Part shown: positions 1-64,000 of the stretch, piece by piece
How positions within the stretch are numbered: the first letter of the stretch is position 1
Layout: each line of letters starts with the position of its first letter
Assembly (NCBI GenBank): GCA_903929885.1
Contig: CAIYWI010000031.1
Location: forward strand, 1-64,000
DNA: 64,000 nucleotides
Direction: 5' to 3'
From: an uncultured Phycisphaerales bacterium
GTDB lineage: Bacteria > Planctomycetota > Phycisphaerae > Phycisphaerales > UBA1924
Position numbers and translations under genes: made by a program
The notes under the pieces: model-generated
Told to the model about the DNA's origin: nothing
Databases searched by the model: none
What the model saw: only the letters and a program-made list of their open reading frames with translations

Positions 1-381
1 CATCCCACACGCGGCATTGCTCCGTCAGGCTTTCGCCCATTGCGGAAGATTCGTTACTGCAGCCTCCCGTAGGAGTCCGAACAGTGTCTCAGTTTCGATG
101 TCGCGGGCCGTGCTCTCACACCCGCTACCCGTCTTCGCCTTGGTGGGCCATTACCCCGCCAACTAGCTGATAGGACGATCGCCGCTCCCAAGGCGGTAAA
201 CCTTTGCTCCTTGGAGATCATGGGGTATTATGGTGAGTTTCCCCACCCTATCCCCCACCTCGGGGTACGTTCGATCGCATTACTGACCCTTTCGCCACTT
301 GCCCTTGCGGGCACGTTCGACTTGCATGTTTTAGCCATGCCGCCAGCGTTCAATCTGAGCCATGATCAAACTCTTCAGTTG
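1..381 (-). rRNA. rrs: 16S ribosomal RNA, 5' part (continues beyond the left edge)
   Basis: This is the first ~380 nt of 16S rRNA on the minus strand. The universal 27F site lies at about 349-376 (complement of AGAGTTTGATCATGGCTCAG) and the conserved 338-region site (complement of ACTCCTACGGGAGGCTGCAG) at about 60-80. The 5' boundary is placed by similarity to the E. coli start just before the AACTGAAGAG block at 372-381, so it is accurate to a few bases. The 3' part is outside the window. The sequence looks planctomycete-like, but this is a reading by eye. Confidence 0.97.
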
Positions 382-846
382 ATTTCCTTGAACCTCCTTG
401 CGGAGGCTTTGATCTCAAGAGAAGAAGACCATGTAACCTGCGTCCGGTTCTTTCGAACCTTCTCGCAGGCGGTCTCCAGGAGCCCTTCGGGGGAAGGACT
501 CCTGCCATCCATTGGCATGGATGGAAAATTGGCTTCACTCGTTCACCTCGCACCGGCTGGGTTGAAGAGCCGGTGCAAGTCTTGCACGAGAGTGAAACCG
601 GCCTCCCTGTGAAGAAGAGGCCCGACGTCACGTTTGGCCAGCTTGTACGGGCTGACGTGACATATTTGAGGATCGCGTTCGTGATGGGCTCGTCGAAGCC
701 CTCGGTGTGCACCGACACACGAACGCCACACTCTCGTGCGGTATTCCCAACTGTTCACTTGTCAAAGAGCTAGCCCGCTCACTCGCCTTGCGGCCTCGGA
801 ACGCTTCGCGTTCGAAGGTGGTCCGCTGCGAAATCAGCAGGGCGAG
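382..846 (-). other. rRNA operon leader with a series of hairpins
   Basis: About 460 nt lie between the predicted promoter and the 16S 5' end. Read from either strand it holds clear inverted repeats: 446-459 (5-bp stem, TTTC loop), 478-503 (11-bp stem with one mismatch), 505-524 (8-bp perfect stem), 550-576 (9-bp perfect stem, 9-nt loop), a short one at 395-408 and a looser pair at 624-661. No credible protein gene is present. Such structured leaders commonly carry RNase III processing and antitermination signals; the individual roles here are inferred. Confidence 0.7.
759..770 (-). promoter_or_regulatory. boxA antitermination element of the rRNA leader
   Basis: On the minus strand the sequence reads GCTCTTTGACAA, a one-mismatch match to the rRNA boxA (GCTCTTTAACAA) that binds NusB/S10. 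It lies between the predicted promoter and the 16S gene, as expected for a leader boxA. Confidence 0.7.
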
Positions 847-876
847 ATACTAAGCGTTCGCCTTCCCCCCCGTCAA
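847..876 (-). promoter_or_regulatory. candidate rRNA operon promoter
   Basis: On the minus strand TTGACG (complement of 871-876) and TAGTAT (complement of 847-852) are separated by 18 nt. It is the best sigma70-type pair between comF and the boxA. A second TTGACA occurs at 908-913 without a convincing -10. Confidence 0.5.
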
Positions 877-1014
877 GCGGCCGCGGACAAATCGTGAGGC
901 GAATTCTTGTCAACCAACGCCTGCGACCAGACTTGCGCCTGCGGAATGCCCCCATCTTCTCCTTCCACGCCTTCAACCCTTCCGAGACCCGTCCAGAACC
1001 CTTTCAAACTACGA

Positions 1015-1890
1015 TCACGAGGGCCCTGCTGCCGTTGCCACGCACGCCCACACCTCCCCAGCCCCCGCTCGCACGCTCGCCAGCCGCCGGCACGCCTCCT
1101 CCATCGTCGAGCCGGTGGTCATCACGTCGTCCACCACCAGCACCAACCTTGCCGCCGACCCGTCCATCAGTCGTCGTCGCCCGAACCGCGTGGGCTGCAT
1201 CGCACCCGCCACGTTTCGCCGCCGCGACGCCTCTGACAACGTCGATTGCGCCGGTCGATGCGCCCGCCTCAGCCATCGCTCGACGCCCACCCCGAGTTCG
1301 CTCGCCACGCCCGTCGCCACCACCGAGGCATGATCAATCCCTCGCACGAACCGGCGCCACCGCGATGGCGGCATCGGCACCACCACGATCTCCGGCATCG
1401 CGACTCGCACCCGTTCGATGCACTCGGCAATCGCCACTCCCAACGCCCGTCCCACCTCGTGTCCAAGCCCGCGTGCCCGCGAGAACTTGACCTCCAACAC
1501 CGTGTCGCGCAAGAGTCCGTCATGCTCGCCCAGCCGGACCACCCGGTCCCATGCAAGCGTTCGCCCGCGACACGAGCGGCAACCCGCCTCTCCCGCCGGC
1601 GCGTCGCACGGGTCCAACGTTTCCTCCCCGCCCGCCGTGCGACCGCAACGACCGCAATAGCTCGCGGCGGCGTCCCGACGCCACCCGGCTTCGCGAATCA
1701 TGTCCGCCCACGAAGGCCGCTCGAGCCCCAACCACGTCCGCTCGATGTCGAGCACGTGGTCTCGCCAACCCAGGATGCGTCCTCCCGATCCGGCCGCCCC
1801 GCCGCCGCTCGGTCGCGGCACGATCGCCGCCCCCGCGACGGAGGGCGCGGGCGGCCAACGGAACGCATCCTGTGGCGTGCGGTCGAGCAT
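1015..1890 (-). CDS. ComF family phosphoribosyltransferase-like protein
   Basis: 291 aa. The N-terminal third holds paired cysteines (CGRCGRT and CRSC) that look like a ComF zinc ribbon. The C-terminal half has the PRTase PRPP loop VLVVDDVMTTGSTMEEA and the ComF-typical block RGIDHA...AQSTLSEASRRRNVAGA. ComF proteins are linked to DNA uptake in competent bacteria, although many homologues have unknown roles. A longer reading from 1920 is open, but a TATCAT box at 1905-1910 (minus) lies 14 nt upstream of the ATG at 1890, which favours the shorter form. The gene precedes the rRNA operon in the same direction. Confidence 0.85.
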   Translation of the reverse strand: MLDRTPQDAFRWPPAPSVAGAAIVPRPSGGGAAGSGGRILGWRDHVLDIERTWLGLERPSWADMIREAGWRRDAAASYCGRCGRTAGGEETLDPCDAPAGEAGCRSCRGRTLAWDRVVRLGEHDGLLRDTVLEVKFSRARGLGHEVGRALGVAIAECIERVRVAMPEIVVVPMPPSRWRRFVRGIDHASVVATGVASELGVGVERWLRRAHRPAQSTLSEASRRRNVAGAMQPTRFGRRRLMDGSAARLVLVVDDVMTTGSTMEEACRRLASVRAGAGEVWACVATAAGPS

Positions 1891-1904
1891 CACGGAACCA
1901 CTCG

Positions 1905-1910
1905 ATGATA
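1905..1910 (-). promoter_or_regulatory. candidate -10 box of comF
   Basis: TATCAT on the minus strand, ending 14 nt before the ATG at 1890. It implies a leader of only a few bases. No clear -35 is seen. Confidence 0.35.
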
Positions 1911-2002
1911 GATCCCGCACACGCCGCCCTCTGCCCCGCGACCTTCATACGATCACGCCGTGTCGTCCGTCGCCAGCCGGGCGGACTCAGGAGCCCAACC
2001 AC

Positions 2003-3001
2003 ATGAATGACGCGGCCTCTCCGACCAAGCCCTCCACTCACGCCACCGGCGGCACCGCCCATCACCCCGGACGCGTCCCCGCGCGTCTCGCGTCGATGTG
2101 GCCCTCGGCCTCCGAGATCGGCGACAAGCCGCTGATCTGGGTCAACGGCAAGATGCTCCCCAAGAGCCAGGCGATGGTCAGCGTCTACGACCACGGCCTG
2201 CTGTACGGCGACGGCGTGTTCGAGGGCATCCGCATCTACCAGGGAAAGATCTTCAAGTGCCAGCAGCACATTGATCGGCTCTACCACTGCGCCGAACAAA
2301 TCTCCTTGCGGATCCCCATCACCAAGCAGGAGATGGAGGCCATCCAGCGCGAGTGCATCGAGGCCAACGGCATCAAGGACGGGTACATTCGCCTCGTGGT
2401 CACTCGCGGCTTTGGCACGCTTGGGCTCGACCCCCGCCGCTGTCCCATCCCGGGCATCATCTGCATCGCCGACCAGATCGCCCTCTACAAGCCCGAGTTC
2501 TACGAGACGGGCATGCGTGTGGTGGTCGCCCAGCGACCCAAGACGCCCATTCCCTGCCTCGATCCTCGCATCAAGAGCCTCAACTACCTCAACAACATCC
2601 TCGCCAAGGTCGAGGCCATCGAGCAGGGCTGCGACGAGGCCATCATGCTCAACACCGCCGGGTACGTCGTCGAATGCACCGGCGACAACATCTTCATCAT
2701 CAAGAAGGGCAAGGTCTACACGCCCCCGGTCGACGACGGCATGCTCAACGGCATCACCCGCCGATTCGTGCTCAGCACGCTGTGCCCCAAGCTCGGCATC
2801 GAGGCCGTCGAGTCCTCGCTCCGCATCGAGGAAGTCCTCACGGCCGACGAGGTCTTCCTCACCGGCACCGCCGCCGAGGTCATCGCCGTCAATCAGATCG
2901 ACGACACCAAGATCGGATCCGGCGGCGAGGGCGCCGTCACGAAGCGGATCCGCAAGCTGTTCCGCGAGATCGTCTCGGGCCCCGATATTCCGGAGGACTG
3001 A
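2003..3001 (+). CDS. ilvE: branched-chain amino acid aminotransferase (class IV PLP enzyme)
   Basis: 332 aa. It transfers the amino group between Leu/Ile/Val and 2-oxoglutarate in the cytosol. The class IV aminotransferase fold is shown by the early DHGLLYGDGVFEGIR block, the PLP lysine in RIKSLNYLNNILAK and the downstream ECTGDNIFI and FLTGTAAEV blocks. The start at 2003 has AGGAG at 1989-1993, 9 nt upstream. It carries about 35 extra N-terminal residues compared with compact homologues; an internal ATG at 2096 is possible. D-amino acid transaminase or ADC lyase of the same fold is the alternative, but length and motifs favour IlvE. It is followed by a strong terminator. Confidence 0.88.
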   Translation: MNDAASPTKPSTHATGGTAHHPGRVPARLASMWPSASEIGDKPLIWVNGKMLPKSQAMVSVYDHGLLYGDGVFEGIRIYQGKIFKCQQHIDRLYHCAEQISLRIPITKQEMEAIQRECIEANGIKDGYIRLVVTRGFGTLGLDPRRCPIPGIICIADQIALYKPEFYETGMRVVVAQRPKTPIPCLDPRIKSLNYLNNILAKVEAIEQGCDEAIMLNTAGYVVECTGDNIFIIKKGKVYTPPVDDGMLNGITRRFVLSTLCPKLGIEAVESSLRIEEVLTADEVFLTGTAAEVIAVNQIDDTKIGSGGEGAVTKRIRKLFREIVSGPDIPED

Positions 3002-3031
3002 TCTCGCCTTCACCTTCCGATAACACTCCCC

Positions 3032-3065
3032 CCCGCCGCGAGTCGCTCGCGGCGGGTTTCGTTTT
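3032..3065 (+). terminator. intrinsic terminator after ilvE
   Basis: Perfect 11-bp stem (3032-3042 with 3046-3056) around a TCG loop, followed by TTTCGTTTT. It sits 30 nt after the ilvE stop codon. Confidence 0.9.
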
Positions 3066-3273
3066 CGACCCACGTGGCCGTCGCGGCGTCGGATGGCCCG
3101 AGAATTCCCCCGATCCGGCGAACCTGGCGTGCGAACAGATGGAACGACGGGCACGTCCGGCCGAGAATCCCGGTGGGCCCGCGTCGTCAGTTGGCCCGCG
3201 AGGCGGCACGTGCCGATCGCATGGGTGTTCGCCCGCCCTTCCGGCCTCGGGGGGGCCATTGGAGTTCCCTCGC

Positions 3274-4932
3274 GTGTCGTCCTCACGGTTTGACGCCATC
3301 TCCCCTCGCCGCACGCTCGCGATGCTCGCCGCGACGGCCGGCGTGGCCTTGGCCTGCCGCCCCGCCGCGGGTCAACTGCGTGCCGACGAGGTGCTCGTCG
3401 TGTACGACTCGCGGATCGTCGACGGGAGCGGGGCACGCATCAGCCGCGACGTGGCGGAGTACTACGCCGGGAGCCGCGCGGTGCCCGGCGGTGCGGGGTC
3501 GCTGGCGGGCGCGCGGCCCGGCGTTCGGACGCTCGATCTGGCCTCGACCGGAGCGGCCGCGACGTCGCCGGGCAACATCTCCCACGCCGACTTCGTGGCT
3601 CGCCTGCAAACGCCCATCCGCTCGCATCTGACGGCGGCAGGCCTGACGCAGCGGATTCGGTGTCTCGTGCTCACGCGGGGGCTGCCCCACCGCATCCTCG
3701 ACACCGACGCCGGCGACATCATGGACTTTCCCGGGAGCATCAGCAACGAGTACACCTCGAGCGACATCACCGCCGCGAGCGTCGACTCGGAACTGACCCT
3801 CCTGTGGCAGAACCTCTCGTCGGGCGAGAACGGCGGCAGCAGCGACAGCAAGGCCGACGGCGTCATCCAGAACCCATTCTGGCGTTCGACTTCGAGCATC
3901 GTCCACGCGAGCAACGCGAACATCACGGCCGCCAAGACGCTCTCGGCCTCGGGGACCGGACCGACCTGGGTGACAGGCGGCGCGGTCGGCTCGGCGGGGC
4001 GGCTTTCGGCGGGCGACATCTATCTCGTGTGCCGCCTCGACGGCTCGAGTCTCGCCGACGTCCGGGGCATCATTGATCGTGCCGCGGATCCGTACGTGCA
4101 ACTCGCGACGGCGACCGTGCTGCTCGACGAAAGTGCGTCCAATGGCGTGGCCGACGCGGCGGCCAACTCGGAGTTCGACAATGCCGGCACCGCGTTCAGC
4201 GGCACCCGCGACGCCGACGACTACGAGGCGACGCGTGACCTGCTGATCGGCGACGGGCGTTGGACGGCGGCGAACGTGCGCTACAACGCGCTGACGGCCT
4301 TCAACCAGTTCTTCATCGGGCCTCGCCTGTCATGGCAGGCCAACCACGGCATCATGGTGACCTCGCCCGTGGTGCTGGTCGCCAGCTACGGGCTCAACCA
4401 CGCGGGACAACCCCTGACGACCGCGGGCATCGAGGGGGGCAAGGTGTACGCGACGAGCTACAACTACGCGATCGGCGCGATCTTCAACAGTCTCGAGAGC
4501 TTCAACTGCCGCGACTTCGGGGGGCTTGGCACGCTCGGCTTCGCGCAGCAGCAGCAGGCATCGGCCTTCTTCGCGGCCGGCGGCACCTTCGCGGTGGGCA
4601 ACGTCTGGGAACCGCTGGCGGACACGGTGCCCGACAACCGCCTGCTGGTCTCGAACTTCCTGCTTGGGTCGATGAGTTTCGCGGAGGCGGCGTGGTCGAG
4701 CATCCCCGTCCTGAGCTGGATGCAGATCGCCGTGGGCGACCCGCTGGCCCGCGTGCAGCGGAGCAGCGAGGACATCGACGGCGATGGGGTCGTCGGGGTC
4801 GGCGACTTGCACGCGTGGGAGATCGCCCCGGTCGACGTGAACCGCAATGGCACGACCGACAACAACGACCGCCTGCTGGTGGCGAGGGCCGTGCGGGCGA
4901 CGGAACGCGCGACGATGCTGATGCCGCGGTGA
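3274..4932 (+). CDS. secreted TIGR03790-family protein with dockerin-like C-terminus
   Basis: 552 aa. The start is the GTG at 3274 with GGAG at 3261-3264, 9 nt upstream. A twin-Arg-like start (ISPRRTLAMLAA) leads into a hydrophobic segment ending near ACRPAAGQ, so export is likely. The body has the signatures I associate with TIGR03790 (VLVVYDS near the N-terminus, RIRCLVLTRGLPHRI, the LLIGDGRW block), a family of unknown function frequent in planctomycetes. The last ~60 residues hold two Ca-loop-like stretches, DIDGDGVVGVGD and DVNRNGTTDNND, resembling type I dockerin repeats. Unlike three other secreted proteins in this window it does not end in cysteine. Function unknown. Confidence 0.8.
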   Translation: MSSSRFDAISPRRTLAMLAATAGVALACRPAAGQLRADEVLVVYDSRIVDGSGARISRDVAEYYAGSRAVPGGAGSLAGARPGVRTLDLASTGAAATSPGNISHADFVARLQTPIRSHLTAAGLTQRIRCLVLTRGLPHRILDTDAGDIMDFPGSISNEYTSSDITAASVDSELTLLWQNLSSGENGGSSDSKADGVIQNPFWRSTSSIVHASNANITAAKTLSASGTGPTWVTGGAVGSAGRLSAGDIYLVCRLDGSSLADVRGIIDRAADPYVQLATATVLLDESASNGVADAAANSEFDNAGTAFSGTRDADDYEATRDLLIGDGRWTAANVRYNALTAFNQFFIGPRLSWQANHGIMVTSPVVLVASYGLNHAGQPLTTAGIEGGKVYATSYNYAIGAIFNSLESFNCRDFGGLGTLGFAQQQQASAFFAAGGTFAVGNVWEPLADTVPDNRLLVSNFLLGSMSFAEAAWSSIPVLSWMQIAVGDPLARVQRSSEDIDGDGVVGVGDLHAWEIAPVDVNRNGTTDNNDRLLVARAVRATERATMLMPR

Positions 4933-4948
4933 TCACGCGGACCGATGG

Positions 4949-6112
4949 TCACACGGTGATCAGCGGGTCGCGATCCGCCTTCGACACCACGCACTCGACG
5001 CCGGGCAGCCGCTCGCGAAGCATCGTCGCCAGCCGCGGCAGGTAGCCCCGCTCTGTGCTGGTGTGATTGCCGAGCACGACGCTCATGCCCGCGTGCAGCG
5101 CGCCCATCACGTCGTGATGCGCCATCTCGCCGGTCACGAAGACCTCGCATCCCTCGTGCCTGGCGATCTTGGAGAGCGACGCTCCCGCACCCGGGCAGAC
5201 GCCGATGAATCGAACCAGCCGCCGCTCGTCGCCGTCGCACAAGGCGAAACGCACCCGGTCGCGACGCGTCCACGCCTTGAGGCGTTGGGCGAGTTCGCCG
5301 ACCGTCACCGGACGGTCGAGCACCAGCCGTCGCCCCGCACCCAACGAGCGACGGGGCTGGGCGACCAGGTCGTACACGTCGATGGCCGGCTCTTCGTAGG
5401 GGTGGAAGCGTCGGAGCGTCTCGATGGCCAAGGGCAGGGCGGCACGCGAGCAGACCATCTCGAGCCGGAGTTCGTTCACCTGCTCGATCTGGCCGGACTG
5501 TCCCACCCGAGGCTTGGTGGTCGGGCCGCCGAGGAAGGTGCCGGTGCCCGCGGACGCGAAGGAACAGACTTGATAGTCGCCGATAACGCCGGCGCCGGCG
5601 GTGGCGAGGGCCTCCCGAAGCCTCGGGGCCGCGTCGGAGCCGACGAAGGTGACGATCTTCACCTGCTGGGTCGAGGCGGTCTGTGCGTGGGGCGTCAAGG
5701 CGCGGCAGTCGCCCGCGATCCGGCTCGGGGGCCCGTCCGGATCGGCGACAGAACCGCTCAACCCTTCACAGAGCCAATCCGTGATGCCTCCGTTGACGGC
5801 ATCGAGAGCGGTATGGGGCGAATAGATGGCCATGCCGGCCTCGAGCGCGCGGAGGATGATGCGTTGACGGGGCGTGGCGTCCGTGATGCGGGTCAGCGGA
5901 TCCCAGATGGGCGGGTGATAGGCCACCACGGCGGCAGCCTTGCAGGCGATGGCCTCGGCGAGCACGGTCTCGGTCAGGTCGATCGTCAGCAGGACCGGCC
6001 CCTGGGCGACGCGAGCGCGATCGCCGGCGAGCAGGCCGACCTTGTCCCACGGTTCCGCCAGTTCGAGAGGGGCGATGGAACTCAACGCCGACACGAGATC
6101 TTGGATCAGCAT
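4949..6112 (-). CDS. NIF3-like dinuclear metal protein (GTP cyclohydrolase I type 2 / DUF34 family)
   Basis: 387 aa, the long form with a domain inserted between the two NIF3 halves. Metal-site motifs are visible: AYHPPIW near residue 85, SPHTALDAVNGG near residue 120, and HHDVMG...NHTSTERGY in the last 60 residues. The first motif reads YHPP, as in eukaryotic NIF3L1, rather than the HHP of many bacterial members. The family is conserved, but its biochemical role is unsettled. It converges with the gene ending at 4932 and is separated from it by only 16 nt. Confidence 0.88.
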   Translation of the reverse strand: MLIQDLVSALSSIAPLELAEPWDKVGLLAGDRARVAQGPVLLTIDLTETVLAEAIACKAAAVVAYHPPIWDPLTRITDATPRQRIILRALEAGMAIYSPHTALDAVNGGITDWLCEGLSGSVADPDGPPSRIAGDCRALTPHAQTASTQQVKIVTFVGSDAAPRLREALATAGAGVIGDYQVCSFASAGTGTFLGGPTTKPRVGQSGQIEQVNELRLEMVCSRAALPLAIETLRRFHPYEEPAIDVYDLVAQPRRSLGAGRRLVLDRPVTVGELAQRLKAWTRRDRVRFALCDGDERRLVRFIGVCPGAGASLSKIARHEGCEVFVTGEMAHHDVMGALHAGMSVVLGNHTSTERGYLPRLATMLRERLPGVECVVSKADRDPLITV

Positions 6113-6728
6113 GCCCCATTGTTGGGGCCGTCGGACGCCGAACCCTGACGCAGCCCGATCCGGCGGTCACGCCGCCACAAGGCACCCCTCACGGCCCTGC
6201 CGAGCGTGCGATCGACGGCCGGATAACCCAGACTCAGGCGACGTTATGGGAATCTGGGGTGGCAAATGGCCGCAAAGGTGGAGTCAAGCGAAGCAACCCC
6301 TTGCATTTACGAGCAGGCGGCGTTAACCTGTGACTCTACGCGCGGCTTTTCCGAGCCGGGCGTTCCGAGCACGAGTCGAGAGAGAGAGACCGGATCGCCA
6401 CGACGGCACTTCGAAGCGGGATGTTTCCGGCGAGTAGTTTCGCCGCCGCCGAGTGTTTCGTTTCGGCCCCTGCCGACGCACGTCGGCCTCTGTCTTGATC
6501 AACGGTTCGGCATGGCCATCGCTGCTTGGCGCAGCGATCGTCGATCGGTCGGCGACGGGTCGAGGAGCCCGGCGACGAACCGGCAACGCGATGGTGCGTC
6601 CGGGGCCTTGAACGGCCATGGAGCAGCACGCGGGCTTGAGTGTGCGGCCCGGCATCGATCCGACAGGATGGGTGGCCATGGGCGGAGAGACATGTCCCCG
6701 AAAGGGGATCAGGAGCAGGAGACAAGAC
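6113..6728. other. 616-bp non-coding stretch upstream of the PEP-CTERM-like gene
   Basis: No supported gene. A weak promoter candidate for the plus-strand gene is TTGCAT at 6301-6306 with TAACCT at 6324-6329 (17-nt spacer), which would give a leader of about 390 nt. Close to the gene a small hairpin with a GAAA tetraloop (TCCCC/GGGGA, 6695-6708) ends 8 nt before the ribosome-binding site. Confidence 0.4.
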
Positions 6729-7745
6729 ATGAGCAGGAATCTTCTGGCATTGGCGCTCGTCGCCGGCACCACGGCTTCGGCCGTGGCGAGCACCGTCAAC
6801 TTCACCACCATCGCGTCGGTGACGTTCAACAACAAGGGCTCGATCGACGCGCAGGGTGACGTCGACAACGCTCGCGACACGTGGGTTGTCCCCGCGGGCA
6901 GCGGCGGTTCGGTCACCTCCGTCCGCGTGCAGGGCTCGCTGACCTTGAACCAGACCGGGACGTTCGCGAGCGAGGCTCGCGTCCGCATGTCGCCGGGCGG
7001 CGGCAGTTCCTTCACCGCCTTCAACGTGCAGGGCACGACGACGGGCAGCTACTTGGGCACGATCTCCGTCGATCGCTCGGTGGCCGTCACGGCCTTCTCC
7101 CTCGCCGAGGGCGGAACCGTCGACTTCGAGTGGTTCGAGTCCTTCCAGGACGGCACCGCCGGCCTGCCCGAATCGACGTGGGACACTGTCACGTACTCCT
7201 TCGGCGGCGCGGTGATTCAGAACGGCAACTTCAGCCTTGGCTCGACCCCGGCTGACGGCGTGACCCGCTCCACCGCCGGCACGAATGTCTCGGGCGGCCT
7301 CGACTTCTACACGATCACGATTCCGCACGGCGTGACCAACCTGAGCCACTACCTGAACATCAAGACGAGCCAACCCGCCGGCGGCGCTGCCTACGACAGC
7401 GAACTGGCGATCTACGACGCGGCGGGCAATAAGATCGCCGAGGATGACGACGGCGCGATGGGCACCGGCTTCTACAGCATGCTCTCCTTCGGCGCAGCCG
7501 ACCCGCTCGCCGACTCGGTCGATACGAGCAACACCGGACCCGGCGAGAACGGTGCATCCCTCCCCGCGGGCACCTACACCATCGTCGTCGGCGGCTTCAA
7601 CACCGTCTTCGGCTCGACGATCGGCGGGATCACCGCCGGTACCGCCGCCGGCCCGTACAGCCTCGACGTGACCTATGTCCCGGCTCCGGGCGCGGTCGCC
7701 CTGATGGGCCTGGCCGGCCTGGTCGCCGGTCGCCGTCGCCGCTGA
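6729..7745 (+). CDS. secreted protein with PEP-CTERM-like C-terminal anchor
   Basis: 338 aa. AGGAG at 6717-6721 lies 7 nt before the ATG. A signal peptide (residues 1-20, ending AVAS) is followed by a Ser/Thr/Gly-rich body with a pre-peptidase C-like region (SGGLDFYTITIPHG...YDSELAIYDAAGNKIAEDDDG). The C-terminus is VPAPGAVALMGLAGLVAGRR, ending in RRRR: a short PAPGA motif, hydrophobic helix and basic tail. This is the tripartite layout of PEP-CTERM sorting signals handled by exosortase. The motif is PAP rather than PEP. The protein is probably exported and membrane-held or sorted. No exosortase gene is in the window. Monocistronic, with a terminator after it. Confidence 0.8.
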   Translation: MSRNLLALALVAGTTASAVASTVNFTTIASVTFNNKGSIDAQGDVDNARDTWVVPAGSGGSVTSVRVQGSLTLNQTGTFASEARVRMSPGGGSSFTAFNVQGTTTGSYLGTISVDRSVAVTAFSLAEGGTVDFEWFESFQDGTAGLPESTWDTVTYSFGGAVIQNGNFSLGSTPADGVTRSTAGTNVSGGLDFYTITIPHGVTNLSHYLNIKTSQPAGGAAYDSELAIYDAAGNKIAEDDDGAMGTGFYSMLSFGAADPLADSVDTSNTGPGENGASLPAGTYTIVVGGFNTVFGSTIGGITAGTAAGPYSLDVTYVPAPGAVALMGLAGLVAGRRRR

Positions 7746-7778
7746 TCCAGTTCATCCGTTCAACTGTGTCGTCTCAGG

Positions 7779-7815
7779 AAAGGCCCTCCGACCACGGAGG
7801 GCCTTTCTGCTTTTT
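7779..7815 (+). terminator. intrinsic terminator after the PEP-CTERM-like gene
   Basis: Perfect 12-bp stem 7779-7790 with 7795-7806, ACCA loop, followed by CTGCTTTTTG. Confidence 0.9.
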
Positions 7816-7907
7816 GTCACAGGGAGTGAGGTCGCCACGAGGCGCCGGCCCCGATCCACCCGTGGCGACCTCGCGTCCTCGGATGCCCGCGTGGACGAGC
7901 CCTGATT

Positions 7908-9683
7908 TCATTCCTCGACATCGTCGGGCAGGCGCTCGATCACCACGCTGCCGCTCCACTGATCGCCGCGGTGACGCCTCGAAGGATCGAGCAGTCCGAC
8001 GATGGCCACCAGGGGCGCGAGCCATTTGAGCATGTTGCGCACCATGGCTCGAGAGAGCCCCAGGCCCATCGGCATGCCCGTCTCGGCGTGCGGCCTGGCG
8101 CCGATCACGGCACAGCCCGCCATCAACTTGCCGGGCGTGCGACCGAACAGCCACTCGCACACGCCCCCTTGCACCACCAGCAGCGCGAGCACGGTCGCCA
8201 GCACCGTCATGCTGCCGCCGCCCCCCCACCACTCGGCGGTCGCGAGCACTCGCACCGGCAGGCCCCACGCGGCCGTGCCGATCACGCACGCGATCAGCAA
8301 GTCGATCGCTCCTGCCACCACGCGGCGAAGGGGGTCCGCCAAGCATGTCTGCCGAGGCAGCGTCACCGGCGTTGCCTCGAACCCCGGAGGGCGTGCAAGG
8401 AAGACGATCACCGTGCCGAGCACGATCAGCAGCAGCACGCCCATCAACCGGTAGTCTGCTGCCGACACGGGGTTTCGAGGCGCGAGCGGCGCGAGCGACA
8501 GCACGCTGCCCGACGCCAGCGAGAGTTCGCCCAGCATCCGCCCGCTGCCCAAGATCCGTGCCTGCGAACCGGACGCCTCCGGCCCGCTGGCGACGACCAA
8601 CACGCTCGGAGCCACCAAGTCGCCCGAGGCCACCCCCGCCATGCCCGACGCAAGCGCCGACCCGACGTCGGCCGGGGCGGCGACGACATCGCACGCGACC
8701 TCCCAGCGAGCCCGTTCCGGCGACGCTGCATCGAGATCGAATCGCCACACTCGCCATCGGCCGCCCTCGCCGGCATCGAACGCCAGCAGGTGATGCCCGT
8801 CGGCCAGCAGGCGAGGCATCCGCGTCGTATTGGCCAGCGGATGCGAAAGACGCTTCATCCGCCACTCGCACGCCACGCGAGGCGAGCCGGCCGGGGCGTC
8901 ACCCGCCTCGATCGATGTCGCCTCCTCGCGGATGCGCGTGGACGTCCACACCATCAACTCGTTCCCCTCGAGGGTCGCGACCGCCACGCCGTCGGGCAAC
9001 GAAACCAGTCGCCACGGCGCCTCAAGCGACACGCGGTTGCCCTGTCGCTGGGTGCCGCGCCTGGACTGCTCGACCAGGTCTGGCGGCAGCATCACCTCCC
9101 GCCACTGGGCATCCACCATCGCCACAAGGTACACTCTCGTCGGGTCGGCTTCGAGGTCGCGCAGGCCGTGCATCAGGGCGTGCAGCATGCGGCCGCCGGC
9201 AAAGTCGATCAGTCGTCCGTCGCCGCGGAGCGATGCAGCCGCGTCGAGGCGACCCGCGGGACGGGTGACCCAGTTTATTTCCCCGCCGAGTTCGCCGGCG
9301 GGCACGGCATCGAGCGAAAGCACCTGCCTGGGGCTCCCGTCGGGCATCGCCTTGCGTTCCTCAAAGACGAGGTACAGACGTTCGCCCACGGCCGCCGCCG
9401 CCACGGGAATGGCCGGAATGTCGGCCGCCAGTCGCACCGCTCCGGGCGGCGACCCGAGAAAGAGCCGCCCGCCCCGCGGCGGCACGTGCCACACCAACGA
9501 CACGCGGCCGTCGACATCGGGCGTCACGATCCATGCATGCGACGGGGTCGCGATGCTCGCCTCGCTGAGCGACGACGACATCGACCACGCCATCAGCGGG
9601 GTTCGCTCCTCCTCACGGGCAAGGACGCAAGGACTGAGGAAGGCCAACGCCGCCACCACGATCCATCGAGCCAGGCTGGTCAT
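7908..9683 (-). CDS. RDD-family membrane protein with large extracytoplasmic N-terminal region
   Basis: 591 aa. The N-terminal signal peptide (residues 1-22, ending VLA) is followed by about 390 residues of beta-rich, W- and G-containing sequence that may form a propeller. A transmembrane helix follows near residue 415 (YRLMGVLLLIVLGTVIVFLA). The C-terminal ~150 residues form an RDD domain: DPLRRVVAGAIDLLIACVI, then FGRTPGKLMAGCAVI with two or three helices. RDD proteins are often envelope proteins of unknown role, and some act in ion exchange. It overlaps the upstream lipoprotein gene by 4 nt, so the two are probably translated together. Confidence 0.75.
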   Translation of the reverse strand: MTSLARWIVVAALAFLSPCVLAREEERTPLMAWSMSSSLSEASIATPSHAWIVTPDVDGRVSLVWHVPPRGGRLFLGSPPGAVRLAADIPAIPVAAAAVGERLYLVFEERKAMPDGSPRQVLSLDAVPAGELGGEINWVTRPAGRLDAAASLRGDGRLIDFAGGRMLHALMHGLRDLEADPTRVYLVAMVDAQWREVMLPPDLVEQSRRGTQRQGNRVSLEAPWRLVSLPDGVAVATLEGNELMVWTSTRIREEATSIEAGDAPAGSPRVACEWRMKRLSHPLANTTRMPRLLADGHHLLAFDAGEGGRWRVWRFDLDAASPERARWEVACDVVAAPADVGSALASGMAGVASGDLVAPSVLVVASGPEASGSQARILGSGRMLGELSLASGSVLSLAPLAPRNPVSAADYRLMGVLLLIVLGTVIVFLARPPGFEATPVTLPRQTCLADPLRRVVAGAIDLLIACVIGTAAWGLPVRVLATAEWWGGGGSMTVLATVLALLVVQGGVCEWLFGRTPGKLMAGCAVIGARPHAETGMPMGLGLSRAMVRNMLKWLAPLVAIVGLLDPSRRHRGDQWSGSVVIERLPDDVEE

Positions 9684-10654
9684 GGCGTGAGGCTCCGCTC
9701 GCGGTCCCCGCCGCGACGGGCCTCGCCGCGAGCGTCCTGATCGATGAAGCGCCGGACGCCGTACGACTCGATGAGGCCAGACAGTTGGAAGGCCTTGGGA
9801 TTGATCTTGAGCGGCACCCGGGGCGACGCCAGCACGAGCAGCACCTTGGTGTCATCGCCAGGGATCAGCAGTTCCACCTTGGTGGGCACGCGCACCGACG
9901 TGCCGGGCTTGCCTTCCACGAAGGCCGGACGGAAGTCGGAGAGCGCGGCACCGACGGCCAACACGCCCCGACCGTCGAGCAGTTCGATGGCGATCGGTTC
10001 GAAGGTGGAGGGATCCAGCAGAAACCTGCGCACACCCCACCGCGAGGGCGTGGAGAGCACCAACGTTCGTCCGTCCGGGGTCCAGCCGATGGCCTCGGGC
10101 GAGTGCGGCTGCGGGGGCACGGGCAACACCCCGAGCAACTCGATGAACTCGAGCGGATGCACAGGAAGCCCGAAGTCCGCGGCATCATCGCGAGCGGCCT
10201 TGAGATGGGTGCCGGCTAGCGCGACGGGTTCGCTGCCGCTCAGGTCCAGCCACCAGTAGGCGAAGTCGTTCGAGCCCAAGTAGGCAGCATTCACGCCCGC
10301 CTTGTCGAGGCGGAGCGCGGTCGACGACGGAGGCATGATCGACAGGTTGCCGTCAAGTTGATCGCGGGTGCGCCCGTCGCGATCGTCGCGTCGACGATCA
10401 ATGACGACCGAGACTGGCGAGGAGAGACGCGCCAACTCTGCAATCCTCGCGTTGTAGGCGGCTGCAACCCCGACATACCCGGGCACCGGCGGGAGCGACG
10501 CTGTCCGCGACGGTGCGTCACCTCCGCGATCGGGCCCGCCGGAGCACCCCGCCAAGACCGATGCCACGCACGCGACCGCGAACAGCGTTGCACCGCGGCT
10601 GCCGCGAGCACGTCGCCGAGTCGCCCCCGACGTCCCAAGGGATGGCGTCTGCAT
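9680..10654 (-). CDS. hypothetical lipoprotein co-transcribed with the RDD protein
   Basis: 324 aa. After an Arg-rich n-region there is a hydrophobic stretch and lipobox LAGC near residue 36, so it is probably a lipoprotein. The body has a repeated-strand look (GWTPDGRTLVLSTPSRWGVRRF) reminiscent of a propeller blade. I do not recognise the family. It lies 3 nt after the stop of the gene at 10658-11224 and overlaps the downstream RDD gene by 4 nt. The three genes appear to form one operon. Confidence 0.7.
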   Translation of the reverse strand: MQTPSLGTSGATRRRARGSRGATLFAVACVASVLAGCSGGPDRGGDAPSRTASLPPVPGYVGVAAAYNARIAELARLSSPVSVVIDRRRDDRDGRTRDQLDGNLSIMPPSSTALRLDKAGVNAAYLGSNDFAYWWLDLSGSEPVALAGTHLKAARDDAADFGLPVHPLEFIELLGVLPVPPQPHSPEAIGWTPDGRTLVLSTPSRWGVRRFLLDPSTFEPIAIELLDGRGVLAVGAALSDFRPAFVEGKPGTSVRVPTKVELLIPGDDTKVLLVLASPRVPLKINPKAFQLSGLIESYGVRRFIDQDARGEARRGGDRERSLTP

Positions 10655-10657
10655 GAA

Positions 10658-11224
10658 TCAGTCACCCGTAGCGAGGATCTGTCCGACTTGTTCGATGACC
10701 TCGGCGATGGCGGCCTCGTCAAGGCCCGGATCGACGACTTCCACCGGTGCCTGCTCGGGCACGGCTCCCCGAGGAAGCACGAGCATGAGCGCGGGCCGAT
10801 CGGCCGTTCGAGGCTTGCTGCCGACCATTCGAAGCAGCCGTCGGCGAACGAGCAGCAGGGCCAAAACGTATCGGAACGAGATCTGGCGAGGATCGGTCGC
10901 CTCCCCGAGTTGTTCGAAGAGGTCGAGAAGTTCGTCATCCCCCAAGAGCGGCTTCTTGGTGGCCGGATGCTCCTGAAACGTGGATCGCCAACTGGCGAAC
11001 ACACGGCCGGGGCCCGCCGGCCGGGCGCCCTGCTTCCACGCGTCGACGGAGTAATCGAGCCGCTCGAGCACGCCCTCCTGCTCGCGTTCGACGAGGGTCG
11101 CGACATACCGCTCGCCCTGCTCGAATGCGCGGCCCGAGGCGGCGCAGCGGCCGGTCGATCGGGCGACCGGATAGGAATTTCCCGTCATCGACATGGGGGA
11201 ACGGTACGCCGGAACGTCGCCCAT
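10658..11224 (-). CDS. conserved hypothetical protein, first gene of the RDD operon
   Basis: 188 aa, soluble, no signal peptide. It has the pattern GRCAASGRAFEQGERYVATL near the N-terminus, then conserved-looking charged helices (LLDLFEQLGEATDPRQISFRYVLALLLVRRRLLRM). I know similar short proteins in planctomycetes, but no function. The start could instead be the ATG at 11194 (residue 11). It is transcribed away from the YbaY-like lipoprotein gene across a 51-bp gap. Confidence 0.65.
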   Translation of the reverse strand: MGDVPAYRSPMSMTGNSYPVARSTGRCAASGRAFEQGERYVATLVEREQEGVLERLDYSVDAWKQGARPAGPGRVFASWRSTFQEHPATKKPLLGDDELLDLFEQLGEATDPRQISFRYVLALLLVRRRLLRMVGSKPRTADRPALMLVLPRGAVPEQAPVEVVDPGLDEAAIAEVIEQVGQILATGD

Positions 11225-11275
11225 TTTCGCCGCCGCCGCCGAACGTCACCCCGGCGCGGATGCGTATTGTTTTGC

Positions 11276-11701
11276 ATGCGAGGACTGTCCAACTTCCTGC
11301 CCGCGGCCTGCAGCGGCATGATCGTGGCGACGACGGTCGCCGGTTGTTCGAGCACCCGCCCGGCGAATGAGACGGGCATGGTGATGGGTTCGGTCACCTA
11401 TCGCGAGCGGATGATGATCCCGCCGAACACGACGCTTCGAGTGGTGCTCGAGGACGTCTCGCTGGCGGACGCGCCGGCCACCGTGATCGCCGAGTCGGTC
11501 CAGAGCGTGTCGACCGCCCCCCCGTACCCCTTCGAACTTCGGTTCAAGGCCGCGGAGATCAACCCCTCGCGACAATACAACGTCCGGGCGTGGCTGGTGA
11601 TCGATGGCAAGGCCTGGTTCACCAGCACCCAGGCCAACCCGGTGCTCACCGGGGGCCACGGCGATGTCGTCGAGGTGCTCGTCAGCCGCTCGGGGAGGTG
11701 A
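11276..11701 (+). CDS. YbaY/YscW-family lipoprotein
   Basis: 141 aa. Signal peptide with lipobox VAGC near residue 23. The single domain begins VMGSVTYRERMMIPPNTTLRVVLEDVSLADAPATVIAES and ends in a beta-rich half, the pattern of the YbaY / type III pilotin-like family (small beta-barrel, 'by-product of acid' lipoproteins in enterics). Likely outer-membrane-associated. A TATTGT sequence at 11265-11270 lies just upstream. The stop codon is followed after 6 nt by the next ATG, so the pair is probably co-transcribed. Confidence 0.8.
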   Translation: MRGLSNFLPAACSGMIVATTVAGCSSTRPANETGMVMGSVTYRERMMIPPNTTLRVVLEDVSLADAPATVIAESVQSVSTAPPYPFELRFKAAEINPSRQYNVRAWLVIDGKAWFTSTQANPVLTGGHGDVVEVLVSRSGR

Positions 11702-11707
11702 TTGCCC

Positions 11708-12376
11708 ATGGGCCTCATCCGCTACCTGCTCAACAACCCGCAACTGCTGATCGTGCTCTTTTTCGTCGTGGGGCCGGTGGTGCGGGGCATCTACGAGCAC
11801 CTGAAGCGGCAGGCCGAAGCCCGTCAGGCCGAGATCGCTCGCGAACGAGCGCGAATCGAAGCGCTTCGCACCGGCGGTCGAACCGACACCGATGCCGTCT
11901 CGGCTGGCGTTGCTCTGGAGCAGCGGGCGGCGCAACGGCGGGGCTTGTCCCCGGTGCCCGCCCCGCAGCCGGTGCCCGGTCGCGACGCCTCCGACACGCC
12001 AACTCGACCTTCCCGACGCGCCAGCGCTCAGCAGGCGGGTCAGCCCGCGAAGAAACGACGGCAAGCCGAGGCCACCGAACGACGAGCGCCTCGACCCGAC
12101 CCGGCGGTCTCGCCGCGACAGCCAGTGGCGGCAAGGCCCCAGGCGACCCGCTCTCCCGAGGCCATCGAGGCCGCGGCGGCGGAACGAATGCTCGCGGAGG
12201 CACGCGAACAGCGAGGGTCGTCGCCGTCGAGCCTGCAACGGCAGGCCGCCAACAGCGAGGAAGCGGCCAGAGCCGCAGCGGGCGTGGCGCTGGCCGCCTC
12301 GGCGAGGTCGAACGCCGCCTGGCGCCGCGCGATCGTGATGCAAGAACTGCTGATGCCCCCCGTATCGATGCGTTGA
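11708..12376 (+). CDS. hypothetical membrane-anchored Ala/Arg-rich protein
   Basis: 222 aa. One N-terminal transmembrane helix (NNPQLLIVLFFVVGPVVRGIY, residues 9-29), then a coiled-coil-like charged stretch and a long low-complexity Ala/Arg/Pro region. The ATG at 11708 has GGAGG at 11694-11698, within the end of the preceding gene. A TTG at 11702 is an alternative start. No family recognised. Confidence 0.65.
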   Translation: MGLIRYLLNNPQLLIVLFFVVGPVVRGIYEHLKRQAEARQAEIARERARIEALRTGGRTDTDAVSAGVALEQRAAQRRGLSPVPAPQPVPGRDASDTPTRPSRRASAQQAGQPAKKRRQAEATERRAPRPDPAVSPRQPVAARPQATRSPEAIEAAAAERMLAEAREQRGSSPSSLQRQAANSEEAARAAAGVALAASARSNAAWRRAIVMQELLMPPVSMR

Positions 12377-12832
12377 AGGCGGGGCAGGTCGTCAGCGGCT
12401 GAACTGATCGTCTTCAGGCATAGAGGTCGAGCCGGCCTCGTAGCACCACGGGCCCGGGCCTTGTTGCATTCTCGTGCTCAAGGAACTTCCAGAAGGGGCG
12501 GGGCCTGACAAGGTCGGGGTTTGTCACCGGTGCCGGCTCCACCTGTTCGACCACCCTCGGTCCGACCGCCATGGGCGGACACAAAAGGGGCGACGGGTAT
12601 GGGGGGATCACAAGCGACATCCGACGATGCAGCCTGTTCAACCGGCATGCCGCGACCGAGCGACCGAGAAAGCGGCCTCTGGCGGGGCATTGGTCGCCCG
12701 TGAGCCCCGCACCCGGGGGCGGGGCCTGTGCGGTCCGTTGCGTGGGGGCAACCGGACGGTTGGGCGGCGACAACGGCGATGCGTGGAGGCGTCGGGACCC
12801 GCCCGCGCCTTGGGCATCTACAATGCCGCCGC
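12377..12832. other. 456-bp gap before nuoD
   Basis: No convincing reading frame or known RNA is visible on either strand. The last 15 bases hold the TACAAT box of nuoD. Several GC-rich inverted stretches exist, but none has a terminator T-run. Confidence 0.4.
12819..12824 (+). promoter_or_regulatory. -10 box of nuoD (leaderless type)
   Basis: TACAAT ends 8 nt before the ATG at 12833. The usual distance from -10 to transcription start puts the first RNA base at or within 2-3 nt of the start codon. Confidence 0.55.
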
Positions 12833-14122
12833 ATGCCTTTCACGATCAAGCCTGACGAAGCCCTGACGGTCGACACCGACACCATCAACTACTTGAAGGA
12901 CCACGTCGACACCGGCGACCGCTGGGTGCTCAACTTCGGTCCCCAGCACCCGGCCACGCACACGACGCTTCGGCTGGTGCTTGAGCTGGACGGCGAACGC
13001 GTGGCCCGCGTGACGCCGCACATCGGCTACCTGCACAGCGGCTTCGAGAAGTTGGGCGAGTCGCTCGATTACAACCAGTACGTGACGATCTGCTCGCGGA
13101 TGGACTACTTGAGTCCGATCGCGAACGACATCGCGTGGCACGGGGCGGTGGAGCATCTCTTCGGCATCGAGATCACGCCCCGGTGCAAGGTGCTTCGCAC
13201 GATCATGGCGGAGATCGCCCGCATCCAGAATCACCTGCTGTGCGTGGGGGCGGCTGGCCTGGACCTCAACGCCTTCACGGGCTTCATCTACGCCTTCAAC
13301 GTTCGCGAGGACATCTACGACCTCGTGGACTACATCTCCGGCCAGCGGTTCCACCCCGATTGGACGCGGGTGGGCGGCCTGATGCAGGAGATCCCCGACG
13401 ACGAGACGTTCAAGAAGCTCGTCAAGACGCTGATCCGCGAGAAGATCCCTCAGGCGGTGGCTGACCTCGAGAACCTGCTCAACCGCAACCGCATCTTCAT
13501 GGACCGCACGCAGGGCATCGGCGTCCTCACGCACGACGAGGCCATCGCGTGGTCGGCCACCGGGCCCATGGCCCGCGCCAGTGGCGTGAAGCGGGACCTT
13601 CGCAAGGACTTCCCGTACCTCTGCTACGCCGACAACTGGGACGGCCAGGGCGCCGAGGCCGTGAAGTTCCAGGTGCCCATCACCACGGGTGGCGACGCGT
13701 ACTGCCGCTACCTGGTCCGCGTGGAAGAGCTCAAGCAGAGCATCAAGATCATCGAGCAGTTGATCGACCGCATCCCTCCCGGGCCCACCGACGTCTTCGC
13801 CGATGCGAAGATGGCCAAGCCCAACAAGAAAGAGGTCTACGGATCGATCGAAGGGCTCATCCACCACTTCGAGATCATCATGACCAACCGGGGCTGGAAG
13901 GCCCCCATCGCCGAACTCTACTCGGCGCAGGAAACGGCCAACGGCGAACTCGGCTACTTCATCGTCGCGGACGGCGGTCCCCGCCCGTGGCGTGTCCGCG
14001 TGCGTCCCCCCTGCTTCATCAACTACCAGCTCATGGCCAAGCTCTCCGAGGGTCACATGCTCGCCGACATCCCCGCGGTGATCGGCTCCATCAACGTCGT
14101 GGCGGCCGAACTCGACCGATGA
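12833..14122 (+). CDS. nuoD: NADH-quinone oxidoreductase subunit D (complex I)
   Basis: 429 aa, the normal length for NuoD. This 49-kDa-type subunit sits in the peripheral arm of complex I next to the quinone site. Diagnostic blocks: NFGPQHPATH, TPHIGYLHSGFEKLGE, YVTICSRMDYLSPIAND, GLDLNAFTGFIYAF and near the end RPWRVRVRPPCFINYQLM...DIPAVIGSINVVAAELDR. Its neighbours are unrelated, so this nuoD stands outside any nuo operon visible here; other subunits must be encoded elsewhere. It has its own promoter-like box and no ribosome-binding site. Confidence 0.95.
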   Translation: MPFTIKPDEALTVDTDTINYLKDHVDTGDRWVLNFGPQHPATHTTLRLVLELDGERVARVTPHIGYLHSGFEKLGESLDYNQYVTICSRMDYLSPIANDIAWHGAVEHLFGIEITPRCKVLRTIMAEIARIQNHLLCVGAAGLDLNAFTGFIYAFNVREDIYDLVDYISGQRFHPDWTRVGGLMQEIPDDETFKKLVKTLIREKIPQAVADLENLLNRNRIFMDRTQGIGVLTHDEAIAWSATGPMARASGVKRDLRKDFPYLCYADNWDGQGAEAVKFQVPITTGGDAYCRYLVRVEELKQSIKIIEQLIDRIPPGPTDVFADAKMAKPNKKEVYGSIEGLIHHFEIIMTNRGWKAPIAELYSAQETANGELGYFIVADGGPRPWRVRVRPPCFINYQLMAKLSEGHMLADIPAVIGSINVVAAELDR

Positions 14123-14156
14123 TCACGACTCCGGCACGGATGCTCGCACCCGGCTC

Positions 14157-14561
14157 ATGCGCGTTGCCCCGCTGATTCGCGTCCTCGCCATCGTCGCACT
14201 CGGACTCGCCGCCGTGTTCGTGGCGATGTCGCGCCGCAGCGGCCCCTTGGCGGCCGGCGATCCGCTCGAACTTCGAAACACGTCGGGCACCGCGATGGTC
14301 GCCGTGGTCAAGGCGCCGTCGGGCGTCACCGAGCAGTTTCCGCTCGCTCCCGGCGCATCAGCCACGGGCCGATTCGATCCCGGCATGACCCTCCACGTCT
14401 TCGTCGGACAGGCCAAGGGTCTGGCGGCTGGTTCGTGGACCATCTCGGCCATCGCAGGCCCGCTTGACATCGACGTAGGAGGCGAGGATTTGGCCGTCGG
14501 CATCGCCGCCGATGGCCTGACCAGTCAAGACGCTCCATCGCTCCACATCCATGCTCCGTGA
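14157..14561 (+). CDS. hypothetical small membrane-anchored protein
   Basis: 134 aa. One N-terminal hydrophobic helix (residues 5-24) then a beta-rich ~100-residue domain, LELRNTSGTAMVAVVKAPSG...LHVFVGQAKG. No recognised family. It begins 35 nt after nuoD and may be co-transcribed with it. Codon use matches the neighbours. Confidence 0.6.
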   Translation: MRVAPLIRVLAIVALGLAAVFVAMSRRSGPLAAGDPLELRNTSGTAMVAVVKAPSGVTEQFPLAPGASATGRFDPGMTLHVFVGQAKGLAAGSWTISAIAGPLDIDVGGEDLAVGIAADGLTSQDAPSLHIHAP

Positions 14562-14580
14562 CCGTCGCGGGCGGTGGTCC

Positions 14581-14646
14581 GGCGGATCAAGGCCCAGGGC
14601 GGATCAAGGCCTGGGGGGATCAGGGCCCGGGGGGGATCAGGGCACC
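14581..14646. repeat. four tandem units of a 16-17 bp repeat
   Basis: Units start at 14581, 14598, 14615 and 14631 and share the core GGGGATCAGGGCC (first two: GCGGATCAAGGCC). The array lies between two convergent genes and enters the end of the minus-strand gene, whose stop codon (14637-14639) lies in the last copy. Confidence 0.7.
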
Positions 14647-15650
14647 GCGACGACGAAACTGGGGTCCATGACGGCCTCAGCCTGCCCGGCTCGCTTGCGT
14701 TTCACGCCGGCCCCGTTGACGAGATTGTGCGGGAATCGCTCCATGAGCCGGGCGATCGCCGGACTGCGGAGTCGCGATTGCCGCAGGTCGTAGTCGTCGA
14801 CGCCGAAGAGCCCGACCGTGACCATGCTGCGACGGGGGCCGTGGAAGTAGAAGGCCTGCTCACCCTGCCGCCGCATGTCCACGGCCGCCTTCTCGGCCGC
14901 CTTGCGAAACTCCGCGAGTTCCTTGGCCGAGGGTTCCTGGTCGTCGAGGCGGCAATAGACGCCAACCTGGAGCGTGTACGAGGCCTTGTCCGCCCCTGCC
15001 TGGGCCTTGGCATTGCGAAGGTCGTACTCGGGAATCGTGCCCGGCAGTGCATCGAAGATCGGCGGAGCCAGCATGGCTCCGGCGAACGGCATCGAGCCCT
15101 CGACCGAGAGGCCCCGGATGCGGTCGAGGTCGGCCCGTGCAGCAGGGGCATCGAGGGACGGGTACTTGCCAAAGGCGATCACGACGGCCTTGCCTCGCTC
15201 TTCCAGAAAGGCCGCCCCAAGGCCGGGCTGCGCGCGAACACGGGCGAGGGCCGCCGTGGCTTGAGGCACCTCGGTCACCTTGTCAAACCCCGCGATGACG
15301 ATCGTCCAGTCCTTGGAGCCGGCGGGCAGCGTGGGCGAGGCCGCCCCTTCGCCCGAGGCCACGGAGGGCGTCGCGCCCAAGGGAGCGTCCGGAACCTCGA
15401 GGGGGCTCGGTGAAGCGGGTGCCGGCGCGTCGGCATCGCCCAACTGCATCAACTCGGCGAGCGAACGTGACTTGGGAGCCGGTGCCGCGGCGGCGGCATC
15501 CTTGGCGGCACGCTGATGGCGGGGCACGAAAGGCTTGTCCCACGGCGACGCGTAGACAGGTCCGTCGGCGGGCTTTCCCGCTTCCTGCTTGGGGGGAACG
15601 CCGCAGCCGGCAAGCATGGAGAGGACGACCACCAGACACCGCCAACGCAT
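14637..15650 (-). CDS. lipoprotein with SPOR-like C-terminal region
   Basis: 337 aa. The ATG at 15650 gives a textbook lipoprotein signal, MRWRCLVVVLSMLAGC. A Pro/Ala-rich linker (residues 20-100) leads to two similar alpha/beta halves, KDWTIVIAGFDKVTEV... and SYTLQVGVYCRLDDQEPS.... The second looks like a SPOR repeat (YTLQVGVY start), a fold that binds denuded peptidoglycan. The SPOR call is by pattern only. In-frame upstream ATGs at 15686 and 15731 exist; the latter would overlap the stop of a 31-codon frame. Convergent with the gene ending at 14561. Confidence 0.6.
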   Translation of the reverse strand: MRWRCLVVVLSMLAGCGVPPKQEAGKPADGPVYASPWDKPFVPRHQRAAKDAAAAAPAPKSRSLAELMQLGDADAPAPASPSPLEVPDAPLGATPSVASGEGAASPTLPAGSKDWTIVIAGFDKVTEVPQATAALARVRAQPGLGAAFLEERGKAVVIAFGKYPSLDAPAARADLDRIRGLSVEGSMPFAGAMLAPPIFDALPGTIPEYDLRNAKAQAGADKASYTLQVGVYCRLDDQEPSAKELAEFRKAAEKAAVDMRRQGEQAFYFHGPRRSMVTVGLFGVDDYDLRQSRLRSPAIARLMERFPHNLVNGAGVKRKRAGQAEAVMDPSFVVAVP

Positions 15651-16125
15651 CCCCGGAGCGGGTTCCCCCGGTCCGGTTGCGAGCATCCCCTGAAGGGGTT
15701 TCCCGGCGACGATGAAAGGTCGAAAACTCATGAACCGCGTGCAAAATACTTGCGTCGTCCGAGGGCGATTATTCGTCGCAACCCCATGGGCGACAGCACG
15801 TTGAATGGACTTGAGGGGGACATTCGTATTTTGAAGCATTGTACCGGAGCCAGTCGATACAGATGGCGTCACCGACGGACATGGTGACCGGAACGGACGC
15901 TCGGCCCACGCGAGATACCTGAACGGCGAACGCCGCTTCGGGAGGTCGAAGGCGGGGCAGGAAGGGCGTCGCGAAGACCGTCGAAAGCGCGGAGCGCATC
16001 GATTCAGCAAGCGGCAGGCGTGGCACCGATCATCGACCCCCGTGGGCGGTGACGGGTGCGGGTTGTCAGTGCGTCCGTGCATGTCGGGGCGGCAGATGTC
16101 GCACCTCTCGAGAAAGGCACCTTGA
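15651..16125. other. 475-bp divergent intergenic region
   Basis: Separates the SPOR-like lipoprotein gene (minus) from the FlgM-like gene (plus). Minus strand: a TACAAT box (complement of 15838-15843) lies 14 nt upstream of a 31-codon open frame (15823 down to 15728) whose stop overlaps an in-frame ATG of the lipoprotein gene. The part next to 16126 has AGAAAGG as a likely ribosome-binding site for the FlgM-like gene. Confidence 0.35.
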
Positions 16126-16386
16126 ATGTCCACGAGCATCAACCACGCGGCGGCAACGAGCGGCACGAACGGCGCCCACAGTTCGCCCCTGCGGACGAAG
16201 ATGGTGCCCGCGGCGTCCTTCGATCGCGCTGACGCCCTGGTCCGCGTGGGCGCCGTCAACCTCGATGAGTTCGAGCCCTCCCGCGCCGAGTTGATCCGCT
16301 CCGTCCGGGCGCAACTCGCTCGCGGCGGGTACGACACCTTCGAGCGGCTCGATGCCGCGGCCGACCTGCTGCTCGCCTCGCTCTGA
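16126..16386 (+). CDS. FlgM-like anti-sigma factor candidate
   Basis: 86 aa. The C-terminal half reads RAELIRSVRAQLARGGYDTF followed by ERLDAAADLLLASL, matching the FlgM pattern (VxxIRxxIAxGxYDTxEKLDxAxDxLL). FlgM proteins hold the flagellar sigma factor inactive until the hook is built. The N-terminal ~45 residues are disordered-looking, as in known FlgM. No flagellar genes are nearby, so it may control another process or be a stray member of the regulon. Confidence 0.55.
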   Translation: MSTSINHAAATSGTNGAHSSPLRTKMVPAASFDRADALVRVGAVNLDEFEPSRAELIRSVRAQLARGGYDTFERLDAAADLLLASL

Positions 16387-16422
16387 CGCCCTCGCAGGAT
16401 CCGTTGGATCGCCCCTGCCCCT

Positions 16423-17499
16423 TCAGGGCTCATCCGCCAACCGTCGTACCGCGCCGACCACGCCCTTGACCACGAGCGTGAACCGCTTGAGGTCGAGCGT
16501 CTCGGGCATGTCCGTGGCTTGGTGGTAGTGCGGGTTGCGGAAGTTGGCCGTATCGGTGATCATCACGGCGGGGCGGCCCGCGATGATGAACGGTCCGTGG
16601 TCGGATCGCATCATGTCGGGGATCGGCACGGGCATGAAGTCCACGTCGGTGGTCTTGAGGCCCGGAGCGTGCGCCTTCATCAGCGAGATGAGCGGGCGGC
16701 TGAACGACTGGTGCGTCTTGACGCCGACGACCGCGATCGTGTCTCCCACCGTCGATGGCTCGAAGACACCCTCGATCCGCTGGATGGGGCTCTTCTGGCT
16801 CCCCGGCTCGTCCGTGAAGTAGCCGATCATCTCGAGACTCATCATGCCGACGATGCGCTCGGGTGGGGCCTGCAGGGCCTCACCTTCGGAGGCAGTGACC
16901 GCCCGCTGCTCCTTGAGCCACGACGACACGTAGGACCGCGATCCCACCAGGCCGACCTCCTCGAGGTTGAAGAGCACCAGCCGAATCGTTCTCTCGCCGG
17001 GACCGACCTCCTTGAGGATGCGGGCCAACTCCATCACGCCGGCCACGCCGCTGGCATCGTCGTCCGCACCCGGGGACCCGGGCACGGCGTCGAAGTGGGC
17101 GGACACGATCAGCACCTCGCGGGGGCGGGTCGTGCCGGGGAAGTCGACGAGGATATTGCGATACAGCACCTTCTCGGAGTCGGGCTCGCCCTCGTGCCTC
17201 CCGAGATTCCGCGCCGGGCTGTTCCACGGGAACTCGTGAAAACGCGGCGTCAGCCCCAGCCCCTCGAGTTGCTTCACCAGCAGCCGCTCGGCGGCCTCGA
17301 GTCCCGCAGCATGATCCGCATCGCCCGCCCCCGCCCGCTTCGCGGGGAGTGATCGCACCGTTCGCATCAGTCGCTCGGGATCGACCATGTCGGCGGCTCG
17401 CCTCGAGACCTCGTGCGGCTCGGGCATCGGTCGGGCGGCCTCTTGCATGGCGACTCCCAGCAGGATCGTCGCGGCGGCGAGCAGGGTTGTCATGAGCAA
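16423..17499 (-). CDS. secreted M28-family zinc aminopeptidase
   Basis: 358 aa. Signal peptide in the first ~20 residues (LLAAATILLGVAMQEA). The M28 di-zinc site is visible: H in VSAHFDAV, D in GADDDASGVAG, the EE pair in LFNLEEVGL, E in SLEMIGYF and H in the C-terminal HYHQATDMPETLD. It probably cleaves N-terminal residues from peptides in the periplasm or outside. The start codon lies 1 nt downstream of the ROK gene's stop, so the two are one operon. Confidence 0.9.
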   Translation of the reverse strand: MLMTTLLAAATILLGVAMQEAARPMPEPHEVSRRAADMVDPERLMRTVRSLPAKRAGAGDADHAAGLEAAERLLVKQLEGLGLTPRFHEFPWNSPARNLGRHEGEPDSEKVLYRNILVDFPGTTRPREVLIVSAHFDAVPGSPGADDDASGVAGVMELARILKEVGPGERTIRLVLFNLEEVGLVGSRSYVSSWLKEQRAVTASEGEALQAPPERIVGMMSLEMIGYFTDEPGSQKSPIQRIEGVFEPSTVGDTIAVVGVKTHQSFSRPLISLMKAHAPGLKTTDVDFMPVPIPDMMRSDHGPFIIAGRPAVMITDTANFRNPHYHQATDMPETLDLKRFTLVVKGVVGAVRRLADEP

Positions 17500-17500
17500 A

Positions 17501-18472
17501 TCACTTCGAGGGGAATCGGTCCATGGCCAACAGGGCGGCGCCGAAGATGCCCGCGTGATCCTCGAGGCGGCTGGCCACCACCTCGACCTTGCGGCAGATC
17601 TCCGGGAAGGCCAGTTTGCGCACCGACTTCTCGATGCGCTCGACGAACGGCTTGCCGACGGCCTCGGTCAGCCCGCCGCCGAGAATGACGCGGGGCAGAC
17701 TCAGGATCGTCACGCAGTTGGCGATCATGACGGCCAGGTCCTCGGCGGCGTGATCGATCACCTCGATGACGAGCTCATCCTCGGCCTCGCCGCCGCGGTA
17801 GTAGCGAGCGAGCATCTTGGACTTGATCTTCGTGAAGTCGCCGTCGATCTCCTTGACGATCTGCGACTTGTTGTTGGCCTTGATGAGCCGCACGAGTCGA
17901 TCGACGACGCTGGTTCGCGAGCAGTTGTGCTCGAGCGACCGCTGGCCGCGAGGGTTGTGCGGATAGAGGATCGCGTGTCCGATCTCGCCGGCGGTCATGA
18001 AGTGGCCGTAGTAGAGCGAGCCGTTGAGGATGAGCGCTCCGCCGATGCCGGTGCCGACCCAGACGCCCAGCAGGTCCTTCGAGTCCTTCCCCGCACCGAG
18101 CTTGTTTTCGCCGTGCAGGGCGACGTTCACGTCGTTGTCGAGGTACACCCTGGTGCGAAGGCGCTTGGAGAGGATGTCGACCAGCGGGAGGTTGTCCCAG
18201 CGGAGATTCACCGCCTCGAGCACCACGCCCGCGTGCGGATCCACCGCGCCGGGAGCGCCGATCCCCACGCCGCCGCAGTCCTGCAGCGTGATCTTGGCAG
18301 CCAGACATGCCTCCTCGATGCCCGCCACGATGCGACCGAGGATGGCCTCGGTGCCCTCCTCGGCCTTGGTCTTGCGTTTGGCCTCGCCGATCAGCTTGTG
18401 GTCGGGAGAGACCACGCCGATCTGCATGTTGGTGCCGCCGAGGTCGATGCCGATGAATGGTTTGGAAGCCAT
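17501..18472 (-). CDS. ROK-family sugar kinase (glucokinase-like)
   Basis: 323 aa. ATP-binding start FIGIDLGGTNMQIGVV, the catalytic-Asp block YLDNDVNVALHGENKLGAG and the GVWVGTGIGGALILNG block are present, so it probably phosphorylates a hexose. The usual ROK zinc motif (GH...CxCGxxGCxE) is absent: after GEIGHAILYP comes NPRGQRSLEHNCSRTS with a single cysteine. The substrate cannot be read from sequence. The start was chosen at MASKPFIGID because the fold begins there. It is the first gene of the operon with the M28 peptidase. Confidence 0.85.
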   Translation of the reverse strand: MASKPFIGIDLGGTNMQIGVVSPDHKLIGEAKRKTKAEEGTEAILGRIVAGIEEACLAAKITLQDCGGVGIGAPGAVDPHAGVVLEAVNLRWDNLPLVDILSKRLRTRVYLDNDVNVALHGENKLGAGKDSKDLLGVWVGTGIGGALILNGSLYYGHFMTAGEIGHAILYPHNPRGQRSLEHNCSRTSVVDRLVRLIKANNKSQIVKEIDGDFTKIKSKMLARYYRGGEAEDELVIEVIDHAAEDLAVMIANCVTILSLPRVILGGGLTEAVGKPFVERIEKSVRKLAFPEICRKVEVVASRLEDHAGIFGAALLAMDRFPSK

Positions 18473-18549
18473 GGGTGCCGGAGTGAGCCGAGTGGGCGAT
18501 GCGGGGTGTGCGTGTGGCAGGGAGCGGGCCGAAGGTGAACCGGGTCGGG

Positions 18550-18852
18550 TCAGTCGCCTCCGCCGAGCGTCTTGGGACCGAACTTGCCGGCGGTTCGCTC
18601 CATGTAGCGATCGCCCTTGCGTTGGTACTTGGTGAACCCGAGACGCTCGAGGTTCTTGTCCGAGAGCGCGCTCTTGGCCTTCATGTCGCTCCACTTCTCG
18701 GCGATGGCCGGGGCGACGATGGCGCGACGGACCTTTTGTCCCGTCTCGGGATGCTCGGTGAGGGCGTCTTCCTTCATGGACTGGACGATCTCAAAGGTCT
18801 TCCCGGTGGGGTTGCCCTTCTTGTCGAGGAGCTCGTAGACGTACGTCGGCAT
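18550..18852 (-). CDS. FmdB-like small protein without zinc-ribbon cysteines
   Basis: 100 aa. Starts MPTYVYELLDKKGNPTGKTF and continues EHPETGQKVRRAI, which parallels the FmdB/CxxC-CxxC-SSSS zinc ribbon (MPTYEYRC...C...CP.CG..). All cysteines are gone. The C-terminal half is Lys-rich (SALSDKNLERLGFTKYQRKG). Role unknown. A TACCAT box on the minus strand (18861-18866) ends 8 nt before the ATG and there is no ribosome-binding site. Confidence 0.65.
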   Translation of the reverse strand: MPTYVYELLDKKGNPTGKTFEIVQSMKEDALTEHPETGQKVRRAIVAPAIAEKWSDMKAKSALSDKNLERLGFTKYQRKGDRYMERTAGKFGPKTLGGGD

Positions 18853-18860
18853 GGTCCCCG

Positions 18861-18866
18861 ATGGTA
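18861..18866 (-). promoter_or_regulatory. -10 box of the FmdB-like gene (leaderless type)
   Basis: TACCAT on the minus strand, 8 nt before the start codon at 18852. Confidence 0.5.
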
Positions 18867-18896
18867 TGAGGCGCGCCGCGGGACTGCCGGGGCGAC

Positions 18897-19319
18897 TCAG
18901 TACGGGATCGTGTCGGCGTAGACCTTGTCGTCATCGTTGCCGGCGACGCCGTCGGGACCGGCCGAGTGGTACTTGACCATGGTCTTGCCCGTCTTCTCCT
19001 CGAAGGAGAAGGTCATTTCCTTGCCCCAACCGTCGTTGAACGCGCCCGGCGATTCCAGATCGGCCGGGGCTTTGGGGAGCTTCTTGTTCGACTCCCGGTA
19101 CATGGCGATCAGCAAGGACATCTGCTCGGTGCGGATCTCGCGGGCCATCTCGCGGCCGGAGTCGCGGGTCTGCTTCACTTGGTCCATGTAACTCGTGCCG
19201 CCGGTCTTGCCGAACATCATGATCAGCACGATGCCCACGACCAGCAACAGCGCCAGGAGCACAAGCCCGTTGCCGCGACGAGCGTGAGTCGCACACGCCA
19301 AGGAACGCTTGGTTGTCAT
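18897..19319 (-). CDS. GspG-like pseudopilin-type protein
   Basis: 140 aa. One N-terminal membrane helix (NGLVLLALLLVVGIVLIMMF), then a helix and the C-terminal GPDGVAGNDDDKVYADTIPY, the calcium-loop end typical of GspG major pseudopilins (GPDG..GTxDDI). A canonical prepilin cleavage site (GFTLIE) is lacking, so it may be a membrane-anchored relative rather than a pilus subunit. A TACGCT box (complement of 19326-19331) lies 6 nt upstream. Its neighbours are small membrane proteins on the same strand. Confidence 0.65.
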   Translation of the reverse strand: MTTKRSLACATHARRGNGLVLLALLLVVGIVLIMMFGKTGGTSYMDQVKQTRDSGREMAREIRTEQMSLLIAMYRESNKKLPKAPADLESPGAFNDGWGKEMTFSFEEKTGKTMVKYHSAGPDGVAGNDDDKVYADTIPY

Positions 19320-19345
19320 GCCGGAAGCGTATCAGGACCGCGAAC

Positions 19346-19633
19346 TCAGGCCTTGTCGCCGCCTCGACCGGCCTTCATGAGCCGCTCGCCCTGCTCGGGA
19401 GTCATGGAGCCCTCGGCGATGTAGGCGGCGATTTCGCGGCGGGACCGCTCCCGGGCATTGGTCTTGAGAACCCCGGCGACGACATTGAATGCCACGATCA
19501 GCACCACGCCCCCCATCACGATGCCGGGAATCAGCACGTCCTCATGGAGCATTCGGCTGACCGACGGGTCGACCTTGATGTTGACCACTGGGTCGGCCGC
19601 AGCAAGCGTGTACGCAGCGGACAGCATGGGCAT
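19346..19633 (-). CDS. small single-pass membrane protein
   Basis: 95 aa. A short N-terminal segment, then a helix (DVLIPGIVMGGVVLIVAFNVVAGVL, residues 35-59), then a cytoplasmic tail REIAAYIAEGSMTPEQGERLM that resembles a SHOCT-like helix. Function unknown. It lies between CutC and the GspG-like gene, all on the minus strand. Confidence 0.6.
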   Translation of the reverse strand: MPMLSAAYTLAAADPVVNIKVDPSVSRMLHEDVLIPGIVMGGVVLIVAFNVVAGVLKTNARERSRREIAAYIAEGSMTPEQGERLMKAGRGGDKA

Positions 19634-19691
19634 GGCATGGGCTCCAAGGGTGTCGGACCGATTGACGGTTGGGAATCCTACGGGCGGAGTT

Positions 19692-20444
19692 TCAGGCCTT
19701 GGAGCCGGCCGCCGCGTCCATCGCCCGACGCATCGCCCCAACCATCGCCGGATCGAGTCGCGGCGGGGCCCCGCAGGGGAGCCCGGACGCCGCCGGGCGG
19801 CACGCGCTGTGGAGGGCTTGGCAGCCTGTCAGCATGAGGGCCTGAGCGGCGTTGGCGGGACGGAAACCACCGCCGGGGAGGATCTGAATCCGTCCGCCCG
19901 CCGCCTGCCGCAGTTCGCCCAGACGGCGACAGCGGGCCTCGAAGGCCTCACCCTCGCCCGGGGTGGCCCAGGTGCCCACCCCTGCGCTCAGGATGCGGGT
20001 GACGCCCAGCCCCACGAGCGTCTCGAGGGCCTCGAAGGCATCGGGCGTGAAGTCGAAGGCCCGGTGGAAGACGGTCTCGACGCCGCGGCAGGAGGCCACG
20101 AGCTCGCGTGACGCCTCGACGGGCACATGGCCGGTCACGGTCAACAGGCCGAAGACGACGCCGGCGGCTCCGGCTTCGACGGCGGCCGCGGCTTCGCGTT
20201 GCATCTCGCGTCGTTCGGAGGCGTCCATCACGAAGTCGCCGGCTCTGGGCCGGACCATGGCCATGACGGGCACGGGGCACGCCCGCACCACCTCGCGGAT
20301 GATCGCCGCGGGCGCGGTGAGGCCTTGGGTGTGCAGGTCGGCGACCAACTCGAGGCGGTCGGCGCCGGCATGGCATGCGGCGACGGCATCCTCGACGCAG
20401 TCGACGGCGATTTCGAGCAACGGGCGTTGGGCGGGCGTGGTCAT
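19692..20444 (-). CDS. cutC: CutC-family protein
   Basis: 250 aa, normal length for CutC. TIM-barrel motifs: LEIAVDCVEDAVAACHAGADRLEL at the N-terminus, PVMAMVRPRAGDFVMD, AAGVVFGLLT and RILSAGVG. CutC was described as a copper homeostasis protein, although its enzymatic role is uncertain. The start lies 9 nt after the fucosidase stop codon, so the two are co-transcribed. That context might point to a sugar-related role. Confidence 0.9.
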   Translation of the reverse strand: MTTPAQRPLLEIAVDCVEDAVAACHAGADRLELVADLHTQGLTAPAAIIREVVRACPVPVMAMVRPRAGDFVMDASERREMQREAAAAVEAGAAGVVFGLLTVTGHVPVEASRELVASCRGVETVFHRAFDFTPDAFEALETLVGLGVTRILSAGVGTWATPGEGEAFEARCRRLGELRQAAGGRIQILPGGGFRPANAAQALMLTGCQALHSACRPAASGLPCGAPPRLDPAMVGAMRRAMDAAAGSKA

Positions 20445-20453
20445 GTCGGTGCG

Positions 20454-21791
20454 TCAGCGGGAGCGGAAGATGGCGAAACGGGAGATGAGGGGCGTGCCTC
20501 GGGAGTCGGAGATGCGAACCCGCATCGACGCGGCCTGCACGGGCGTGAATCGTTCGATGCGCTTGTGGCCCACGGCCGAACCCGTGGCGACGCTGCGCCA
20601 CTCGCCGTCGACGAGGGCCTCGACGACATAGCCCCGCACACGTTCGCCCTCCTCGATGCGTTCCTGGATGATCACGCGGTCGATGGGGAGGGGCGTGGAG
20701 GGCTGAATGACGAACTCGGACCCTTCGCCCTGGGTTTCGCTGACGGGGATGCCCCACTCGGCCTCGAGCGCCTTGCCGAACTCCGCGGCACGTGTCGCGT
20801 CGGCCTGCGGGATGGCGCCCGTCGTGTCGGGCGAGAGATTGAGCAGCAAGACCGCGCCGCGACCGACCGATTGATCGTGCATGCGAACGAGGTCCTTGAC
20901 GCTCTTGAGGGAGGCCTCGTTGCGGGGATTCCAGAACCAGGTGTCGCGGATGCGAGCGTCACACTCGTTGGGAAGCCAGCGGTCGCCATCAGGGTCGCCG
21001 TCGGCAGCGGTGTATTCCCCCCACGGCCGCACGCCATGCTTGACGGCGTTCCACGCCGGATAGGGAGCGACGCCGATCTCGTTGCCCACCCACCGGATGC
21101 TGGCCTGCGGGCCTTGGAAGACCACCGCGCCGGGCGCGTGCCTTGCGACGATGTCGCCGACGTCGAAGACCAGCGATCCGTCGAACCACACCTCCATCAT
21201 GTCGCCGTAGTTGGCGAGCACTTCCGTCAGTTGCGTTCGGAAGAGCTTCTCGTAGTCGGCCTGCTTGGAAGGGTCCTTGGTGCGCCCGCCCACGCCTGCG
21301 CCGTGTCGGCGGTCCTGCGGCGAGATGTACACGCCAAGCTTCATGTCGCGTCGACGACACGACTCGGCGAGATCGCGGAGCACGTCGGCCTTTCCGTCTC
21401 GCCACGGCATGTGGCCCACCGACCAGTCGGTGGTCGCGGTCTGCCACCAGCAGAAGCCGCCTTCATGCTTGGCGACAAAGACGATGTACTTGGCGCCCAT
21501 CGATTCGGCGACGGTCACCCACTGATCGGTGTCGAGTTTGTCGGGGTTCATGGCCGCGAGGGACGTGGAGCCGTCGTCGGTCTCGCGTCCCTGCCACGTC
21601 TGCGGCGCCAGGTGAATGAACATGCCGAGCTCGAGTCGATGCCACGCGAGCTGGGCCGGCGTGGGCTTGGGTGGCGAGTCGGCGGACTGGCCGGCCGCGA
21701 ACGAGGCCAGGCAGGCGACGAGCATCGCGCCGGCGCGAAGGAACGGGGCGAGGGGCGAGCAAAACTGAGACGACGGAGCGACGGGGTGCAT
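20454..21791 (-). CDS. secreted alpha-L-fucosidase (GH29)
   Basis: 445 aa. Signal peptide ending SFAAGQ near residue 33. The GH29 barrel has the early WHRLELGMFIHLAPQTW block, AKYIVFVAKHEGGFCWW, YISPQDRRHG and the nucleophile aspartate in MMEVWFDGSL. The C-terminal ~110 residues form a small beta domain (RVRISDSRGTPLISRFAIFR). It removes terminal fucose from glycans, probably in the periplasm, fitting algal polysaccharide use by planctomycetes. It is divergent from the DUF1080 gene across 66 bp. Confidence 0.9.
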   Translation of the reverse strand: MHPVAPSSQFCSPLAPFLRAGAMLVACLASFAAGQSADSPPKPTPAQLAWHRLELGMFIHLAPQTWQGRETDDGSTSLAAMNPDKLDTDQWVTVAESMGAKYIVFVAKHEGGFCWWQTATTDWSVGHMPWRDGKADVLRDLAESCRRRDMKLGVYISPQDRRHGAGVGGRTKDPSKQADYEKLFRTQLTEVLANYGDMMEVWFDGSLVFDVGDIVARHAPGAVVFQGPQASIRWVGNEIGVAPYPAWNAVKHGVRPWGEYTAADGDPDGDRWLPNECDARIRDTWFWNPRNEASLKSVKDLVRMHDQSVGRGAVLLLNLSPDTTGAIPQADATRAAEFGKALEAEWGIPVSETQGEGSEFVIQPSTPLPIDRVIIQERIEEGERVRGYVVEALVDGEWRSVATGSAVGHKRIERFTPVQAASMRVRISDSRGTPLISRFAIFRSR

Positions 21792-21830
21792 GCGAGAATC
21801 CTCGGCGGGAGCGTGGAGACCGCTGGACGA

Positions 21831-21836
21831 TATCAT
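21831..21836 (+). promoter_or_regulatory. candidate -10 box of the DUF1080 gene
   Basis: TATCAT, 21 nt before the ATG at 21858. With the AGGAG at 21847-21851 this gene would have a short leader with a real ribosome-binding site, unlike the leaderless group. Confidence 0.4.
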
Positions 21837-21857
21837 CAACCAGCCAAGGAGATCCCC

Positions 21858-22565
21858 ATGTCGATCCGCGCCTTCGCGGTTCCCGCAAGCCTGATCCTGA
21901 CGGTCTCGATGCTGCAGGGATGCACGACGCAAGGTCCGTCGTCGCATGTCGCGGGCTTTCAACCGCTCTTCAACGGCAAGGACCTGAGCGGGTGGAAGGG
22001 ATTGGTGGCGGATCCTCCGACGCGGGCGAAGATGAGCCCCGAGCAGTTGGCCCAGGCGCAGGCCGCGGCGGACGATCGCATGCGGGCCCACTGGCGCGTG
22101 GATGACGGCGTGCTGCATTTTGACGGCAAGGGCGACAATCTTTGCACCATTCACGACTTCAGCGACTTCGAGTTGCTCGTCGACTGGAAGATTCCGCCCA
22201 AGGGCGACAGCGGCATCTACCTGCGGGGCAGTCCGCAGGTGCAGATCTGGGACAACCCCATCGGCTCGGGCGGTCTGTACAACAACCAGAAGCATCCGAG
22301 CAAGCCGCTGGCGGTGGCCGATCGCAAGCCGGGCGAATGGAACACCTTTCGCATCCGCATGGAGGGCGAGAAGGTGACGGTGTGGCTCAACGACGTGCTG
22401 GTCGTCGACCGGACGCCCCTCGAGAACTACTGGGAACGGGACAAGCCGATCTACCTGCGAGGCGCCATCGAACTGCAGAATCACGGGGGCGAGTTGTGGT
22501 TCCGCAACGTGATGATCCGGGGACTTGCTCGTCCCTCGGAGTTCAGGCCGACGGGCAAGCTCTGA
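21858..22565 (+). CDS. DUF1080 lipoprotein (3-keto-disaccharide hydrolase-like)
   Basis: 235 aa. Lipobox LQGC at residue ~22. The family start is FQPLFNGKDLSGWKG, then the LamG-like jelly roll: FELLVDWKIPPKGDSGIYLRG, EWNTFRIRMEGEKVTVWLND, GAIELQNHGGELWFRNVMIR. DUF1080 proteins bind or cleave sugars (3-keto-disaccharide hydrolase activity has been reported). AGGAG at 21847-21851 is 6 nt before the ATG. The divergent fucosidase suggests a shared glycan substrate. Confidence 0.9.
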   Translation: MSIRAFAVPASLILTVSMLQGCTTQGPSSHVAGFQPLFNGKDLSGWKGLVADPPTRAKMSPEQLAQAQAAADDRMRAHWRVDDGVLHFDGKGDNLCTIHDFSDFELLVDWKIPPKGDSGIYLRGSPQVQIWDNPIGSGGLYNNQKHPSKPLAVADRKPGEWNTFRIRMEGEKVTVWLNDVLVVDRTPLENYWERDKPIYLRGAIELQNHGGELWFRNVMIRGLARPSEFRPTGKL

Positions 22566-22616
22566 CGACGCGGAAGGCCTCGCCGGTCGACGGCGAGGGA
22601 CGGACATCGAAGGCCG

Positions 22617-22657
22617 GAAACAAAGCGGCCCCAGGCGGGTATCCCCGCCCGGGGCCG
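22617..22657 (-). terminator. intrinsic terminator of the large dockerin-like gene
   Basis: Inverted repeat 22626-22657 (7 + 6 bp with one A/C mismatch, TATC loop). Read on the minus strand it is followed by CTTTGTTT, so it ends the gene at 22690. It may also stop the converging DUF1080 transcript. Confidence 0.7.
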
Positions 22658-22689
22658 TGATCTCGACTCAGGATGTCAGCGTCGGAGGC

Positions 22690-24765
22690 TTAGCAGCCAC
22701 CCGCCTCCCAGACGCTGAAGAAGGCCTCGATGTCGCCGCCGTCGACGCCACCGTCTTGGTTGACGTCGCCGCAGGAGTCGCCGCCTTCCCACGAGGCGAA
22801 GAAGGCCTCGATGTCGCCGCCGTCAACGCCGCCGTCGGTGTTGAAGTCGGCGGCACAGGGCGGGCAGCCGCCGCCACCGCCGCACGAGCCGGCCACGACG
22901 ACGTACTGGGTGCCAGCGATGTCGCCGAAGTTGACGACGGTGGGGTTGGCCAGCGAAGGCACGTCGACGCCGGGCAGGCCGCCGATGACCTGGTTGCTGG
23001 CGTAATCGGCGTTGCCGTTGGCGATGAATCCGGCGAGCTTGATGCACGAGGAGCCGTCCCAGCCGAGCTCGACGAGATCGATGCTGATCTCGACGCCGGT
23101 GGTGACGTTGACGGCGTCGGCGACGCTGCCGCCGGTCCCCTGCACGCCGCCGAAGTTGCTGTTGTTGATGCTGAAGCTGATGAGGCCGGGCGTGCCGACG
23201 GGGTTGGAGTTGTCGGCGGCGAGGCTCTCGGCGGCGGCGCGCGGGGCGTAGTTGGTGTACAGGTTGGCGGTGAAGCCGTCCTGGATCATGGGGTCGTTGG
23301 GGTTGCCGTTGCAGGGGACGAAGTTGCCGCGGAAGGTGACGGGGTTGTAGTCGGCCTTGTTGCCGCCGTCGTACGCGCCGTAGTCGAGGGGGCTGCCCAA
23401 GGCGTTGGTGCGCTTGCCGCCGGTGCGGAGGACGGAGCAGTCCATGACCATGTAGGGGGTGTTGCCGCCGGTCTTGATGCTCATCCAGTAGTCGGCCGCA
23501 AAGTCGGACTCGAAGGTGAGGCCGGCCATGCGGTTGAGATTGCCGTAGGAGATGTCGACGTTGTTGCCTAAGAGGACGTTCTGGCCGCCCTGGCCGTCGG
23601 CGTCGATGAAGAGGTTGAGCTTGTTGCCGCCCGCATCGCACGGCGTGCCGCCACCGGACTCGAGGTTGCCGGTGATGAGCATGTGGAGGCGACCGTTGTT
23701 GACGTAGGAGTAGACGGCGTTGATCTCGCTGCCGTTGGCGTTGTCGGCGTTGCCGGCCGGGGGCGGGCAGCCGCCGGCGACGCCGCCGGCGTTGGCGTTG
23801 TTGAGCGCGATCTGGCAGCCGCGATCGTTGCTACCCGAGAGCACGCCGCTGCCGTTGCCGGCGACGTTCGTGCCCATGTAGCCGCCCTCGACGCCGATGG
23901 TGGCGAAGTTGGGGTAGTAGTCGGGGCCGCCGCCGCCGGCGCCGAAGGTGAAGTAGTAGTCGGGAGCGAACCCGGCGTCGAAGGTCATGCCGTTGAGCTT
24001 GCCCAGGGCGCCGAAGTCGATGTCCGGCGTGTTGCCAGAGGAGATGGGATTCGTGCCGTTGCTGGCCTCGTCGGTGTCGATGAGGAGCTCGAGCTTGTTG
24101 AAGTTCGTCTCCATGTTGCCGGAGAGGAACACGTAGAGGAAGGTGCTGTCCCGACAGACGTACATGCCGTCAAGCTCGCTGCCGTTGGCGAACTGGGTGC
24201 CGCTGGTGGCGTTGCCGAAGCCGGTGCGGCAGGCCTGCAAGGCCTTGGCCGGGCCATAGACGGCGTCGAGGACGCCGTCGATGACGGGGAAGCCCCCGTC
24301 GAGCGTATTGACATTGATCGAGAGGAACTGGTTGCCGGCAAAGGCGCCGAGATCGACGCCGGACATGTTGCCGATGTAGCCGCCCGAGCCGTTGCCGCCG
24401 AGATTGCCGGTGCCGACAGGCAGGCTCGGCAGGAACTGGTTGCTGGCGTAATCGTGGCCGCTGCCGTTGATGAAGGCCAGGAGGCGCACGTTGGCGGCGG
24501 GGTTGCCGAGCAGCGAGAGGGGGATCTTGAACTCGACGCCGGTGGAGACGGCGGCGGGATCGCCGCCGGTGCCGCTGGGATCGCAGGGGTTGGAGGGGCC
24601 GGCATCGCCCCAGCCGGTGGTGTTGGTCTGGACCCACTTGGCCGCGCCGTAGAGGGCGCGTTCACCCGTGTCGGTGAAGCGGCCGTCGATGGCGCCGGAT
24701 TGCGCCATGGCCTGACCGGCGAGGAACACGAGGGACGCGGCGCCGAGAACGACTCTCTTCTTCAT
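22690..24765 (-). CDS. large secreted protein with Cys-ended twin EF-hand (dockerin-like) C-terminus
   Basis: 691 aa. The start at 24765 has GGAGG 8 nt upstream and a signal peptide MKKRVVLGAASLVFLAGQAMA. The body is Gly/Asn-rich and nested-repetitive: a segment around STGVEFKIPLSLLG...LLAFINGSGHDYASNQ recurs near the end as TTGVEISIDLVELG...LAGFIANGNADYASNQ. Between them two copies of another unit occur (ANGSELDGMYV...LELLIDTD and ANGSEINAVYS...LNLFIDAD), giving an A-B-B'-A' order. The last ~55 residues are CAADFNTDGGVDGGD...FFASW and GDVNQDGGVDGGD...FFSVW, ending EAGGC. Probably a surface or extracellular protein; function unknown. Confidence 0.8.
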   Translation of the reverse strand: MKKRVVLGAASLVFLAGQAMAQSGAIDGRFTDTGERALYGAAKWVQTNTTGWGDAGPSNPCDPSGTGGDPAAVSTGVEFKIPLSLLGNPAANVRLLAFINGSGHDYASNQFLPSLPVGTGNLGGNGSGGYIGNMSGVDLGAFAGNQFLSINVNTLDGGFPVIDGVLDAVYGPAKALQACRTGFGNATSGTQFANGSELDGMYVCRDSTFLYVFLSGNMETNFNKLELLIDTDEASNGTNPISSGNTPDIDFGALGKLNGMTFDAGFAPDYYFTFGAGGGGPDYYPNFATIGVEGGYMGTNVAGNGSGVLSGSNDRGCQIALNNANAGGVAGGCPPPAGNADNANGSEINAVYSYVNNGRLHMLITGNLESGGGTPCDAGGNKLNLFIDADGQGGQNVLLGNNVDISYGNLNRMAGLTFESDFAADYWMSIKTGGNTPYMVMDCSVLRTGGKRTNALGSPLDYGAYDGGNKADYNPVTFRGNFVPCNGNPNDPMIQDGFTANLYTNYAPRAAAESLAADNSNPVGTPGLISFSINNSNFGGVQGTGGSVADAVNVTTGVEISIDLVELGWDGSSCIKLAGFIANGNADYASNQVIGGLPGVDVPSLANPTVVNFGDIAGTQYVVVAGSCGGGGGCPPCAADFNTDGGVDGGDIEAFFASWEGGDSCGDVNQDGGVDGGDIEAFFSVWEAGGC

Positions 24766-25436
24766 GACGAATGCCTCCAACTGGGTTGACCATCTCTCCG
24801 ACTGATGCACGGACGAAACCACGAACGTCTCGTCGCCGGACCAAACCGCCAAGCCGGGTGCTCGACGCGCGAACGCCACGCATTCGGCCACGAACGGGAA
24901 CAACCCGGCGACAAGACGACCGGCCACTCGCGCGCACCGCCTGCACGAAATCCGCACGAACGGATCGCGGCGGCGGCCGGAGGACCGGAAAGCGTACTTT
25001 ACCATCGGGTCGGGCCGATTCAGCGACCGATTTGACGAGATTTTCAATGCCTCGTCGCCTCGTCTCGACCCTGCTTCGCCACTCCTTCGTTTTGTAACGG
25101 TTTCACGCCGGGGAGATCACCGGGGGCCGTCGCCGGGCCTCGGTTACAGGACGCGACCGGAGGTCGTCGGGCGGCGACGAAGACGCGGGCACGGTGCTGC
25201 TCGCCACCTGCCGCGATTCGTTCAAACTCCTTGAAATCCGCACCGCGAACGATTAGCGTTCGGGCGTGTCCGCCGCGCGTTCTCGCACGGGCACCGGGCG
25301 TTTGCATCCGCCGCGCCGAGCGACGACGGCGGAACCTCGATCGGCGGTTCCGCCGTGCAGGGCGCACCCGGCGATCGCCGAGCGCGGATCGAGCGTCACG
25401 TCGAGCGGTCTCGAAGCTGATCAGGAGTTGACATCG
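24766..25436. other. 671-bp divergent intergenic region
   Basis: No supported gene on either strand. It must hold promoters for the large secreted protein (minus) and the prepilin-like protein (plus). On the minus strand a TACGCT lies near 24990-24995, about 225 nt upstream of the gene. The plus-strand candidate is listed separately. The region is less GC-rich than the genes around 25000-25100. Confidence 0.4.
25231..25259 (+). promoter_or_regulatory. candidate promoter of the prepilin-like gene
   Basis: TTGAAA at 25231-25236, 17-nt spacer, TAGCGT at 25254-25259. It would give a leader of about 170 nt. Confidence 0.45.
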
Positions 25437-26429
25437 ATGAACGTCCGCCAGTCGCAAAACCTCGTCGCGTCGGCGCGTCGCCCGGGCGGCTTCACGCTGA
25501 TCGAACTGCTGGTGGTGATCGCCGTCATCGCGCTGCTCATCGGCATCCTGCTCCCCGCGCTGGGCAAGGCGCGTCGCGCGGGGCAGGACGCGAAGAACCT
25601 CGCGAACCTTCGCTCGATGGGCCTGAGCATGACGCTCTACGCCAACGAGTGGAAGAACTGGTACCCGGTGATGCCCATCCCGCCCAACTACCAGAGCCAG
25701 ACCTTCCTCAGCGGCCAGTTCGTGTACGGCGGCGTCGCGGGCCTCTTCAGTCTCTACCAGGTGGGCGACGGCGACTCGACCGGCCACTACGGCTACCGCG
25801 GGCTCAACAACAATCCCGACACGGCGGCGTATTACACGCCTCCCGGCGCGCCCGCCCGCACCGTCCCGCTGATGCGCAGTTACCTCGAAGGCCTGGGCAT
25901 CCTGGTCAACCCTCGCGACAAGGAAGACCGCTGGTACGGCTTCCCGTACTCGCCCACGCCCACGGTCACGAGCTATGCCGCGGCCGCGTCGAAGATTCCC
26001 AAGCCGCCCGCGGGCGAGAACGATGTCGTGGCGTACAACATCTCCTACCTGTACATCGCGGGCTTCAAGACCGACGAATCGAACATCGTCACGCCCGCGC
26101 CGCTGTGGGGCGACGAGACCAACGGCCCCGACGTGAGCACGCTCGCGTGGTACGGCGGCGGCAATCCCTCGATCTTCGCGGCCTACGGGCAGGCGGCCGG
26201 CGCGGCCGGCCCCGGCGGGTACGCCCCGGTGGACAACCAGGGCAAGGAGGGCGGTTCGTTCGTCTTCACCGACGGACACGCCGAGTTCCTCAAGAGCACC
26301 CCGAGCATCCCCGTGGCCCAGGCCGAGATCATCCAGAACATCTTCTTCTCCACCGACACGCAGCGGTTCCCCAAGAGCATCAACTGCATCGATCCTCGCC
26401 GGTCGAACCGCGTGCAGACGGTCGATTGA
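25437..26429 (+). CDS. prepilin-type N-terminal cleavage/methylation protein (DUF1559-like)
   Basis: 330 aa. The class III signal is exact: RRPGGFTLIELLVVIAVIAL near residue 20, so prepilin peptidase would cut after GG and methylate Phe. After the helix comes ILLPALGKARRAGQDAKNLANLR, and near the C-terminus FVFTDGHAEFL, the H-x9-DG-type block common in the very large planctomycete family of pseudopilin-like proteins. Its partner secretion apparatus is not in the window. AGGAG at 25422-25426 is 10 nt upstream of the ATG. Confidence 0.88.
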   Translation: MNVRQSQNLVASARRPGGFTLIELLVVIAVIALLIGILLPALGKARRAGQDAKNLANLRSMGLSMTLYANEWKNWYPVMPIPPNYQSQTFLSGQFVYGGVAGLFSLYQVGDGDSTGHYGYRGLNNNPDTAAYYTPPGAPARTVPLMRSYLEGLGILVNPRDKEDRWYGFPYSPTPTVTSYAAAASKIPKPPAGENDVVAYNISYLYIAGFKTDESNIVTPAPLWGDETNGPDVSTLAWYGGGNPSIFAAYGQAAGAAGPGGYAPVDNQGKEGGSFVFTDGHAEFLKSTPSIPVAQAEIIQNIFFSTDTQRFPKSINCIDPRRSNRVQTVD

Positions 26430-26470
26430 CCCGCTCCCGGCCTCCTGCCCACAGGAGCGACGGCCCCCAC

Positions 26471-26476
26471 TACACT
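26471..26476 (+). promoter_or_regulatory. candidate -10 box of the outer-membrane barrel gene
   Basis: TACACT, 72 nt before the ATG at 26549. It gives a leader of about 65 nt containing a GGGAG ribosome-binding site at 26536-26540. Confidence 0.35.
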
Positions 26477-26548
26477 CGGGTTCTCTCCACACGCGCGCCT
26501 GGCGCGTCGCCCGCGTCGGGCGTCGCGTCGAGTGCGGGAGACTTCCCG

Positions 26549-27517
26549 ATGACGCCCGCTCGACTGCTCGCCGCCGCCCTGCTCGCCTCGCCCGCCGTGG
26601 CCTCCCAACCGCCCGCGGCCGAAAGCGCCGCGCACCAACCGGTGACTCAGGAGGAGCGAGCGCCTTCGCTCTCGACCCCCGGTCGCGAGCGAAAGACGCA
26701 GGCCGTGGTCTCCTTCAACGCCGACCACTCCTTCGCCACGGACTTCGAGGAAGGTCCCGGGGAGTTCGCGGCGACCCGCGCGGGGGGCTCGATCCGCGTG
26801 GCGATTCCCGCCTACGAGAAGGCGCAGGTCGCCTTCGATGTCGGATACGACCGCTGGGAGTTCGACTTCAAGGACGCCGTCACGCTCGACGCCGCGGACG
26901 GCGAGCCGTGGAGCGGGGTCAACGACGTCAACGCCACGACGACCTTCGCGAATCGAATCGACGACAAGTGGTCGTATGTCGCGGGTGCGTTCGTGCGTTC
27001 GGCGTTCGCCGACGGGGCCGACGCGGGCGACGGCTTCACGTTCGGCGGCATCCTCGGCGTGACCTACGCCTTCTCCGACCGCTTCAGTCTCGGCGGCGGC
27101 CTCATCGCCAGCTCCATGATCGAGGAGGATTGGCGGATCCTTCCGATCGTGACCATCGACTGGAAGATCAACGACAAGCTCTCGCTGCGGACCAACCCCG
27201 GCGTGGGCCGTCGCATCCTCGGCCTGAGCTATCAGGCCACCGACGACCTGCGGCTGACGCTGGGCACGGGCTCCGAACGGGTCGAGTTCCGCCTCGAGGA
27301 CGACGGCCCTTCGCCCAAGGGCGTCGGCCGCTTCAGCCGCCTGCCGGTGGCCTTCGACGTGACCTACGACCTGTCGCACAGTCTGTCGCTCAACGGCTAC
27401 GTCGGCTACCTGTTCAGCCAGGAGATCGTGCTCGACGACGAGGGTGGCGAGCGCATCCGACGCGAGGATGCGGACCCCGCCTTCGGCATCGGCGCGGGCG
27501 TCAGTTGGCGGTTCTGA
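26549..27517 (+). CDS. outer-membrane beta-barrel protein (DUF6268-like)
   Basis: 322 aa. Signal peptide ending AVAS near residue 19, then alternating amphipathic strands (FSDRFSLGGGLIASSM, PIVTIDWKINDKLSLRTNPG, LSLNGYVGYLFS) and a final aromatic GAGVSWRF, the usual C-terminal barrel signature. It is probably inserted in the outer membrane; cargo unknown. The GGGAG ribosome-binding site lies 8 nt before the ATG. The next gene starts 30 nt later on the same strand. Confidence 0.75.
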   Translation: MTPARLLAAALLASPAVASQPPAAESAAHQPVTQEERAPSLSTPGRERKTQAVVSFNADHSFATDFEEGPGEFAATRAGGSIRVAIPAYEKAQVAFDVGYDRWEFDFKDAVTLDAADGEPWSGVNDVNATTTFANRIDDKWSYVAGAFVRSAFADGADAGDGFTFGGILGVTYAFSDRFSLGGGLIASSMIEEDWRILPIVTIDWKINDKLSLRTNPGVGRRILGLSYQATDDLRLTLGTGSERVEFRLEDDGPSPKGVGRFSRLPVAFDVTYDLSHSLSLNGYVGYLFSQEIVLDDEGGERIRREDADPAFGIGAGVSWRF

Positions 27518-27547
27518 TCGTTCACGCACTTGCGAGGATTCATCCCC

Positions 27548-29035
27548 ATGCCATTCCTGCTCCGTTCGCTCGCTCCCCTCTCGCTGCTGCTGATCGCCGG
27601 CGCGTGCGCCCAGCGTCCAGCCCCGGTCGTCGCCGCCGTCGATCCCGCCGAGCCGATCTCCGTGGTCATCGACGGCGACACCGCCGAATGGCCCGCCGAG
27701 TCGGCGGCCATCGCCGACGAGCACTACCTCTACGTGCGATTCTCCGTGGCCGACGAGCAGTTCACGCTGCAATCCGCCTCGCGAAGCGTCAGCGTGTGGG
27801 TCGACTGCGACGCCAACGCCTCCACGGGCGCGGCGATCAAGGGTCGGGATCAGGCCATCGGCGCCGACCTGCAGGTGCTCTTTTCGCCGGGAGGTCGCAG
27901 CGGCGTGAAGCTGCTCGCGCTCGATTCCACCGGCGGGAGCCGCGAGTTGAGCAAGGCCGACTACGACCTGGTCTTCGCGCCCACCTACGCGTCGAGTTGG
28001 TACGAGATGCGACTCTGCCGCACGCCCCAGGACAAGTCGAGCCTTCCCGCCACGGGCCTCTTGGCGCCGGGACGACTCAAGGGATTCGCCGGCGTGCTCG
28101 ACGGCAACGGGCTGGTGGCGGCCGCGAGCGACACCTTCACGGTGGAGACCGAGGAGACGTGCGTGGGCGGCCGACGACTGACCGCCGAGGACATCCCCTC
28201 GCCGCCCGAGGCGGGCATGCGGGTGGTCTCGTGGAACATCGAGCTCAGCAAGCCGGCGGAGACCCCCGCGCCCTTCGCGCGGGTGATCAAGGCCCTCAGG
28301 CCCGACGTGATGCTGATCCAAGAGTGGGAAAAGGGCGATGCTGCCGAGGTCGACGCGTGGTTCGAGCAGCATGTCGGCGGCACCTGGCACGTCCGCAAGG
28401 CCCCGGGCACGATGGCCACGGGCGGCGGCGTGCTGATCGCCTCCCGCTTCGAGATGGTGCCCGGCGAACCCCAGACCGTCGAGTGCACCTTCCGCAACGA
28501 TCGCAACGAGCCCGAGACCAAGCCGGTCCGCGTCGTCGACGCCACGCTCAACACGCCCATGGGACCCGTGCAGGTCGCGAGCATGCACCTCAAGTCTCGC
28601 GGCACCAAGGACAGCATCGAGGATCGACGCCGCATGGCCGAGGCCCGCGCCGTCAACGCCGCCTTCGCGCAGCGCGCGTCGTCGGCCGCGGCGGCCCGTC
28701 GCATCATGAGCGGCGACCTCAACCTCGTCGGCAGCCGCCCTCCGCTCGACATCGTCCGCGCGGGGATCGACGCCGACGGCTCCGATCTCGCGCCGGCAGC
28801 CGCGATGGTGCACGGCGACGCGGCCTTCTACACCTGGCAGGACGACAAGAGCCCCTTCAGCCCGGGCCGCCTCGACTGGATCGTCTTCTCCGACTCGAAC
28901 CTGAAGGAGCAGGCCGCCTTCGTGCTCGACGCCGCCCGTCTCGACGACAGCGTGCTGACCAAGCTCGGGATCGAGCGGAGCGACACCGCCGCGGCCGATC
29001 ACCTGCCCGTCGTGCTCGACCTGGCGCCCCGCTGA
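27548..29035 (+). CDS. endonuclease/exonuclease/phosphatase-family lipoprotein
   Basis: 495 aa. N-terminal hydrophobic signal followed by a cysteine (LLLIAGAC, residue ~19), so probably lipid-anchored. Residues ~30-210 form a beta-rich domain of the carbohydrate-binding/DOMON type (ISVVIDGDTAEWP...YLYVRFSV). Residues ~225-495 form the EEP fold: MRVVSWNIEL, VMLIQEWEKG, MHLKSRGT, IMSGDLNLVG and the catalytic DHLPVVLDL at the end. It could hydrolyse phosphodiesters or phosphomonoesters outside the cell. It is likely co-transcribed with the barrel gene. Confidence 0.82.
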   Translation: MPFLLRSLAPLSLLLIAGACAQRPAPVVAAVDPAEPISVVIDGDTAEWPAESAAIADEHYLYVRFSVADEQFTLQSASRSVSVWVDCDANASTGAAIKGRDQAIGADLQVLFSPGGRSGVKLLALDSTGGSRELSKADYDLVFAPTYASSWYEMRLCRTPQDKSSLPATGLLAPGRLKGFAGVLDGNGLVAAASDTFTVETEETCVGGRRLTAEDIPSPPEAGMRVVSWNIELSKPAETPAPFARVIKALRPDVMLIQEWEKGDAAEVDAWFEQHVGGTWHVRKAPGTMATGGGVLIASRFEMVPGEPQTVECTFRNDRNEPETKPVRVVDATLNTPMGPVQVASMHLKSRGTKDSIEDRRRMAEARAVNAAFAQRASSAAAARRIMSGDLNLVGSRPPLDIVRAGIDADGSDLAPAAAMVHGDAAFYTWQDDKSPFSPGRLDWIVFSDSNLKEQAAFVLDAARLDDSVLTKLGIERSDTAAADHLPVVLDLAPR

Positions 29036-29089
29036 ACCGCCGCCGCTCGCATCCGCGAACCGAGTCGACGCGAAAGCAGTAGGCAACGC

Positions 29090-29111
29090 GAAGGGCCGTG
29101 ACGCCCTTCGA
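29090..29111. repeat. 8-bp perfect inverted repeat before the glycosyltransferase gene
   Basis: CGAAGGGC/GCCCTTCG around CGTGAC. There is no T-run on either side, so it may be a weak terminator of the preceding gene or a leader hairpin. Confidence 0.4.
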
Positions 29112-29123
29112 GGGAGGTTCGTC

Positions 29124-29909
29124 GTGCGAACGCTGGTTGCCATCCCGGTCTACAACGAGGCCCGATATGTCCGGGGCGTGCTCGGTCGCGTCCTCTCCTT
29201 CTCGCCCGACGTGCTTGTCGTCGACGACGGCTCCACCGACGCGACGCCTCGACTGCTCCCCGAGTTCCCCGTGGAGATCATCCGCCACGCGAAGAACCGC
29301 GGCTACGGCAAGAGCCTTCGCGACGCCTTCCGCTACGCCATCGCCGAGGACTTCGACTGGCTCGTCACGATGGACTGCGACGAACAGCACGAGCCGGCCG
29401 CCATCCCCGCCTTCCTCGAGGAGGCCGCCCGCGATCGCGCCGATGTCATCAGTGGTTCACGCTACCTGACCGTCGCGACGGGCGACGACGCGGCCCCGCC
29501 CGACCGGCGGATGATCAACGCGACGATCACCGACGAGATCAACGCCCGACTCTTCCTTCCGCCGCGGACGCCGATCACCGACGCATTCTGCGGGTTCAAG
29601 GCCTATCGCGTCGATTCGCTCCGCCGCCTGCGACCCACCGTCAGCGGCTACGCGTTCCCGATGCAGTTCTGGGCGCAGGCCGTGGCGGCGGGACTTCGCG
29701 TGTGCGAGTTGCCCGTGCGTCGCATCTACAACGATCCCTCCCGCACCTTCGGCGGCCACCTCGACGATGCCGCCATCAGGCTGGCCCACTACCGCCACAT
29801 CCTGCACCGCGAAATCAGGCGGTTGGCGGCCTCCCTGCCCGTCGAGGCGGTTCGCGGCCTCGTCGACGGCGAGTCGTCGCGCGAGTGCACCCTACCGTGC
29901 CCTGCGTGA
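29124..29909 (+). CDS. glycosyltransferase family 2 protein
   Basis: 261 aa. GT-A start LVAIPVYNEARYVRGVLGRV, VLVVDDGSTDAT, then the DXD-type site TMDCDEQHEP and ITDAFCGFKAYR. It resembles polyprenyl-phosphate mannosyl/glucosyltransferases, but lacks C-terminal membrane helices. Start is the GTG at 29124 after GGGAGG. Its stop overlaps the next start codon (GTGA), so the downstream hypothetical protein is translationally coupled. Confidence 0.88.
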   Translation: MRTLVAIPVYNEARYVRGVLGRVLSFSPDVLVVDDGSTDATPRLLPEFPVEIIRHAKNRGYGKSLRDAFRYAIAEDFDWLVTMDCDEQHEPAAIPAFLEEAARDRADVISGSRYLTVATGDDAAPPDRRMINATITDEINARLFLPPRTPITDAFCGFKAYRVDSLRRLRPTVSGYAFPMQFWAQAVAAGLRVCELPVRRIYNDPSRTFGGHLDDAAIRLAHYRHILHREIRRLAASLPVEAVRGLVDGESSRECTLPCPA

Positions 29910-31297
29910 CCTCGTCGGCCGACACACCGCCCGGCACTCCTGCCATTCATCTCGCCCCGCCGCCGGGCGGCTGGGGGCTCTGGCTCCGAGAGCCCGACGC
30001 ATGCGTCCGTCGAACGCGGGCTCAACTCGGCCTCGCCGAGCGTGGTCCGTTGGTCATGACGGGACATCAAGCGGGCATCTGGCACGCGGGCATCCTCGCG
30101 AAGTATCTCGCGACCGAGGCGCTGGCGAACGCGACCGCGGGCGCCGCATGGTCGCACGTCGTGGTGGATCAGGACGTGAACGATGCCGGCGGGCTGCCTG
30201 CGCCGACGGCGGATCTTCGCCGCGTCACGTTGCGCCTCGCGCCGCCCCCCCGGCCGCATCGCGTGACGGCGCATCAGCCCGCGTCGTCGCGCGCGGGACC
30301 GGTCGCGGCGACGATTCATCCCGCGGTCGCCGCTCGCGTCGAACGCATCCGCTCGTTGGTGGCCGACACGGCCTCTTCCCCGGACCTTCCCTCGCAGCTC
30401 GAAGCGATGGTGCGTCACCTGTGCGAGCCGCTGCTGAGCCTTCCGCCCGGCATCCGAGCCACGCGGCTGGCCGCAACCGAGGGGTTCCAATCGCTCGTGC
30501 GAGCGATGCTCGACGAGCCGCGACGATGCGTGGAAGGCTACAACGCCGCCGTCGCGGCGACGCCCAGGGCGAGACTCGCCCCGCTTCGACTGCACGCCGG
30601 GCGTGTCGAGTTGCCCCTGTGGCGCATCGATCCTGACGCCGGCACCAGGCACGCGGTCTTCAGCGACGAGGCGGGCGACATTCCCGCGGAGCGACTCGCG
30701 CCGCGTGCGCTGCTGCTGTCGGCCTTCATGCGGCTCTTCGTCTGCGACCTCTTCATTCACGGGACGGGAGGCGGGTTGTACGACCGGGCGACGGACGCAT
30801 GGCTGGCGGAGTGGCGACCCGACTGGCGACCGTGTCCCGGTGCGGTGGTGTCGGCCACGCTGACCCTGCCCTTGGCGGGGCATGACGCGGTGCCGTCGCC
30901 GCAAGTCGTCGCCCGGGCCCGTTGGGAGGCGCACGCCGCCAGGCACGACCCGGCGCGACTGGGCGACGCGGCGGCCGCGAGCGAGCGAGCCGCGCTGCTG
31001 GAGAGGGTCCGGGAGGCCAAGGCGAGCGGCGGCGATGTTCGCGAGGCCTACGGGCGACTGCACGCGCTGCTCGCGGACGTTCGCGGGAGGCACCAACGCA
31101 CGCTCGACGCGCTTGACGCGAGGGCCGCCTCGCTCGCGGAGGCGGGCGGCGCGGCGGGCGTGGTGCACGACCGAACGTGGCCCTTCGCGCTGCACGCGCG
31201 GGAGTCGCTCGACGCGTTGCAGGCGTCGATCCGCCGCGAGATCGAACGGACGCACTCCGCCCTCAGCAGCGTTCCTCTCGCGGACCGGCGGGCATGA
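29906..31297 (+). CDS. conserved hypothetical protein coupled to a glycosyltransferase
   Basis: 463 aa. The start is chosen as the GTG at 29906 because it overlaps the stop of the glycosyltransferase by 4 nt (GTGA). Visible blocks: MTGHQAGIWHAGILAKYLA near residue 50, WSHVVVDQDVND and LFVCDLFIHGTGGGLYDRAT. The C-terminal third is alpha-helical and Ala/Arg-rich. I recall similar proteins in planctomycetes annotated only as hypothetical; some features recall the BshC-type fold, but I cannot support that. Soluble, no signal peptide. Its end overlaps the converging kinase gene by 35 nt. Confidence 0.7.
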   Translation: MTSSADTPPGTPAIHLAPPPGGWGLWLREPDACVRRTRAQLGLAERGPLVMTGHQAGIWHAGILAKYLATEALANATAGAAWSHVVVDQDVNDAGGLPAPTADLRRVTLRLAPPPRPHRVTAHQPASSRAGPVAATIHPAVAARVERIRSLVADTASSPDLPSQLEAMVRHLCEPLLSLPPGIRATRLAATEGFQSLVRAMLDEPRRCVEGYNAAVAATPRARLAPLRLHAGRVELPLWRIDPDAGTRHAVFSDEAGDIPAERLAPRALLLSAFMRLFVCDLFIHGTGGGLYDRATDAWLAEWRPDWRPCPGAVVSATLTLPLAGHDAVPSPQVVARARWEAHAARHDPARLGDAAAASERAALLERVREAKASGGDVREAYGRLHALLADVRGRHQRTLDALDARAASLAEAGGAAGVVHDRTWPFALHARESLDALQASIRREIERTHSALSSVPLADRRA

Positions 31298-32795
31298 CGA
31301 CCTCGAAGACCGCGCCCGAACGGTCGGAGCGGTTGCGGGCGAGGATGGTGCCGCCGTGCTCCTTGACGATCCCCTCGGCCACGGCGAGCCCCAGACCGGT
31401 GCCTCGCGAATCGAGTCGGGTGGAGACGAAGGGCTCGAAGAGGTGTGCCAGGACGGCGGCGTCGATGCCCGGGCCGTCGTCGATGACGCTGATGCTCGCG
31501 AGCGGGCGGCCCTCTCGCTCGACGGAGGCGGCCTCGATGCGCACCGAACCCCCGCCCGACTTGGCCAGCGAATCGACCGCGTTGCGGATGAGGTTGACGA
31601 AGACCTGGACCATGCGATCGCCGTCGCAGTGCGCGATGGTCGCGGGGGGCACCTCGTTGACGATGTCGACGCCGCGAGCGTCGCGATCGAGCCGAACGAG
31701 CGTGATGGCCTCCTGCACGATCTCGCGGACGGGCGCGGGGCGACTGTCGGGTGTGCGCACGCGGGCGAAGTCGAGGAGACTGAGCCCGAGCTTCTCGAGC
31801 CGGGAGACGACCCGGAGCATGAGGGCGGCGGTGGCGGGATCGACGGGCTGCCCCGCGCGGCCCTGGAGTTGCTCGACGCACCCCTTGAGCACGGCCAAGG
31901 GCGTGTTGAGTTCGTGGGCGATGCCAGCCGAGAGCATGCCCAGACTCGCGAGGCGATCGGACTCCGCGAGGTTGCGCTGCGCCGTCTCGAGGAGGTGGTT
32001 CTTGCGCTTGAGGTCGGTCGCGACGGCCTCGAGCTGCGAAAGCGCCGCGCCCAGGGCCTCCTCCTGTCGTCGCAGCTTGATCACGGACTCGTTGCGGGAC
32101 CGCATGATGGCGCCCAGTTCGTCGCCGGGAATCGATTCGTCGGGGATCAGTTCCTCGCTCTTGCGGCCCGACTGCACCGCGGCATCGGCGATGAGCATGC
32201 GTTGAATGGGGGCGTAGACCGTCGGCGGCAGCACGACCACCTCCAGCGCCAACGCGACGATGGCGTAGACCGCGAGCAAGGCGACCACCAGCAGCCAGTA
32301 GACTTGCATGGCGGCGCGCCGGGTCTCGGGCATCAGGACGCCGACGACGTGAAATGCCTCCTCCGTGCCGGGCCGCGCGGGCGCGAAGAGCGCCGCCGCG
32401 GGGCCCACCACGCTCCCGCGGGCGACCACGGCTCGGCCGGGGGCGGCGAGGGCGGCCTGAACGGTCGCGGCGTCGAGTTGCAGTTCTCGAGCGCCGCCCC
32501 GTCGATGCGCGAATCGCTCGGCGATGCTCCGCTCGGTGGCGGGCATGGTCCCGTCGAGCAGGATGACGGACGCCGCGTTCTCGAGGATCACGCGGGCCTT
32601 CTCCATCTCGGCCTGCTCGACGACCTCGGTGATGGCGGGACGGAGCGCCACGAGCAGGATCGCCGCCAGCCCGACGGAGAAGAGCGTGTGGAGCACCACG
32701 AGTTTCTTGCGGATCCGCATGCCCGCCAGCAGCCGGGCGGGCCCCAGCGTCGCGGGGGCCTGCCGAACGGGTCGACGGTCGAAAAACGGGGGCAT
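31263..32795 (-). CDS. membrane sensor histidine kinase
   Basis: 510 aa. Helix 1 at about 30-52 (KKLVVLHTLFSVGLAAILLV), a ~110-residue periplasmic sensor region, helix 2 at about 165-190, then a HAMP-like linker and coiled coil. HisKA: phospho-accepting His in MLSAGIAHELNTPLAVLKG. ATPase: N box VFVNLIRNAVDSLAK, G1 DDGPGID, F box FEPFVST, G2 GTGLGLAVAEGIVKEHGG. No response regulator adjoins it. The start at 32795 was chosen to place the first helix near the N-terminus. Its 3' end overlaps the converging gene by 35 nt. Confidence 0.9.
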   Translation of the reverse strand: MPPFFDRRPVRQAPATLGPARLLAGMRIRKKLVVLHTLFSVGLAAILLVALRPAITEVVEQAEMEKARVILENAASVILLDGTMPATERSIAERFAHRRGGARELQLDAATVQAALAAPGRAVVARGSVVGPAAALFAPARPGTEEAFHVVGVLMPETRRAAMQVYWLLVVALLAVYAIVALALEVVVLPPTVYAPIQRMLIADAAVQSGRKSEELIPDESIPGDELGAIMRSRNESVIKLRRQEEALGAALSQLEAVATDLKRKNHLLETAQRNLAESDRLASLGMLSAGIAHELNTPLAVLKGCVEQLQGRAGQPVDPATAALMLRVVSRLEKLGLSLLDFARVRTPDSRPAPVREIVQEAITLVRLDRDARGVDIVNEVPPATIAHCDGDRMVQVFVNLIRNAVDSLAKSGGGSVRIEAASVEREGRPLASISVIDDGPGIDAAVLAHLFEPFVSTRLDSRGTGLGLAVAEGIVKEHGGTILARNRSDRSGAVFEVVMPAGPREERC

Positions 32796-32890
32796 CGCGG
32801 GCACGCGATGCACCGTCGCTCGCCGGACCGGATCCGGCGAACGCTGATCGGGCGTCGGGGACGTCTCCGTCGGTTCGATGCAGGACGTTA

Positions 32891-32896
32891 TACACT
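32891..32896 (+). promoter_or_regulatory. -10 box of rsmB (leaderless type)
   Basis: TACACT ends 8 nt before the ATG at 32905. No ribosome-binding site lies between. Confidence 0.5.
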
Positions 32897-32904
32897 CGAC
32901 CCCC

Positions 32905-34386
32905 ATGACACACGGCGACCCATCCTCGCGGCGACGTCCCAAGGTTCGGGGCGGCAACGGTCGCCCGCCCTTCCCGCGGCCGGATCGCACCGCCCCCGTC
33001 CGCACCGCCGACGCGGCACGCAGCGCGGCGATGAACGCGCTGGCGCGGCAGGCCGCGGCCTTTCCGGACCTCGACATCGAGGGCCTCTCGCTCCCGCGAC
33101 TGGATGAGCGCGATGCGGCCTTCGCCCACGCCATCCACGACGCGGCGTTGCGGCGATGGATCACGCTGGGCTTCCTCGTCGAGCGCTACACCCCGCGACC
33201 GTTCCGCGAGAACGAGCCGCAGACCCAGGCCGCGCTGCTCGCCGGCGCTGCGCAGATGATCCTGCTCGATCGCGTGCCCCACCACGCGGCGATCAACGCC
33301 TCGGTGGAATGGGTGAAGCAGGCCGCCAAGGCGTCGGTGGCCGGCTTCGTCAACGCCGTGCTGCGCAAGGTGGGCTCCCTGGTGGCCGCGCCGTCGGACG
33401 ACCCGACTCGCCTTCCCGAGCGTGCCTTCCGCCCTCAGTGGACCAACCGCGCCGACGAGATTCCGCTGGCCGACGGCAGGGCCCTGGTGCTGCGAGCCGC
33501 CGTGCTGCCCGAGGATCCGGTCATGCGCCTGGCCGTCGCCACCAGCCATCCTTCCGCGTTGATCCGTCACTGGACGGCCATGCTCGGAGCCGAGACCGCC
33601 GAGCGTCTGGCGTTGCACGACGTGGCCGTGCCTCCCGTCACGCTCTTCTCGGCGCAGACCGTCGCCCCGCTGCCGGAGACATGCACTCCCCATTCGCTCG
33701 CGGGCAGCAGCGTCTTCTCGGGGTCGCGCGACGGCCTGGCGGCGTTGCTGCGAGCGCGAAACGACCTGTGGGTGCAAGACGCGGCCTCCTCGCTCGCCGT
33801 CGAGCGACTGCGCCGCCTCCGAGGCGAGGTCGACTGGGTGGCGGACGGCCTCGTCGTCGACGTGTGCGCCGGTCAGGGCACCAAGACCAGGCAACTGGCG
33901 GCCGCCTTCCCGCGGTCGACGATCGTCGCGGCCGACCCCGCCCCGGAACGCGCCAAGGCCCTCGCGGAGGTGGTGCGAGGCATCGGCCAGCGGGCACGCG
34001 TCCTGACACTGCCCGACATGCATCGCTCGCTCAAGGGACAGGCCCGACTCGTGCTGCTCGACGTGCCGTGCACCAACTCGGGCGTCCTGGCCAGGCGGGT
34101 CGAGGCGCGGTATCGCTTCGACCAGGCCCAGACCGATCGACTCGTCGCCACGCAGCGGCAGATTCTCGAGCAGGGCGCCGCCCTGCTCTCGCCCGGCGGC
34201 GTGCTCTGCTATTCGACCTGCAGCATCGACGACGCCGAAAACCGCGAGCAGGTCGCGTGGATCGCTGCACGCGCCGAACTCGACCTCATCGACATGGAAC
34301 AGACCCTTCCGGCGGGCTTGCCTGGCGAGGACGCCACCCGCTATCACGACGGCGCGTTCTCGGCGATCCTGACGCGGCGCGCGTGA
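32905..34386 (+). CDS. rsmB: 16S rRNA (cytosine-5) methyltransferase, RsmB/NSUN family
   Basis: 493 aa. An N-terminal NusB-like helical domain (QTQAALLAGAAQMILLDRVPHHAAINASVEW) precedes the methyltransferase domain. Motifs: SAM loop LVVDVCAGQGTKTRQLAAAF, LLDVPCTNSGVLARRVEARY (PC motif) and the catalytic-Cys block VLCYSTCSIDDAENREQV. This fits m5C967 methylation of 16S rRNA. The NusB-like domain and length favour RsmB over RsmF. It is read away from the histidine kinase, starting 109 nt from it. Confidence 0.9.
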   Translation: MTHGDPSSRRRPKVRGGNGRPPFPRPDRTAPVRTADAARSAAMNALARQAAAFPDLDIEGLSLPRLDERDAAFAHAIHDAALRRWITLGFLVERYTPRPFRENEPQTQAALLAGAAQMILLDRVPHHAAINASVEWVKQAAKASVAGFVNAVLRKVGSLVAAPSDDPTRLPERAFRPQWTNRADEIPLADGRALVLRAAVLPEDPVMRLAVATSHPSALIRHWTAMLGAETAERLALHDVAVPPVTLFSAQTVAPLPETCTPHSLAGSSVFSGSRDGLAALLRARNDLWVQDAASSLAVERLRRLRGEVDWVADGLVVDVCAGQGTKTRQLAAAFPRSTIVAADPAPERAKALAEVVRGIGQRARVLTLPDMHRSLKGQARLVLLDVPCTNSGVLARRVEARYRFDQAQTDRLVATQRQILEQGAALLSPGGVLCYSTCSIDDAENREQVAWIAARAELDLIDMEQTLPAGLPGEDATRYHDGAFSAILTRRA

Positions 34387-34599
34387 CCGCCCGCGACGAA
34401 CCGTGACCGCCGATGACCGTCGCGGACACGACCGAAGGCCGAACCGACGGGGTGCCGCCCCGGGCCAACTCCCCTGCCGGGCCGCACCGGCGGCGTACAC
34501 TCGGCCACGCGTCAATCGGTCGGGTCGGCTGGCGCAAGATCCCTGATCGTTCCCGAGGCACCATCGCGACGCGTACGGCCTCGTGCAGTGAGCAGCCTG

Positions 34600-35061
34600 A
34601 TGAACCTGATGGACATTGTCAGTCTCGCGTGCATCCGCGCCCCGCTCAAGGCGGCCGACAAGAAGGGCGTGATCCACGAGCTCGTCGACGTGCTGGCGGC
34701 GGCCGGTCGCGTCACAGACCCCGCGGCCCTCAAGGAGGCCGTGTGGACCCGCGAACAGACCCGAACCACCGGCATCGGGCACGGTCTGGCGATCCCTCAC
34801 GGCAAGTGCGCGGGCATGACCGGGCTCTCCATGGCCATCGGCAAGCCCGCCACACCCATGGAGTTCGAGGCCATCGACGGCAAGCCCGTGCGGCTCATCG
34901 TTCTGCTGGCCAGCCCCCCCGACCGCACCAGCGACCACATCCAGGCGCTCGCCCGCATCAGCAAGCTCATGACGATGGACGAGTTCCGCGAGCGCATCTA
35001 CAACGCCTCGTCCGCCGAAGAAATCCACGACCTGCTGCGGAGCCAGGAACGCCCCGCCTGA
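34600..35061 (+). CDS. PTS EIIA domain protein (PtsN/fructose type)
   Basis: 153 aa, single EIIA(Fru/Ntr) domain. The phospho-accepting His is in TTGIGHGLAIPHGKCAGM, near residue 60. The later block VRLIVLLASPPDRTSDHIQALARISKLM is typical. A lone EIIA of this type is usually regulatory (nitrogen PTS) rather than for sugar import. Starts at GTG 34588 or ATG 34609 are also possible; 34600 fits the usual MNL...D start. ispA follows after 42 nt. Confidence 0.85.
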   Translation: MNLMDIVSLACIRAPLKAADKKGVIHELVDVLAAAGRVTDPAALKEAVWTREQTRTTGIGHGLAIPHGKCAGMTGLSMAIGKPATPMEFEAIDGKPVRLIVLLASPPDRTSDHIQALARISKLMTMDEFRERIYNASSAEEIHDLLRSQERPA

Positions 35062-35103
35062 TCCGCCGGCCCCCTCGCCCCCTTGCGACGAGGACACCCG
35101 ATC

Positions 35104-35988
35104 ATGGTCCAACCAGATGACGCCAGCGCGATGACGCCCGAGGCGGTCGACCGCTTTCTGGGCGACTTCCTGCGCGGCCGGGGCTACACGGCCAATCTCC
35201 ACGACGCTGCCGCGTACTCGGCGCTCGGCCAAGGCAAGCGATTCCGGCCCATCCTGTGCATGCAGGCGTGCGTGGCATGCGGCGGCGCCGCGACGGCGGC
35301 GATGGCCGCGGGCGGCGCGCTCGAGTTGGTCCACTGCTTCAGTCTCGTGCACGACGACCTTCCCGCCCTCGACAACGACGACGTGCGCCGCGGCCGCCCG
35401 ACGCTGCACCGCCACGCGGGCGAGGCGATGGCGATCCTCGCGGGCGACCTGATGCTCACGCTCGCCTTCTCGCTGCTGGCCGAGCGGGCGTCGACCGCAC
35501 CCGGCCTGGTCCGGGAACTGGCGGTGGCAACCGAGGGAATGATCCTCGGTCAGGTGCACGACACGCTCGGCGGCCTCGATGCAGCGCTGACGCCTCTCGA
35601 ACGGGTCGAACGCATCCACGCGAACAAGACGGGGGCGCTCATCGTGGCCGCCTGCCGCATGGGCGTGGCGTGTGCGGCAGCCTCGGGCGCGGCACCCCCG
35701 CCCGATGCCATGGAAGCCATGACGCGATACGCCCGGTCGCTCGGCATGCTCTTCCAGGTGACCGACGACCTGCTCGACGTCACGCAGACGTCTGAACACG
35801 TGGGAAAGCGGACGGGCAAGGATGCTGCTGCCGGCAAACTCACCTATCCGGGCCTGCTCGGGGTCGAAGGAGCCCGCGAGGCGGCCCGCCGCCATGCGGC
35901 GGATGCCCACGCGGCCCTCTCGACGTTCGGCGAGCGGGCCGAAGCGCTGCATCGGACCGTGAAATCGGTGCTCGAGCGAACGCGATGA
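35104..35988 (+). CDS. ispA: polyprenyl synthetase (farnesyl diphosphate synthase-like)
   Basis: 294 aa. Both aspartate-rich motifs are present: first SLVHDDLPALDNDDVRRGRP, second FQVTDDLLDVT. GKRFRP and the LELVHCFSLVHDD region also match. It joins IPP units to DMAPP/GPP to make C15 (possibly C20) precursors. A GAGG lies upstream of the ATG at 35104. The downstream neighbour is dxs, so precursor supply genes are adjacent. Confidence 0.9.
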   Translation: MVQPDDASAMTPEAVDRFLGDFLRGRGYTANLHDAAAYSALGQGKRFRPILCMQACVACGGAATAAMAAGGALELVHCFSLVHDDLPALDNDDVRRGRPTLHRHAGEAMAILAGDLMLTLAFSLLAERASTAPGLVRELAVATEGMILGQVHDTLGGLDAALTPLERVERIHANKTGALIVAACRMGVACAAASGAAPPPDAMEAMTRYARSLGMLFQVTDDLLDVTQTSEHVGKRTGKDAAAGKLTYPGLLGVEGAREAARRHAADAHAALSTFGERAEALHRTVKSVLERTR

Positions 35989-36068
35989 GCCCGGAGCGAG
36001 TAGGACGTGGCGCCCGCGGGTGGGCGTGGCGGTGCGGCGGCATCCATCATCGCGACTCTGACGAATCC

Positions 36069-36097
36069 CTGACCGCACCGGCAAGGGGTGATACGCT
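36069..36097 (+). promoter_or_regulatory. candidate promoter of dxs
   Basis: CTGACC at 36069-36074, 17-nt spacer, TACGCT at 36092-36097. It gives a leader of about 25 nt, so dxs may be expressed separately from ispA. Confidence 0.5.
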
Positions 36098-36128
36098 CCT
36101 TGTTCGACGCCTCCGAGGCCCTTGACGC

Positions 36129-38093
36129 ATGACGCTTCTCGAGACCATCAAGTCGCCCCACGATCTCCGCAAGCTCCCCGAGTCGCGGCTGCCTGAACTG
36201 GCGGCCGACATCCGTGCCGCCATCTGCGCGCAGGTGGCCAAGTCGGGCGGGCACCTGGCGCCGAATCTGGGCGTGGTCGAGTTGACGATCGCGTTGCACT
36301 GCGTCTTCGACTTCAGCTTCGACCGGCTGCTGTTCGACGTGGGCCACCAGTGCTATCCGCACAAGCTGCTCACCGGTCGGCTCCCGATGCTGCCGGGACT
36401 TCGGACTCGCGAGGGCATGGCGGGCTTCCCCGAGCCGCGGGAATCGCCGTACGACCTGTTCAGCGTCGGACATGCCGGGACGGGCATCTCGACGGCGGTG
36501 GGCATGGCGCGAGGCGACACGCTGGCGAAGGAAGGGTTCGACCCCAAGACCAATCCGGCGGGCCGCCGCGTGGTGACGATCATCGGCGACGCCTCGATCG
36601 CCAACGGCGTGGCGATGGAGGGACTGAACAACGCGGGAACGCTCAAGCGACAGTTCCTGGTGATCCTCAACGACAACGGGATGTCGATCAGCAAGCCGCA
36701 GGGCGCGCTGGCGCATTACTTCGATCGCGTGCGACTGAGCCAGGCCTACGCCGATCTCAAGAAGAGCGCGAAGGAGGCCCTGACGCACATGCCCGGCGGG
36801 CGGCGCATCAAGGGCGCGTTGCACCGCGCGACGGAGGCGACCAAGGCCGCGGTGAGCGACTCGAACTGGTTCGAGCACTTCGGGCTCGTGCAGGTGGGGC
36901 CGATCGACGGCCACAACTTCCAGTCGCTGCTGGAGGTGCTCCGCGAGGCCCGCGACACCGACCGTCCGCTCGTCCTGCACGTCAAGACCATCAAGGGCAA
37001 GGGCGTCACGTTCGCCGAGAACGATTCGAGCCGATTCCACTCTCCCTCGCCCTTCACCGTCGACGGCGATCTTGCGGAAGAGGGATGTCGCGTGGAGCTC
37101 AAGAGCGAGGGCCGCAGCTTCACGACGGCCTTCGGAGAGGCGATCGTGTCGTTGATGGAGCGCGACCCCAAGGTGGTCGCGTGCACCGCCGCGATGCCCG
37201 ACGGCACCGGCGTCAGCAAGGCGCTGGCGAAGTTCCCCGAGCGCTCGTGGGACGTGGGCATTTGCGAGAGCCACGCGCTCGACATGATGGCCGGGCTGGC
37301 CAAGACCGGCTTCAAGCCCTTCCTCGCCGTCTATTCGACCTTCATGCAGCGGGCCTTCGATCAGGCCTTCCAGGAGTCGGCGCTGCAGGGCCTGCCCGTG
37401 CGACTCTGCCTCGACCGCGCCGGACTGGTCGGCGGCGACGGCGCGGTGCACCACGGATTCTGCGACATCGCCCTGCTCCGCACCCTGCCCAAGGCCGCGA
37501 TCATGGCGGCGATGGACGAACCATCGCTCGTCGCCGCCCTCGAGTTCATGCGACAGTACGAGGCGGGGCTCTCGAGCGTCCGCTACCCGCGCGACAACGT
37601 CAGCGATCGCTTCGCGGGCTCGCCCTGCCCGCCCTTCCAGCTCGGCAAGGCCCGCTGCCTCACGCCCGGATTCGAGTCCTTCGACGCCGATCTCGGTTCG
37701 CCCACCCCCGACGTGGCCGTGCTCGCCTTTGGCACGTGCGCCATCACCGCCTGCGAGGCGGCCGCCGAGTTGGCCGCCGAACTCCGCGTCGCCGTCTGGG
37801 ACGCGCGGTTCGCCAAGCCGGTCGACGCCGAACTGGTGCAGGAACTCGCGGCTCGCAAGGTGCCCATCGTCACCGTCGAGGATCACGGCGTCGTCGGCGG
37901 GTTCGGCTCGGCGGTGCTCGACGCGGCCGCCGCCGGCCCCCACCCGTGTCCGTCGATCACTCGCTTGGGTCTTCCGGACGCGTGGATCTATCAGGACTCC
38001 CGCGGTCGCCAACTCGCCGAGGCGGGACTCGACCGGGCGTCGCTGGTCAAGGCCTTCCGGGCCGCCGCCGCGGCTTCGGATGCCCGCGTCTGA
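36129..38093 (+). CDS. dxs: 1-deoxy-D-xylulose-5-phosphate synthase
   Basis: 654 aa, full length. First enzyme of the MEP isoprenoid pathway; it joins pyruvate and glyceraldehyde 3-phosphate using thiamine diphosphate. Conserved blocks: SGGHLAPNLGVVELTIALH, LLFDVGHQCYPHKLLTGR, then a ThDP motif that reads IIGDASIANGVAME...VILNDNGMSIS (GDA instead of the usual GDG). Further on are VKTIKGKGVTFAEND, the transketolase pyrimidine domain CESHALDMMAGLAKTGFKP with FMQRAFDQAFQE, and a transketolase C domain with VEDHGVVGGFGSAV. Confidence 0.95.
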   Translation: MTLLETIKSPHDLRKLPESRLPELAADIRAAICAQVAKSGGHLAPNLGVVELTIALHCVFDFSFDRLLFDVGHQCYPHKLLTGRLPMLPGLRTREGMAGFPEPRESPYDLFSVGHAGTGISTAVGMARGDTLAKEGFDPKTNPAGRRVVTIIGDASIANGVAMEGLNNAGTLKRQFLVILNDNGMSISKPQGALAHYFDRVRLSQAYADLKKSAKEALTHMPGGRRIKGALHRATEATKAAVSDSNWFEHFGLVQVGPIDGHNFQSLLEVLREARDTDRPLVLHVKTIKGKGVTFAENDSSRFHSPSPFTVDGDLAEEGCRVELKSEGRSFTTAFGEAIVSLMERDPKVVACTAAMPDGTGVSKALAKFPERSWDVGICESHALDMMAGLAKTGFKPFLAVYSTFMQRAFDQAFQESALQGLPVRLCLDRAGLVGGDGAVHHGFCDIALLRTLPKAAIMAAMDEPSLVAALEFMRQYEAGLSSVRYPRDNVSDRFAGSPCPPFQLGKARCLTPGFESFDADLGSPTPDVAVLAFGTCAITACEAAAELAAELRVAVWDARFAKPVDAELVQELAARKVPIVTVEDHGVVGGFGSAVLDAAAAGPHPCPSITRLGLPDAWIYQDSRGRQLAEAGLDRASLVKAFRAAAAASDARV

Positions 38094-38193
38094 GCCCGCG
38101 AGGGCCCCCGCCACTTCCACGTCCGGTCTAGAGTCACCCCGCACTTCGTGTTCGTCGCGCGACGATGGGTCCGCGATGCCAGGGGACGATTCC

Positions 38194-39066
38194 ATGGGCA
38201 GGTCGGCTCTCTTTCTCGTCAACCCCAACAAGCCCGACGCGCTGGCGGCGGCCGAGGCCCTCGCCAAGGACGTCCTGCCGCACGGTCGCGTGCTGGGCAC
38301 GCACCCGGCGACCAATGCCGCACCGCCCGACGACGCCTCGAGCGCGGACGTGCTCGTGGTGATCGGCGGCGACGGGACGCTGCTGTCGCAGGCCCGACGT
38401 TTCGCGTCGCTGGGCGTGCCGATGCTGGGCGTCAACATGGGGCGACTGGGGTTCCTCGCGGAGTTCGACGTCGCGTCGCTGCGGAACATGGCCTCGACGA
38501 TCTTCGGCGACGGCGCGCTGGCGACCCGAAACTTCAGCGCACTGCGGGTCGAGGTGATCGGCAAGCGAAGCGCCAAGCCCCGGTTCACCGCCATGGCGAT
38601 CAACGAGGCCGTGATCACGGCGGGCCCGCCCTTCCGGCTCATCTCGCTGGGGCTCGCCATCGACGGCTACGAGGGGCCCGTCGTGCGGGGCGACGGCATG
38701 ATGGTGGCCACGCCGCTGGGCTCGACCGCCTACAACCTCGCGGCGGGCGGGCCGATCATGGGCCCCGACGTCGACGCGTTCGTGGTCACCGCGATGGCGG
38801 CCCAGTCGCTGGCCTTCCGTCCCGTCGTCGTCTCGTCGGGGAGCACCATCGAGATCACGATGCTCAAGGTCAACGACGAGGCCCCGGGCACCGGCACCGC
38901 GCTGGTCATCGACGGCCAAACCCATGTGCACGTGGGAAGCGGCGACCGGCTCCGCATCTCGAAGGACAAGCCCCTGCTGCGCTTCGTGCAGAACCCCCTG
39001 AGCAACTACTGGTCTCGACTGGTGGGCAAGCTCAACTGGGCCGTGGCGCCTCGGATGAACGACTGA
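38194..39066 (+). CDS. nadK: NAD kinase
   Basis: 290 aa. It phosphorylates NAD to NADP in the cytosol. Motifs: VLVVIGGDGTLLSQARRF (GGDGT), MGRLGFLAEFD, FTAMAINEAVIT (NE/D motif) and DGMMVATPLGSTAYNLAAGG. AGGGGA at 38181-38186 lies 7 nt before the ATG at 38194; an upstream in-frame ATG at 38176 is less well placed. A TAGAGT at 38129-38134 is a possible -10. The gene end overlaps the converging kinase gene by 35 nt. Confidence 0.93.
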   Translation: MGRSALFLVNPNKPDALAAAEALAKDVLPHGRVLGTHPATNAAPPDDASSADVLVVIGGDGTLLSQARRFASLGVPMLGVNMGRLGFLAEFDVASLRNMASTIFGDGALATRNFSALRVEVIGKRSAKPRFTAMAINEAVITAGPPFRLISLGLAIDGYEGPVVRGDGMMVATPLGSTAYNLAAGGPIMGPDVDAFVVTAMAAQSLAFRPVVVSSGSTIEITMLKVNDEAPGTGTALVIDGQTHVHVGSGDRLRISKDKPLLRFVQNPLSNYWSRLVGKLNWAVAPRMND

Positions 39067-40896
39067 CGCCCATCCGGCCGGGCAGCCGAAGCTCGAAGGC
39101 GGCCCCGTGGGCCGAATCGATCAGCGACAACTCGCCGCCCGCCTCTCTCGCCAGCGTCCTGGCGATCGACAGGCCCAGCCCGAGCCCCGGCACGCCACCG
39201 TGTCGCTGCGACTCGCCTCGCACGAAGGGACGAAAGATCCGATCTCGCTCGGCGCGCGTCACGCCCGGCCCGTGATCTCGCACCACGAACCTCGCCTGAT
39301 CCTCGTGCGAGTGCACCTCGAGGTGCACCCGACGGTCCGTCGCCTCTCTCGCGTAGCGGCAAGCGTTCTCCACGAGGTTCGAGAGCACGCGTTCGGCAAC
39401 CGTCGCGTCGGCCAGCAGCGCGTAGCCCGGCACGTCGCGACGCTCGACCGCCAGCGTCATGCCCGCTCGTTCGCACGCCGGCGTGAGCGACGCCGCCACC
39501 GACTCGACGAACGGGCCCAACTCGACGCTCGCTCCGGGGGAGCGTCGCGGCAGGGCACCCAGACGCGCGTACTCGAGCACGCTCTCGACGATCCTCGCCA
39601 GCCGCGTCGATTCCTCGCGGAGCGTGCGGAAATAGGCCTTGCGGGGTTCGCCCTCGGGCACAAGGCCGTCGTCGAGCATCTGGGCGTACAGGCAGAATGT
39701 CGTCAGCGGCGTGCGAAGCTCGTGCGAAACGGCGGAGACGAACTGTCCTCGCCGCGCAGCGAGTTCCACGGCCGAGGCGATGGCTCGTCCCGCCGCGAGC
39801 ATCGCCGCCGCCGCGACGCACCACGTCAGCGCCAGGGCCGCTCGCACGGGCGTCCAGACGGCGGTCGGGGGCACGGGCGGCGGGGTGGCGACGACCTCGA
39901 GCGGAATCGCCGCCAGCGTGCGGCCGAGCACGTCGCCCGTCTCGCCCGCCACCCCGCGACGCAACGGCCTGAGTTCGACGGCCGGGAAGAGGCCTCGCGC
40001 CGTGTCCAGCAGCATCGTCCGCAATCGGGGCCAGTCGAGCCAGACGCCCTGCAGCCACGACGCGTCGCCCGAACGGACGTCTCGCACCAGCACGAGGTTG
40101 AGTTCGCCGCCGGGTCCGTCGATCCATCGCACGCCAAAGTCGCCCTGGGCGATGGCCGCCCGCGAGATCGCAGGGGGCGTCGGCTCGACCGCCCGAACCT
40201 CCGCCGGCGCCCCTTCGGGCGCGGCGGCGCGATCCGACCGTCGCGACGACGCCGGCGCTCGCTCCACGGCCCGGGCCGAGGCCGCCGCCATGGCGCGGGC
40301 GTTGTACTCCTCCACCGCGTCGGAAGAAGGCCCCGCCGAAGCGTCCGTCGCCACCGCCTGCGGGATGGCGGGCATCCCCGCGCCGTCGCGAGGGCCGAAC
40401 CATTGTCGCAGCGACCGCAGTCGCTCCTGCGCCACCGCGATGCCGTACGGCGTGGCGAAGATGCCCTTGGCAGCGGTCAGTTCATCGCCCTCGGGCGCCT
40501 GCGGCGACGCGAGCCGCCCCTGCGCATCCTGCTCGAAGTGCAGCAGCACGGCCCCTTCAGGCAGGTTGATCAGCGGCGAGGGCACCATGACCGTCTGGAC
40601 GAGCGCAGGCGCCGCCGCGGCGCCGACGGGGTCGGCCAGCGACGCGCGCCTCGCATCGACGGGATGAAAGGGGCGATACTCGAAGTAGGGACGCGCCGCC
40701 TCGCGCGCGATGATGGGCGTGAGGGCCGAATCCATCCGCCACAGGGCGAGTCGCAGCCGCTCCTGGAACCTCGCCTCGCTCGCGGCGATTCGTTCGCTTC
40801 GCTCGAGTCCCAGCGTGCGGACGGTCACCCACGCGAGCACGCCGGCGACGATGACGACGGCGACGCCGAAGGCCAGCTTCCACCGGTGCGCCACGA

Positions 40897-40900
<4 letters not shown>
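39032..40900 (-). CDS. membrane sensor histidine kinase (partner of the adjacent PhoB-type regulator)
   Basis: 622 aa. Helix 1 at residues 9-29 (KLAFGVAVVIVAGVLAWVTV), a very large ~335-residue extracytoplasmic region with an Ala/Arg-rich middle, helix 2 near 365-388. HisKA: FVSAVSHELRTPLTTFCLY. ATPase: ERVLSNLVENACRYA, VRDHGPGV, FRPFVRGE, GLGLGLSIARTLAREAGG. It overlaps the response-regulator gene by 4 nt, so the pair is one two-component system. Input signal unknown. Confidence 0.92.
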
Positions 40901-41610
<710 letters not shown>

Positions 41611-41752
41611 GCCTGCGACCTTTCCCTCGCCGCGCCCGCCGCCGACAGAGCGTATTCCCGGCGGCCGGGTCGCCCCTCGGAGTGATACGCCCTGCGCCCG
41701 CGTCGGTGCGCAACGCCCCTGTCACCGCGACCGGCGAGGCGGCAGGGTCCGA

Positions 41753-42592
41753 TCATCCCAGCGTCAGGCCGTCGTGGGCGAGGAAGCACCCGTCCGGGAG
41801 CGAGTCTTGCGTGACCCGGTGGGCCAGGTCGTGCGACATGTGCACGAAGAAGGTGCGGTCGGCGCCGATCTCGGCGGCGATGCCGACGGCCTGACCGATG
41901 GTCAGGTGGGTGGGATGAGCCCGGTGTCGCAATGCGTCGAGCACGAGCGTGCGAATGCCCCGAAAACGCGACCACGAGGCGGGGGGGATCGCGGAGACGT
42001 CGGTGCAGTACGCCAAGGGAAACACCTCGCGGGCGCCGGGCGTGAGCAGGCGCTCGTCGGGATCGATCCGCCATCCCAGCACGGGAAGCCGACCGTGAAG
42101 CAGGGGAATGGGCGTGAAGTCGACGCCGTGCAGTCGCACCGGGAGGCCCCGCTCGATCACTTCGGGCGACACTCGAAATGGCAGCAGCGTCGCGACGAAA
42201 CTCGGGTTGACGTTGCGCTCCTTGCGGAAGATGTGCGCGTAGATGCGCTCGAGACTCTCCATCGTGTGGTCGTCGGCGTGGATCTCGACCGCCGACTGCT
42301 GCACGTCGTTGAAACGTCGGACCTCGTCAAGGCCGAAGACGTGGTCGACGTGGTTGTGGGTGAAGACGATGGCGTCGCAGCGATCGAGCCCCTCGCGGAT
42401 GGCCTGCATGCGAAGATCGGGCCCCGCGTCCAGAAGGATCGTCCGGGGCGAACCGATCGCGTCCGTGAAGCGAAGGCACGCGCTGGTGCGCAGGCGACGA
42501 TCCCGAGGATCGTCGCTCGTGCAGACGTCGCACGAGCACCCGATCATCGGGACGCCCGCCGAGGTGCCCGTGCCCAGGAAGGTGAATCGCAT
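41753..42592 (-). CDS. MBL-fold hydrolase, PhnP-like phosphodiesterase family
   Basis: 279 aa. Starts FTFLGTGTSAGVPMIGCSCD, with the three-cysteine structural zinc site CSCDVC of PhnP-type proteins. Metal motif VFTHNHVDHVFGLDEV (HxHxDH), then FPLAYCTDVS and HMSHDLAHR. Family members cut cyclic phosphodiesters, and the substrate here is open. No phosphonate genes are nearby. A TATTCT box (complement of 42601-42606) ends 8 nt before the ATG. Confidence 0.88.
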   Translation of the reverse strand: MRFTFLGTGTSAGVPMIGCSCDVCTSDDPRDRRLRTSACLRFTDAIGSPRTILLDAGPDLRMQAIREGLDRCDAIVFTHNHVDHVFGLDEVRRFNDVQQSAVEIHADDHTMESLERIYAHIFRKERNVNPSFVATLLPFRVSPEVIERGLPVRLHGVDFTPIPLLHGRLPVLGWRIDPDERLLTPGAREVFPLAYCTDVSAIPPASWSRFRGIRTLVLDALRHRAHPTHLTIGQAVGIAAEIGADRTFFVHMSHDLAHRVTQDSLPDGCFLAHDGLTLG

Positions 42593-42600
42593 GCGGTCGG

Positions 42601-42606
42601 AGAATA
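42601..42606 (-). promoter_or_regulatory. -10 box of the PhnP-like gene (leaderless type)
   Basis: TATTCT on the minus strand, 8 nt before the start codon at 42592. Confidence 0.5.
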
Positions 42607-42648
42607 GGGACGCTCGCGTCGACGTCCCCCTCGAAGGCGTCGGCCGGT

Positions 42649-44067
42649 TCACTTCCCGACGCAGAAGGACGCGAACACCCGCCCGAGGATCTCCTCGACC
42701 CCGATGCGGCCTGAGAGTTCGCCCGCGGCGTCGAGCGCGTCGCGAAGTGTCTGGGCCGCCTCCTCGGGTCGATCGAGCCGGGAAGGATCGGCCGCCTCGC
42801 GGGCCAACTCCCGCGCCTGCCGCAGCGACGCGGCGCATCGCTCGAGGGCGGCGCGATGGCGAGGCAGCAACGCCGCCAGTCCTCGCCGTCCCCGGCCCGT
42901 CACGGCCGCGTCGGCCACCGCCCGAAGCAATCGCGAGAGGCCGAAGCCGTCGAGCGCGCACACGGAGAGCCCGTCGTTGGCCGTCGCTCCGCCGCGGTCG
43001 GCGCACGTGCGAACCCGCAGCACCCGACCCGCTCCAAGGCGAGACAACGCCGCCCGAGCCGCGTCGGGGAGCGTGACGGCCTCGAATCGGCCGGTCGGAT
43101 CGCACCAGAGCGCCACGTCGGCCATGGCCACGGCGGCTGTCGCGGCATCCTGCGCCACGCGCTCCAACTCGCCCGATCGCCTCGCGAGCTCGTCGTCGAG
43201 CCCTGCCGAGTCGACCAGCATCACCTCGCCCGCTCCCGGCCTCGCCTCGTTCAGGGAGAGGAGTTCCTCGATCGCGTCGCGTGTCGTGCCGGCCACCTCG
43301 CTGACCACCGATCGCTCGCGGCCGAGCAGCGCGTTGAAGAGCGTCGACTTGCCCGCGTTGGGGGCCCCGACGATCGCCACCCGCGGCGTTGCGACGATCG
43401 TCGCCGCGTCGCCCGGAGCCGCGCCGAGTTCGTGCATGACGCCCAACAGCGCGTCCAGCCGCCGCGAGAGTTCCGCGCCGCCGATGGCGACGACGTCCTC
43501 CTGATCGGTGAAGTCGATGCCCGCCTCGACCATCGCGAGCAGCTCGGCGAGCTCGGTCGCCAGCGCCGCATGGCGACGGCCGGCGCGCCCCTCGCGAAGA
43601 CCCGCGGCGGCCTCGAGTTCCTCCTCATTCTCGGCGGCAATCGCGGCGGCCACGCCCTCGGCCTGCGCGAGCGTCATGCGACCGGCGAGGAACGCCCTGG
43701 CCGAGAACTCGCCGGGCCCGGCCCTCCGGCAGCCGGGGCGAGCGGTCCACGCGTCGATGATCCGTTCCACGAGGTGCGTCCGGCCGGCGACCAGCACTTC
43801 GAGAACGTCCTCTCCCGTGAAACTCGCGGGTCCGGGCATCGCCATGGCGATGACGGGGAGTTCCAGCATCGCGCAGGCGCCGGGGATCGTCACGAGGGCG
43901 CTCGAGACGCCTCGTCCGGATGCATGGGGGTGCACCAAGCCCAGGGCGAGCGGGCCGCTGGCGCGGATCAACGCCCGCGTCGAATCGCCGGGAGGCGAGG
44001 AACGCGCGATGATCGTGTCGCGTTCAGGCGGGCGAGCGGAGTCGCGACCGGCGCGATCACCGGCCAT
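42649..44067 (-). CDS. mnmE: tRNA modification GTPase MnmE
   Basis: 472 aa. With MnmG it makes the cmnm5 modification of U34 in tRNAs. N-terminal tetrahydrofolate domain [22 protein letters not shown], then [25 protein letters not shown]. Inserted G domain: G1 [17 protein letters not shown]2 GTTRD, G3 VDSAGL. The expected G4 NKxD reads TCAD (in [12 protein letters not shown]), so guanine recognition may be altered. The C-terminal FCVGK matches the invariant C(I/V)GK. It starts 3 nt after the OmpH-like gene. mnmG is not in the window. Confidence 0.92.
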
Positions 44068-44070
44068 GGC

Positions 44071-44763
44071 TCACTTCCCGCCGCCGACCTGCGGAGTCTG
44101 GGACTTCTCCGGCTCGACGACCGCGGACGGAGGCGTCACGCTTTCGAGCTTGAGCGACTTCATGAGCCGCTCGGTCAGGTCGTCGGCCGCCACGCCCTTG
44201 ATCACGGGACGTGCGAGCATCTCCTGGACCGCGCCCGGGATGTTCTTCGAGGCCAGCGCGACGGAGCCGGACTTGCTCGCGATCACGTGGGTGTAGCCCA
44301 GGCCGTCGGCCATCTGCGCGGCGGCGTCGAGGATGAGCCGGTACGCCTCGCCCACCTGGCGGGTGTTGAACGCCTCGAGCTGCGTGGCGGCATCCGTGCG
44401 GAGCTGCTGGAACGAGGCGTTCTTCTCGAGGAAGGACTTGTTGAGCGACTTGAACCGCTCGCTCTCCTCCTTGAGGTCCTTGGCCTCCTCCTGCATCTTC
44501 TTGAGCTCCTCGGCGATCGGCTGGAGCTTCTTGGCCTCTTCCATCTCGAAGGACTCTCGCTGCGACTTGTACTGGTCGGTCGAGATCATGCGTTCCACCA
44601 GCGACAGCACGTCGACGGTGGCGATGCGCGGCGCGTCGGCCGCGAGCCCGGACCCTGTCGCCAAGGCCCTGGACTCGCCCCCTTCGGGCAGGCGACCCGC
44701 CAGACCCAGCAGGAGGGCGACGGCAAGGCCGCCGTAGACGAGAACGCGTTCGTTGGTCTTCAT
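44071..44763 (-). CDS. OmpH/Skp-family periplasmic chaperone
   Basis: 230 aa. Signal anchor in the first ~22 residues. The Skp-like start RIATVDVLSLVERMISTDQYKSQRE is followed by a long charged coiled coil (residues 70-130, EELKKMQEEAKDLKEESERF). The C-terminal part reads ILDAAAQMADGLGYTHVIASKSG, typical of OmpH. It would guide outer-membrane proteins through the periplasm. It lies between mqnB (36 nt upstream) and mnmE (3 nt downstream). Confidence 0.85.
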   Translation of the reverse strand: MKTNERVLVYGGLAVALLLGLAGRLPEGGESRALATGSGLAADAPRIATVDVLSLVERMISTDQYKSQRESFEMEEAKKLQPIAEELKKMQEEAKDLKEESERFKSLNKSFLEKNASFQQLRTDAATQLEAFNTRQVGEAYRLILDAAAQMADGLGYTHVIASKSGSVALASKNIPGAVQEMLARPVIKGVAADDLTERLMKSLKLESVTPPSAVVEPEKSQTPQVGGGK

Positions 44764-44799
44764 GGCTTGTTCCGTGGAAAGCGATCGAACATTCGGAGG

Positions 44800-45537
44800 T
44801 TAGGCCCCGGGCCGTCGCGTCGGGACGGCATCGAGCACCTCGCCGGCGAGCGCGGCAAGGCGGGTCATGGCCGCCGCGATGTCCCACTGCTGGCGAGCAC
44901 GATCGCCGGTCGTGTTGCTGATGACCCGGAGCTCCGCCGCGGGAACACCGGCCCGAGCCGCGGCCAAGAGCACCGCCGCGCCCTCCATCGCCTCGGCGAC
45001 CGCGCCGGTCCGTCGAACGATCTCCACCGCCAAGGCATCGGTGCCCGAGCAGGTCGAGACCGTGGCCACCGGCCCGCGCACCGAGGCCAACGGACGCAGT
45101 GCCGCCGCCAGGCGCTGGTCGGGCGCGAGACCGTCGGATGCGTCGGGCGCCACGCCCCAGCCCATGGAGGACAGCGACCGGAAGGCATCCTGGGCCTGCA
45201 CGCCCTCATCGGCGAAGACCGAAGACTCCGCGAAGATCACCGTGCCAATCGCGGCCGCCCCGGAACCTGCGGGCAACGCGCCGGCAATGCCCAGATCAAT
45301 CACCGCCCCGTGTCGCCCGGCGGCCAGCGTGGCGGCGACCGCGCCCGCGGCGTTGGCCTTTCCCACCCCGGTCAGCAGCAGATCGGCCCCGAGCGCGAGG
45401 GGAACGGGTTGCCACGGCACGGGGTCGCGGGCGGGGCCCTCCAGCCCCATGCCCCGTCGCACGGCGGCGGCTTCGCTGGGTGCCGCCACCACGATGAGCA
45501 GGGCGGTCGGTCGGGAGATGGATGGGCCATCAGGCAT
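44800..45537 (-). CDS. mqnB: futalosine hydrolase (menaquinone, MqnB)
   Basis: 245 aa. Nucleoside-phosphorylase-like fold: LLLTGVGKANAAGAVAATLA, VIDLGIAGALP, VSTCSGTDALAVEIVRRTGA, VAEAMEGAAVLLAAARAGVP, ELRVISNTTGDRARQQWDI. The E-x-MEGAA and ISNxxGDR blocks match MqnB better than MTA/SAH nucleosidase. It releases hypoxanthine from futalosine in the alternative menaquinone route. A TAGCAT box (complement of 45547-45552) ends 9 nt before the ATG. Confidence 0.87.
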   Translation of the reverse strand: MPDGPSISRPTALLIVVAAPSEAAAVRRGMGLEGPARDPVPWQPVPLALGADLLLTGVGKANAAGAVAATLAAGRHGAVIDLGIAGALPAGSGAAAIGTVIFAESSVFADEGVQAQDAFRSLSSMGWGVAPDASDGLAPDQRLAAALRPLASVRGPVATVSTCSGTDALAVEIVRRTGAVAEAMEGAAVLLAAARAGVPAAELRVISNTTGDRARQQWDIAAAMTRLAALAGEVLDAVPTRRPGA

Positions 45538-45546
45538 GGGCAGGCG

Positions 45547-45552
45547 ATGCTA
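45547..45552 (-). promoter_or_regulatory. -10 box of mqnB (leaderless type)
   Basis: TAGCAT on the minus strand, 9 nt before the start codon at 45537. Confidence 0.45.
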
Positions 45553-45668
45553 TCCGCTCGTGGGCCGATGGCGGGCGGGCATCCGGCCGCGAGGAAACGC
45601 CGAACCCAGCGGTGCCCGGCGACGAAGCGGGGGCTCCTCTCCCGTGCGGTTCGGAGATTGGGAGGGTC

Positions 45669-45674
45669 TACGAT
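45669..45674 (+). promoter_or_regulatory. candidate -10 box of the RND-type adaptor gene
   Basis: TACGAT, 58 nt before the ATG at 45733. It implies a leader of about 50 nt. Confidence 0.3.
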
Positions 45675-45732
45675 TCAGTCACGTTCAGGTCGCGTCGCCC
45701 CCGGCGCGTCGCCCGTCCGTTCGAGAGGTTCC

Positions 45733-47511
45733 ATGAACGCCACGCGATCCATCACCGCGACCCGCTTGCCCCGCCCCCTCCTTCTCGCGATGGTGGCGGG
45801 TCTTGCCTTGGCGTCGGGTTGCTCCGACGAGGGCGAGCGAAAGGCGGCCGTGAAAGCCGCCGCCGGGACGGCGGACCGAGCCCCGGCCCGCTCGATGGGC
45901 TTCGAGATCGTGACGACGGCCAACGGAGAGCTTGAGGCCCGCAAGCGGGTGGAGATCCGCAATCCGCTCGATCAGGAGTCGGCGATCGTGCGGATCGTGC
46001 CCGAGGGCACCCGCGTGACCGCGGGCGACATCCTGATCCAACTCAACGTCGAGGAGATCCAGCTCAAGGTCGACGAGGAGAAGCTGAAGGTCGAATCGGC
46101 CCGCGCGGACGCCGAGGTCGCGAAAAACGCCTACGAGATCCAGGTCAAGGAAAACGAGATCAAGTTGCGGCAGGCGCGGCTGAAGCTCGAGTTGGCCGAG
46201 TTGGCGCTCGAGCAGTGGGAACAGGGCGATCGGCTGAAGAAGGAGCGCGACCTCGAGTTGGCGGCCGACAAGGCCGTGCTCGAGTTGCACCGGCTGGCCG
46301 AGGTGTACATGCGAGCCCAGAACCTCAACGCCGAGGGGTTCATGAGCAAGAACCAGATGGACCTCGAGGAGGTGGCGTACATCGAGGCCATCTCGGAGTA
46401 CAAGACCTCGAAGCTCGCGCTCGACGTCTATCGCGAGTTCCAGCAGGTGAAGGACCGCAAGACCTTCGAATCCGACGTGGCGGAAGCCTCGCAGGAGCTC
46501 GACAAGGCGGAGCTCAACAGCCGCAGCGAGCTGGCGAGCAAGCTCGCCGAGATGAACAACTCACGCGAGCAGTTGCTGGGTCTCGAGCGCAAGCTCGCCA
46601 AGCTCACCAAGCAGCGCGACGACGCGACCATCCGCGCCGAGCGCGACGGCCTGGTGGTCTACGGCACCTCGGTCGACCGGAACAGCTGGTCGGGCCGCGG
46701 GGGCGGCGGCGGCGAATCGACGCTCACCATCGGCACCCAGGTGGCCCCCAACCAACTGCTCATGATCCTTCCCGACACCTCGGAGATGCTCGCGGCGGTG
46801 CGGGTGCACGAGAGTCTGGCGGGCCGCATCCGCAAGGATCAGGCCGTCAACGTTCGCATCGACGCCGCGGGAGGCGTGACCTTCGCGGGCCGCGTCGAGA
46901 GCGTGGGCGTGATGGCGGAAACCGGCGGCTGGCGCGACCCCAACCTGCGCGAGTACACCGTCCGCGTCGCCATCGACACGCAGGGCAACTCCAATCTCAA
47001 GCCCGCGATGCGGTGCGAGGCGAGGATCATCCTCGACACGGTGCCCGAGGCCGTCGCCATCCCCGTGCAGGCGGTCTTCAACGAAGGCCCCGTCCAGTTC
47101 GTCTACACGCCCGCGGGCGCTCGCTTCGAGCGACTGCCCATACGCATCGGGCGTCGCTCCGACACCCTCGCCGAAGTCGTCAAGGGGCTTGACGAGGGCA
47201 CGATGGTGCTGCTTCGCGAGCCGAGCTCGGGCGAGGTGCTGGCGGGCAACTTCAAGCCCGACATGCTGACCGCCGCCGGCTATCGCCTCGACGACTCGGG
47301 CAAGGTGATCGCCGAAGGCGGCATGCGCGGCGGCGGTTCGCCGGCGAGTCTCCCGGCCGCGGGCGTTCGCCCCACGGGCGGTCCATCGGCAGAGCGAGGC
47401 CGCCGGGACGGCAGAGGTGGCGATGGAACGTCCCCCGGCGGGGGCACGTCGCCCGCGCCCGCCCAGTCGCCCGCACCTGCCGCCCAGCCCGCACCCGCCG
47501 CCACGCGCTGA
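45733..47511 (+). CDS. periplasmic adaptor (HlyD/RND membrane-fusion family) lipoprotein
   Basis: 592 aa. Lipobox LASGC near residue 29. A short barrel/lipoyl start (IVRIVPEGTRVTAGDILIQL) is followed by a very long coiled coil (about residues 100-300: EIQLKVDEEKLKVESARADA, KENEIKLRQARLKLELAEL). The lipoyl second half is TIRAERDGLVVYG; then the beta-barrel domain (MLAAVRVHESLAGRIRKDQA) and a membrane-proximal domain. A Gly/Pro/Ala-rich tail of ~70 residues ends the protein. Adaptors link an inner-membrane pump to an outer-membrane channel. No pump or channel gene is adjacent. Confidence 0.85.
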   Translation: MNATRSITATRLPRPLLLAMVAGLALASGCSDEGERKAAVKAAAGTADRAPARSMGFEIVTTANGELEARKRVEIRNPLDQESAIVRIVPEGTRVTAGDILIQLNVEEIQLKVDEEKLKVESARADAEVAKNAYEIQVKENEIKLRQARLKLELAELALEQWEQGDRLKKERDLELAADKAVLELHRLAEVYMRAQNLNAEGFMSKNQMDLEEVAYIEAISEYKTSKLALDVYREFQQVKDRKTFESDVAEASQELDKAELNSRSELASKLAEMNNSREQLLGLERKLAKLTKQRDDATIRAERDGLVVYGTSVDRNSWSGRGGGGGESTLTIGTQVAPNQLLMILPDTSEMLAAVRVHESLAGRIRKDQAVNVRIDAAGGVTFAGRVESVGVMAETGGWRDPNLREYTVRVAIDTQGNSNLKPAMRCEARIILDTVPEAVAIPVQAVFNEGPVQFVYTPAGARFERLPIRIGRRSDTLAEVVKGLDEGTMVLLREPSSGEVLAGNFKPDMLTAAGYRLDDSGKVIAEGGMRGGGSPASLPAAGVRPTGGPSAERGRRDGRGGDGTSPGGGTSPAPAQSPAPAAQPAPAATR

Positions 47512-47576
47512 CTCGCCGTCGGCGGGCCGGCTGCATGGGAGCCGGCCGAGGATCACACGGCGGCCCTCGGCCCTTC

Positions 47577-47582
47577 TACACT
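47577..47582 (+). promoter_or_regulatory. -10 box of the lipoprotein gene at 47591 (leaderless type)
   Basis: TACACT ends 8 nt before the ATG at 47591. Confidence 0.55.
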
Positions 47583-47590
47583 CCGCCGCC

Positions 47591-48331
47591 ATGAATTCCG
47601 GTCCATCGTCGAATCGTCCCGCCCGTCGTTCCGTCGCCATGCTGTCGAGCGTGGCCGCGGGCCTGCTGTTCGCAACGGCGGGTCTGTCGGGCTGCACGCA
47701 GCAGTACGCCAACTACCCCGAGATTCCCAGCGCCCGGGGCCTCAAGCAGGATCCCAACACCCCCGCCGCCGAGAGCGCGATGGTGACGGCGCTGCAGTTC
47801 GTGGCCAATCGCTATCCCCCCGGCACGCTGCGTCTTGACGCGAAGAACGCTCGCGAGGCGGGCGAGATGATCACCTCGACGGCGATGGTGGTGAACCTCC
47901 CCGTGGGTCAGCGCCAGAGCTATTACCGTCGAATCGCCCGCAAGGTCGGGCCCAACGCGGTGCCGATGACCGCCGACGTCGACCCGTCGCTGCCGGTGTA
48001 TCACGTCACGCGCGTGTGGCTGCGCTTCTCGGAGGGCTGGGTCGACGTGATGAGGCCGATGCCCGAACTGCCCGCCGGTCCCGATGGCAAGCCCGTGTAC
48101 CAGACCGTCACGCTCAAGATGAGCGGAGGCTTCGGTCCGTGGCGGGTGCTCCATGCCCGCGCGTGGCCGCCCGGCATCGATCCGATGCCCGAGCCGTACC
48201 TGCTGCCCGACGAGGAGCGCATCAACCAGTACGACTTCAGCACCAAGGGCAAGGGCGACTACCGCGAGCAGTTCCGCGAGTGGGAGTCCAACGCCAAGGC
48301 GCCCGCCGAACCGCCGGCCCAGGAACAGTGA
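47591..48331 (+). CDS. hypothetical lipoprotein
   Basis: 246 aa. Signal peptide with lipobox LSGC near residue 35 (SSVAAGLLFATAGLSGC). The body has a helical part (ESAMVTALQFVANRYPP), a strand-rich middle (YHVTRVWLRFSEGWVDVMRPM) and a Tyr/Glu-rich end. No family recognised. Its stop overlaps the next gene's start (GTGA). Confidence 0.7.
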   Translation: MNSGPSSNRPARRSVAMLSSVAAGLLFATAGLSGCTQQYANYPEIPSARGLKQDPNTPAAESAMVTALQFVANRYPPGTLRLDAKNAREAGEMITSTAMVVNLPVGQRQSYYRRIARKVGPNAVPMTADVDPSLPVYHVTRVWLRFSEGWVDVMRPMPELPAGPDGKPVYQTVTLKMSGGFGPWRVLHARAWPPGIDPMPEPYLLPDEERINQYDFSTKGKGDYREQFREWESNAKAPAEPPAQEQ

Positions 48332-48663
48332 CGTCCGCCGGCCAAGCAAACGCAGCCCTTGCGGAGCGACTGAACGACGCCGCACCGACCGTGCGTCGCA
48401 TCGCGGCGCTCGACCTGCTCCTGCTCCACTCCATCGGCGACGACGTGTTCCGTCGGCTCGTCATGGTCGCGTGTGCCGAGTCCGACGCTCGAACGCGGGT
48501 GCTGCTGGCACGGGCCGTCGAACGCCACTCGCCCGGGCGTCCGATGGCCGGCGACCTCCTTTCGGCCCTCGATGCCGCCCTCGACGCGTGCGACGAACCC
48601 TTGGGTCGTCACGCCCTCCTGCTGGCGAGAGATGCCGCGGCATCGTCTCGCGTCCGAGAATGA
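48328..48663 (+). CDS. hypothetical small helical protein (HEAT-like)
   Basis: 111 aa. GTG start overlapping the previous stop by 4 nt. All-helical and Ala/Leu/Arg-rich (APTVRRIAALDLLLLHSIGD, VLLARAVERHSPG), suggesting one or two HEAT-type repeats. Function unknown; translational coupling suggests a link with the preceding lipoprotein. Confidence 0.6.
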   Translation: MTSAGQANAALAERLNDAAPTVRRIAALDLLLLHSIGDDVFRRLVMVACAESDARTRVLLARAVERHSPGRPMAGDLLSALDAALDACDEPLGRHALLLARDAAASSRVRE

Positions 48664-48738
48664 CGAGGCGATCGGACCTGCGCCCCGCCGCATGTCGCAT
48701 CGACGCGATTCCATGTGGCCCTCGGCTTCGCCGTCGCG

Positions 48739-48744
48739 CATACT
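48739..48744 (+). promoter_or_regulatory. candidate -10 box of the SGNH-like gene
   Basis: CATACT ends 9 nt before the ATG at 48754. Confidence 0.35.
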
Positions 48745-48753
48745 TGAGGCTGG

Positions 48754-50238
48754 ATGAAGGCGCTGTGGCCAACGCTCGCGTGCCTGACCGCCTCGGCCAC
48801 GGCCCAGGTGGCGGTCGTGAACGCCGAGGCGATCCGCCCGTTGCTCGAGCGTGCGACGCGATCCCGCGTCGACGTCGTCGGCATCGGCGACTCCAACCAA
48901 CTGCAGCGATCCAACGGATGGGATCAAGGGTGGCACAAGGCGCTCGACGAGCGGTTCGGTCTCTACGCCACGGGCTTGGTGAGTTGGGGCGAAGGTCAAG
49001 GACTCGGGGCGGGGCAGGGATACGGATACTCCTCCCTGTCGAGCGCCGGGGGCGGGTTCGTGTACGCCGGCGCACCGCCCGACGCCGCCGCCTTCCTCGA
49101 TTCGGCGACATCGCTGCTCGCGCCGCACAACTACCTTCACGTCCCCGCGGGCGCGAGCGTGCCGGGCACCGCGATCGCGGGAGGCCTCTTCACGCCCGAG
49201 TGTCCCATCGGCATGTCCGGGGCGTTGCGACTGCACTTCTCGTACGGACGCTTTGAGGGCACCGGGGTCGAGGCGATCCAACCGCTGTGCCGCTACGAGG
49301 CGTTCCCCTTCGAGACCATCGCGACGGGCCCGTCGCTCTCGACGCGCTCGGGCCACGCCGGGTTCGAACTGGCCTTCGCGGCCGTCGACGTGCCGCCCGG
49401 ATCTCGGGACCGTCCCATCTCGCTGCGAGCCGTGGGTCGCGGCTCGGCCATCGTCGGCCCATTCATCGCCTATCACCTCCGCGCCGAGAGCGTCGCCCGC
49501 ACGCGCGGCGCGGCGTTCAGTTCGCTTTATGCCGTCGGGTCGAAGTCCTCGAACGACATGGCGCGGGCCTTGCGTGCCGCCGGCGACGCCACCCTCACGC
49601 ACTACTTCGACTCGCTTCGTCGCCTCCAAGGCCCGGAGAAGGGCGTGCTCGTTCGCGTCAACACCGGGCTCAACGACCGGGTCGAATCGAGACCCTCCGT
49701 GCGGCTCGGGCTGACGCCGGGCAACTCCGCGCCCGCCTATCGCGACAACATCCTCGCCATCGTCGAGCGCGTGCAGGGCGTCTGGGCCCTCAACGGTTGG
49801 CCTGCCGAGGAGTTGCACTTCCTGCTGACTCCCTCGCACCCGGTCGCCGAACCCGACGAAGCCCCGCTCGTTGCCTATCGCCAGGCGTGCGACCAACTCG
49901 CCTCGACGCTTCCTCGCACCGCATCGGTGCGACTCGACGTGCTCAGCAGTGCGAGTGAAATGCTCGCCAACCGCTGGTATCAGGCCAACAACACCGATCG
50001 CAACCACCTCGTCGAAGCCGCCTACGACGCGCTGGCCTCGCGCGAACTCACGGCCTTGATCCGCCCGCCCTGCATCGCCGACTTCAACGTCGACGGCGGC
50101 ATCGACGGCGCCGATGTCGCCTCGTTCTTCGAAGCTTGGCAGGCAGGCGACTTTCTCGCCGATGTCAACGCCGATGGCGGGGTGGACGGCGGCGACGCGG
50201 GCGCCTTCATGACGGCGTGGTCGGCCGGCGACTGCTGA
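48754..50238 (+). CDS. secreted SGNH-hydrolase-like protein with Cys-ended twin EF-hand C-terminus
   Basis: 494 aa. A short signal peptide (residues 1-17). The start of the domain DVVGIGDSNQL resembles the GDS block of SGNH/GDSL esterases, VLVRVNTGLNDR a later block, and TDRNHLVEAAY the Asp-His pair near residue 425. It may deacylate a polysaccharide or lipid. The last ~53 residues are CIADFNVDGGIDGAD...FFEAW and ADVNADGGVDGGD...FMTAW, ending SAGDC, the same tail as in two other secreted proteins here. Confidence 0.75.
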   Translation: MKALWPTLACLTASATAQVAVVNAEAIRPLLERATRSRVDVVGIGDSNQLQRSNGWDQGWHKALDERFGLYATGLVSWGEGQGLGAGQGYGYSSLSSAGGGFVYAGAPPDAAAFLDSATSLLAPHNYLHVPAGASVPGTAIAGGLFTPECPIGMSGALRLHFSYGRFEGTGVEAIQPLCRYEAFPFETIATGPSLSTRSGHAGFELAFAAVDVPPGSRDRPISLRAVGRGSAIVGPFIAYHLRAESVARTRGAAFSSLYAVGSKSSNDMARALRAAGDATLTHYFDSLRRLQGPEKGVLVRVNTGLNDRVESRPSVRLGLTPGNSAPAYRDNILAIVERVQGVWALNGWPAEELHFLLTPSHPVAEPDEAPLVAYRQACDQLASTLPRTASVRLDVLSSASEMLANRWYQANNTDRNHLVEAAYDALASRELTALIRPPCIADFNVDGGIDGADVASFFEAWQAGDFLADVNADGGVDGGDAGAFMTAWSAGDC

Positions 50239-50265
50239 TCGTCTCCGCGATGGCCTCGAATGAAA

Positions 50266-50293
50266 GCGGGCGGACCCGGTTGGGTCCGCCCGC
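50266..50293. terminator. hairpin between convergent genes
   Basis: Perfect 12-bp stem 50266-50277 with 50282-50293 and a GGTT loop, midway between two converging stop codons. It has no T-run on either strand, so it would be a U-less or bidirectional terminator, or an exonuclease barrier. Confidence 0.5.
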
Positions 50294-50320
50294 GTCCGCA
50301 TCAGAGGATTCGATCAGGGC

Positions 50321-52882
50321 TCAGCAGCCGCCATTCTCCCACACCCGGAAGAACTCGGTCACGTCGTCGCCGTCCACGCCGCCGTCCTGATTGGCGTCGG
50401 CCGATGCTTCGCCAATCTCCCAGGCGTCGAAGAAGGAGGGAACGTCGTCGCCGTCGATGCCGCCGTCACGGTTGAAGTCGGCGGGGCAGGGGTAGCCCGG
50501 CTCGTCGAACTCGATCCGCTGGTTGCTCACGTCGACCTCGCCGACGCCGGAGAAGCTCAGGCCCAGCCCCGCGAAGCCGTCGTCGGTCGGCACGGGCACC
50601 GACGACTCGAGGTGCATCCGCCTGCCGGTGGCCTGTCCGGAGGTGCCGCCCAGGAGCACGGTCACGTCCTGGTCGAAGCTCACCGAGAGCCAGGGGAACT
50701 CGCCGTCGGCCCGCTTCTCGTAGCCCGCGTCGGCCTTGGTCAGCTTGCCCTGGGTGAGGACCTCGAAGCTCGTGTCCGGCGGCATCACCCGCTCGCCCGT
50801 CTGGTTGCCTTCCTCGTCGTAGAGCTTCATGATGATCACGTGCCCGCGGCAGCAGTTGCCCGCCCGCATGGCGTATCCCGAGGGCGTCCCGTCGCTGCTC
50901 CTCCGCGTAATCGCGTTGAGGTTCATTTCCGCTTCCGACCGCTTGCCCCGGCAGACGGCCGTCAGGGCGAAGGCGTCGTCGCAGTTCTCCGGCAGGCCGG
51001 CACAGACCGAGGTGATGTCGACCCCCACCGCCACCGCGCCCTGGGCACCGAGCAGCAGCCCCGTCGTCGTGCCCGGGATGATGTCCGAGAGCGTGATGCT
51101 CCCCGGGTTGGTGCTCATCGTCGCCTCCGAACCCGTCGGCGTGTGGAGCACGCCGTTGATCGACGAGGAGACGCTCACGATGCGACCGCCGCCGCGAGGA
51201 CCGCTCGTGCCGCTCTGCGTCATGCCCCAGCTCCAGTCGCAGCGGGCGGCCGAGGTCGGGTCGAAGTCCTGGTCGTCGAGCGTGACGCTGTTCCCGCGGA
51301 CGCGGCGACCGTCGGGCAGGATGATGTCGCAGTCGTCGTCGAACCCGAAGATCGTGTCGCCGGCCGCGGTCCACTCGACGCCGGAGAGGTTCCGGCTCGA
51401 CACCGTGATGGCCTGGTCGCCTTGGAGCGTGCCGCTGACGATCTCGCCCGTCACGCTGTCGCGAACTCGGAAGTTACTGACGAGCCAGATTTTCTGCTTG
51501 TGCCCCCTCACCTTGGTGACGCCACGCTGCGCGGTCACCTCGCCGCCGGCGACCACGTCGGGATAGCCGTCGCCGTCGAAGTCGGGACCCGTGACGCCCA
51601 CGCTCATCTCGGTGCCGTCAGGCGAGGCGGCGAAGACCGTCGAGTCGACGTGGAAGACCTGGCGGTCGACCCCCAGCACGTCGAACGAGACGCCGTCGCC
51701 GTTCGACTGGGGAAGCACGGTGATCGAGCCGTCCGCCTGCGTGTCGACGTGGGCGTAGTGACGCACGTCGAAGGGGATGCCCCAGAAGCGCTTCATGGGC
51801 GGGCAGGGCTTGACGCGAAGGCGGGCGGCGTCGATGCTGGTGTCGTCCTGGACGTACACGTCGAAGACGCCGTCGCCGAAGTCGCCCAGGAGGTTGGTGC
51901 CGCACACCGTCGTGGGCATGGTCGCGCCCAGATCGAAGTACAGGTTGGTGAGGGGATTGACGCCCGGGAGCCACGGCGAGGCAAGCGTGTTGAGATTGAA
52001 GCCGCGAGAGAATGTCTCGGGAGCGCCCAGGTTGAGCAGGTCGAAGGCCATGCCGTCGTTGCCGGCTCCGCCGCCGGTGGGCTTCATGCGGATGGTGAAG
52101 TCGGCGGCGATGATGCCACGGGGCAGGCCGCTGAAGGTGTGGCCCCAGCCGCGATCGATGGTTTGATCGTCGTTGTCCTTCCAGAGGAAGGGCGCGGTGG
52201 TGCGAAGCGCCGTCAGTCGCGGGCGGCGGCTGGTGGGCTCGGTGGGCAGGGCGAGATTGTCGACCGTGCCGACGGTGTAGACGCGGGTCGGTCCGTCGCA
52301 AGGACACACGCGGATGGTGAGGCGGGCGTAATCGACGGTGGTGTCGTCCTGGAGCATGACGTCCAGCGCGCCGCTGGCGTTCATCTGGCTGATGACCGCG
52401 GCGGGCAGGCTGATGAAGAAGGTCTGGTTCTGGCCCGGATTCCACGTTCCGCCGGCGCCGGGCAGGGCGCTGATGGGCGAACCCCAGGCGAAGGTGCTGC
52501 CCAGGCACTGCAGCGAGATCGAGTCGTTGAAGGGCAGATCGTTCTCGGCGCGGAGCTTGATCTCGAGCACGCCGCCGACGATGCCGCAGGGCAGATTCTG
52601 GAAGGACGTGCCGATGACGCGATTGACGGTGGCATCATCGAAGGGCTTGGTGCTGTAGGTCGACAGGAAGGAGGCGAAGATCGGCCGCGGGGTGAGCGGG
52701 TCGACCGGGGCCGCGAAGGCGTCGACGCGACCGGCCTCGTAGCAGATCGTCTTCATGACCTGCCCGGGGCACTCGGTGGGGCACGGAACTCCCTGCCCCA
52801 GCACGGTCGAGCCGAGCATGCCGGCGGCGGCGACAAGAGTGGCGGGCGAGAGGGAGCGGACGATGGGGAACGCGAGGGCCAT
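50321..52882 (-). CDS. large secreted protein with tandem domains and Cys-ended twin EF-hand C-terminus
   Basis: 853 aa. Signal peptide ending TVLGQ near residue 30. Two related ~150-residue domains follow: the first has FDDATVNRVIGTSFQNLPCG...DVMLQDDTTVDYARLTIRVCP, the second DDQTIDRGWGHTFSGLPRG...DVYVQDDTSIDAARLRVKPCP. A middle part contains a DFDGDGYPD calcium-type loop (residue ~425). The final ~55 residues are CPADFNRDGGIDGDD...FFDAW and ADANQDGGVDGDD...FFRVW, ending ENGGC. AGGAG lies 6-10 nt before the ATG. Probably surface-located; function unknown. Confidence 0.8.
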   Translation of the reverse strand: MALAFPIVRSLSPATLVAAAGMLGSTVLGQGVPCPTECPGQVMKTICYEAGRVDAFAAPVDPLTPRPIFASFLSTYSTKPFDDATVNRVIGTSFQNLPCGIVGGVLEIKLRAENDLPFNDSISLQCLGSTFAWGSPISALPGAGGTWNPGQNQTFFISLPAAVISQMNASGALDVMLQDDTTVDYARLTIRVCPCDGPTRVYTVGTVDNLALPTEPTSRRPRLTALRTTAPFLWKDNDDQTIDRGWGHTFSGLPRGIIAADFTIRMKPTGGGAGNDGMAFDLLNLGAPETFSRGFNLNTLASPWLPGVNPLTNLYFDLGATMPTTVCGTNLLGDFGDGVFDVYVQDDTSIDAARLRVKPCPPMKRFWGIPFDVRHYAHVDTQADGSITVLPQSNGDGVSFDVLGVDRQVFHVDSTVFAASPDGTEMSVGVTGPDFDGDGYPDVVAGGEVTAQRGVTKVRGHKQKIWLVSNFRVRDSVTGEIVSGTLQGDQAITVSSRNLSGVEWTAAGDTIFGFDDDCDIILPDGRRVRGNSVTLDDQDFDPTSAARCDWSWGMTQSGTSGPRGGGRIVSVSSSINGVLHTPTGSEATMSTNPGSITLSDIIPGTTTGLLLGAQGAVAVGVDITSVCAGLPENCDDAFALTAVCRGKRSEAEMNLNAITRRSSDGTPSGYAMRAGNCCRGHVIIMKLYDEEGNQTGERVMPPDTSFEVLTQGKLTKADAGYEKRADGEFPWLSVSFDQDVTVLLGGTSGQATGRRMHLESSVPVPTDDGFAGLGLSFSGVGEVDVSNQRIEFDEPGYPCPADFNRDGGIDGDDVPSFFDAWEIGEASADANQDGGVDGDDVTEFFRVWENGGC

Positions 52883-53093
52883 GGGACTTCTCCTGCCCGC
52901 CGAAGCGGGCCGCTTGCTGCACCTGATCTCTCAGTTGCCTGACGTGCCGGGAGATCGCTCACCGGCGTGGTTTGTGACGGGCCACATGCCCTGTCATGCC
53001 CACACTCCGAAGCTCATGAGGTGATCTTGCACCCACGTCCCGCGTTTTTGACTTCCGGACACACAATTGCACAAGCCACGTTCCGACAGCGGC

Positions 53094-53567
53094 TTAGGCA
53101 CCATGCGCCGGCAGGGAATAAAACCCCTCGCCAAGATCAGAGAGCTTTCCGGCTCGAACCAAGGCCTGCCAGATGCCCTGCGGGAACCCCTCAGGGGGCT
53201 GAATGCCGTCGATGGACGACTTGCGTCCCCCGGAGGTGTAGCGGCCGCCCAGACGCGACTCGTCGGCGAGGCGACCGAGCGACAATCGCTTCTCGAACGC
53301 CCTCATGGCGGCGGCGAGATCGGCCTCGCTGAAGTTCTGGGAAGCCTGCTTGGCCGCCACATCAGCGACCCGATGCTCGATGCGATCGAGCAGGGCGGCA
53401 AGACCGTCGAGGTCCTTGGTGGTCACGACCTGCTGCACGGCGGCCTGATCGGAGGTCATGCGGCTGAGCAGGCGGCCGGCGAGGGCCCAGTTCTCCGCCG
53501 CGGCGGCGGGCCTCGCCCCCGAGCGAAGTTCCTGAAGGATCGATCGCACCTTCTGGATGACGTTCAT
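53094..53567 (-). CDS. conserved hypothetical protein
   Basis: 157 aa. All-helical N-terminal two thirds (VIQKVRSILQELRSGARPAA, AALLDRIEHRVADVAAKQ), then a basic segment and the C-terminal PPEGFPQGIWQALVRAGKLS. No family recognised and no signal peptide. ATG at 53567; a GATACC/TACCCT box lies 5-7 nt upstream on the minus strand. It is divergent from the O-methyltransferase gene, with 60 bp between starts. Confidence 0.6.
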   Translation of the reverse strand: MNVIQKVRSILQELRSGARPAAAAENWALAGRLLSRMTSDQAAVQQVVTTKDLDGLAALLDRIEHRVADVAAKQASQNFSEADLAAAMRAFEKRLSLGRLADESRLGGRYTSGGRKSSIDGIQPPEGFPQGIWQALVRAGKLSDLGEGFYSLPAHGA

Positions 53568-53627
53568 GAACAAGGGTATCGCTCGCTCGCGTCACGTGCC
53601 TGCGGGAGCGAACGCCAAGAATGCGGC

Positions 53628-54341
53628 ATGTCCAACAACCCCCACGCCGCGATGAGCGTCGATCGCTACCTGACCGATCTGTTCGTGCCGCGCGACGACG
53701 CGTTGACCGAAGCGCTGCGGGAGGCCGACGCCGCGGGGATGCCTTCGATCCACGTGTCACCGACGCAGGGCGCGTTCCTGCACCTGCTGGCTCGCATCAG
53801 GGGAGCCCGCCGCGTGTTGGAGGTGGGAACGCTGGTGGGCTACAGCACGATCTGGCTGGCCAGGGCGGTCCCGTCGCCGCCCGAGGGATTGGTGCTCTCG
53901 CTGGAGATCGATCCGGCGCGCGCCGCGATGGCGCGGGCCAACGTGGACCGCGCGGGCATCGGCGACCGCGTCGAGATTCGCGTCGCGCCCGCCGCCGAGT
54001 CGCTGGCCGACCTCGAACGCGCGGCTGCGGCCGGCTCGCTCGCCCCCTTCGACCTGGTCTTCATCGACGCCGACAAGCCGAACAACCCACGCTACGTCGA
54101 GGCCGCGTTGCGCCTGACCGCCCCCGGCAGCGTGATCGTCCTCGACAACGTGGTGCGAGACGGCCGCGTCGCCGACGAGCAGAGCGAAGACCCCGCGATC
54201 CGCGGCACACGAACCGCCCTGTCGATCCTGGCGAACGACCCGCGGGTGCAGGCCACCGCCCTGCAGACCGTCGGAGGCAAGGGCTACGACGGGTTCGCCG
54301 TGGCGTTGGTGGTCGGGCGGGCGGATGCGACGCGCTCTTGA
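53628..54341 (+). CDS. class I SAM-dependent O-methyltransferase (CCoAOMT/COMT-like)
   Basis: 237 aa. SAM motif RRVLEVGTLVGYSTIWLARA, GLVLSLEIDPARAAMARANV, the metal-binding FDLVFIDADKPNNPRYVEAA and VIVLDNVVRDGRV. These match the divalent-metal O-methyltransferase family (methyltransferase 3). Bacterial members have broad or unknown substrates. Start at ATG 53628 was chosen because the family helix (DRYLTDLF) follows directly. Confidence 0.9.
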   Translation: MSNNPHAAMSVDRYLTDLFVPRDDALTEALREADAAGMPSIHVSPTQGAFLHLLARIRGARRVLEVGTLVGYSTIWLARAVPSPPEGLVLSLEIDPARAAMARANVDRAGIGDRVEIRVAPAAESLADLERAAAAGSLAPFDLVFIDADKPNNPRYVEAALRLTAPGSVIVLDNVVRDGRVADEQSEDPAIRGTRTALSILANDPRVQATALQTVGGKGYDGFAVALVVGRADATRS

Positions 54342-54345
54342 CCCG

Positions 54346-54351
54346 TACACT
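54346..54351 (+). promoter_or_regulatory. -10 box of the methyltransferase remnant (leaderless type)
   Basis: TACACT ends 9 nt before the ATG at 54361. TTGACC stands only 2 nt upstream, too close to act as its -35. Confidence 0.4.
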
Positions 54352-54360
54352 GGTGGCGCG

Positions 54361-54848
54361 ATGGGCGCGGGATCGGTGTCGATCCACACCGGCCAATGGC
54401 CCGCCGAAGCGCCGCTGCGGACGGCCGTGGGCGGGAGCTACTCGCTCATCACGAGCAAGAACACGCTCAAGGGCGGCTACATCAACCCCTCGCCCCCGCC
54501 GGGGCAGACGGTCGATCCCAAGCGGCTGGTCCATCTGGGCGTGAGCAACAAGGCGTTCGTCAAGCAGGTGCACGACTCGCTGCGGCCCGGCGGCGTGTTC
54601 GTGATCTACAACATCTGCCCGCCGCAGAACCTGCCGGACAAGGAGTACATCCCGTGGGCCGACGGGCTGTCGCCTTTCTCGCGGGCGATGTTCGAGGACG
54701 CCGGCCTCGAGGTGCTGGCCTTCGATCAAGTCGACCACGCGTGGGTGCTCAACTGCTTCGAGAAGCTGGGCTATGCGGAGGGCAAGCGCGGGAGGAACTG
54801 GCGAAGGCCTACTTCTGCTGGTACACGATCGTGCGGCGGCGGGAGTGA
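54361..54848 (+). pseudogene. frameshifted, N-terminally short methyltransferase-like gene
   Basis: The frame from 54361 encodes YSLITSKNTLKGGYINP, VHDSLRPGGVFVIYNICPP and PWADGLSPFSRAMFEDAGLE, which read like the C-terminal half of a class I SAM methyltransferase. The SAM-binding half is missing. At about 54785-54790 the frame should shift by one missing base: the other frame continues as AREELAKAYFCWYTIVRR and stops at 54848, a natural protein end, while the first frame becomes Arg/Gly-rich. The missing base is probably a G between AAG and CGC. Either a decaying gene or a sequencing error. Confidence 0.6.
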
Positions 54849-54931
54849 GCGGCGGCCTCGCGTTGCCGGAAAGGGGCCGAGCACGTCCGGGAACGCCCGC
54901 GAACCGGCCCGAGCGGGGCGTGGCGGCCCCC

Positions 54932-54937
54932 TACCAT
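54932..54937 (+). promoter_or_regulatory. -10 box of rimO (leaderless type)
   Basis: TACCAT ends 8 nt before the GTG at 54946, and this helps to choose that start. Confidence 0.5.
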
Positions 54938-54945
54938 CCCGTCCA

Positions 54946-56601
54946 GTGCCCAGCAAGAAGCCAAGCAACAAGCCCGCCACGAAGACCTCCGACCCCGGCG
55001 ACGGCGTGCGCACCGTCTCCTTGATCTCCTTGGGATGTCCCAAGAACCTCGTGGATTCCGAGAAGATGCTGGGGCTCCTGGCCGAGTCGGGGCTGGCCCC
55101 CATCTCGCACGACCCCGAGGGCGAGGGCTTCGGCGGGGCCGACGCGGTGGTGGTCAACACCTGCGGCTTTCTCGAGGCCAGCAAGGACGAGTCGCTGGGC
55201 GTGATCAAGGAGGCGATTGCCGCCAAGGAACGGGGCGAGGTCAAGCGGGTGATCGTGGCGGGTTGCCTGGTGCAGCGTCACCGCGCGAAGATGCTTGAGT
55301 GGGCGCCCGGGATCGACGCGATGGTGGGCGTCTTCGACCGCGATCGCATCGTCGACGCCGTGCAGGGACCCGGCGGCGCTCGCAAGCGGCTGGACGAAGT
55401 GAGCGACAAGCCGGCGTACTGGATCGCCGCCAACGCGTTGTCGGCGGCGAAGGATCGCGGGATGAAGGTGACGGGCCTGACCGTCAACGGCAAGGACGGC
55501 AAGGGCATCGGCTACTTCGAGGACGACTCGGCCCGTCTGCGGCTCACGCCCCGCCACTACGGCTACCTGCGCGTCAGCGAAGGGTGCAACCAGAACTGCG
55601 CCTTTTGCACCATCCCGAGCATCCGGGGCAAGATGAGGAGCAAGCCGCTGGATCGCATCCAGCAGGAGGCCCGCGAGCTCCTGGCCGACGGGGCGCACGA
55701 ACTGCTCATCATCGGCCAGGACACCACCAGCTACGGCGACGACATCGGCTTTGGCTTGAAGGACGGGGGCGGACTTCCCGCGCTGCTCAACGGGCTGAGC
55801 GACACCATCCGCGACGCCACGGGGCATGGGTGGCTGCGACTGATGTACGCCTACCCGAGCAACTTCTCGAGCGAGATCGTCGACGCCTTCGCTGAACTGA
55901 CCGGGAAGGGCCACCTGCTCAAGTACCTCGACATCCCGCTCCAGCATGCGAGCGATCGCGTGCTCAAGGGCATGCGCCGCCACGTCACGCGTCGTCAGCA
56001 GGAGCAGTTGGTCACGACGCTCAGGGATCGCATCCCCGGCATGGCGATCCGAACGACGTTCATCAGCGGCTTCCCCGGCGAGACGGAAGCGGACCACCAA
56101 GAACTCCTCGAGTTCGTCGAGGAGATGCAGTTCGACGCCGTGGGCGTCTTCGAGTACTCGCACGAGCCGGGTACCGTGGCCGGCACGATGGAGGAAGACC
56201 CCACGCTCGCCGTCCCCGCCGAGGTCAAGAAGCGTCGCCGCGACGAGGTGATGGAACTGCAGCAACGCATCGCCTTCGAACAGGCGGCGTTCCTCGCCGA
56301 GCAGTTCGACGAGCACAAGCCCACATCGAGCGGGGTGCAGTTCGACGTCATCATCGACGAGGCGATGCAGACCAAGGGCCGCAAGACCAGCGGCGTGAGC
56401 GAAGGGGGCGGGCTCTACAAGGGCCGCACCTACTTCCAGGCCCCGCAGATCGACGCCGTCACGTACGTGCAATCGCCCGAGCGGCTGTCGCCCGGCGAAG
56501 TCGTGCGGTGCACCGTCACGGGCAGCGACGGCTACGACCTGATCGCCAAGACGGCCGCCGCGATCGAGAAGCGGGTGGGCCTTCGCGTGCTCCGCAAGTG
56601 A
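54946..56601 (+). CDS. rimO: ribosomal protein S12 methylthiotransferase RimO
   Basis: 551 aa against about 440 in E. coli. It adds a methylthio group to Asp88 of S12 (uS12) using two 4Fe-4S clusters. The N-terminal UPF0004 domain has VSLISLGCPKNLVDSEKMLG, VVNTCGF and VIVAGCLVQRH (three Cys). Radical SAM: RVSEGCNQNCAFCTIPSIRG (CxxxCxxC), then MYAYPSNF, LKYLDIPLQHASD and a C-terminal TRAM domain. Between the first two domains is an extra ~50-residue segment (residues ~145-195). The start GTG at 54946 follows the TACCAT box; a longer reading from upstream belongs to the pseudogene frame. Confidence 0.93.
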   Translation: MPSKKPSNKPATKTSDPGDGVRTVSLISLGCPKNLVDSEKMLGLLAESGLAPISHDPEGEGFGGADAVVVNTCGFLEASKDESLGVIKEAIAAKERGEVKRVIVAGCLVQRHRAKMLEWAPGIDAMVGVFDRDRIVDAVQGPGGARKRLDEVSDKPAYWIAANALSAAKDRGMKVTGLTVNGKDGKGIGYFEDDSARLRLTPRHYGYLRVSEGCNQNCAFCTIPSIRGKMRSKPLDRIQQEARELLADGAHELLIIGQDTTSYGDDIGFGLKDGGGLPALLNGLSDTIRDATGHGWLRLMYAYPSNFSSEIVDAFAELTGKGHLLKYLDIPLQHASDRVLKGMRRHVTRRQQEQLVTTLRDRIPGMAIRTTFISGFPGETEADHQELLEFVEEMQFDAVGVFEYSHEPGTVAGTMEEDPTLAVPAEVKKRRRDEVMELQQRIAFEQAAFLAEQFDEHKPTSSGVQFDVIIDEAMQTKGRKTSGVSEGGGLYKGRTYFQAPQIDAVTYVQSPERLSPGEVVRCTVTGSDGYDLIAKTAAAIEKRVGLRVLRK

Positions 56602-56631
56602 GACGAGGCGATCGCGTCGCGGCCGCCCGCG

Positions 56632-58017
56632 TCATTCGAGCGCCATGCCGACGCTGCTCACCATGCCCTGGCTCGACTCGTCGAGGGCGGCGACGTAGTT
56701 GAATACGTGCACGCGGGTGGGCTGCACGAGCTTCACGGCCGCGCACATGTTGCCGATGCTGCACCAGTGCGTGGGGTTCTGCTGCCACGCCATGCTGGCG
56801 ATGAGCTCGTCGGTCTTGCCGTTGGCGAGCAACTGGATCATCTCGCGATCGTGGTTGAACACGCCGTTGCGGAACTCCTGAACCTCGGGAGCGTCGCCGG
56901 AGACTTCGCGATCGTCGCCGAAGGCGCGACCGACGTGACTGAGGTCGGCCGACGACACGATCAACGTGCGTCCGGGCACCGAGGCCAGGGCGGATCGCAT
57001 CGCCGCGATGAACGCCTCGAAGGAGACGCCCAGGCCGTCGTAGCTCTCGCCGTTGTTGACCGTCGGATCGTGGATGAGCACGCCCATCACCGGCGGGAAG
57101 GCCCCCCGCTCGTCGGCCCCCAGGCAATGCTGGAGCCAGGGAATCTGCAGTTCGATGCTGTGCTCGCGCTCATGATCGAAGCGATGGGCGAAGACCCGCT
57201 CGCCCGCCTGAGGCCCGAGCGCCGAGCGGAAGGCGGCGATCAGATCCGTCGCGGCCTGACAGACGCCCAAGGGCGACTCGAAGCCCTTGTCGCACGCGCA
57301 AACGCCCGTCTCCTGGCCGAAGTGGTTGGTGCCCAGGATCAGGACGCGGTCGGGACGGGCGAGCCCGCGAAGGCGGCCCCAGACACCCGCGTAGTTCACC
57401 CAGCCTCGCTGATAATCGATGTGAGGGACGATGATGCCCTTGGGCAGCGACTCAAGCACCGGCGCGTTGGGATCCTTGAGCGCCTCGGCGATCCACTGAT
57501 CGAAGACCTCCCGCATCCGTCGAACGCCCATGCCGGTGCGATACTCGTCCGACATCTCGACCGGTGCGCTCCGCTCGGCCTCGGGCCGCTGCATCCGCAC
57601 CCAGTGCTCGGCCAGCGAGTCCGCGAAGGCCGCCGTCGACGCCGGGGGCAACACGGGCGCGCCGTCGAAATCGGCCCGCATCTTGGCCTCGATGGCCTCG
57701 AAGACCGGGCCGAAGAGAAGCCCCGCCTCGTCGAGTTGGCCGATCAGGAACTCGAGCGGCTCGCGCGTGAGGCCTCGCCCCACCGCCGCCACGATCTCGT
57801 CGACGGTCCGCTGGCCGTCGAGCATGGGCAACACCACCTGGAAGGCCATCGACGTGAAGACCGCCTTGTCGGAGATCTGCCTCGCGTCCGCCAGTCCGAG
57901 CGCCGTCTGCTCGCCGATCTGGGCCGGAAAGCCCCGAACCGGACGCAGCCGCGGACGCTGATGGTGCGACGCGGCGGGATTGAAGACCGAACGGGGCTGG
58001 CTGGGCATGTCGCTCAT
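56632..58017 (-). CDS. MEMO1-family protein (AmmeMemoRadiSam system protein B) with N-terminal extension
   Basis: 461 aa. The C-terminal ~270 residues match the MEMO fold: IIVPHIDYQRGWVNYAGVW, VLILGTNHFGQ, HRFDHEREHSIELQIPWLQH, TLIVSSADLSHVG, the last with the active-site-like His. The N-terminal ~170 residues are extra: AFQVVLPMLDGQRTVDEIVA...LIGQLDEAGLLFGP looks like a PqqD-type winged helix. The AMMECR1 and radical-SAM partners of the named system are not in the window. The start at 58017 is favoured by the TACACT box 9 nt upstream. Role unknown. Confidence 0.85.
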   Translation of the reverse strand: MSDMPSQPRSVFNPAASHHQRPRLRPVRGFPAQIGEQTALGLADARQISDKAVFTSMAFQVVLPMLDGQRTVDEIVAAVGRGLTREPLEFLIGQLDEAGLLFGPVFEAIEAKMRADFDGAPVLPPASTAAFADSLAEHWVRMQRPEAERSAPVEMSDEYRTGMGVRRMREVFDQWIAEALKDPNAPVLESLPKGIIVPHIDYQRGWVNYAGVWGRLRGLARPDRVLILGTNHFGQETGVCACDKGFESPLGVCQAATDLIAAFRSALGPQAGERVFAHRFDHEREHSIELQIPWLQHCLGADERGAFPPVMGVLIHDPTVNNGESYDGLGVSFEAFIAAMRSALASVPGRTLIVSSADLSHVGRAFGDDREVSGDAPEVQEFRNGVFNHDREMIQLLANGKTDELIASMAWQQNPTHWCSIGNMCAAVKLVQPTRVHVFNYVAALDESSQGMVSSVGMALE

Positions 58018-58026
58018 GGTTTGGGG

Positions 58027-58032
58027 AGTGTA
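58027..58032 (-). promoter_or_regulatory. -10 box of the MEMO-family gene (leaderless type)
   Basis: TACACT on the minus strand, 9 nt before the start codon at 58017. Confidence 0.5.
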
Positions 58033-58072
58033 GGGATCGACGAATCCTGAACCGGCCGGCAAGGTGACCGGC

Positions 58073-58108
58073 GACAAAACAACATCGGCTCCGGGAGACC
58101 CCGGAGCC
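58073..58108 (-). terminator. intrinsic terminator of rpsP
   Basis: Perfect 10-bp stem 58085-58094 with 58099-58108. On the minus strand it is followed by ATGTTGTTTTGTC, a T-rich tail, 65 nt after the rpsP stop codon. Confidence 0.8.
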
Positions 58109-58172
58109 GACGGTTGATCAGCAGAACATCCGAAACCGAGCCCGCACGGGCGGGGGAGGGACGCAGAAGGCC

Positions 58173-58511
58173 TCAGGCCTTCTTCTCGCCCTCGGCCGCG
58201 GCCTTGGCCTTGCGCTCCTCGACCAGCTTGCGGTCCTCGGCGCGATCGGCCTCCCAGGCCTTCACGTCGACGAGGCCTCGCTTGGCGAGGAAGTCACGCA
58301 TGGTGTCGCTGGGCTGCGCACCCTTGGAGAGCCAGTACTTGACGCGCTCGTCGTTGATCTCGAGTTGCTTGGTCGCGTCCGGAGCGAGCGGGTTGTACCA
58401 GCCCAGGTTCTCGATCACCGGACCGTCGCGACGGGCTCGCTTCTCCACCGCGGCGATGCGGTAGAAGGGGCGGTTGCGACGGCCGTAACGCTGCATGCGG
58501 ATGCGAACCAA
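58173..58511 (-). CDS. rpsP: 30S ribosomal protein S16 (bS16)
   Basis: 112 aa. The start is the TTG at 58511, giving a leading VRIRMQRYGRRNRPFYRI that matches the S16 start; GGAG lies 8 nt upstream. The core continues VENLGWYNPL, then ERVKYWLSKGAQPSDTMRDFL, and ends in a Lys/Glu/Ala tail. Usual partners (rimM, trmD, rplS) are not adjacent here, so the gene is isolated. Confidence 0.93.
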   Translation of the reverse strand: MVRIRMQRYGRRNRPFYRIAAVEKRARRDGPVIENLGWYNPLAPDATKQLEINDERVKYWLSKGAQPSDTMRDFLAKRGLVDVKAWEADRAEDRKLVEERKAKAAAEGEKKA

Positions 58512-58715
58512 GGCGAATCTCCGATGACTGGTGATCGAGGTGCTGACCCAACGACCCGCCCGACGCCTCGAACAAGGCACCGACGGGCCTTGATGCTAGG
58601 CGCGAGGCCGGAACGGGAAAAGCCGCCTCGCCCCTCGCCCGGCCGCAAGACCCCGTCACCCGCTTTTGTTCGTGTTCCGATAGGGTTCTCGGGGTCGAAG
58701 GCCCGTGCTTGCCCC

Positions 58716-58721
58716 TACGCT
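58716..58721 (+). promoter_or_regulatory. -10 box of the enoyl-CoA hydratase gene (leaderless type)
   Basis: TACGCT ends 7 nt before the ATG at 58729. Confidence 0.5.
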
Positions 58722-58728
58722 GGCCGCC

Positions 58729-59652
58729 ATGACCATGGTTGAGCCCCTTCCACTGACGCAGGATGTCGATGGCCCCCACGCCGGCATCTGGACCCTCACC
58801 CTCGAGCAGCCCGGCAAGCCGGTGGTGGTGCTCGAGGAAGGGCTCATCCGGCGGCTCGAGGCCACACTGGCCCTCGTGCCTCGCGACGCACGCGGGCTCG
58901 TCCTCCGAAGCGCGAGCGAACGCGTCTTCGTCGCCGGCGCCGACCTCAAGGCCATCTCCGAAATGAGCGACGCCCAACTCGAGGAGTACCTGACGTACGG
59001 ATCGAAGGTCTTCGGGATGCTCGGCCAACTCGCATGCCCCACCGTGGCCGCGATCAACGGAGCCGCACTCGGCGGCGGGCTGGAGCTGGCGATGCACTGC
59101 GACGGTCTGGTGGCCGCCCCATCGCCTTCGGGCAAGCCCTACCCCGTCGGGCTTCCGGAGGCGGGCCTCAACATCTGTCCCGGATGGGGAGGCACGAACC
59201 TGCTGGGCGCGAGAATAGATCCTGCGTTGGCCCTTGAACTCACGATGTCGGGCAGGACCTTGCTCGTCGACGACGCGAGGGAGAAGGGGTTGTTCGACGC
59301 CTTCGCGCCCGCCTCGGCGGACCTGCTCGCGACCGCCAAGACCTGGGTGGGCCTCCCATCGCTCCGCGCGGCGCAGCGGGACGGTGCCCCGGCGCACTGG
59401 ATCGGTCGCACCAACTCGGCGGCCAGCAACGCCCGCCGCGACGTGGCCAAGGCCAGCTTGCACGCGTGCGCCTCGATGCTGGGCGCTCACCAGGCCGAGT
59501 CGCCCGCGGGCGCGGTGCTCGCGGCGGCGCACGCCGGCCTGGCCGAGGGATGGCAGGCCGCGTTGCGTCGCGAACGGCGAGAACTCATTCGCCTTCGCAA
59601 CTCGCCCGAGGGCAAGGGCGCGATTCAGGCCTTCCTGACCAAGGGCAAGTGA
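58729..59652 (+). CDS. enoyl-CoA hydratase/isomerase family protein
   Basis: 307 aa. Crotonase fold: oxyanion-hole residues in RVFVAGADLKAISEM and NGAALGGGLELAMHCDGLVA; the catalytic Glu region reads GLPEAGLNICPGWGGTNLLG. The C-terminal helices are longer than in plain hydratases. It could act in fatty-acid or CoA-thioester degradation, but the substrate is unknown. A second ATG at 58735 is possible. It has no adjacent beta-oxidation genes. Confidence 0.85.
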   Translation: MTMVEPLPLTQDVDGPHAGIWTLTLEQPGKPVVVLEEGLIRRLEATLALVPRDARGLVLRSASERVFVAGADLKAISEMSDAQLEEYLTYGSKVFGMLGQLACPTVAAINGAALGGGLELAMHCDGLVAAPSPSGKPYPVGLPEAGLNICPGWGGTNLLGARIDPALALELTMSGRTLLVDDAREKGLFDAFAPASADLLATAKTWVGLPSLRAAQRDGAPAHWIGRTNSAASNARRDVAKASLHACASMLGAHQAESPAGAVLAAAHAGLAEGWQAALRRERRELIRLRNSPEGKGAIQAFLTKGK

Positions 59653-59711
59653 TCGCCCGGGGCGCGTGATGGCCCGTGGCATGGGACTGAAGCACCGATG
59701 CCGCGTCGGCA

Positions 59712-60779
59712 TCAGGGCTCGACCCGCCGGGCCATCTCGATCATGGTCGAAGGACTCTCCGGATGTCCCGTGTGGGCGCTGAGCAGGGCCGTCTGCGCCG
59801 CCACCAGCGAGCGATCGAGCGGAACCGGCCCCGTGTCGGGCCCGGCGGCGCGGAGCAGGCGGGCGATCTCGAGCCCGATGCGAACGCCGACACTCGGCGG
59901 CTGGGCGCGGGCGGCCGATCGCACGGTGCCGTCGGGCGCGAGCCACTCGTGGCCCGAGTCGTCGATGCGGAAGAGCCCCTGCGACGAGAGGAGTTCGACC
60001 GAGAAGGCGTCGGTCGGCGCCGAGTCGCTCAGGTGCATCGTGGCGGCGCGACCGTCGGGGAATCGCACGATCGCGGCGAGATCGCCGTCGATGGCGCGGA
60101 GCGAATCGGGCGGCGCCGAGGCGCGGCCGGTCGAATGGCCGCGCTGGACGCGACAGGCATCGATCCACGCGACATGTTCGAATCCGGGAAAGAGATGATC
60201 GAGCAGGTCGAAGCCGCCGACGAGTCGCGACGCGAGCGAGAGTCGTCCGGGCGACGCGTGCACGCGGACGACGGCCGAACGGGGCGTGCCGAATGCCAGC
60301 AGCGTCTCGACGGACTCGACGAAGGCGGGCGTGCGGGTGGGCATGGCGAGCAGGCGCATGGCTCGCTCGAGCCCGGCGATACGGGCCATCGAGAGGGGGC
60401 CGCCATCGAGGTCGAGATCATCCTGAGGCCGCCACAGCCGGGCGAGATCGAAGACGCTTTGCGGGATGGGATCGAGACAGAAGAGCCGCACGCCTCGCTG
60501 CCAGGCCTGAACCAAGGCGCGAAGGTCTTCCGGGCGGCTGCCGAAGTCCCCGGCCGAGGCGATCAGGAGGGCACCCCCCTGCATCGAGGCGAGCATGGCG
60601 CGCAGGTCGGTCGCAGGGGCGGCGTCGAGCGCGCCGGCGACCGCGCCGGTCTGGCCGTTGGCCCAACATCCCGCGGCGACCGGATCGAGCGACGCGGCGT
60701 CGGCGATCTCCCGCACGAGGGCGACCTGGGAGGGCTCCGCCCACACGCACACGGGAGGATTCCTCGGGAGCGACTGCAT
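59712..60779 (-). CDS. Gfo/Idh/MocA-like protein, divergent
   Basis: 355 aa. An N-terminal Rossmann-like half (QVALVREIADAASLDPVAAG...GGALLIASAGDFGSRPEDLRAL) and a C-terminal half with FPGFEHVAWIDAC and SAPTDAFSVELLSSQGLFRI, the beta-sheet layout of Gfo/Idh/MocA oxidoreductases. The usual GxGxxG and EKP motifs are not visible, so it may have lost dehydrogenase activity. TACGCT (complement of 60787-60792) ends 7 nt before the ATG at 60779. Confidence 0.5.
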   Translation of the reverse strand: MQSLPRNPPVCVWAEPSQVALVREIADAASLDPVAAGCWANGQTGAVAGALDAAPATDLRAMLASMQGGALLIASAGDFGSRPEDLRALVQAWQRGVRLFCLDPIPQSVFDLARLWRPQDDLDLDGGPLSMARIAGLERAMRLLAMPTRTPAFVESVETLLAFGTPRSAVVRVHASPGRLSLASRLVGGFDLLDHLFPGFEHVAWIDACRVQRGHSTGRASAPPDSLRAIDGDLAAIVRFPDGRAATMHLSDSAPTDAFSVELLSSQGLFRIDDSGHEWLAPDGTVRSAARAQPPSVGVRIGLEIARLLRAAGPDTGPVPLDRSLVAAQTALLSAHTGHPESPSTMIEMARRVEP

Positions 60780-60786
60780 CGGTCTG

Positions 60787-60792
60787 AGCGTA
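60787..60792 (-). promoter_or_regulatory. -10 box of the Gfo/Idh-like gene (leaderless type)
   Basis: TACGCT on the minus strand, 7 nt before the start codon at 60779. It is back-to-back with the box at 60808. Confidence 0.5.
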
Positions 60793-60807
60793 GGCCGAAC
60801 CGGGCCC

Positions 60808-60813
60808 TACGCT
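60808..60813 (+). promoter_or_regulatory. -10 box of the ABC permease gene
   Basis: TACGCT ends 12 nt before the ATG at 60826, giving a leader of about 5 nt. Confidence 0.45.
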
Positions 60814-60825
60814 CACGGGCCGACG

Positions 60826-62376
60826 ATGTACCAGTTCCTGCTCACGAAGCGATATCTGGTCAGCAAGATCATGCCGCTGCTGGCGGCCGTGGCGGTCATT
60901 TTGTGCACGGCGATGGTGCTGGTGGTGTGGTCGGTGATGAACGGGTTCCTGACCATGCTCATCAGCAGCGGCCGGACGATGACGGGCGATGTGGTGGTGT
61001 CGTGGCCGAACGCGGGATTTGCGCAGTATCAGGAGTTGATCGACGACCTTCGCAAGGAACCGCTGGTCAAGGCCGCGGCACCGGTGATCGAATCCTTCGG
61101 CCTGATCGCCCTGCCCGACGGCGCGAAGAAGACGGTGCGGGTGCGGGGCGTCGAAGGTCCCAGCTATGCGCAGGTGACTCGCTACGAGGAGACCTTGCAC
61201 TGGCGTCCGATCTCCGAACCGGTGGAGAAGGATGTCGATCGCGAGGATCCGCGTCTTCACTCGATCTCGGGCACGTCCTGGGAGGAAGTGCTCGACAATG
61301 GCCGCCGCTTGGTGCGCAAGGGCGAGTCGGGCAGGGTCGAACCGGCGATGGTGATGGGCATCGAGGTGAGCGAGTTCAACCGGCGGCAGATCGGGGGCTT
61401 TTACGTGCCCCAGCAGGCGTATCAGGCGCTGCCCAACGGTGAATACGCCTTCGTGGATCTGTTCATGCCCCGCGACGGCAAGGTGCTGCTGAGTCTGGCG
61501 CCGCTGGACGCCAGCGGCCGCGCGGTCGAGATGGTGAGCCGGAATCTGGCGGTGGCCAACGAGTTCCAGAGCGGGGTGTTCGACGTCGACAGCAGTCTGG
61601 TGCTGATCCCGCTGGAGGTGGCGCAGGACATGCTGCGGATGAACGCGGCCCGTCGCGTGGTGAAGGACCCCAAGGCCAAACTCGCCGCCGGCGACGGGTT
61701 CGACGACCCGGCGGAGAAACTCGTGGAGGAGCCCGCGCGGGTCACCGACGTGCTGGTGCGCGGGAGCATGGACGTTTTCCGCACCCAGGACGCGATGCAG
61801 CTTCGGGCCGCGGTCGAGCGGGTGTACGAGCGCTTCGCGGAGCGTCACAAGGGCGTGGTGCCGCCGGTGCACTCGATCAACATCCTGACGTGGGAGCAGC
61901 AGAACCGGACGATGATCAGCGCGGTGAAGAAGGAGACGGTGCTGCTGCTGGTGCTCTTCATGATCATCTCGCTGGTGGCGGTCTTCCTCATCCTCGCCAT
62001 CTTCTGGTCGATGGTGGCGGAGAAGACCAAGGACATCGGCGTGCTGCGGGCGGTGGGCGCGAGCAGCGCGGGCGTGGCGGGGCTGTGGGTCTCGTACGGG
62101 CTGGCCATCGGCATCGTCGGTTCATCGCTCGGGCTGTGCCTGGCATGGACGATCGTCGCGAACATCAACCCCATCCACGAGTGGCTCGGCCGGGCCATGG
62201 GCATCGTGATCTGGGATCCTCGCATCTACTACTTCGTCACCATCCCCAACAAGGTCGAGCCGGACAAGGCCGTCATCGTCTTCGTCGCCGGCGTGCTCAG
62301 CAGCACGATCGGCGCGCTGGTTCCCGCCGCCCGCGCCGCCCTGATGCACCCCGTGAAGGCCCTGCGATTCGAATGA
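60826..62376 (+). CDS. LolC/LolE-type ABC transporter permease (FtsX family)
   Basis: 516 aa. Helix 1 at about 15-37 (IMPLLAAVAVILCTAMVLVV), a large periplasmic MacB-PCD-like domain (residues ~45-370) and three C-terminal helices (VLLLVLFMIISLVAVFLILA; VSYGLAIGIVGSSLGLCLAW; the last near 480-500) with the EKTKDIGVLRAVGASSAGVAG coupling helix between. This layout fits lipoprotein-releasing permeases. Several lipoproteins in the window could be cargo. The stop overlaps the ATPase start (ATGA). Confidence 0.85.
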   Translation: MYQFLLTKRYLVSKIMPLLAAVAVILCTAMVLVVWSVMNGFLTMLISSGRTMTGDVVVSWPNAGFAQYQELIDDLRKEPLVKAAAPVIESFGLIALPDGAKKTVRVRGVEGPSYAQVTRYEETLHWRPISEPVEKDVDREDPRLHSISGTSWEEVLDNGRRLVRKGESGRVEPAMVMGIEVSEFNRRQIGGFYVPQQAYQALPNGEYAFVDLFMPRDGKVLLSLAPLDASGRAVEMVSRNLAVANEFQSGVFDVDSSLVLIPLEVAQDMLRMNAARRVVKDPKAKLAAGDGFDDPAEKLVEEPARVTDVLVRGSMDVFRTQDAMQLRAAVERVYERFAERHKGVVPPVHSINILTWEQQNRTMISAVKKETVLLLVLFMIISLVAVFLILAIFWSMVAEKTKDIGVLRAVGASSAGVAGLWVSYGLAIGIVGSSLGLCLAWTIVANINPIHEWLGRAMGIVIWDPRIYYFVTIPNKVEPDKAVIVFVAGVLSSTIGALVPAARAALMHPVKALRFE

Positions 62377-63134
62377 ACGACGGCCCCGCCAGCTCCGCCA
62401 ACCCCGCCGCGTTGCGAGAGACCGCGTCCGACGCGTGCCTGCGCGTCGAGAACCTGCACAAGACCTATGCGCTGGGACGCGTGAAGGTGCCCGTGCTTCG
62501 CGGCGTGGACCTGTCGGTGGCCGAAGGCGGGTTCACCGCCATTCTGGGCGCCTCGGGCTCGGGCAAGAGCACGTTGCTGCACCTGATGGGCGGACTTGAT
62601 CGCCCCGATCGTCCCGCCTCGGGAGTCTCGTCGATCCGCTACAAGGGCCGCGAGTTGGCGGGCGCGTCGCGTTCGACCCTCGACGCCTATCGCGCGAGGG
62701 AGACGGGGTTCGTCTTCCAGTTCTACCACCTGCTCCCCGAACTCTCGGTGATGGAGAACATCCTGGTGGCCTCGATGGTCCGCTGGGGCCTGGCGTGGCC
62801 CGCGCACCGCGGCGCGGCGACCAGGGCCGCCGAGGAACTCGTCGAGCACGTGGGCCTCTCGCACCGCAAGCGCCACCGCCCCGCGGAACTCTCGGGGGGC
62901 GAGCGTCAGCGCGTGGCCATCGCCCGTTCGCTCATCAACGAACCGACGCTGCTGCTCGCGGACGAACCCACCGGCAACCTCGACCAGAAGACCGGCGAGA
63001 CGATCCTCGAGATGCTGCTCTCGATCCGTGCCGCACGGCGGCTCACGATGGTCGTGGTGACGCACGACGAGCGGACGGCGGCGAGGGCCGACCGCGTGGT
63101 GCGACTGGTCGACGGCCGCGTGGCGAAGGCCTGA
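62373..63134 (+). CDS. lolD: LolD-type ABC transporter ATP-binding protein
   Basis: 253 aa. Walker A ILGASGSGKSTLLHLMGG, Q loop FVFQFYHLLPELSVMEN, signature ELSGGERQRVAIARSLIN, Walker B LLLADEPTGNLDQ, switch His in VVVTHDERTA. This is the LolD/MacB subclass. It powers the adjacent permease for extracting lipoproteins from the inner membrane. Start ATG at 62373 overlaps the permease stop. Confidence 0.9.
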   Translation: MNDGPASSANPAALRETASDACLRVENLHKTYALGRVKVPVLRGVDLSVAEGGFTAILGASGSGKSTLLHLMGGLDRPDRPASGVSSIRYKGRELAGASRSTLDAYRARETGFVFQFYHLLPELSVMENILVASMVRWGLAWPAHRGAATRAAEELVEHVGLSHRKRHRPAELSGGERQRVAIARSLINEPTLLLADEPTGNLDQKTGETILEMLLSIRAARRLTMVVVTHDERTAARADRVVRLVDGRVAKA

Positions 63135-63152
63135 ACGGCACTGCGTGTCCGC

Positions 63153-64000
63153 TCAGGCCCCGGCCGACCGGGAGGCGAGAATGTCGGTGAGCACGTCGGC
63201 CTGATGGTCGGCGTGATAGCTCGAACGCACGAGCGGCCCGCTCTCGACGACCTTGAACCCGCTGGAAAGGCCCTTGTGCTTGAAGGCCGCGAACTGATCG
63301 GGCGTGACCCAGCGGTCGATGGGCAGGTGATTGCGGGTCGGCTGGAGATACTGGCCGATGGTGAGAATGTCGCACGAGCCGTGCGCCGTCGCGGTGCGCT
63401 CCTGCACGTCGCGCATCATCGCCTCGACCTCCTCGTCGCGTTCGCCGATGCCCACCATGATGCCGGTCTTGGCGACCCCTCCCTGCTCCTTCACGCGCCG
63501 AAGCAACTCGACCGAGCGATCGAACTTCGCGCTGGGTCGCACGGCCGGATACATGCGACGGACGGTCTCGAGGTTGTGGTTGATGATGTGCGGGCGAGCG
63601 TCGATCACCATCTGCAACGCCCCCCAGTTGCCCTCGAAGTCGGGAATGAGCACCTCGATGCTCATCGCGGGGCACGCCTCGCGCGTCCGCATGATCGTCT
63701 CGGCCCAGATGCCAGCGCCGCCGTCGGGCAGTTCGTCGCGATTCACGCTGGTGATCACCACGTGCTTGAGGCCCATCAGCGCCAGGCTCTCGGCCACGCG
63801 ACGGGGCTCGTCGCGGTCGAGCACGGGCGGGCGGCCGGTCTTGACGTTGCAAAACCCGCACGCGCGGGTGCACGTGTCCCCCAGGATCATGATCGTCGCC
63901 ACGCCGCGCGACCAGCACTCGCCCATGTTGGGGCAGCCGGCCTCCTCGCAGACGGTGAAGAGCCGGTGCTCCTGCATGATGCCCTTGAGCCGCCGGTAGC
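63153..64000 (-). CDS. lipA: lipoyl synthase, N-terminus beyond the right edge
   Basis: The frame is open through the right edge; the last visible residues are YRRLKGI. It inserts two sulfurs into octanoyl groups on lipoyl proteins. Auxiliary-cluster Cys motif [17 protein letters not shown] and radical-SAM motif [16 protein letters not shown] are both present, followed by [16 protein letters not shown] and the C-terminal [10 protein letters not shown]. An internal ATG at 63977 is not the true start, because family residues continue upstream of it. Converges with lolD at 18 nt. Confidence 0.93.

Follow-up and report, generated by a model that had tools for sequence, protein, structure and literature searches.

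MEMO proteins range from bacteria to humans, and the LigB/MEMO superfamily is said to have been treated by Burroughs et al. in 2019. The structure 8hi7, which we take to be TglHI, presumably represents an iron enzyme that acts on a peptide with the aid of an RRE-type partner. TglH itself is a DUF692 barrel and belongs to a RiPP cluster. TglHI thus displays the same sort of arrangement as that proposed below for a fused MEMO protein, from which TglH differs in its barrel and in its RiPP setting; indeed, 8hi7 is among the structural matches of the N-terminal domain described here (Z 3.3, VIA-align). Of the MEMO proteins, human MEMO1 is reported to bind Fe/Cu at H49, H81, and C244 and to have iron- and copper-binding roles, and its authors state that no dioxygenase activity was found on the substrates tried (PMC11081632). 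Fusions between an RRE and MEMO have likewise been recorded: one sentence of Bregman et al. (2025, mSystems, PMC12710340) lists Memo-like proteins (PF01875) among RRE fusions. Because of that listing the architecture is already known, and the protein described here contains the same two domains. The gene context, the active site, and the phylogeny of the fusion are worked out here.

The window, namely the whole 64,000-nucleotide stretch of DNA that was analyzed, derives from an uncultured Phycisphaerales bacterium whose genome assembly measures 3.56 Mb and is 94.6% complete. The fused gene runs on the minus strand from 58017 down to 56632, from an ATG to a stop codon with no internal stop. Its main features are as follows.

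56632..58017, minus strand: coding sequence of the fused protein, 461 residues plus stop (open translation; family alignment of 43 rows)
57652..57960, minus strand: PqqD-like/RRE-type winged helix, residues ~20-122 (AlphaFold; Foldseek and VIA-align; PaaA/PqqD profile matches; hhalign to PF05402)
56635..57663, minus strand: MEMO domain, complete, residues ~119-461 (PF01875, TIGR04336, and MEMO1 7l5c)
57421..57423, minus strand: codon of H199, presumed counterpart of MEMO1 ligand H49
57322..57324, minus strand: codon of H232, presumed counterpart of MEMO1 ligand H81
56761..56763, minus strand: codon of C419, presumed counterpart of MEMO1 ligand C244

The motifs LDGQRTVDEIVA and LIGQLDEAGLLFGP, which had been quoted in the earlier note, are present in the minus-strand translation. 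The plus-strand frame over 56632-58017 is also open and is the antisense of the fused gene; a chance or antisense origin for the reading frame was rejected, since 43 aligned rows show conservation of the minus-strand frame. A TTG codon located 60 bases upstream could serve as an alternative start, giving 481 residues, and the ATG form matches the N-terminal beginnings of the other members of the window's family. Relatives of the gene lie on four named contigs, two of them from Phycisphaerales MAGs, one labeled Planctomycetaceae, and one labeled Cyanobacteria. The last label, "Cyanobacteria bacterium" (L004), is probably wrong.

The C-terminal portion of the protein is a MEMO domain. It matches the Pfam Memo model PF01875 over residues 192-447 with E=2e-21 (76.8 bits versus a gathering cut-off of 27) and the NCBIfam model TIGR04336 above its cut-off (E=3.2e-19). 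The AlphaFold model of the full chain, with a mean pLDDT of 95.2 and a pTM of 0.91, superimposes onto MEMO1 (7l5c) with a Z of 28.4 and an rmsd of 3.0 for 277 aligned residues, encompassing model residues 120-461. A comparison with DesB yields a Z of 17.7, the LigB fold being common to both. Residues 4-295 of MEMO1 align from model residue 119-120 onwards, and the N-terminal extension is thus about 118 residues long rather than the 170 or so that had been allotted to it before. With this correction, the proposal of the earlier note that a MEMO protein is fused to a PqqD-like N-terminal domain is borne out by the PF01875 match, the N-domain profiles, and the predicted fold.

Judging from motifs and alignment, the His-His-Cys ligand set of the MEMO family is present as H199, H232, and C419, the pairing with H49, H81, and C244 of MEMO1 having been made by reading the aligned motifs. 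A histidine occurs at position 199 in 62 of 66 fused and 31/31 unfused rows, and at position 232 in 66/66 and 31/31 rows, respectively. Position 419 is a cysteine in 62 of the 66 fused rows and a serine in the other 4; among the unfused rows there are 26 cysteines and 5 gaps. Note that two contigs are counted twice in the 66 fused rows (L003/L022 and L004/L024). The 2-His-1-Glu iron triad of the class III extradiol dioxygenases is absent, for Cys 419 occupies the position where these enzymes have a glutamate. Further pocket residues are conserved in the fused rows, specifically D358 and H361 (66/66 each) and H282 and E285 (65/66 each), and this conservation looks catalytic. Asp 201 is found in 65/66 and Gly 205 in 62/66 fused rows, whereas a glycine and a serine occupy these positions in 31/31 unfused rows, which suggests that the fused MEMO domains have a different pocket. 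The genomes L036, L037, and L038, all of a single genus, retain the protein but have lost two of its three ligands (H199 has become alanine or serine, C419 serine), and the genus may represent a pseudoenzyme lineage. Six pocket positions were checked for deviations; besides this genus, two ligands differ in L092 and H282 differs in L090, and the partial row L088 is likewise exceptional.

These losses bear on whether the protein is an enzyme at all. It might instead serve as a metal-handling or scaffold protein, in keeping with the Fe/Cu roles of human MEMO1. The retention of the protein in one genus following the loss of two ligands is consistent with such a role, as is the presence of a gene for a CusF-like small protein (cluster c6) in 11/63 neighborhoods. 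So, too, is the behavior of MEMO1, which binds Fe/Cu and, according to PMC11081632, was inactive on the dioxygenase substrates tried. The conservation of D358, H361, H282, and E285 has a catalytic look, however, and a metal carrier would have no need of an RRE, such that we consider this explanation quite unlikely.

The N-terminal region contains residues that are nearly or fully invariant in the 43-row alignment, namely P22, R25, D44, G68, D96, and L101. Predicted in isolation with AlphaFold (pLDDT 92.1), it is composed of strands 27-34, 37-44, and 52-55 and helices 57-61, 72-79, 85-97, and 104-119. In the model of the full chain, an arm at residues 11-20, which might fill the groove of the N-domain, has a pLDDT of 97. 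Structure prediction and a Foldseek search of this region pointed to a PqqD-like/RRE-type fold; the best rows were TruD and LynD, with E values of 0.004-0.010, and no row fell under 0.001. With VIA-align, the closest matches were the RRE of PbtF (Z 7.5, 76 aligned, rmsd 2.5), PKMT2 (Z 7.5, 83 aligned, rmsd 2.6), TigE (Z 7.4, 87 aligned, rmsd 3.5), and lasso B1 (Z 7.2, 78 aligned, rmsd 3.6), and additional RiPP or microcin matches included TbiB1 (6.5), LynD (6.2), MccB (6.2), TruD (5.7), and 5wgg (5.3). Judged by their titles, five of the ten best matches are RiPP or microcin enzymes, as are 29 of the best 50, with several rows being repeats of one protein. Winged helices of non-RiPP proteins tie with them (PKMT2 at 7.5, 2xdv at 7.1, and GdmN at 6.6), and every Z value is below 8. 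With such values and such ties the fold alone is not decisive, and it is the sequence profiles that tip the balance towards PqqD and the RREs.

A profile of the N-domain, when run against the PDB sequences, ranked PaaA (E=0.0058), PqqD (3g2b, E=0.0094), and PKMT2 (0.057) highest, with EF-hand proteins coming next at E values of 0.27 and above; a PDB search with the single sequence gave a weak result. The Pfam PqqD model was matched by 10 of 30 single N-domains at E<=1, the best at 0.0019, and the PKMT winged-helix model by 7 of the 30. The window protein by itself showed no PF05402 match in the Pfam search. Among the 43 full-length proteins, nine matched the TIGR03859 PqqD model and five a RiPP maturation model (E<=1). 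An hhalign comparison of the family profile with 15 PF05402 domains of the same phylum gave 94.5%. Finally, the N-domain profile found a PqqD-M50-HlyD protein on contig C60 of the window's own genome, which passes the PF05402 cut-off (32.3 bits versus 23.4) and thereby connects the N-domain of the fused MEMO with PqqD. Profile and predicted fold together support the assignment of the N-terminal region as a PqqD-like/RRE-type winged helix, and a domain unrelated to PqqD was rejected on the PDB profile matches, the Pfam matches, VIA-align, and hhalign. PqqD-like domains are employed elsewhere in the window's genome as well, which encodes two proteins of the PqqD-M50-HlyD type of ~730-740 residues (L219:6-2183 on C60 and L220:248-2467 on C40). 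The gene for each adjoins a second open reading frame that by eye resembles a membrane-fusion protein.

Fusion of an RRE fold to a metal center is most simply read as a means of recruiting a peptide or protein to that center. The N-domain would dock a segment of the substrate, and the His-His-Cys center, presumably occupied by Fe/Cu within the LigB-type fold, would then perform redox chemistry on it. We tentatively favor such a MEMO-type Fe/Cu enzyme with an RRE-like recruiting domain, at somewhat short of an even chance. Counted against recruitment are the Z values of below 8 with their ties to non-RiPP winged helices, the pattern of conservation in the predicted groove elements, which at 1.45 bits for strand 52-55 and 1.74 bits for helix 85-97 are no better conserved than the domain as a whole (mean 1.76 bits), and the fact that among the 25 most frequently matched of 126 neighboring families no RiPP enzyme family recurs beside the gene. 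The ligand losses in L036-L038 and L092 also weigh against it, and the reported inactivity of MEMO1 on the dioxygenase substrates tried (PMC11081632) speaks against a redox enzyme. The domain departs from PqqD and from the RREs of RiPP systems such as PbtF, lasso B1, LynD/TruD, and PaaA: it is fused to MEMO, its groove elements are not specially conserved, and no RiPP cluster was seen around it within the neighbor families just mentioned.

Winged helices are used as structural or dimerizing parts in PKMT, MINA/NO66, and GdmN/NovN. Should the N-domain be of this kind, the MEMO domain would act on a small molecule and no peptide would be involved. PKMT2, 2xdv, and GdmN score as high as the RREs in the structural comparison, and the PKMT model is matched by nearly as many N-domains as that of PqqD (7 versus 10 of 30). 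The most conserved residues of the domain (P22, R25, D44, F117, G68, and F106) lie outside of the predicted groove elements, the pTM of the model suggests a fixed packing of the two domains, and a RiPP context was not seen in the 25 most frequently matched of the 126 neighbor families. Against this, PaaA and PqqD rank before PKMT2 in the family profile, and the N-domain profile also picks up a PF05402 protein encoded in the same genome. We regard a structural winged helix as a real possibility, albeit a doubtful one.

A search with the fused protein at E<=1e-5 found matches in 47 of 61 genomes, the window's own included, and in all 36 of the other genomes of its family the match starts in the N-domain and extends into MEMO, those in G011 and G034 being cut short. 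In a sample of 246 genomes, whose phylum was taken to be Planctomycetota from the named relatives, 111 matched at E<=0.001, many in the MEMO part only. By its profile alone, the N-domain was found in 74 of them at E<=1e-12, the cut chosen to define the fused genomes referred to below; weaker matches, with E values of ~1e-11 to 1e-5, are mostly open frames of ~700-860 residues. A search of plasmids with one fused relative as the query gave two records, both restricted to the MEMO part and annotated as amrB, and the viral contigs gave no match.

A tree of 78 rows is divided by one branch, with a support of 100/100, into 48 MEMO domains from fused and 30 from unfused proteins. For its construction, 22 of 100 rows were dropped (6 partial, duplicate, or odd, and 16 to thin the window's family), and L051, truncated where its contig ends, and L088, with a split frame, were both counted as fused. 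The fused proteins make up a branch of their own within the MEMO family, and a widespread one. Most simply, the two domains were fused once and have been inherited together since; the tree being unrooted, a single event is the simplest reading and not a proof. The fused protein shares with AmmeMemoRadiSam system protein B and the MEMO1 family (TIGR04336, PF01875) the MEMO domain and the positions of the metal ligands, and differs from them in its extra N-domain, in D201 and G205 in place of glycine and serine, and in its own branch. L188, L190, L191, L192, and L205 contain a different fusion, in which a single open frame of ~525-593 residues combines AMMECR1 with a MEMO of the unfused type.

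The earlier note had counted MEMO as part of the AmmeMemoRadiSam set, whose other members are a radical-SAM gene and AMMECR1. In the window's own genome, 94.6% complete, there were no matches to the radical-SAM model TIGR04337, whereas the same search gave a signal in 9 of 14 control genomes and passed the cut-off in 4; AMMECR1 (PF01871) was likewise without a match there and gave a signal in 5 of the 14. Across the 246 genomes, TIGR04337 was found in 127 (E<=1e-20) and AMMECR1 in 128 (E<=1e-5). The 74 fused genomes include 49 with radical SAM (versus 78 of the 172 others), 48 with AMMECR1, 25 without radical SAM, and 21 with neither. The Fisher odds ratios, in which kinship is ignored, are 2.4 for radical SAM (p 0.003) and 2.1 for AMMECR1 (p 0.009), a weak positive co-occurrence across genomes. 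The claimed link to these genes is not supported, and none of 65 fused neighborhoods (1.14 Mb, tblastn E<=1e-10) contains radical SAM or AMMECR1. These neighborhoods consist of 60 stretches of at most ~9 kb on each side, the four named contigs, and the window, and in all 65 the N-domain and MEMO lie in one frame.

By contrast, the same search found at least one of the two partners in 13 of the 31 loci (82 kb) with an unfused MEMO. Three radical-SAM and four AMMECR1 sequences served as queries; as all seven came from six of the unfused loci, these six count as linked by construction, and without them 7 of 25 loci are linked. The bounds of some unfused stretches were set after the location of the radical SAM gene was known. 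Radical SAM and AMMECR1 thus adjoin copies of MEMO that are unfused and fall in the other branch of the tree, and a linkage of the fused MEMO to the AmmeMemoRadiSam partners was rejected on the own genome, the 246-genome counts, and the neighborhoods. It is therefore very unlikely that the protein serves as component B of an ordinary AmmeMemoRadiSam system, with the N-domain supplying the radical-SAM enzyme with a peptide. The TIGR04336 match above cut-off and the weak co-occurrence with TIGR04337 are in line with such a role, but both partners are missing from the own genome and from 21 of the 74 fused genomes, the fused neighborhoods are unlinked, and the partners sit beside the unfused copies. 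A radical-SAM gene of another kind does lie next to the fused gene in the window.

54949..56601: rimO-like gene (UPF0004, radical SAM, TRAM), convergent with the MEMO gene and 30 bases from it

In a rough clustering, none of the other 62 neighborhoods contains a member of the cluster of this gene (c527), whose proximity is therefore treated as a coincidence.

Outside of the window's family, no common partner was seen in the gene neighborhoods. Among the 25 most frequently matched of the 126 families to which 115 neighbors there gave matches, none is of a RiPP or radical-SAM type; the remaining 101 have two or fewer members each, and open reading frames were called from 70 residues up. The 115 neighbors were aligned from 130 listed, the other 15 being doubtful or overlapping frames; the list itself covered loci from L085 on and genes of up to 800 residues. 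The rough caller split the MEMO gene in L088 and missed it in L089, L091, and L118, which for that reason do not appear in the neighbor lists. Two small proteins were seen near several fused genes. A conserved basic protein of ~104 residues (cluster c8, L077:10640-10957 and homologues) is encoded head-to-head with the fused gene in nine neighborhoods, and the CusF-like protein mentioned above (L071:1079-1549) scores 27.1 bits versus a cut-off of 27, its count of 11 referring to the 63 clustered neighborhoods.

Of 34 genomes compared for the window's family, among them two named contigs of putative kinship, 20 encode a small membrane protein of ~110-140 residues, with a GYH motif and, by eye, two helices, 3' of the fused gene and on its strand. 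Locus L019 was set aside from this count, as its contig ends there.

L065:8399-8770, L066:7546-7914, L081:10149-10487, and others: small membrane protein with GYH motif

The loci searched with its profile contain some genomes more than once; each of the 35 matches stops 330-457 bp beyond the stop codon of MEMO. The histidine of the motif is invariant in 14/14 aligned members, none of the Pfam families matches more than two of these 14, and the gene is often followed by PilM. A whole-genome search found the protein in 21 of 61 genomes, in 19 beside MEMO and in two elsewhere, one of the latter remaining with the PilM cluster. It is a possible partner of the fused MEMO in this family, and not an obligatory one, as the window's genome contains no match to it.

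Returning to the recruitment of a peptide or protein, the fused MEMO would work as a free-standing enzyme apart from the AmmeMemoRadiSam trio. A bolder form of this proposal, which we deem unlikely, is that the fused clade consists of housekeeping enzymes that modify a cellular protein or peptide through the RRE-type domain outside of RiPP pathways, with the small membrane protein as a dedicated partner in the window's family. The label "AmmeMemoRadiSam system protein B", which TIGR04336 confers on 43/43 family members, appears to be misleading for the fused branch. A fold of the peptide-gripping type, retained across a whole branch of the MEMO family, offers a concrete clue to the MEMO substrate, and the isolated N-domain could be used as bait. 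If the fused clade does indeed modify a peptide or protein, the long-orphan MEMO fold would gain a peptide substrate.
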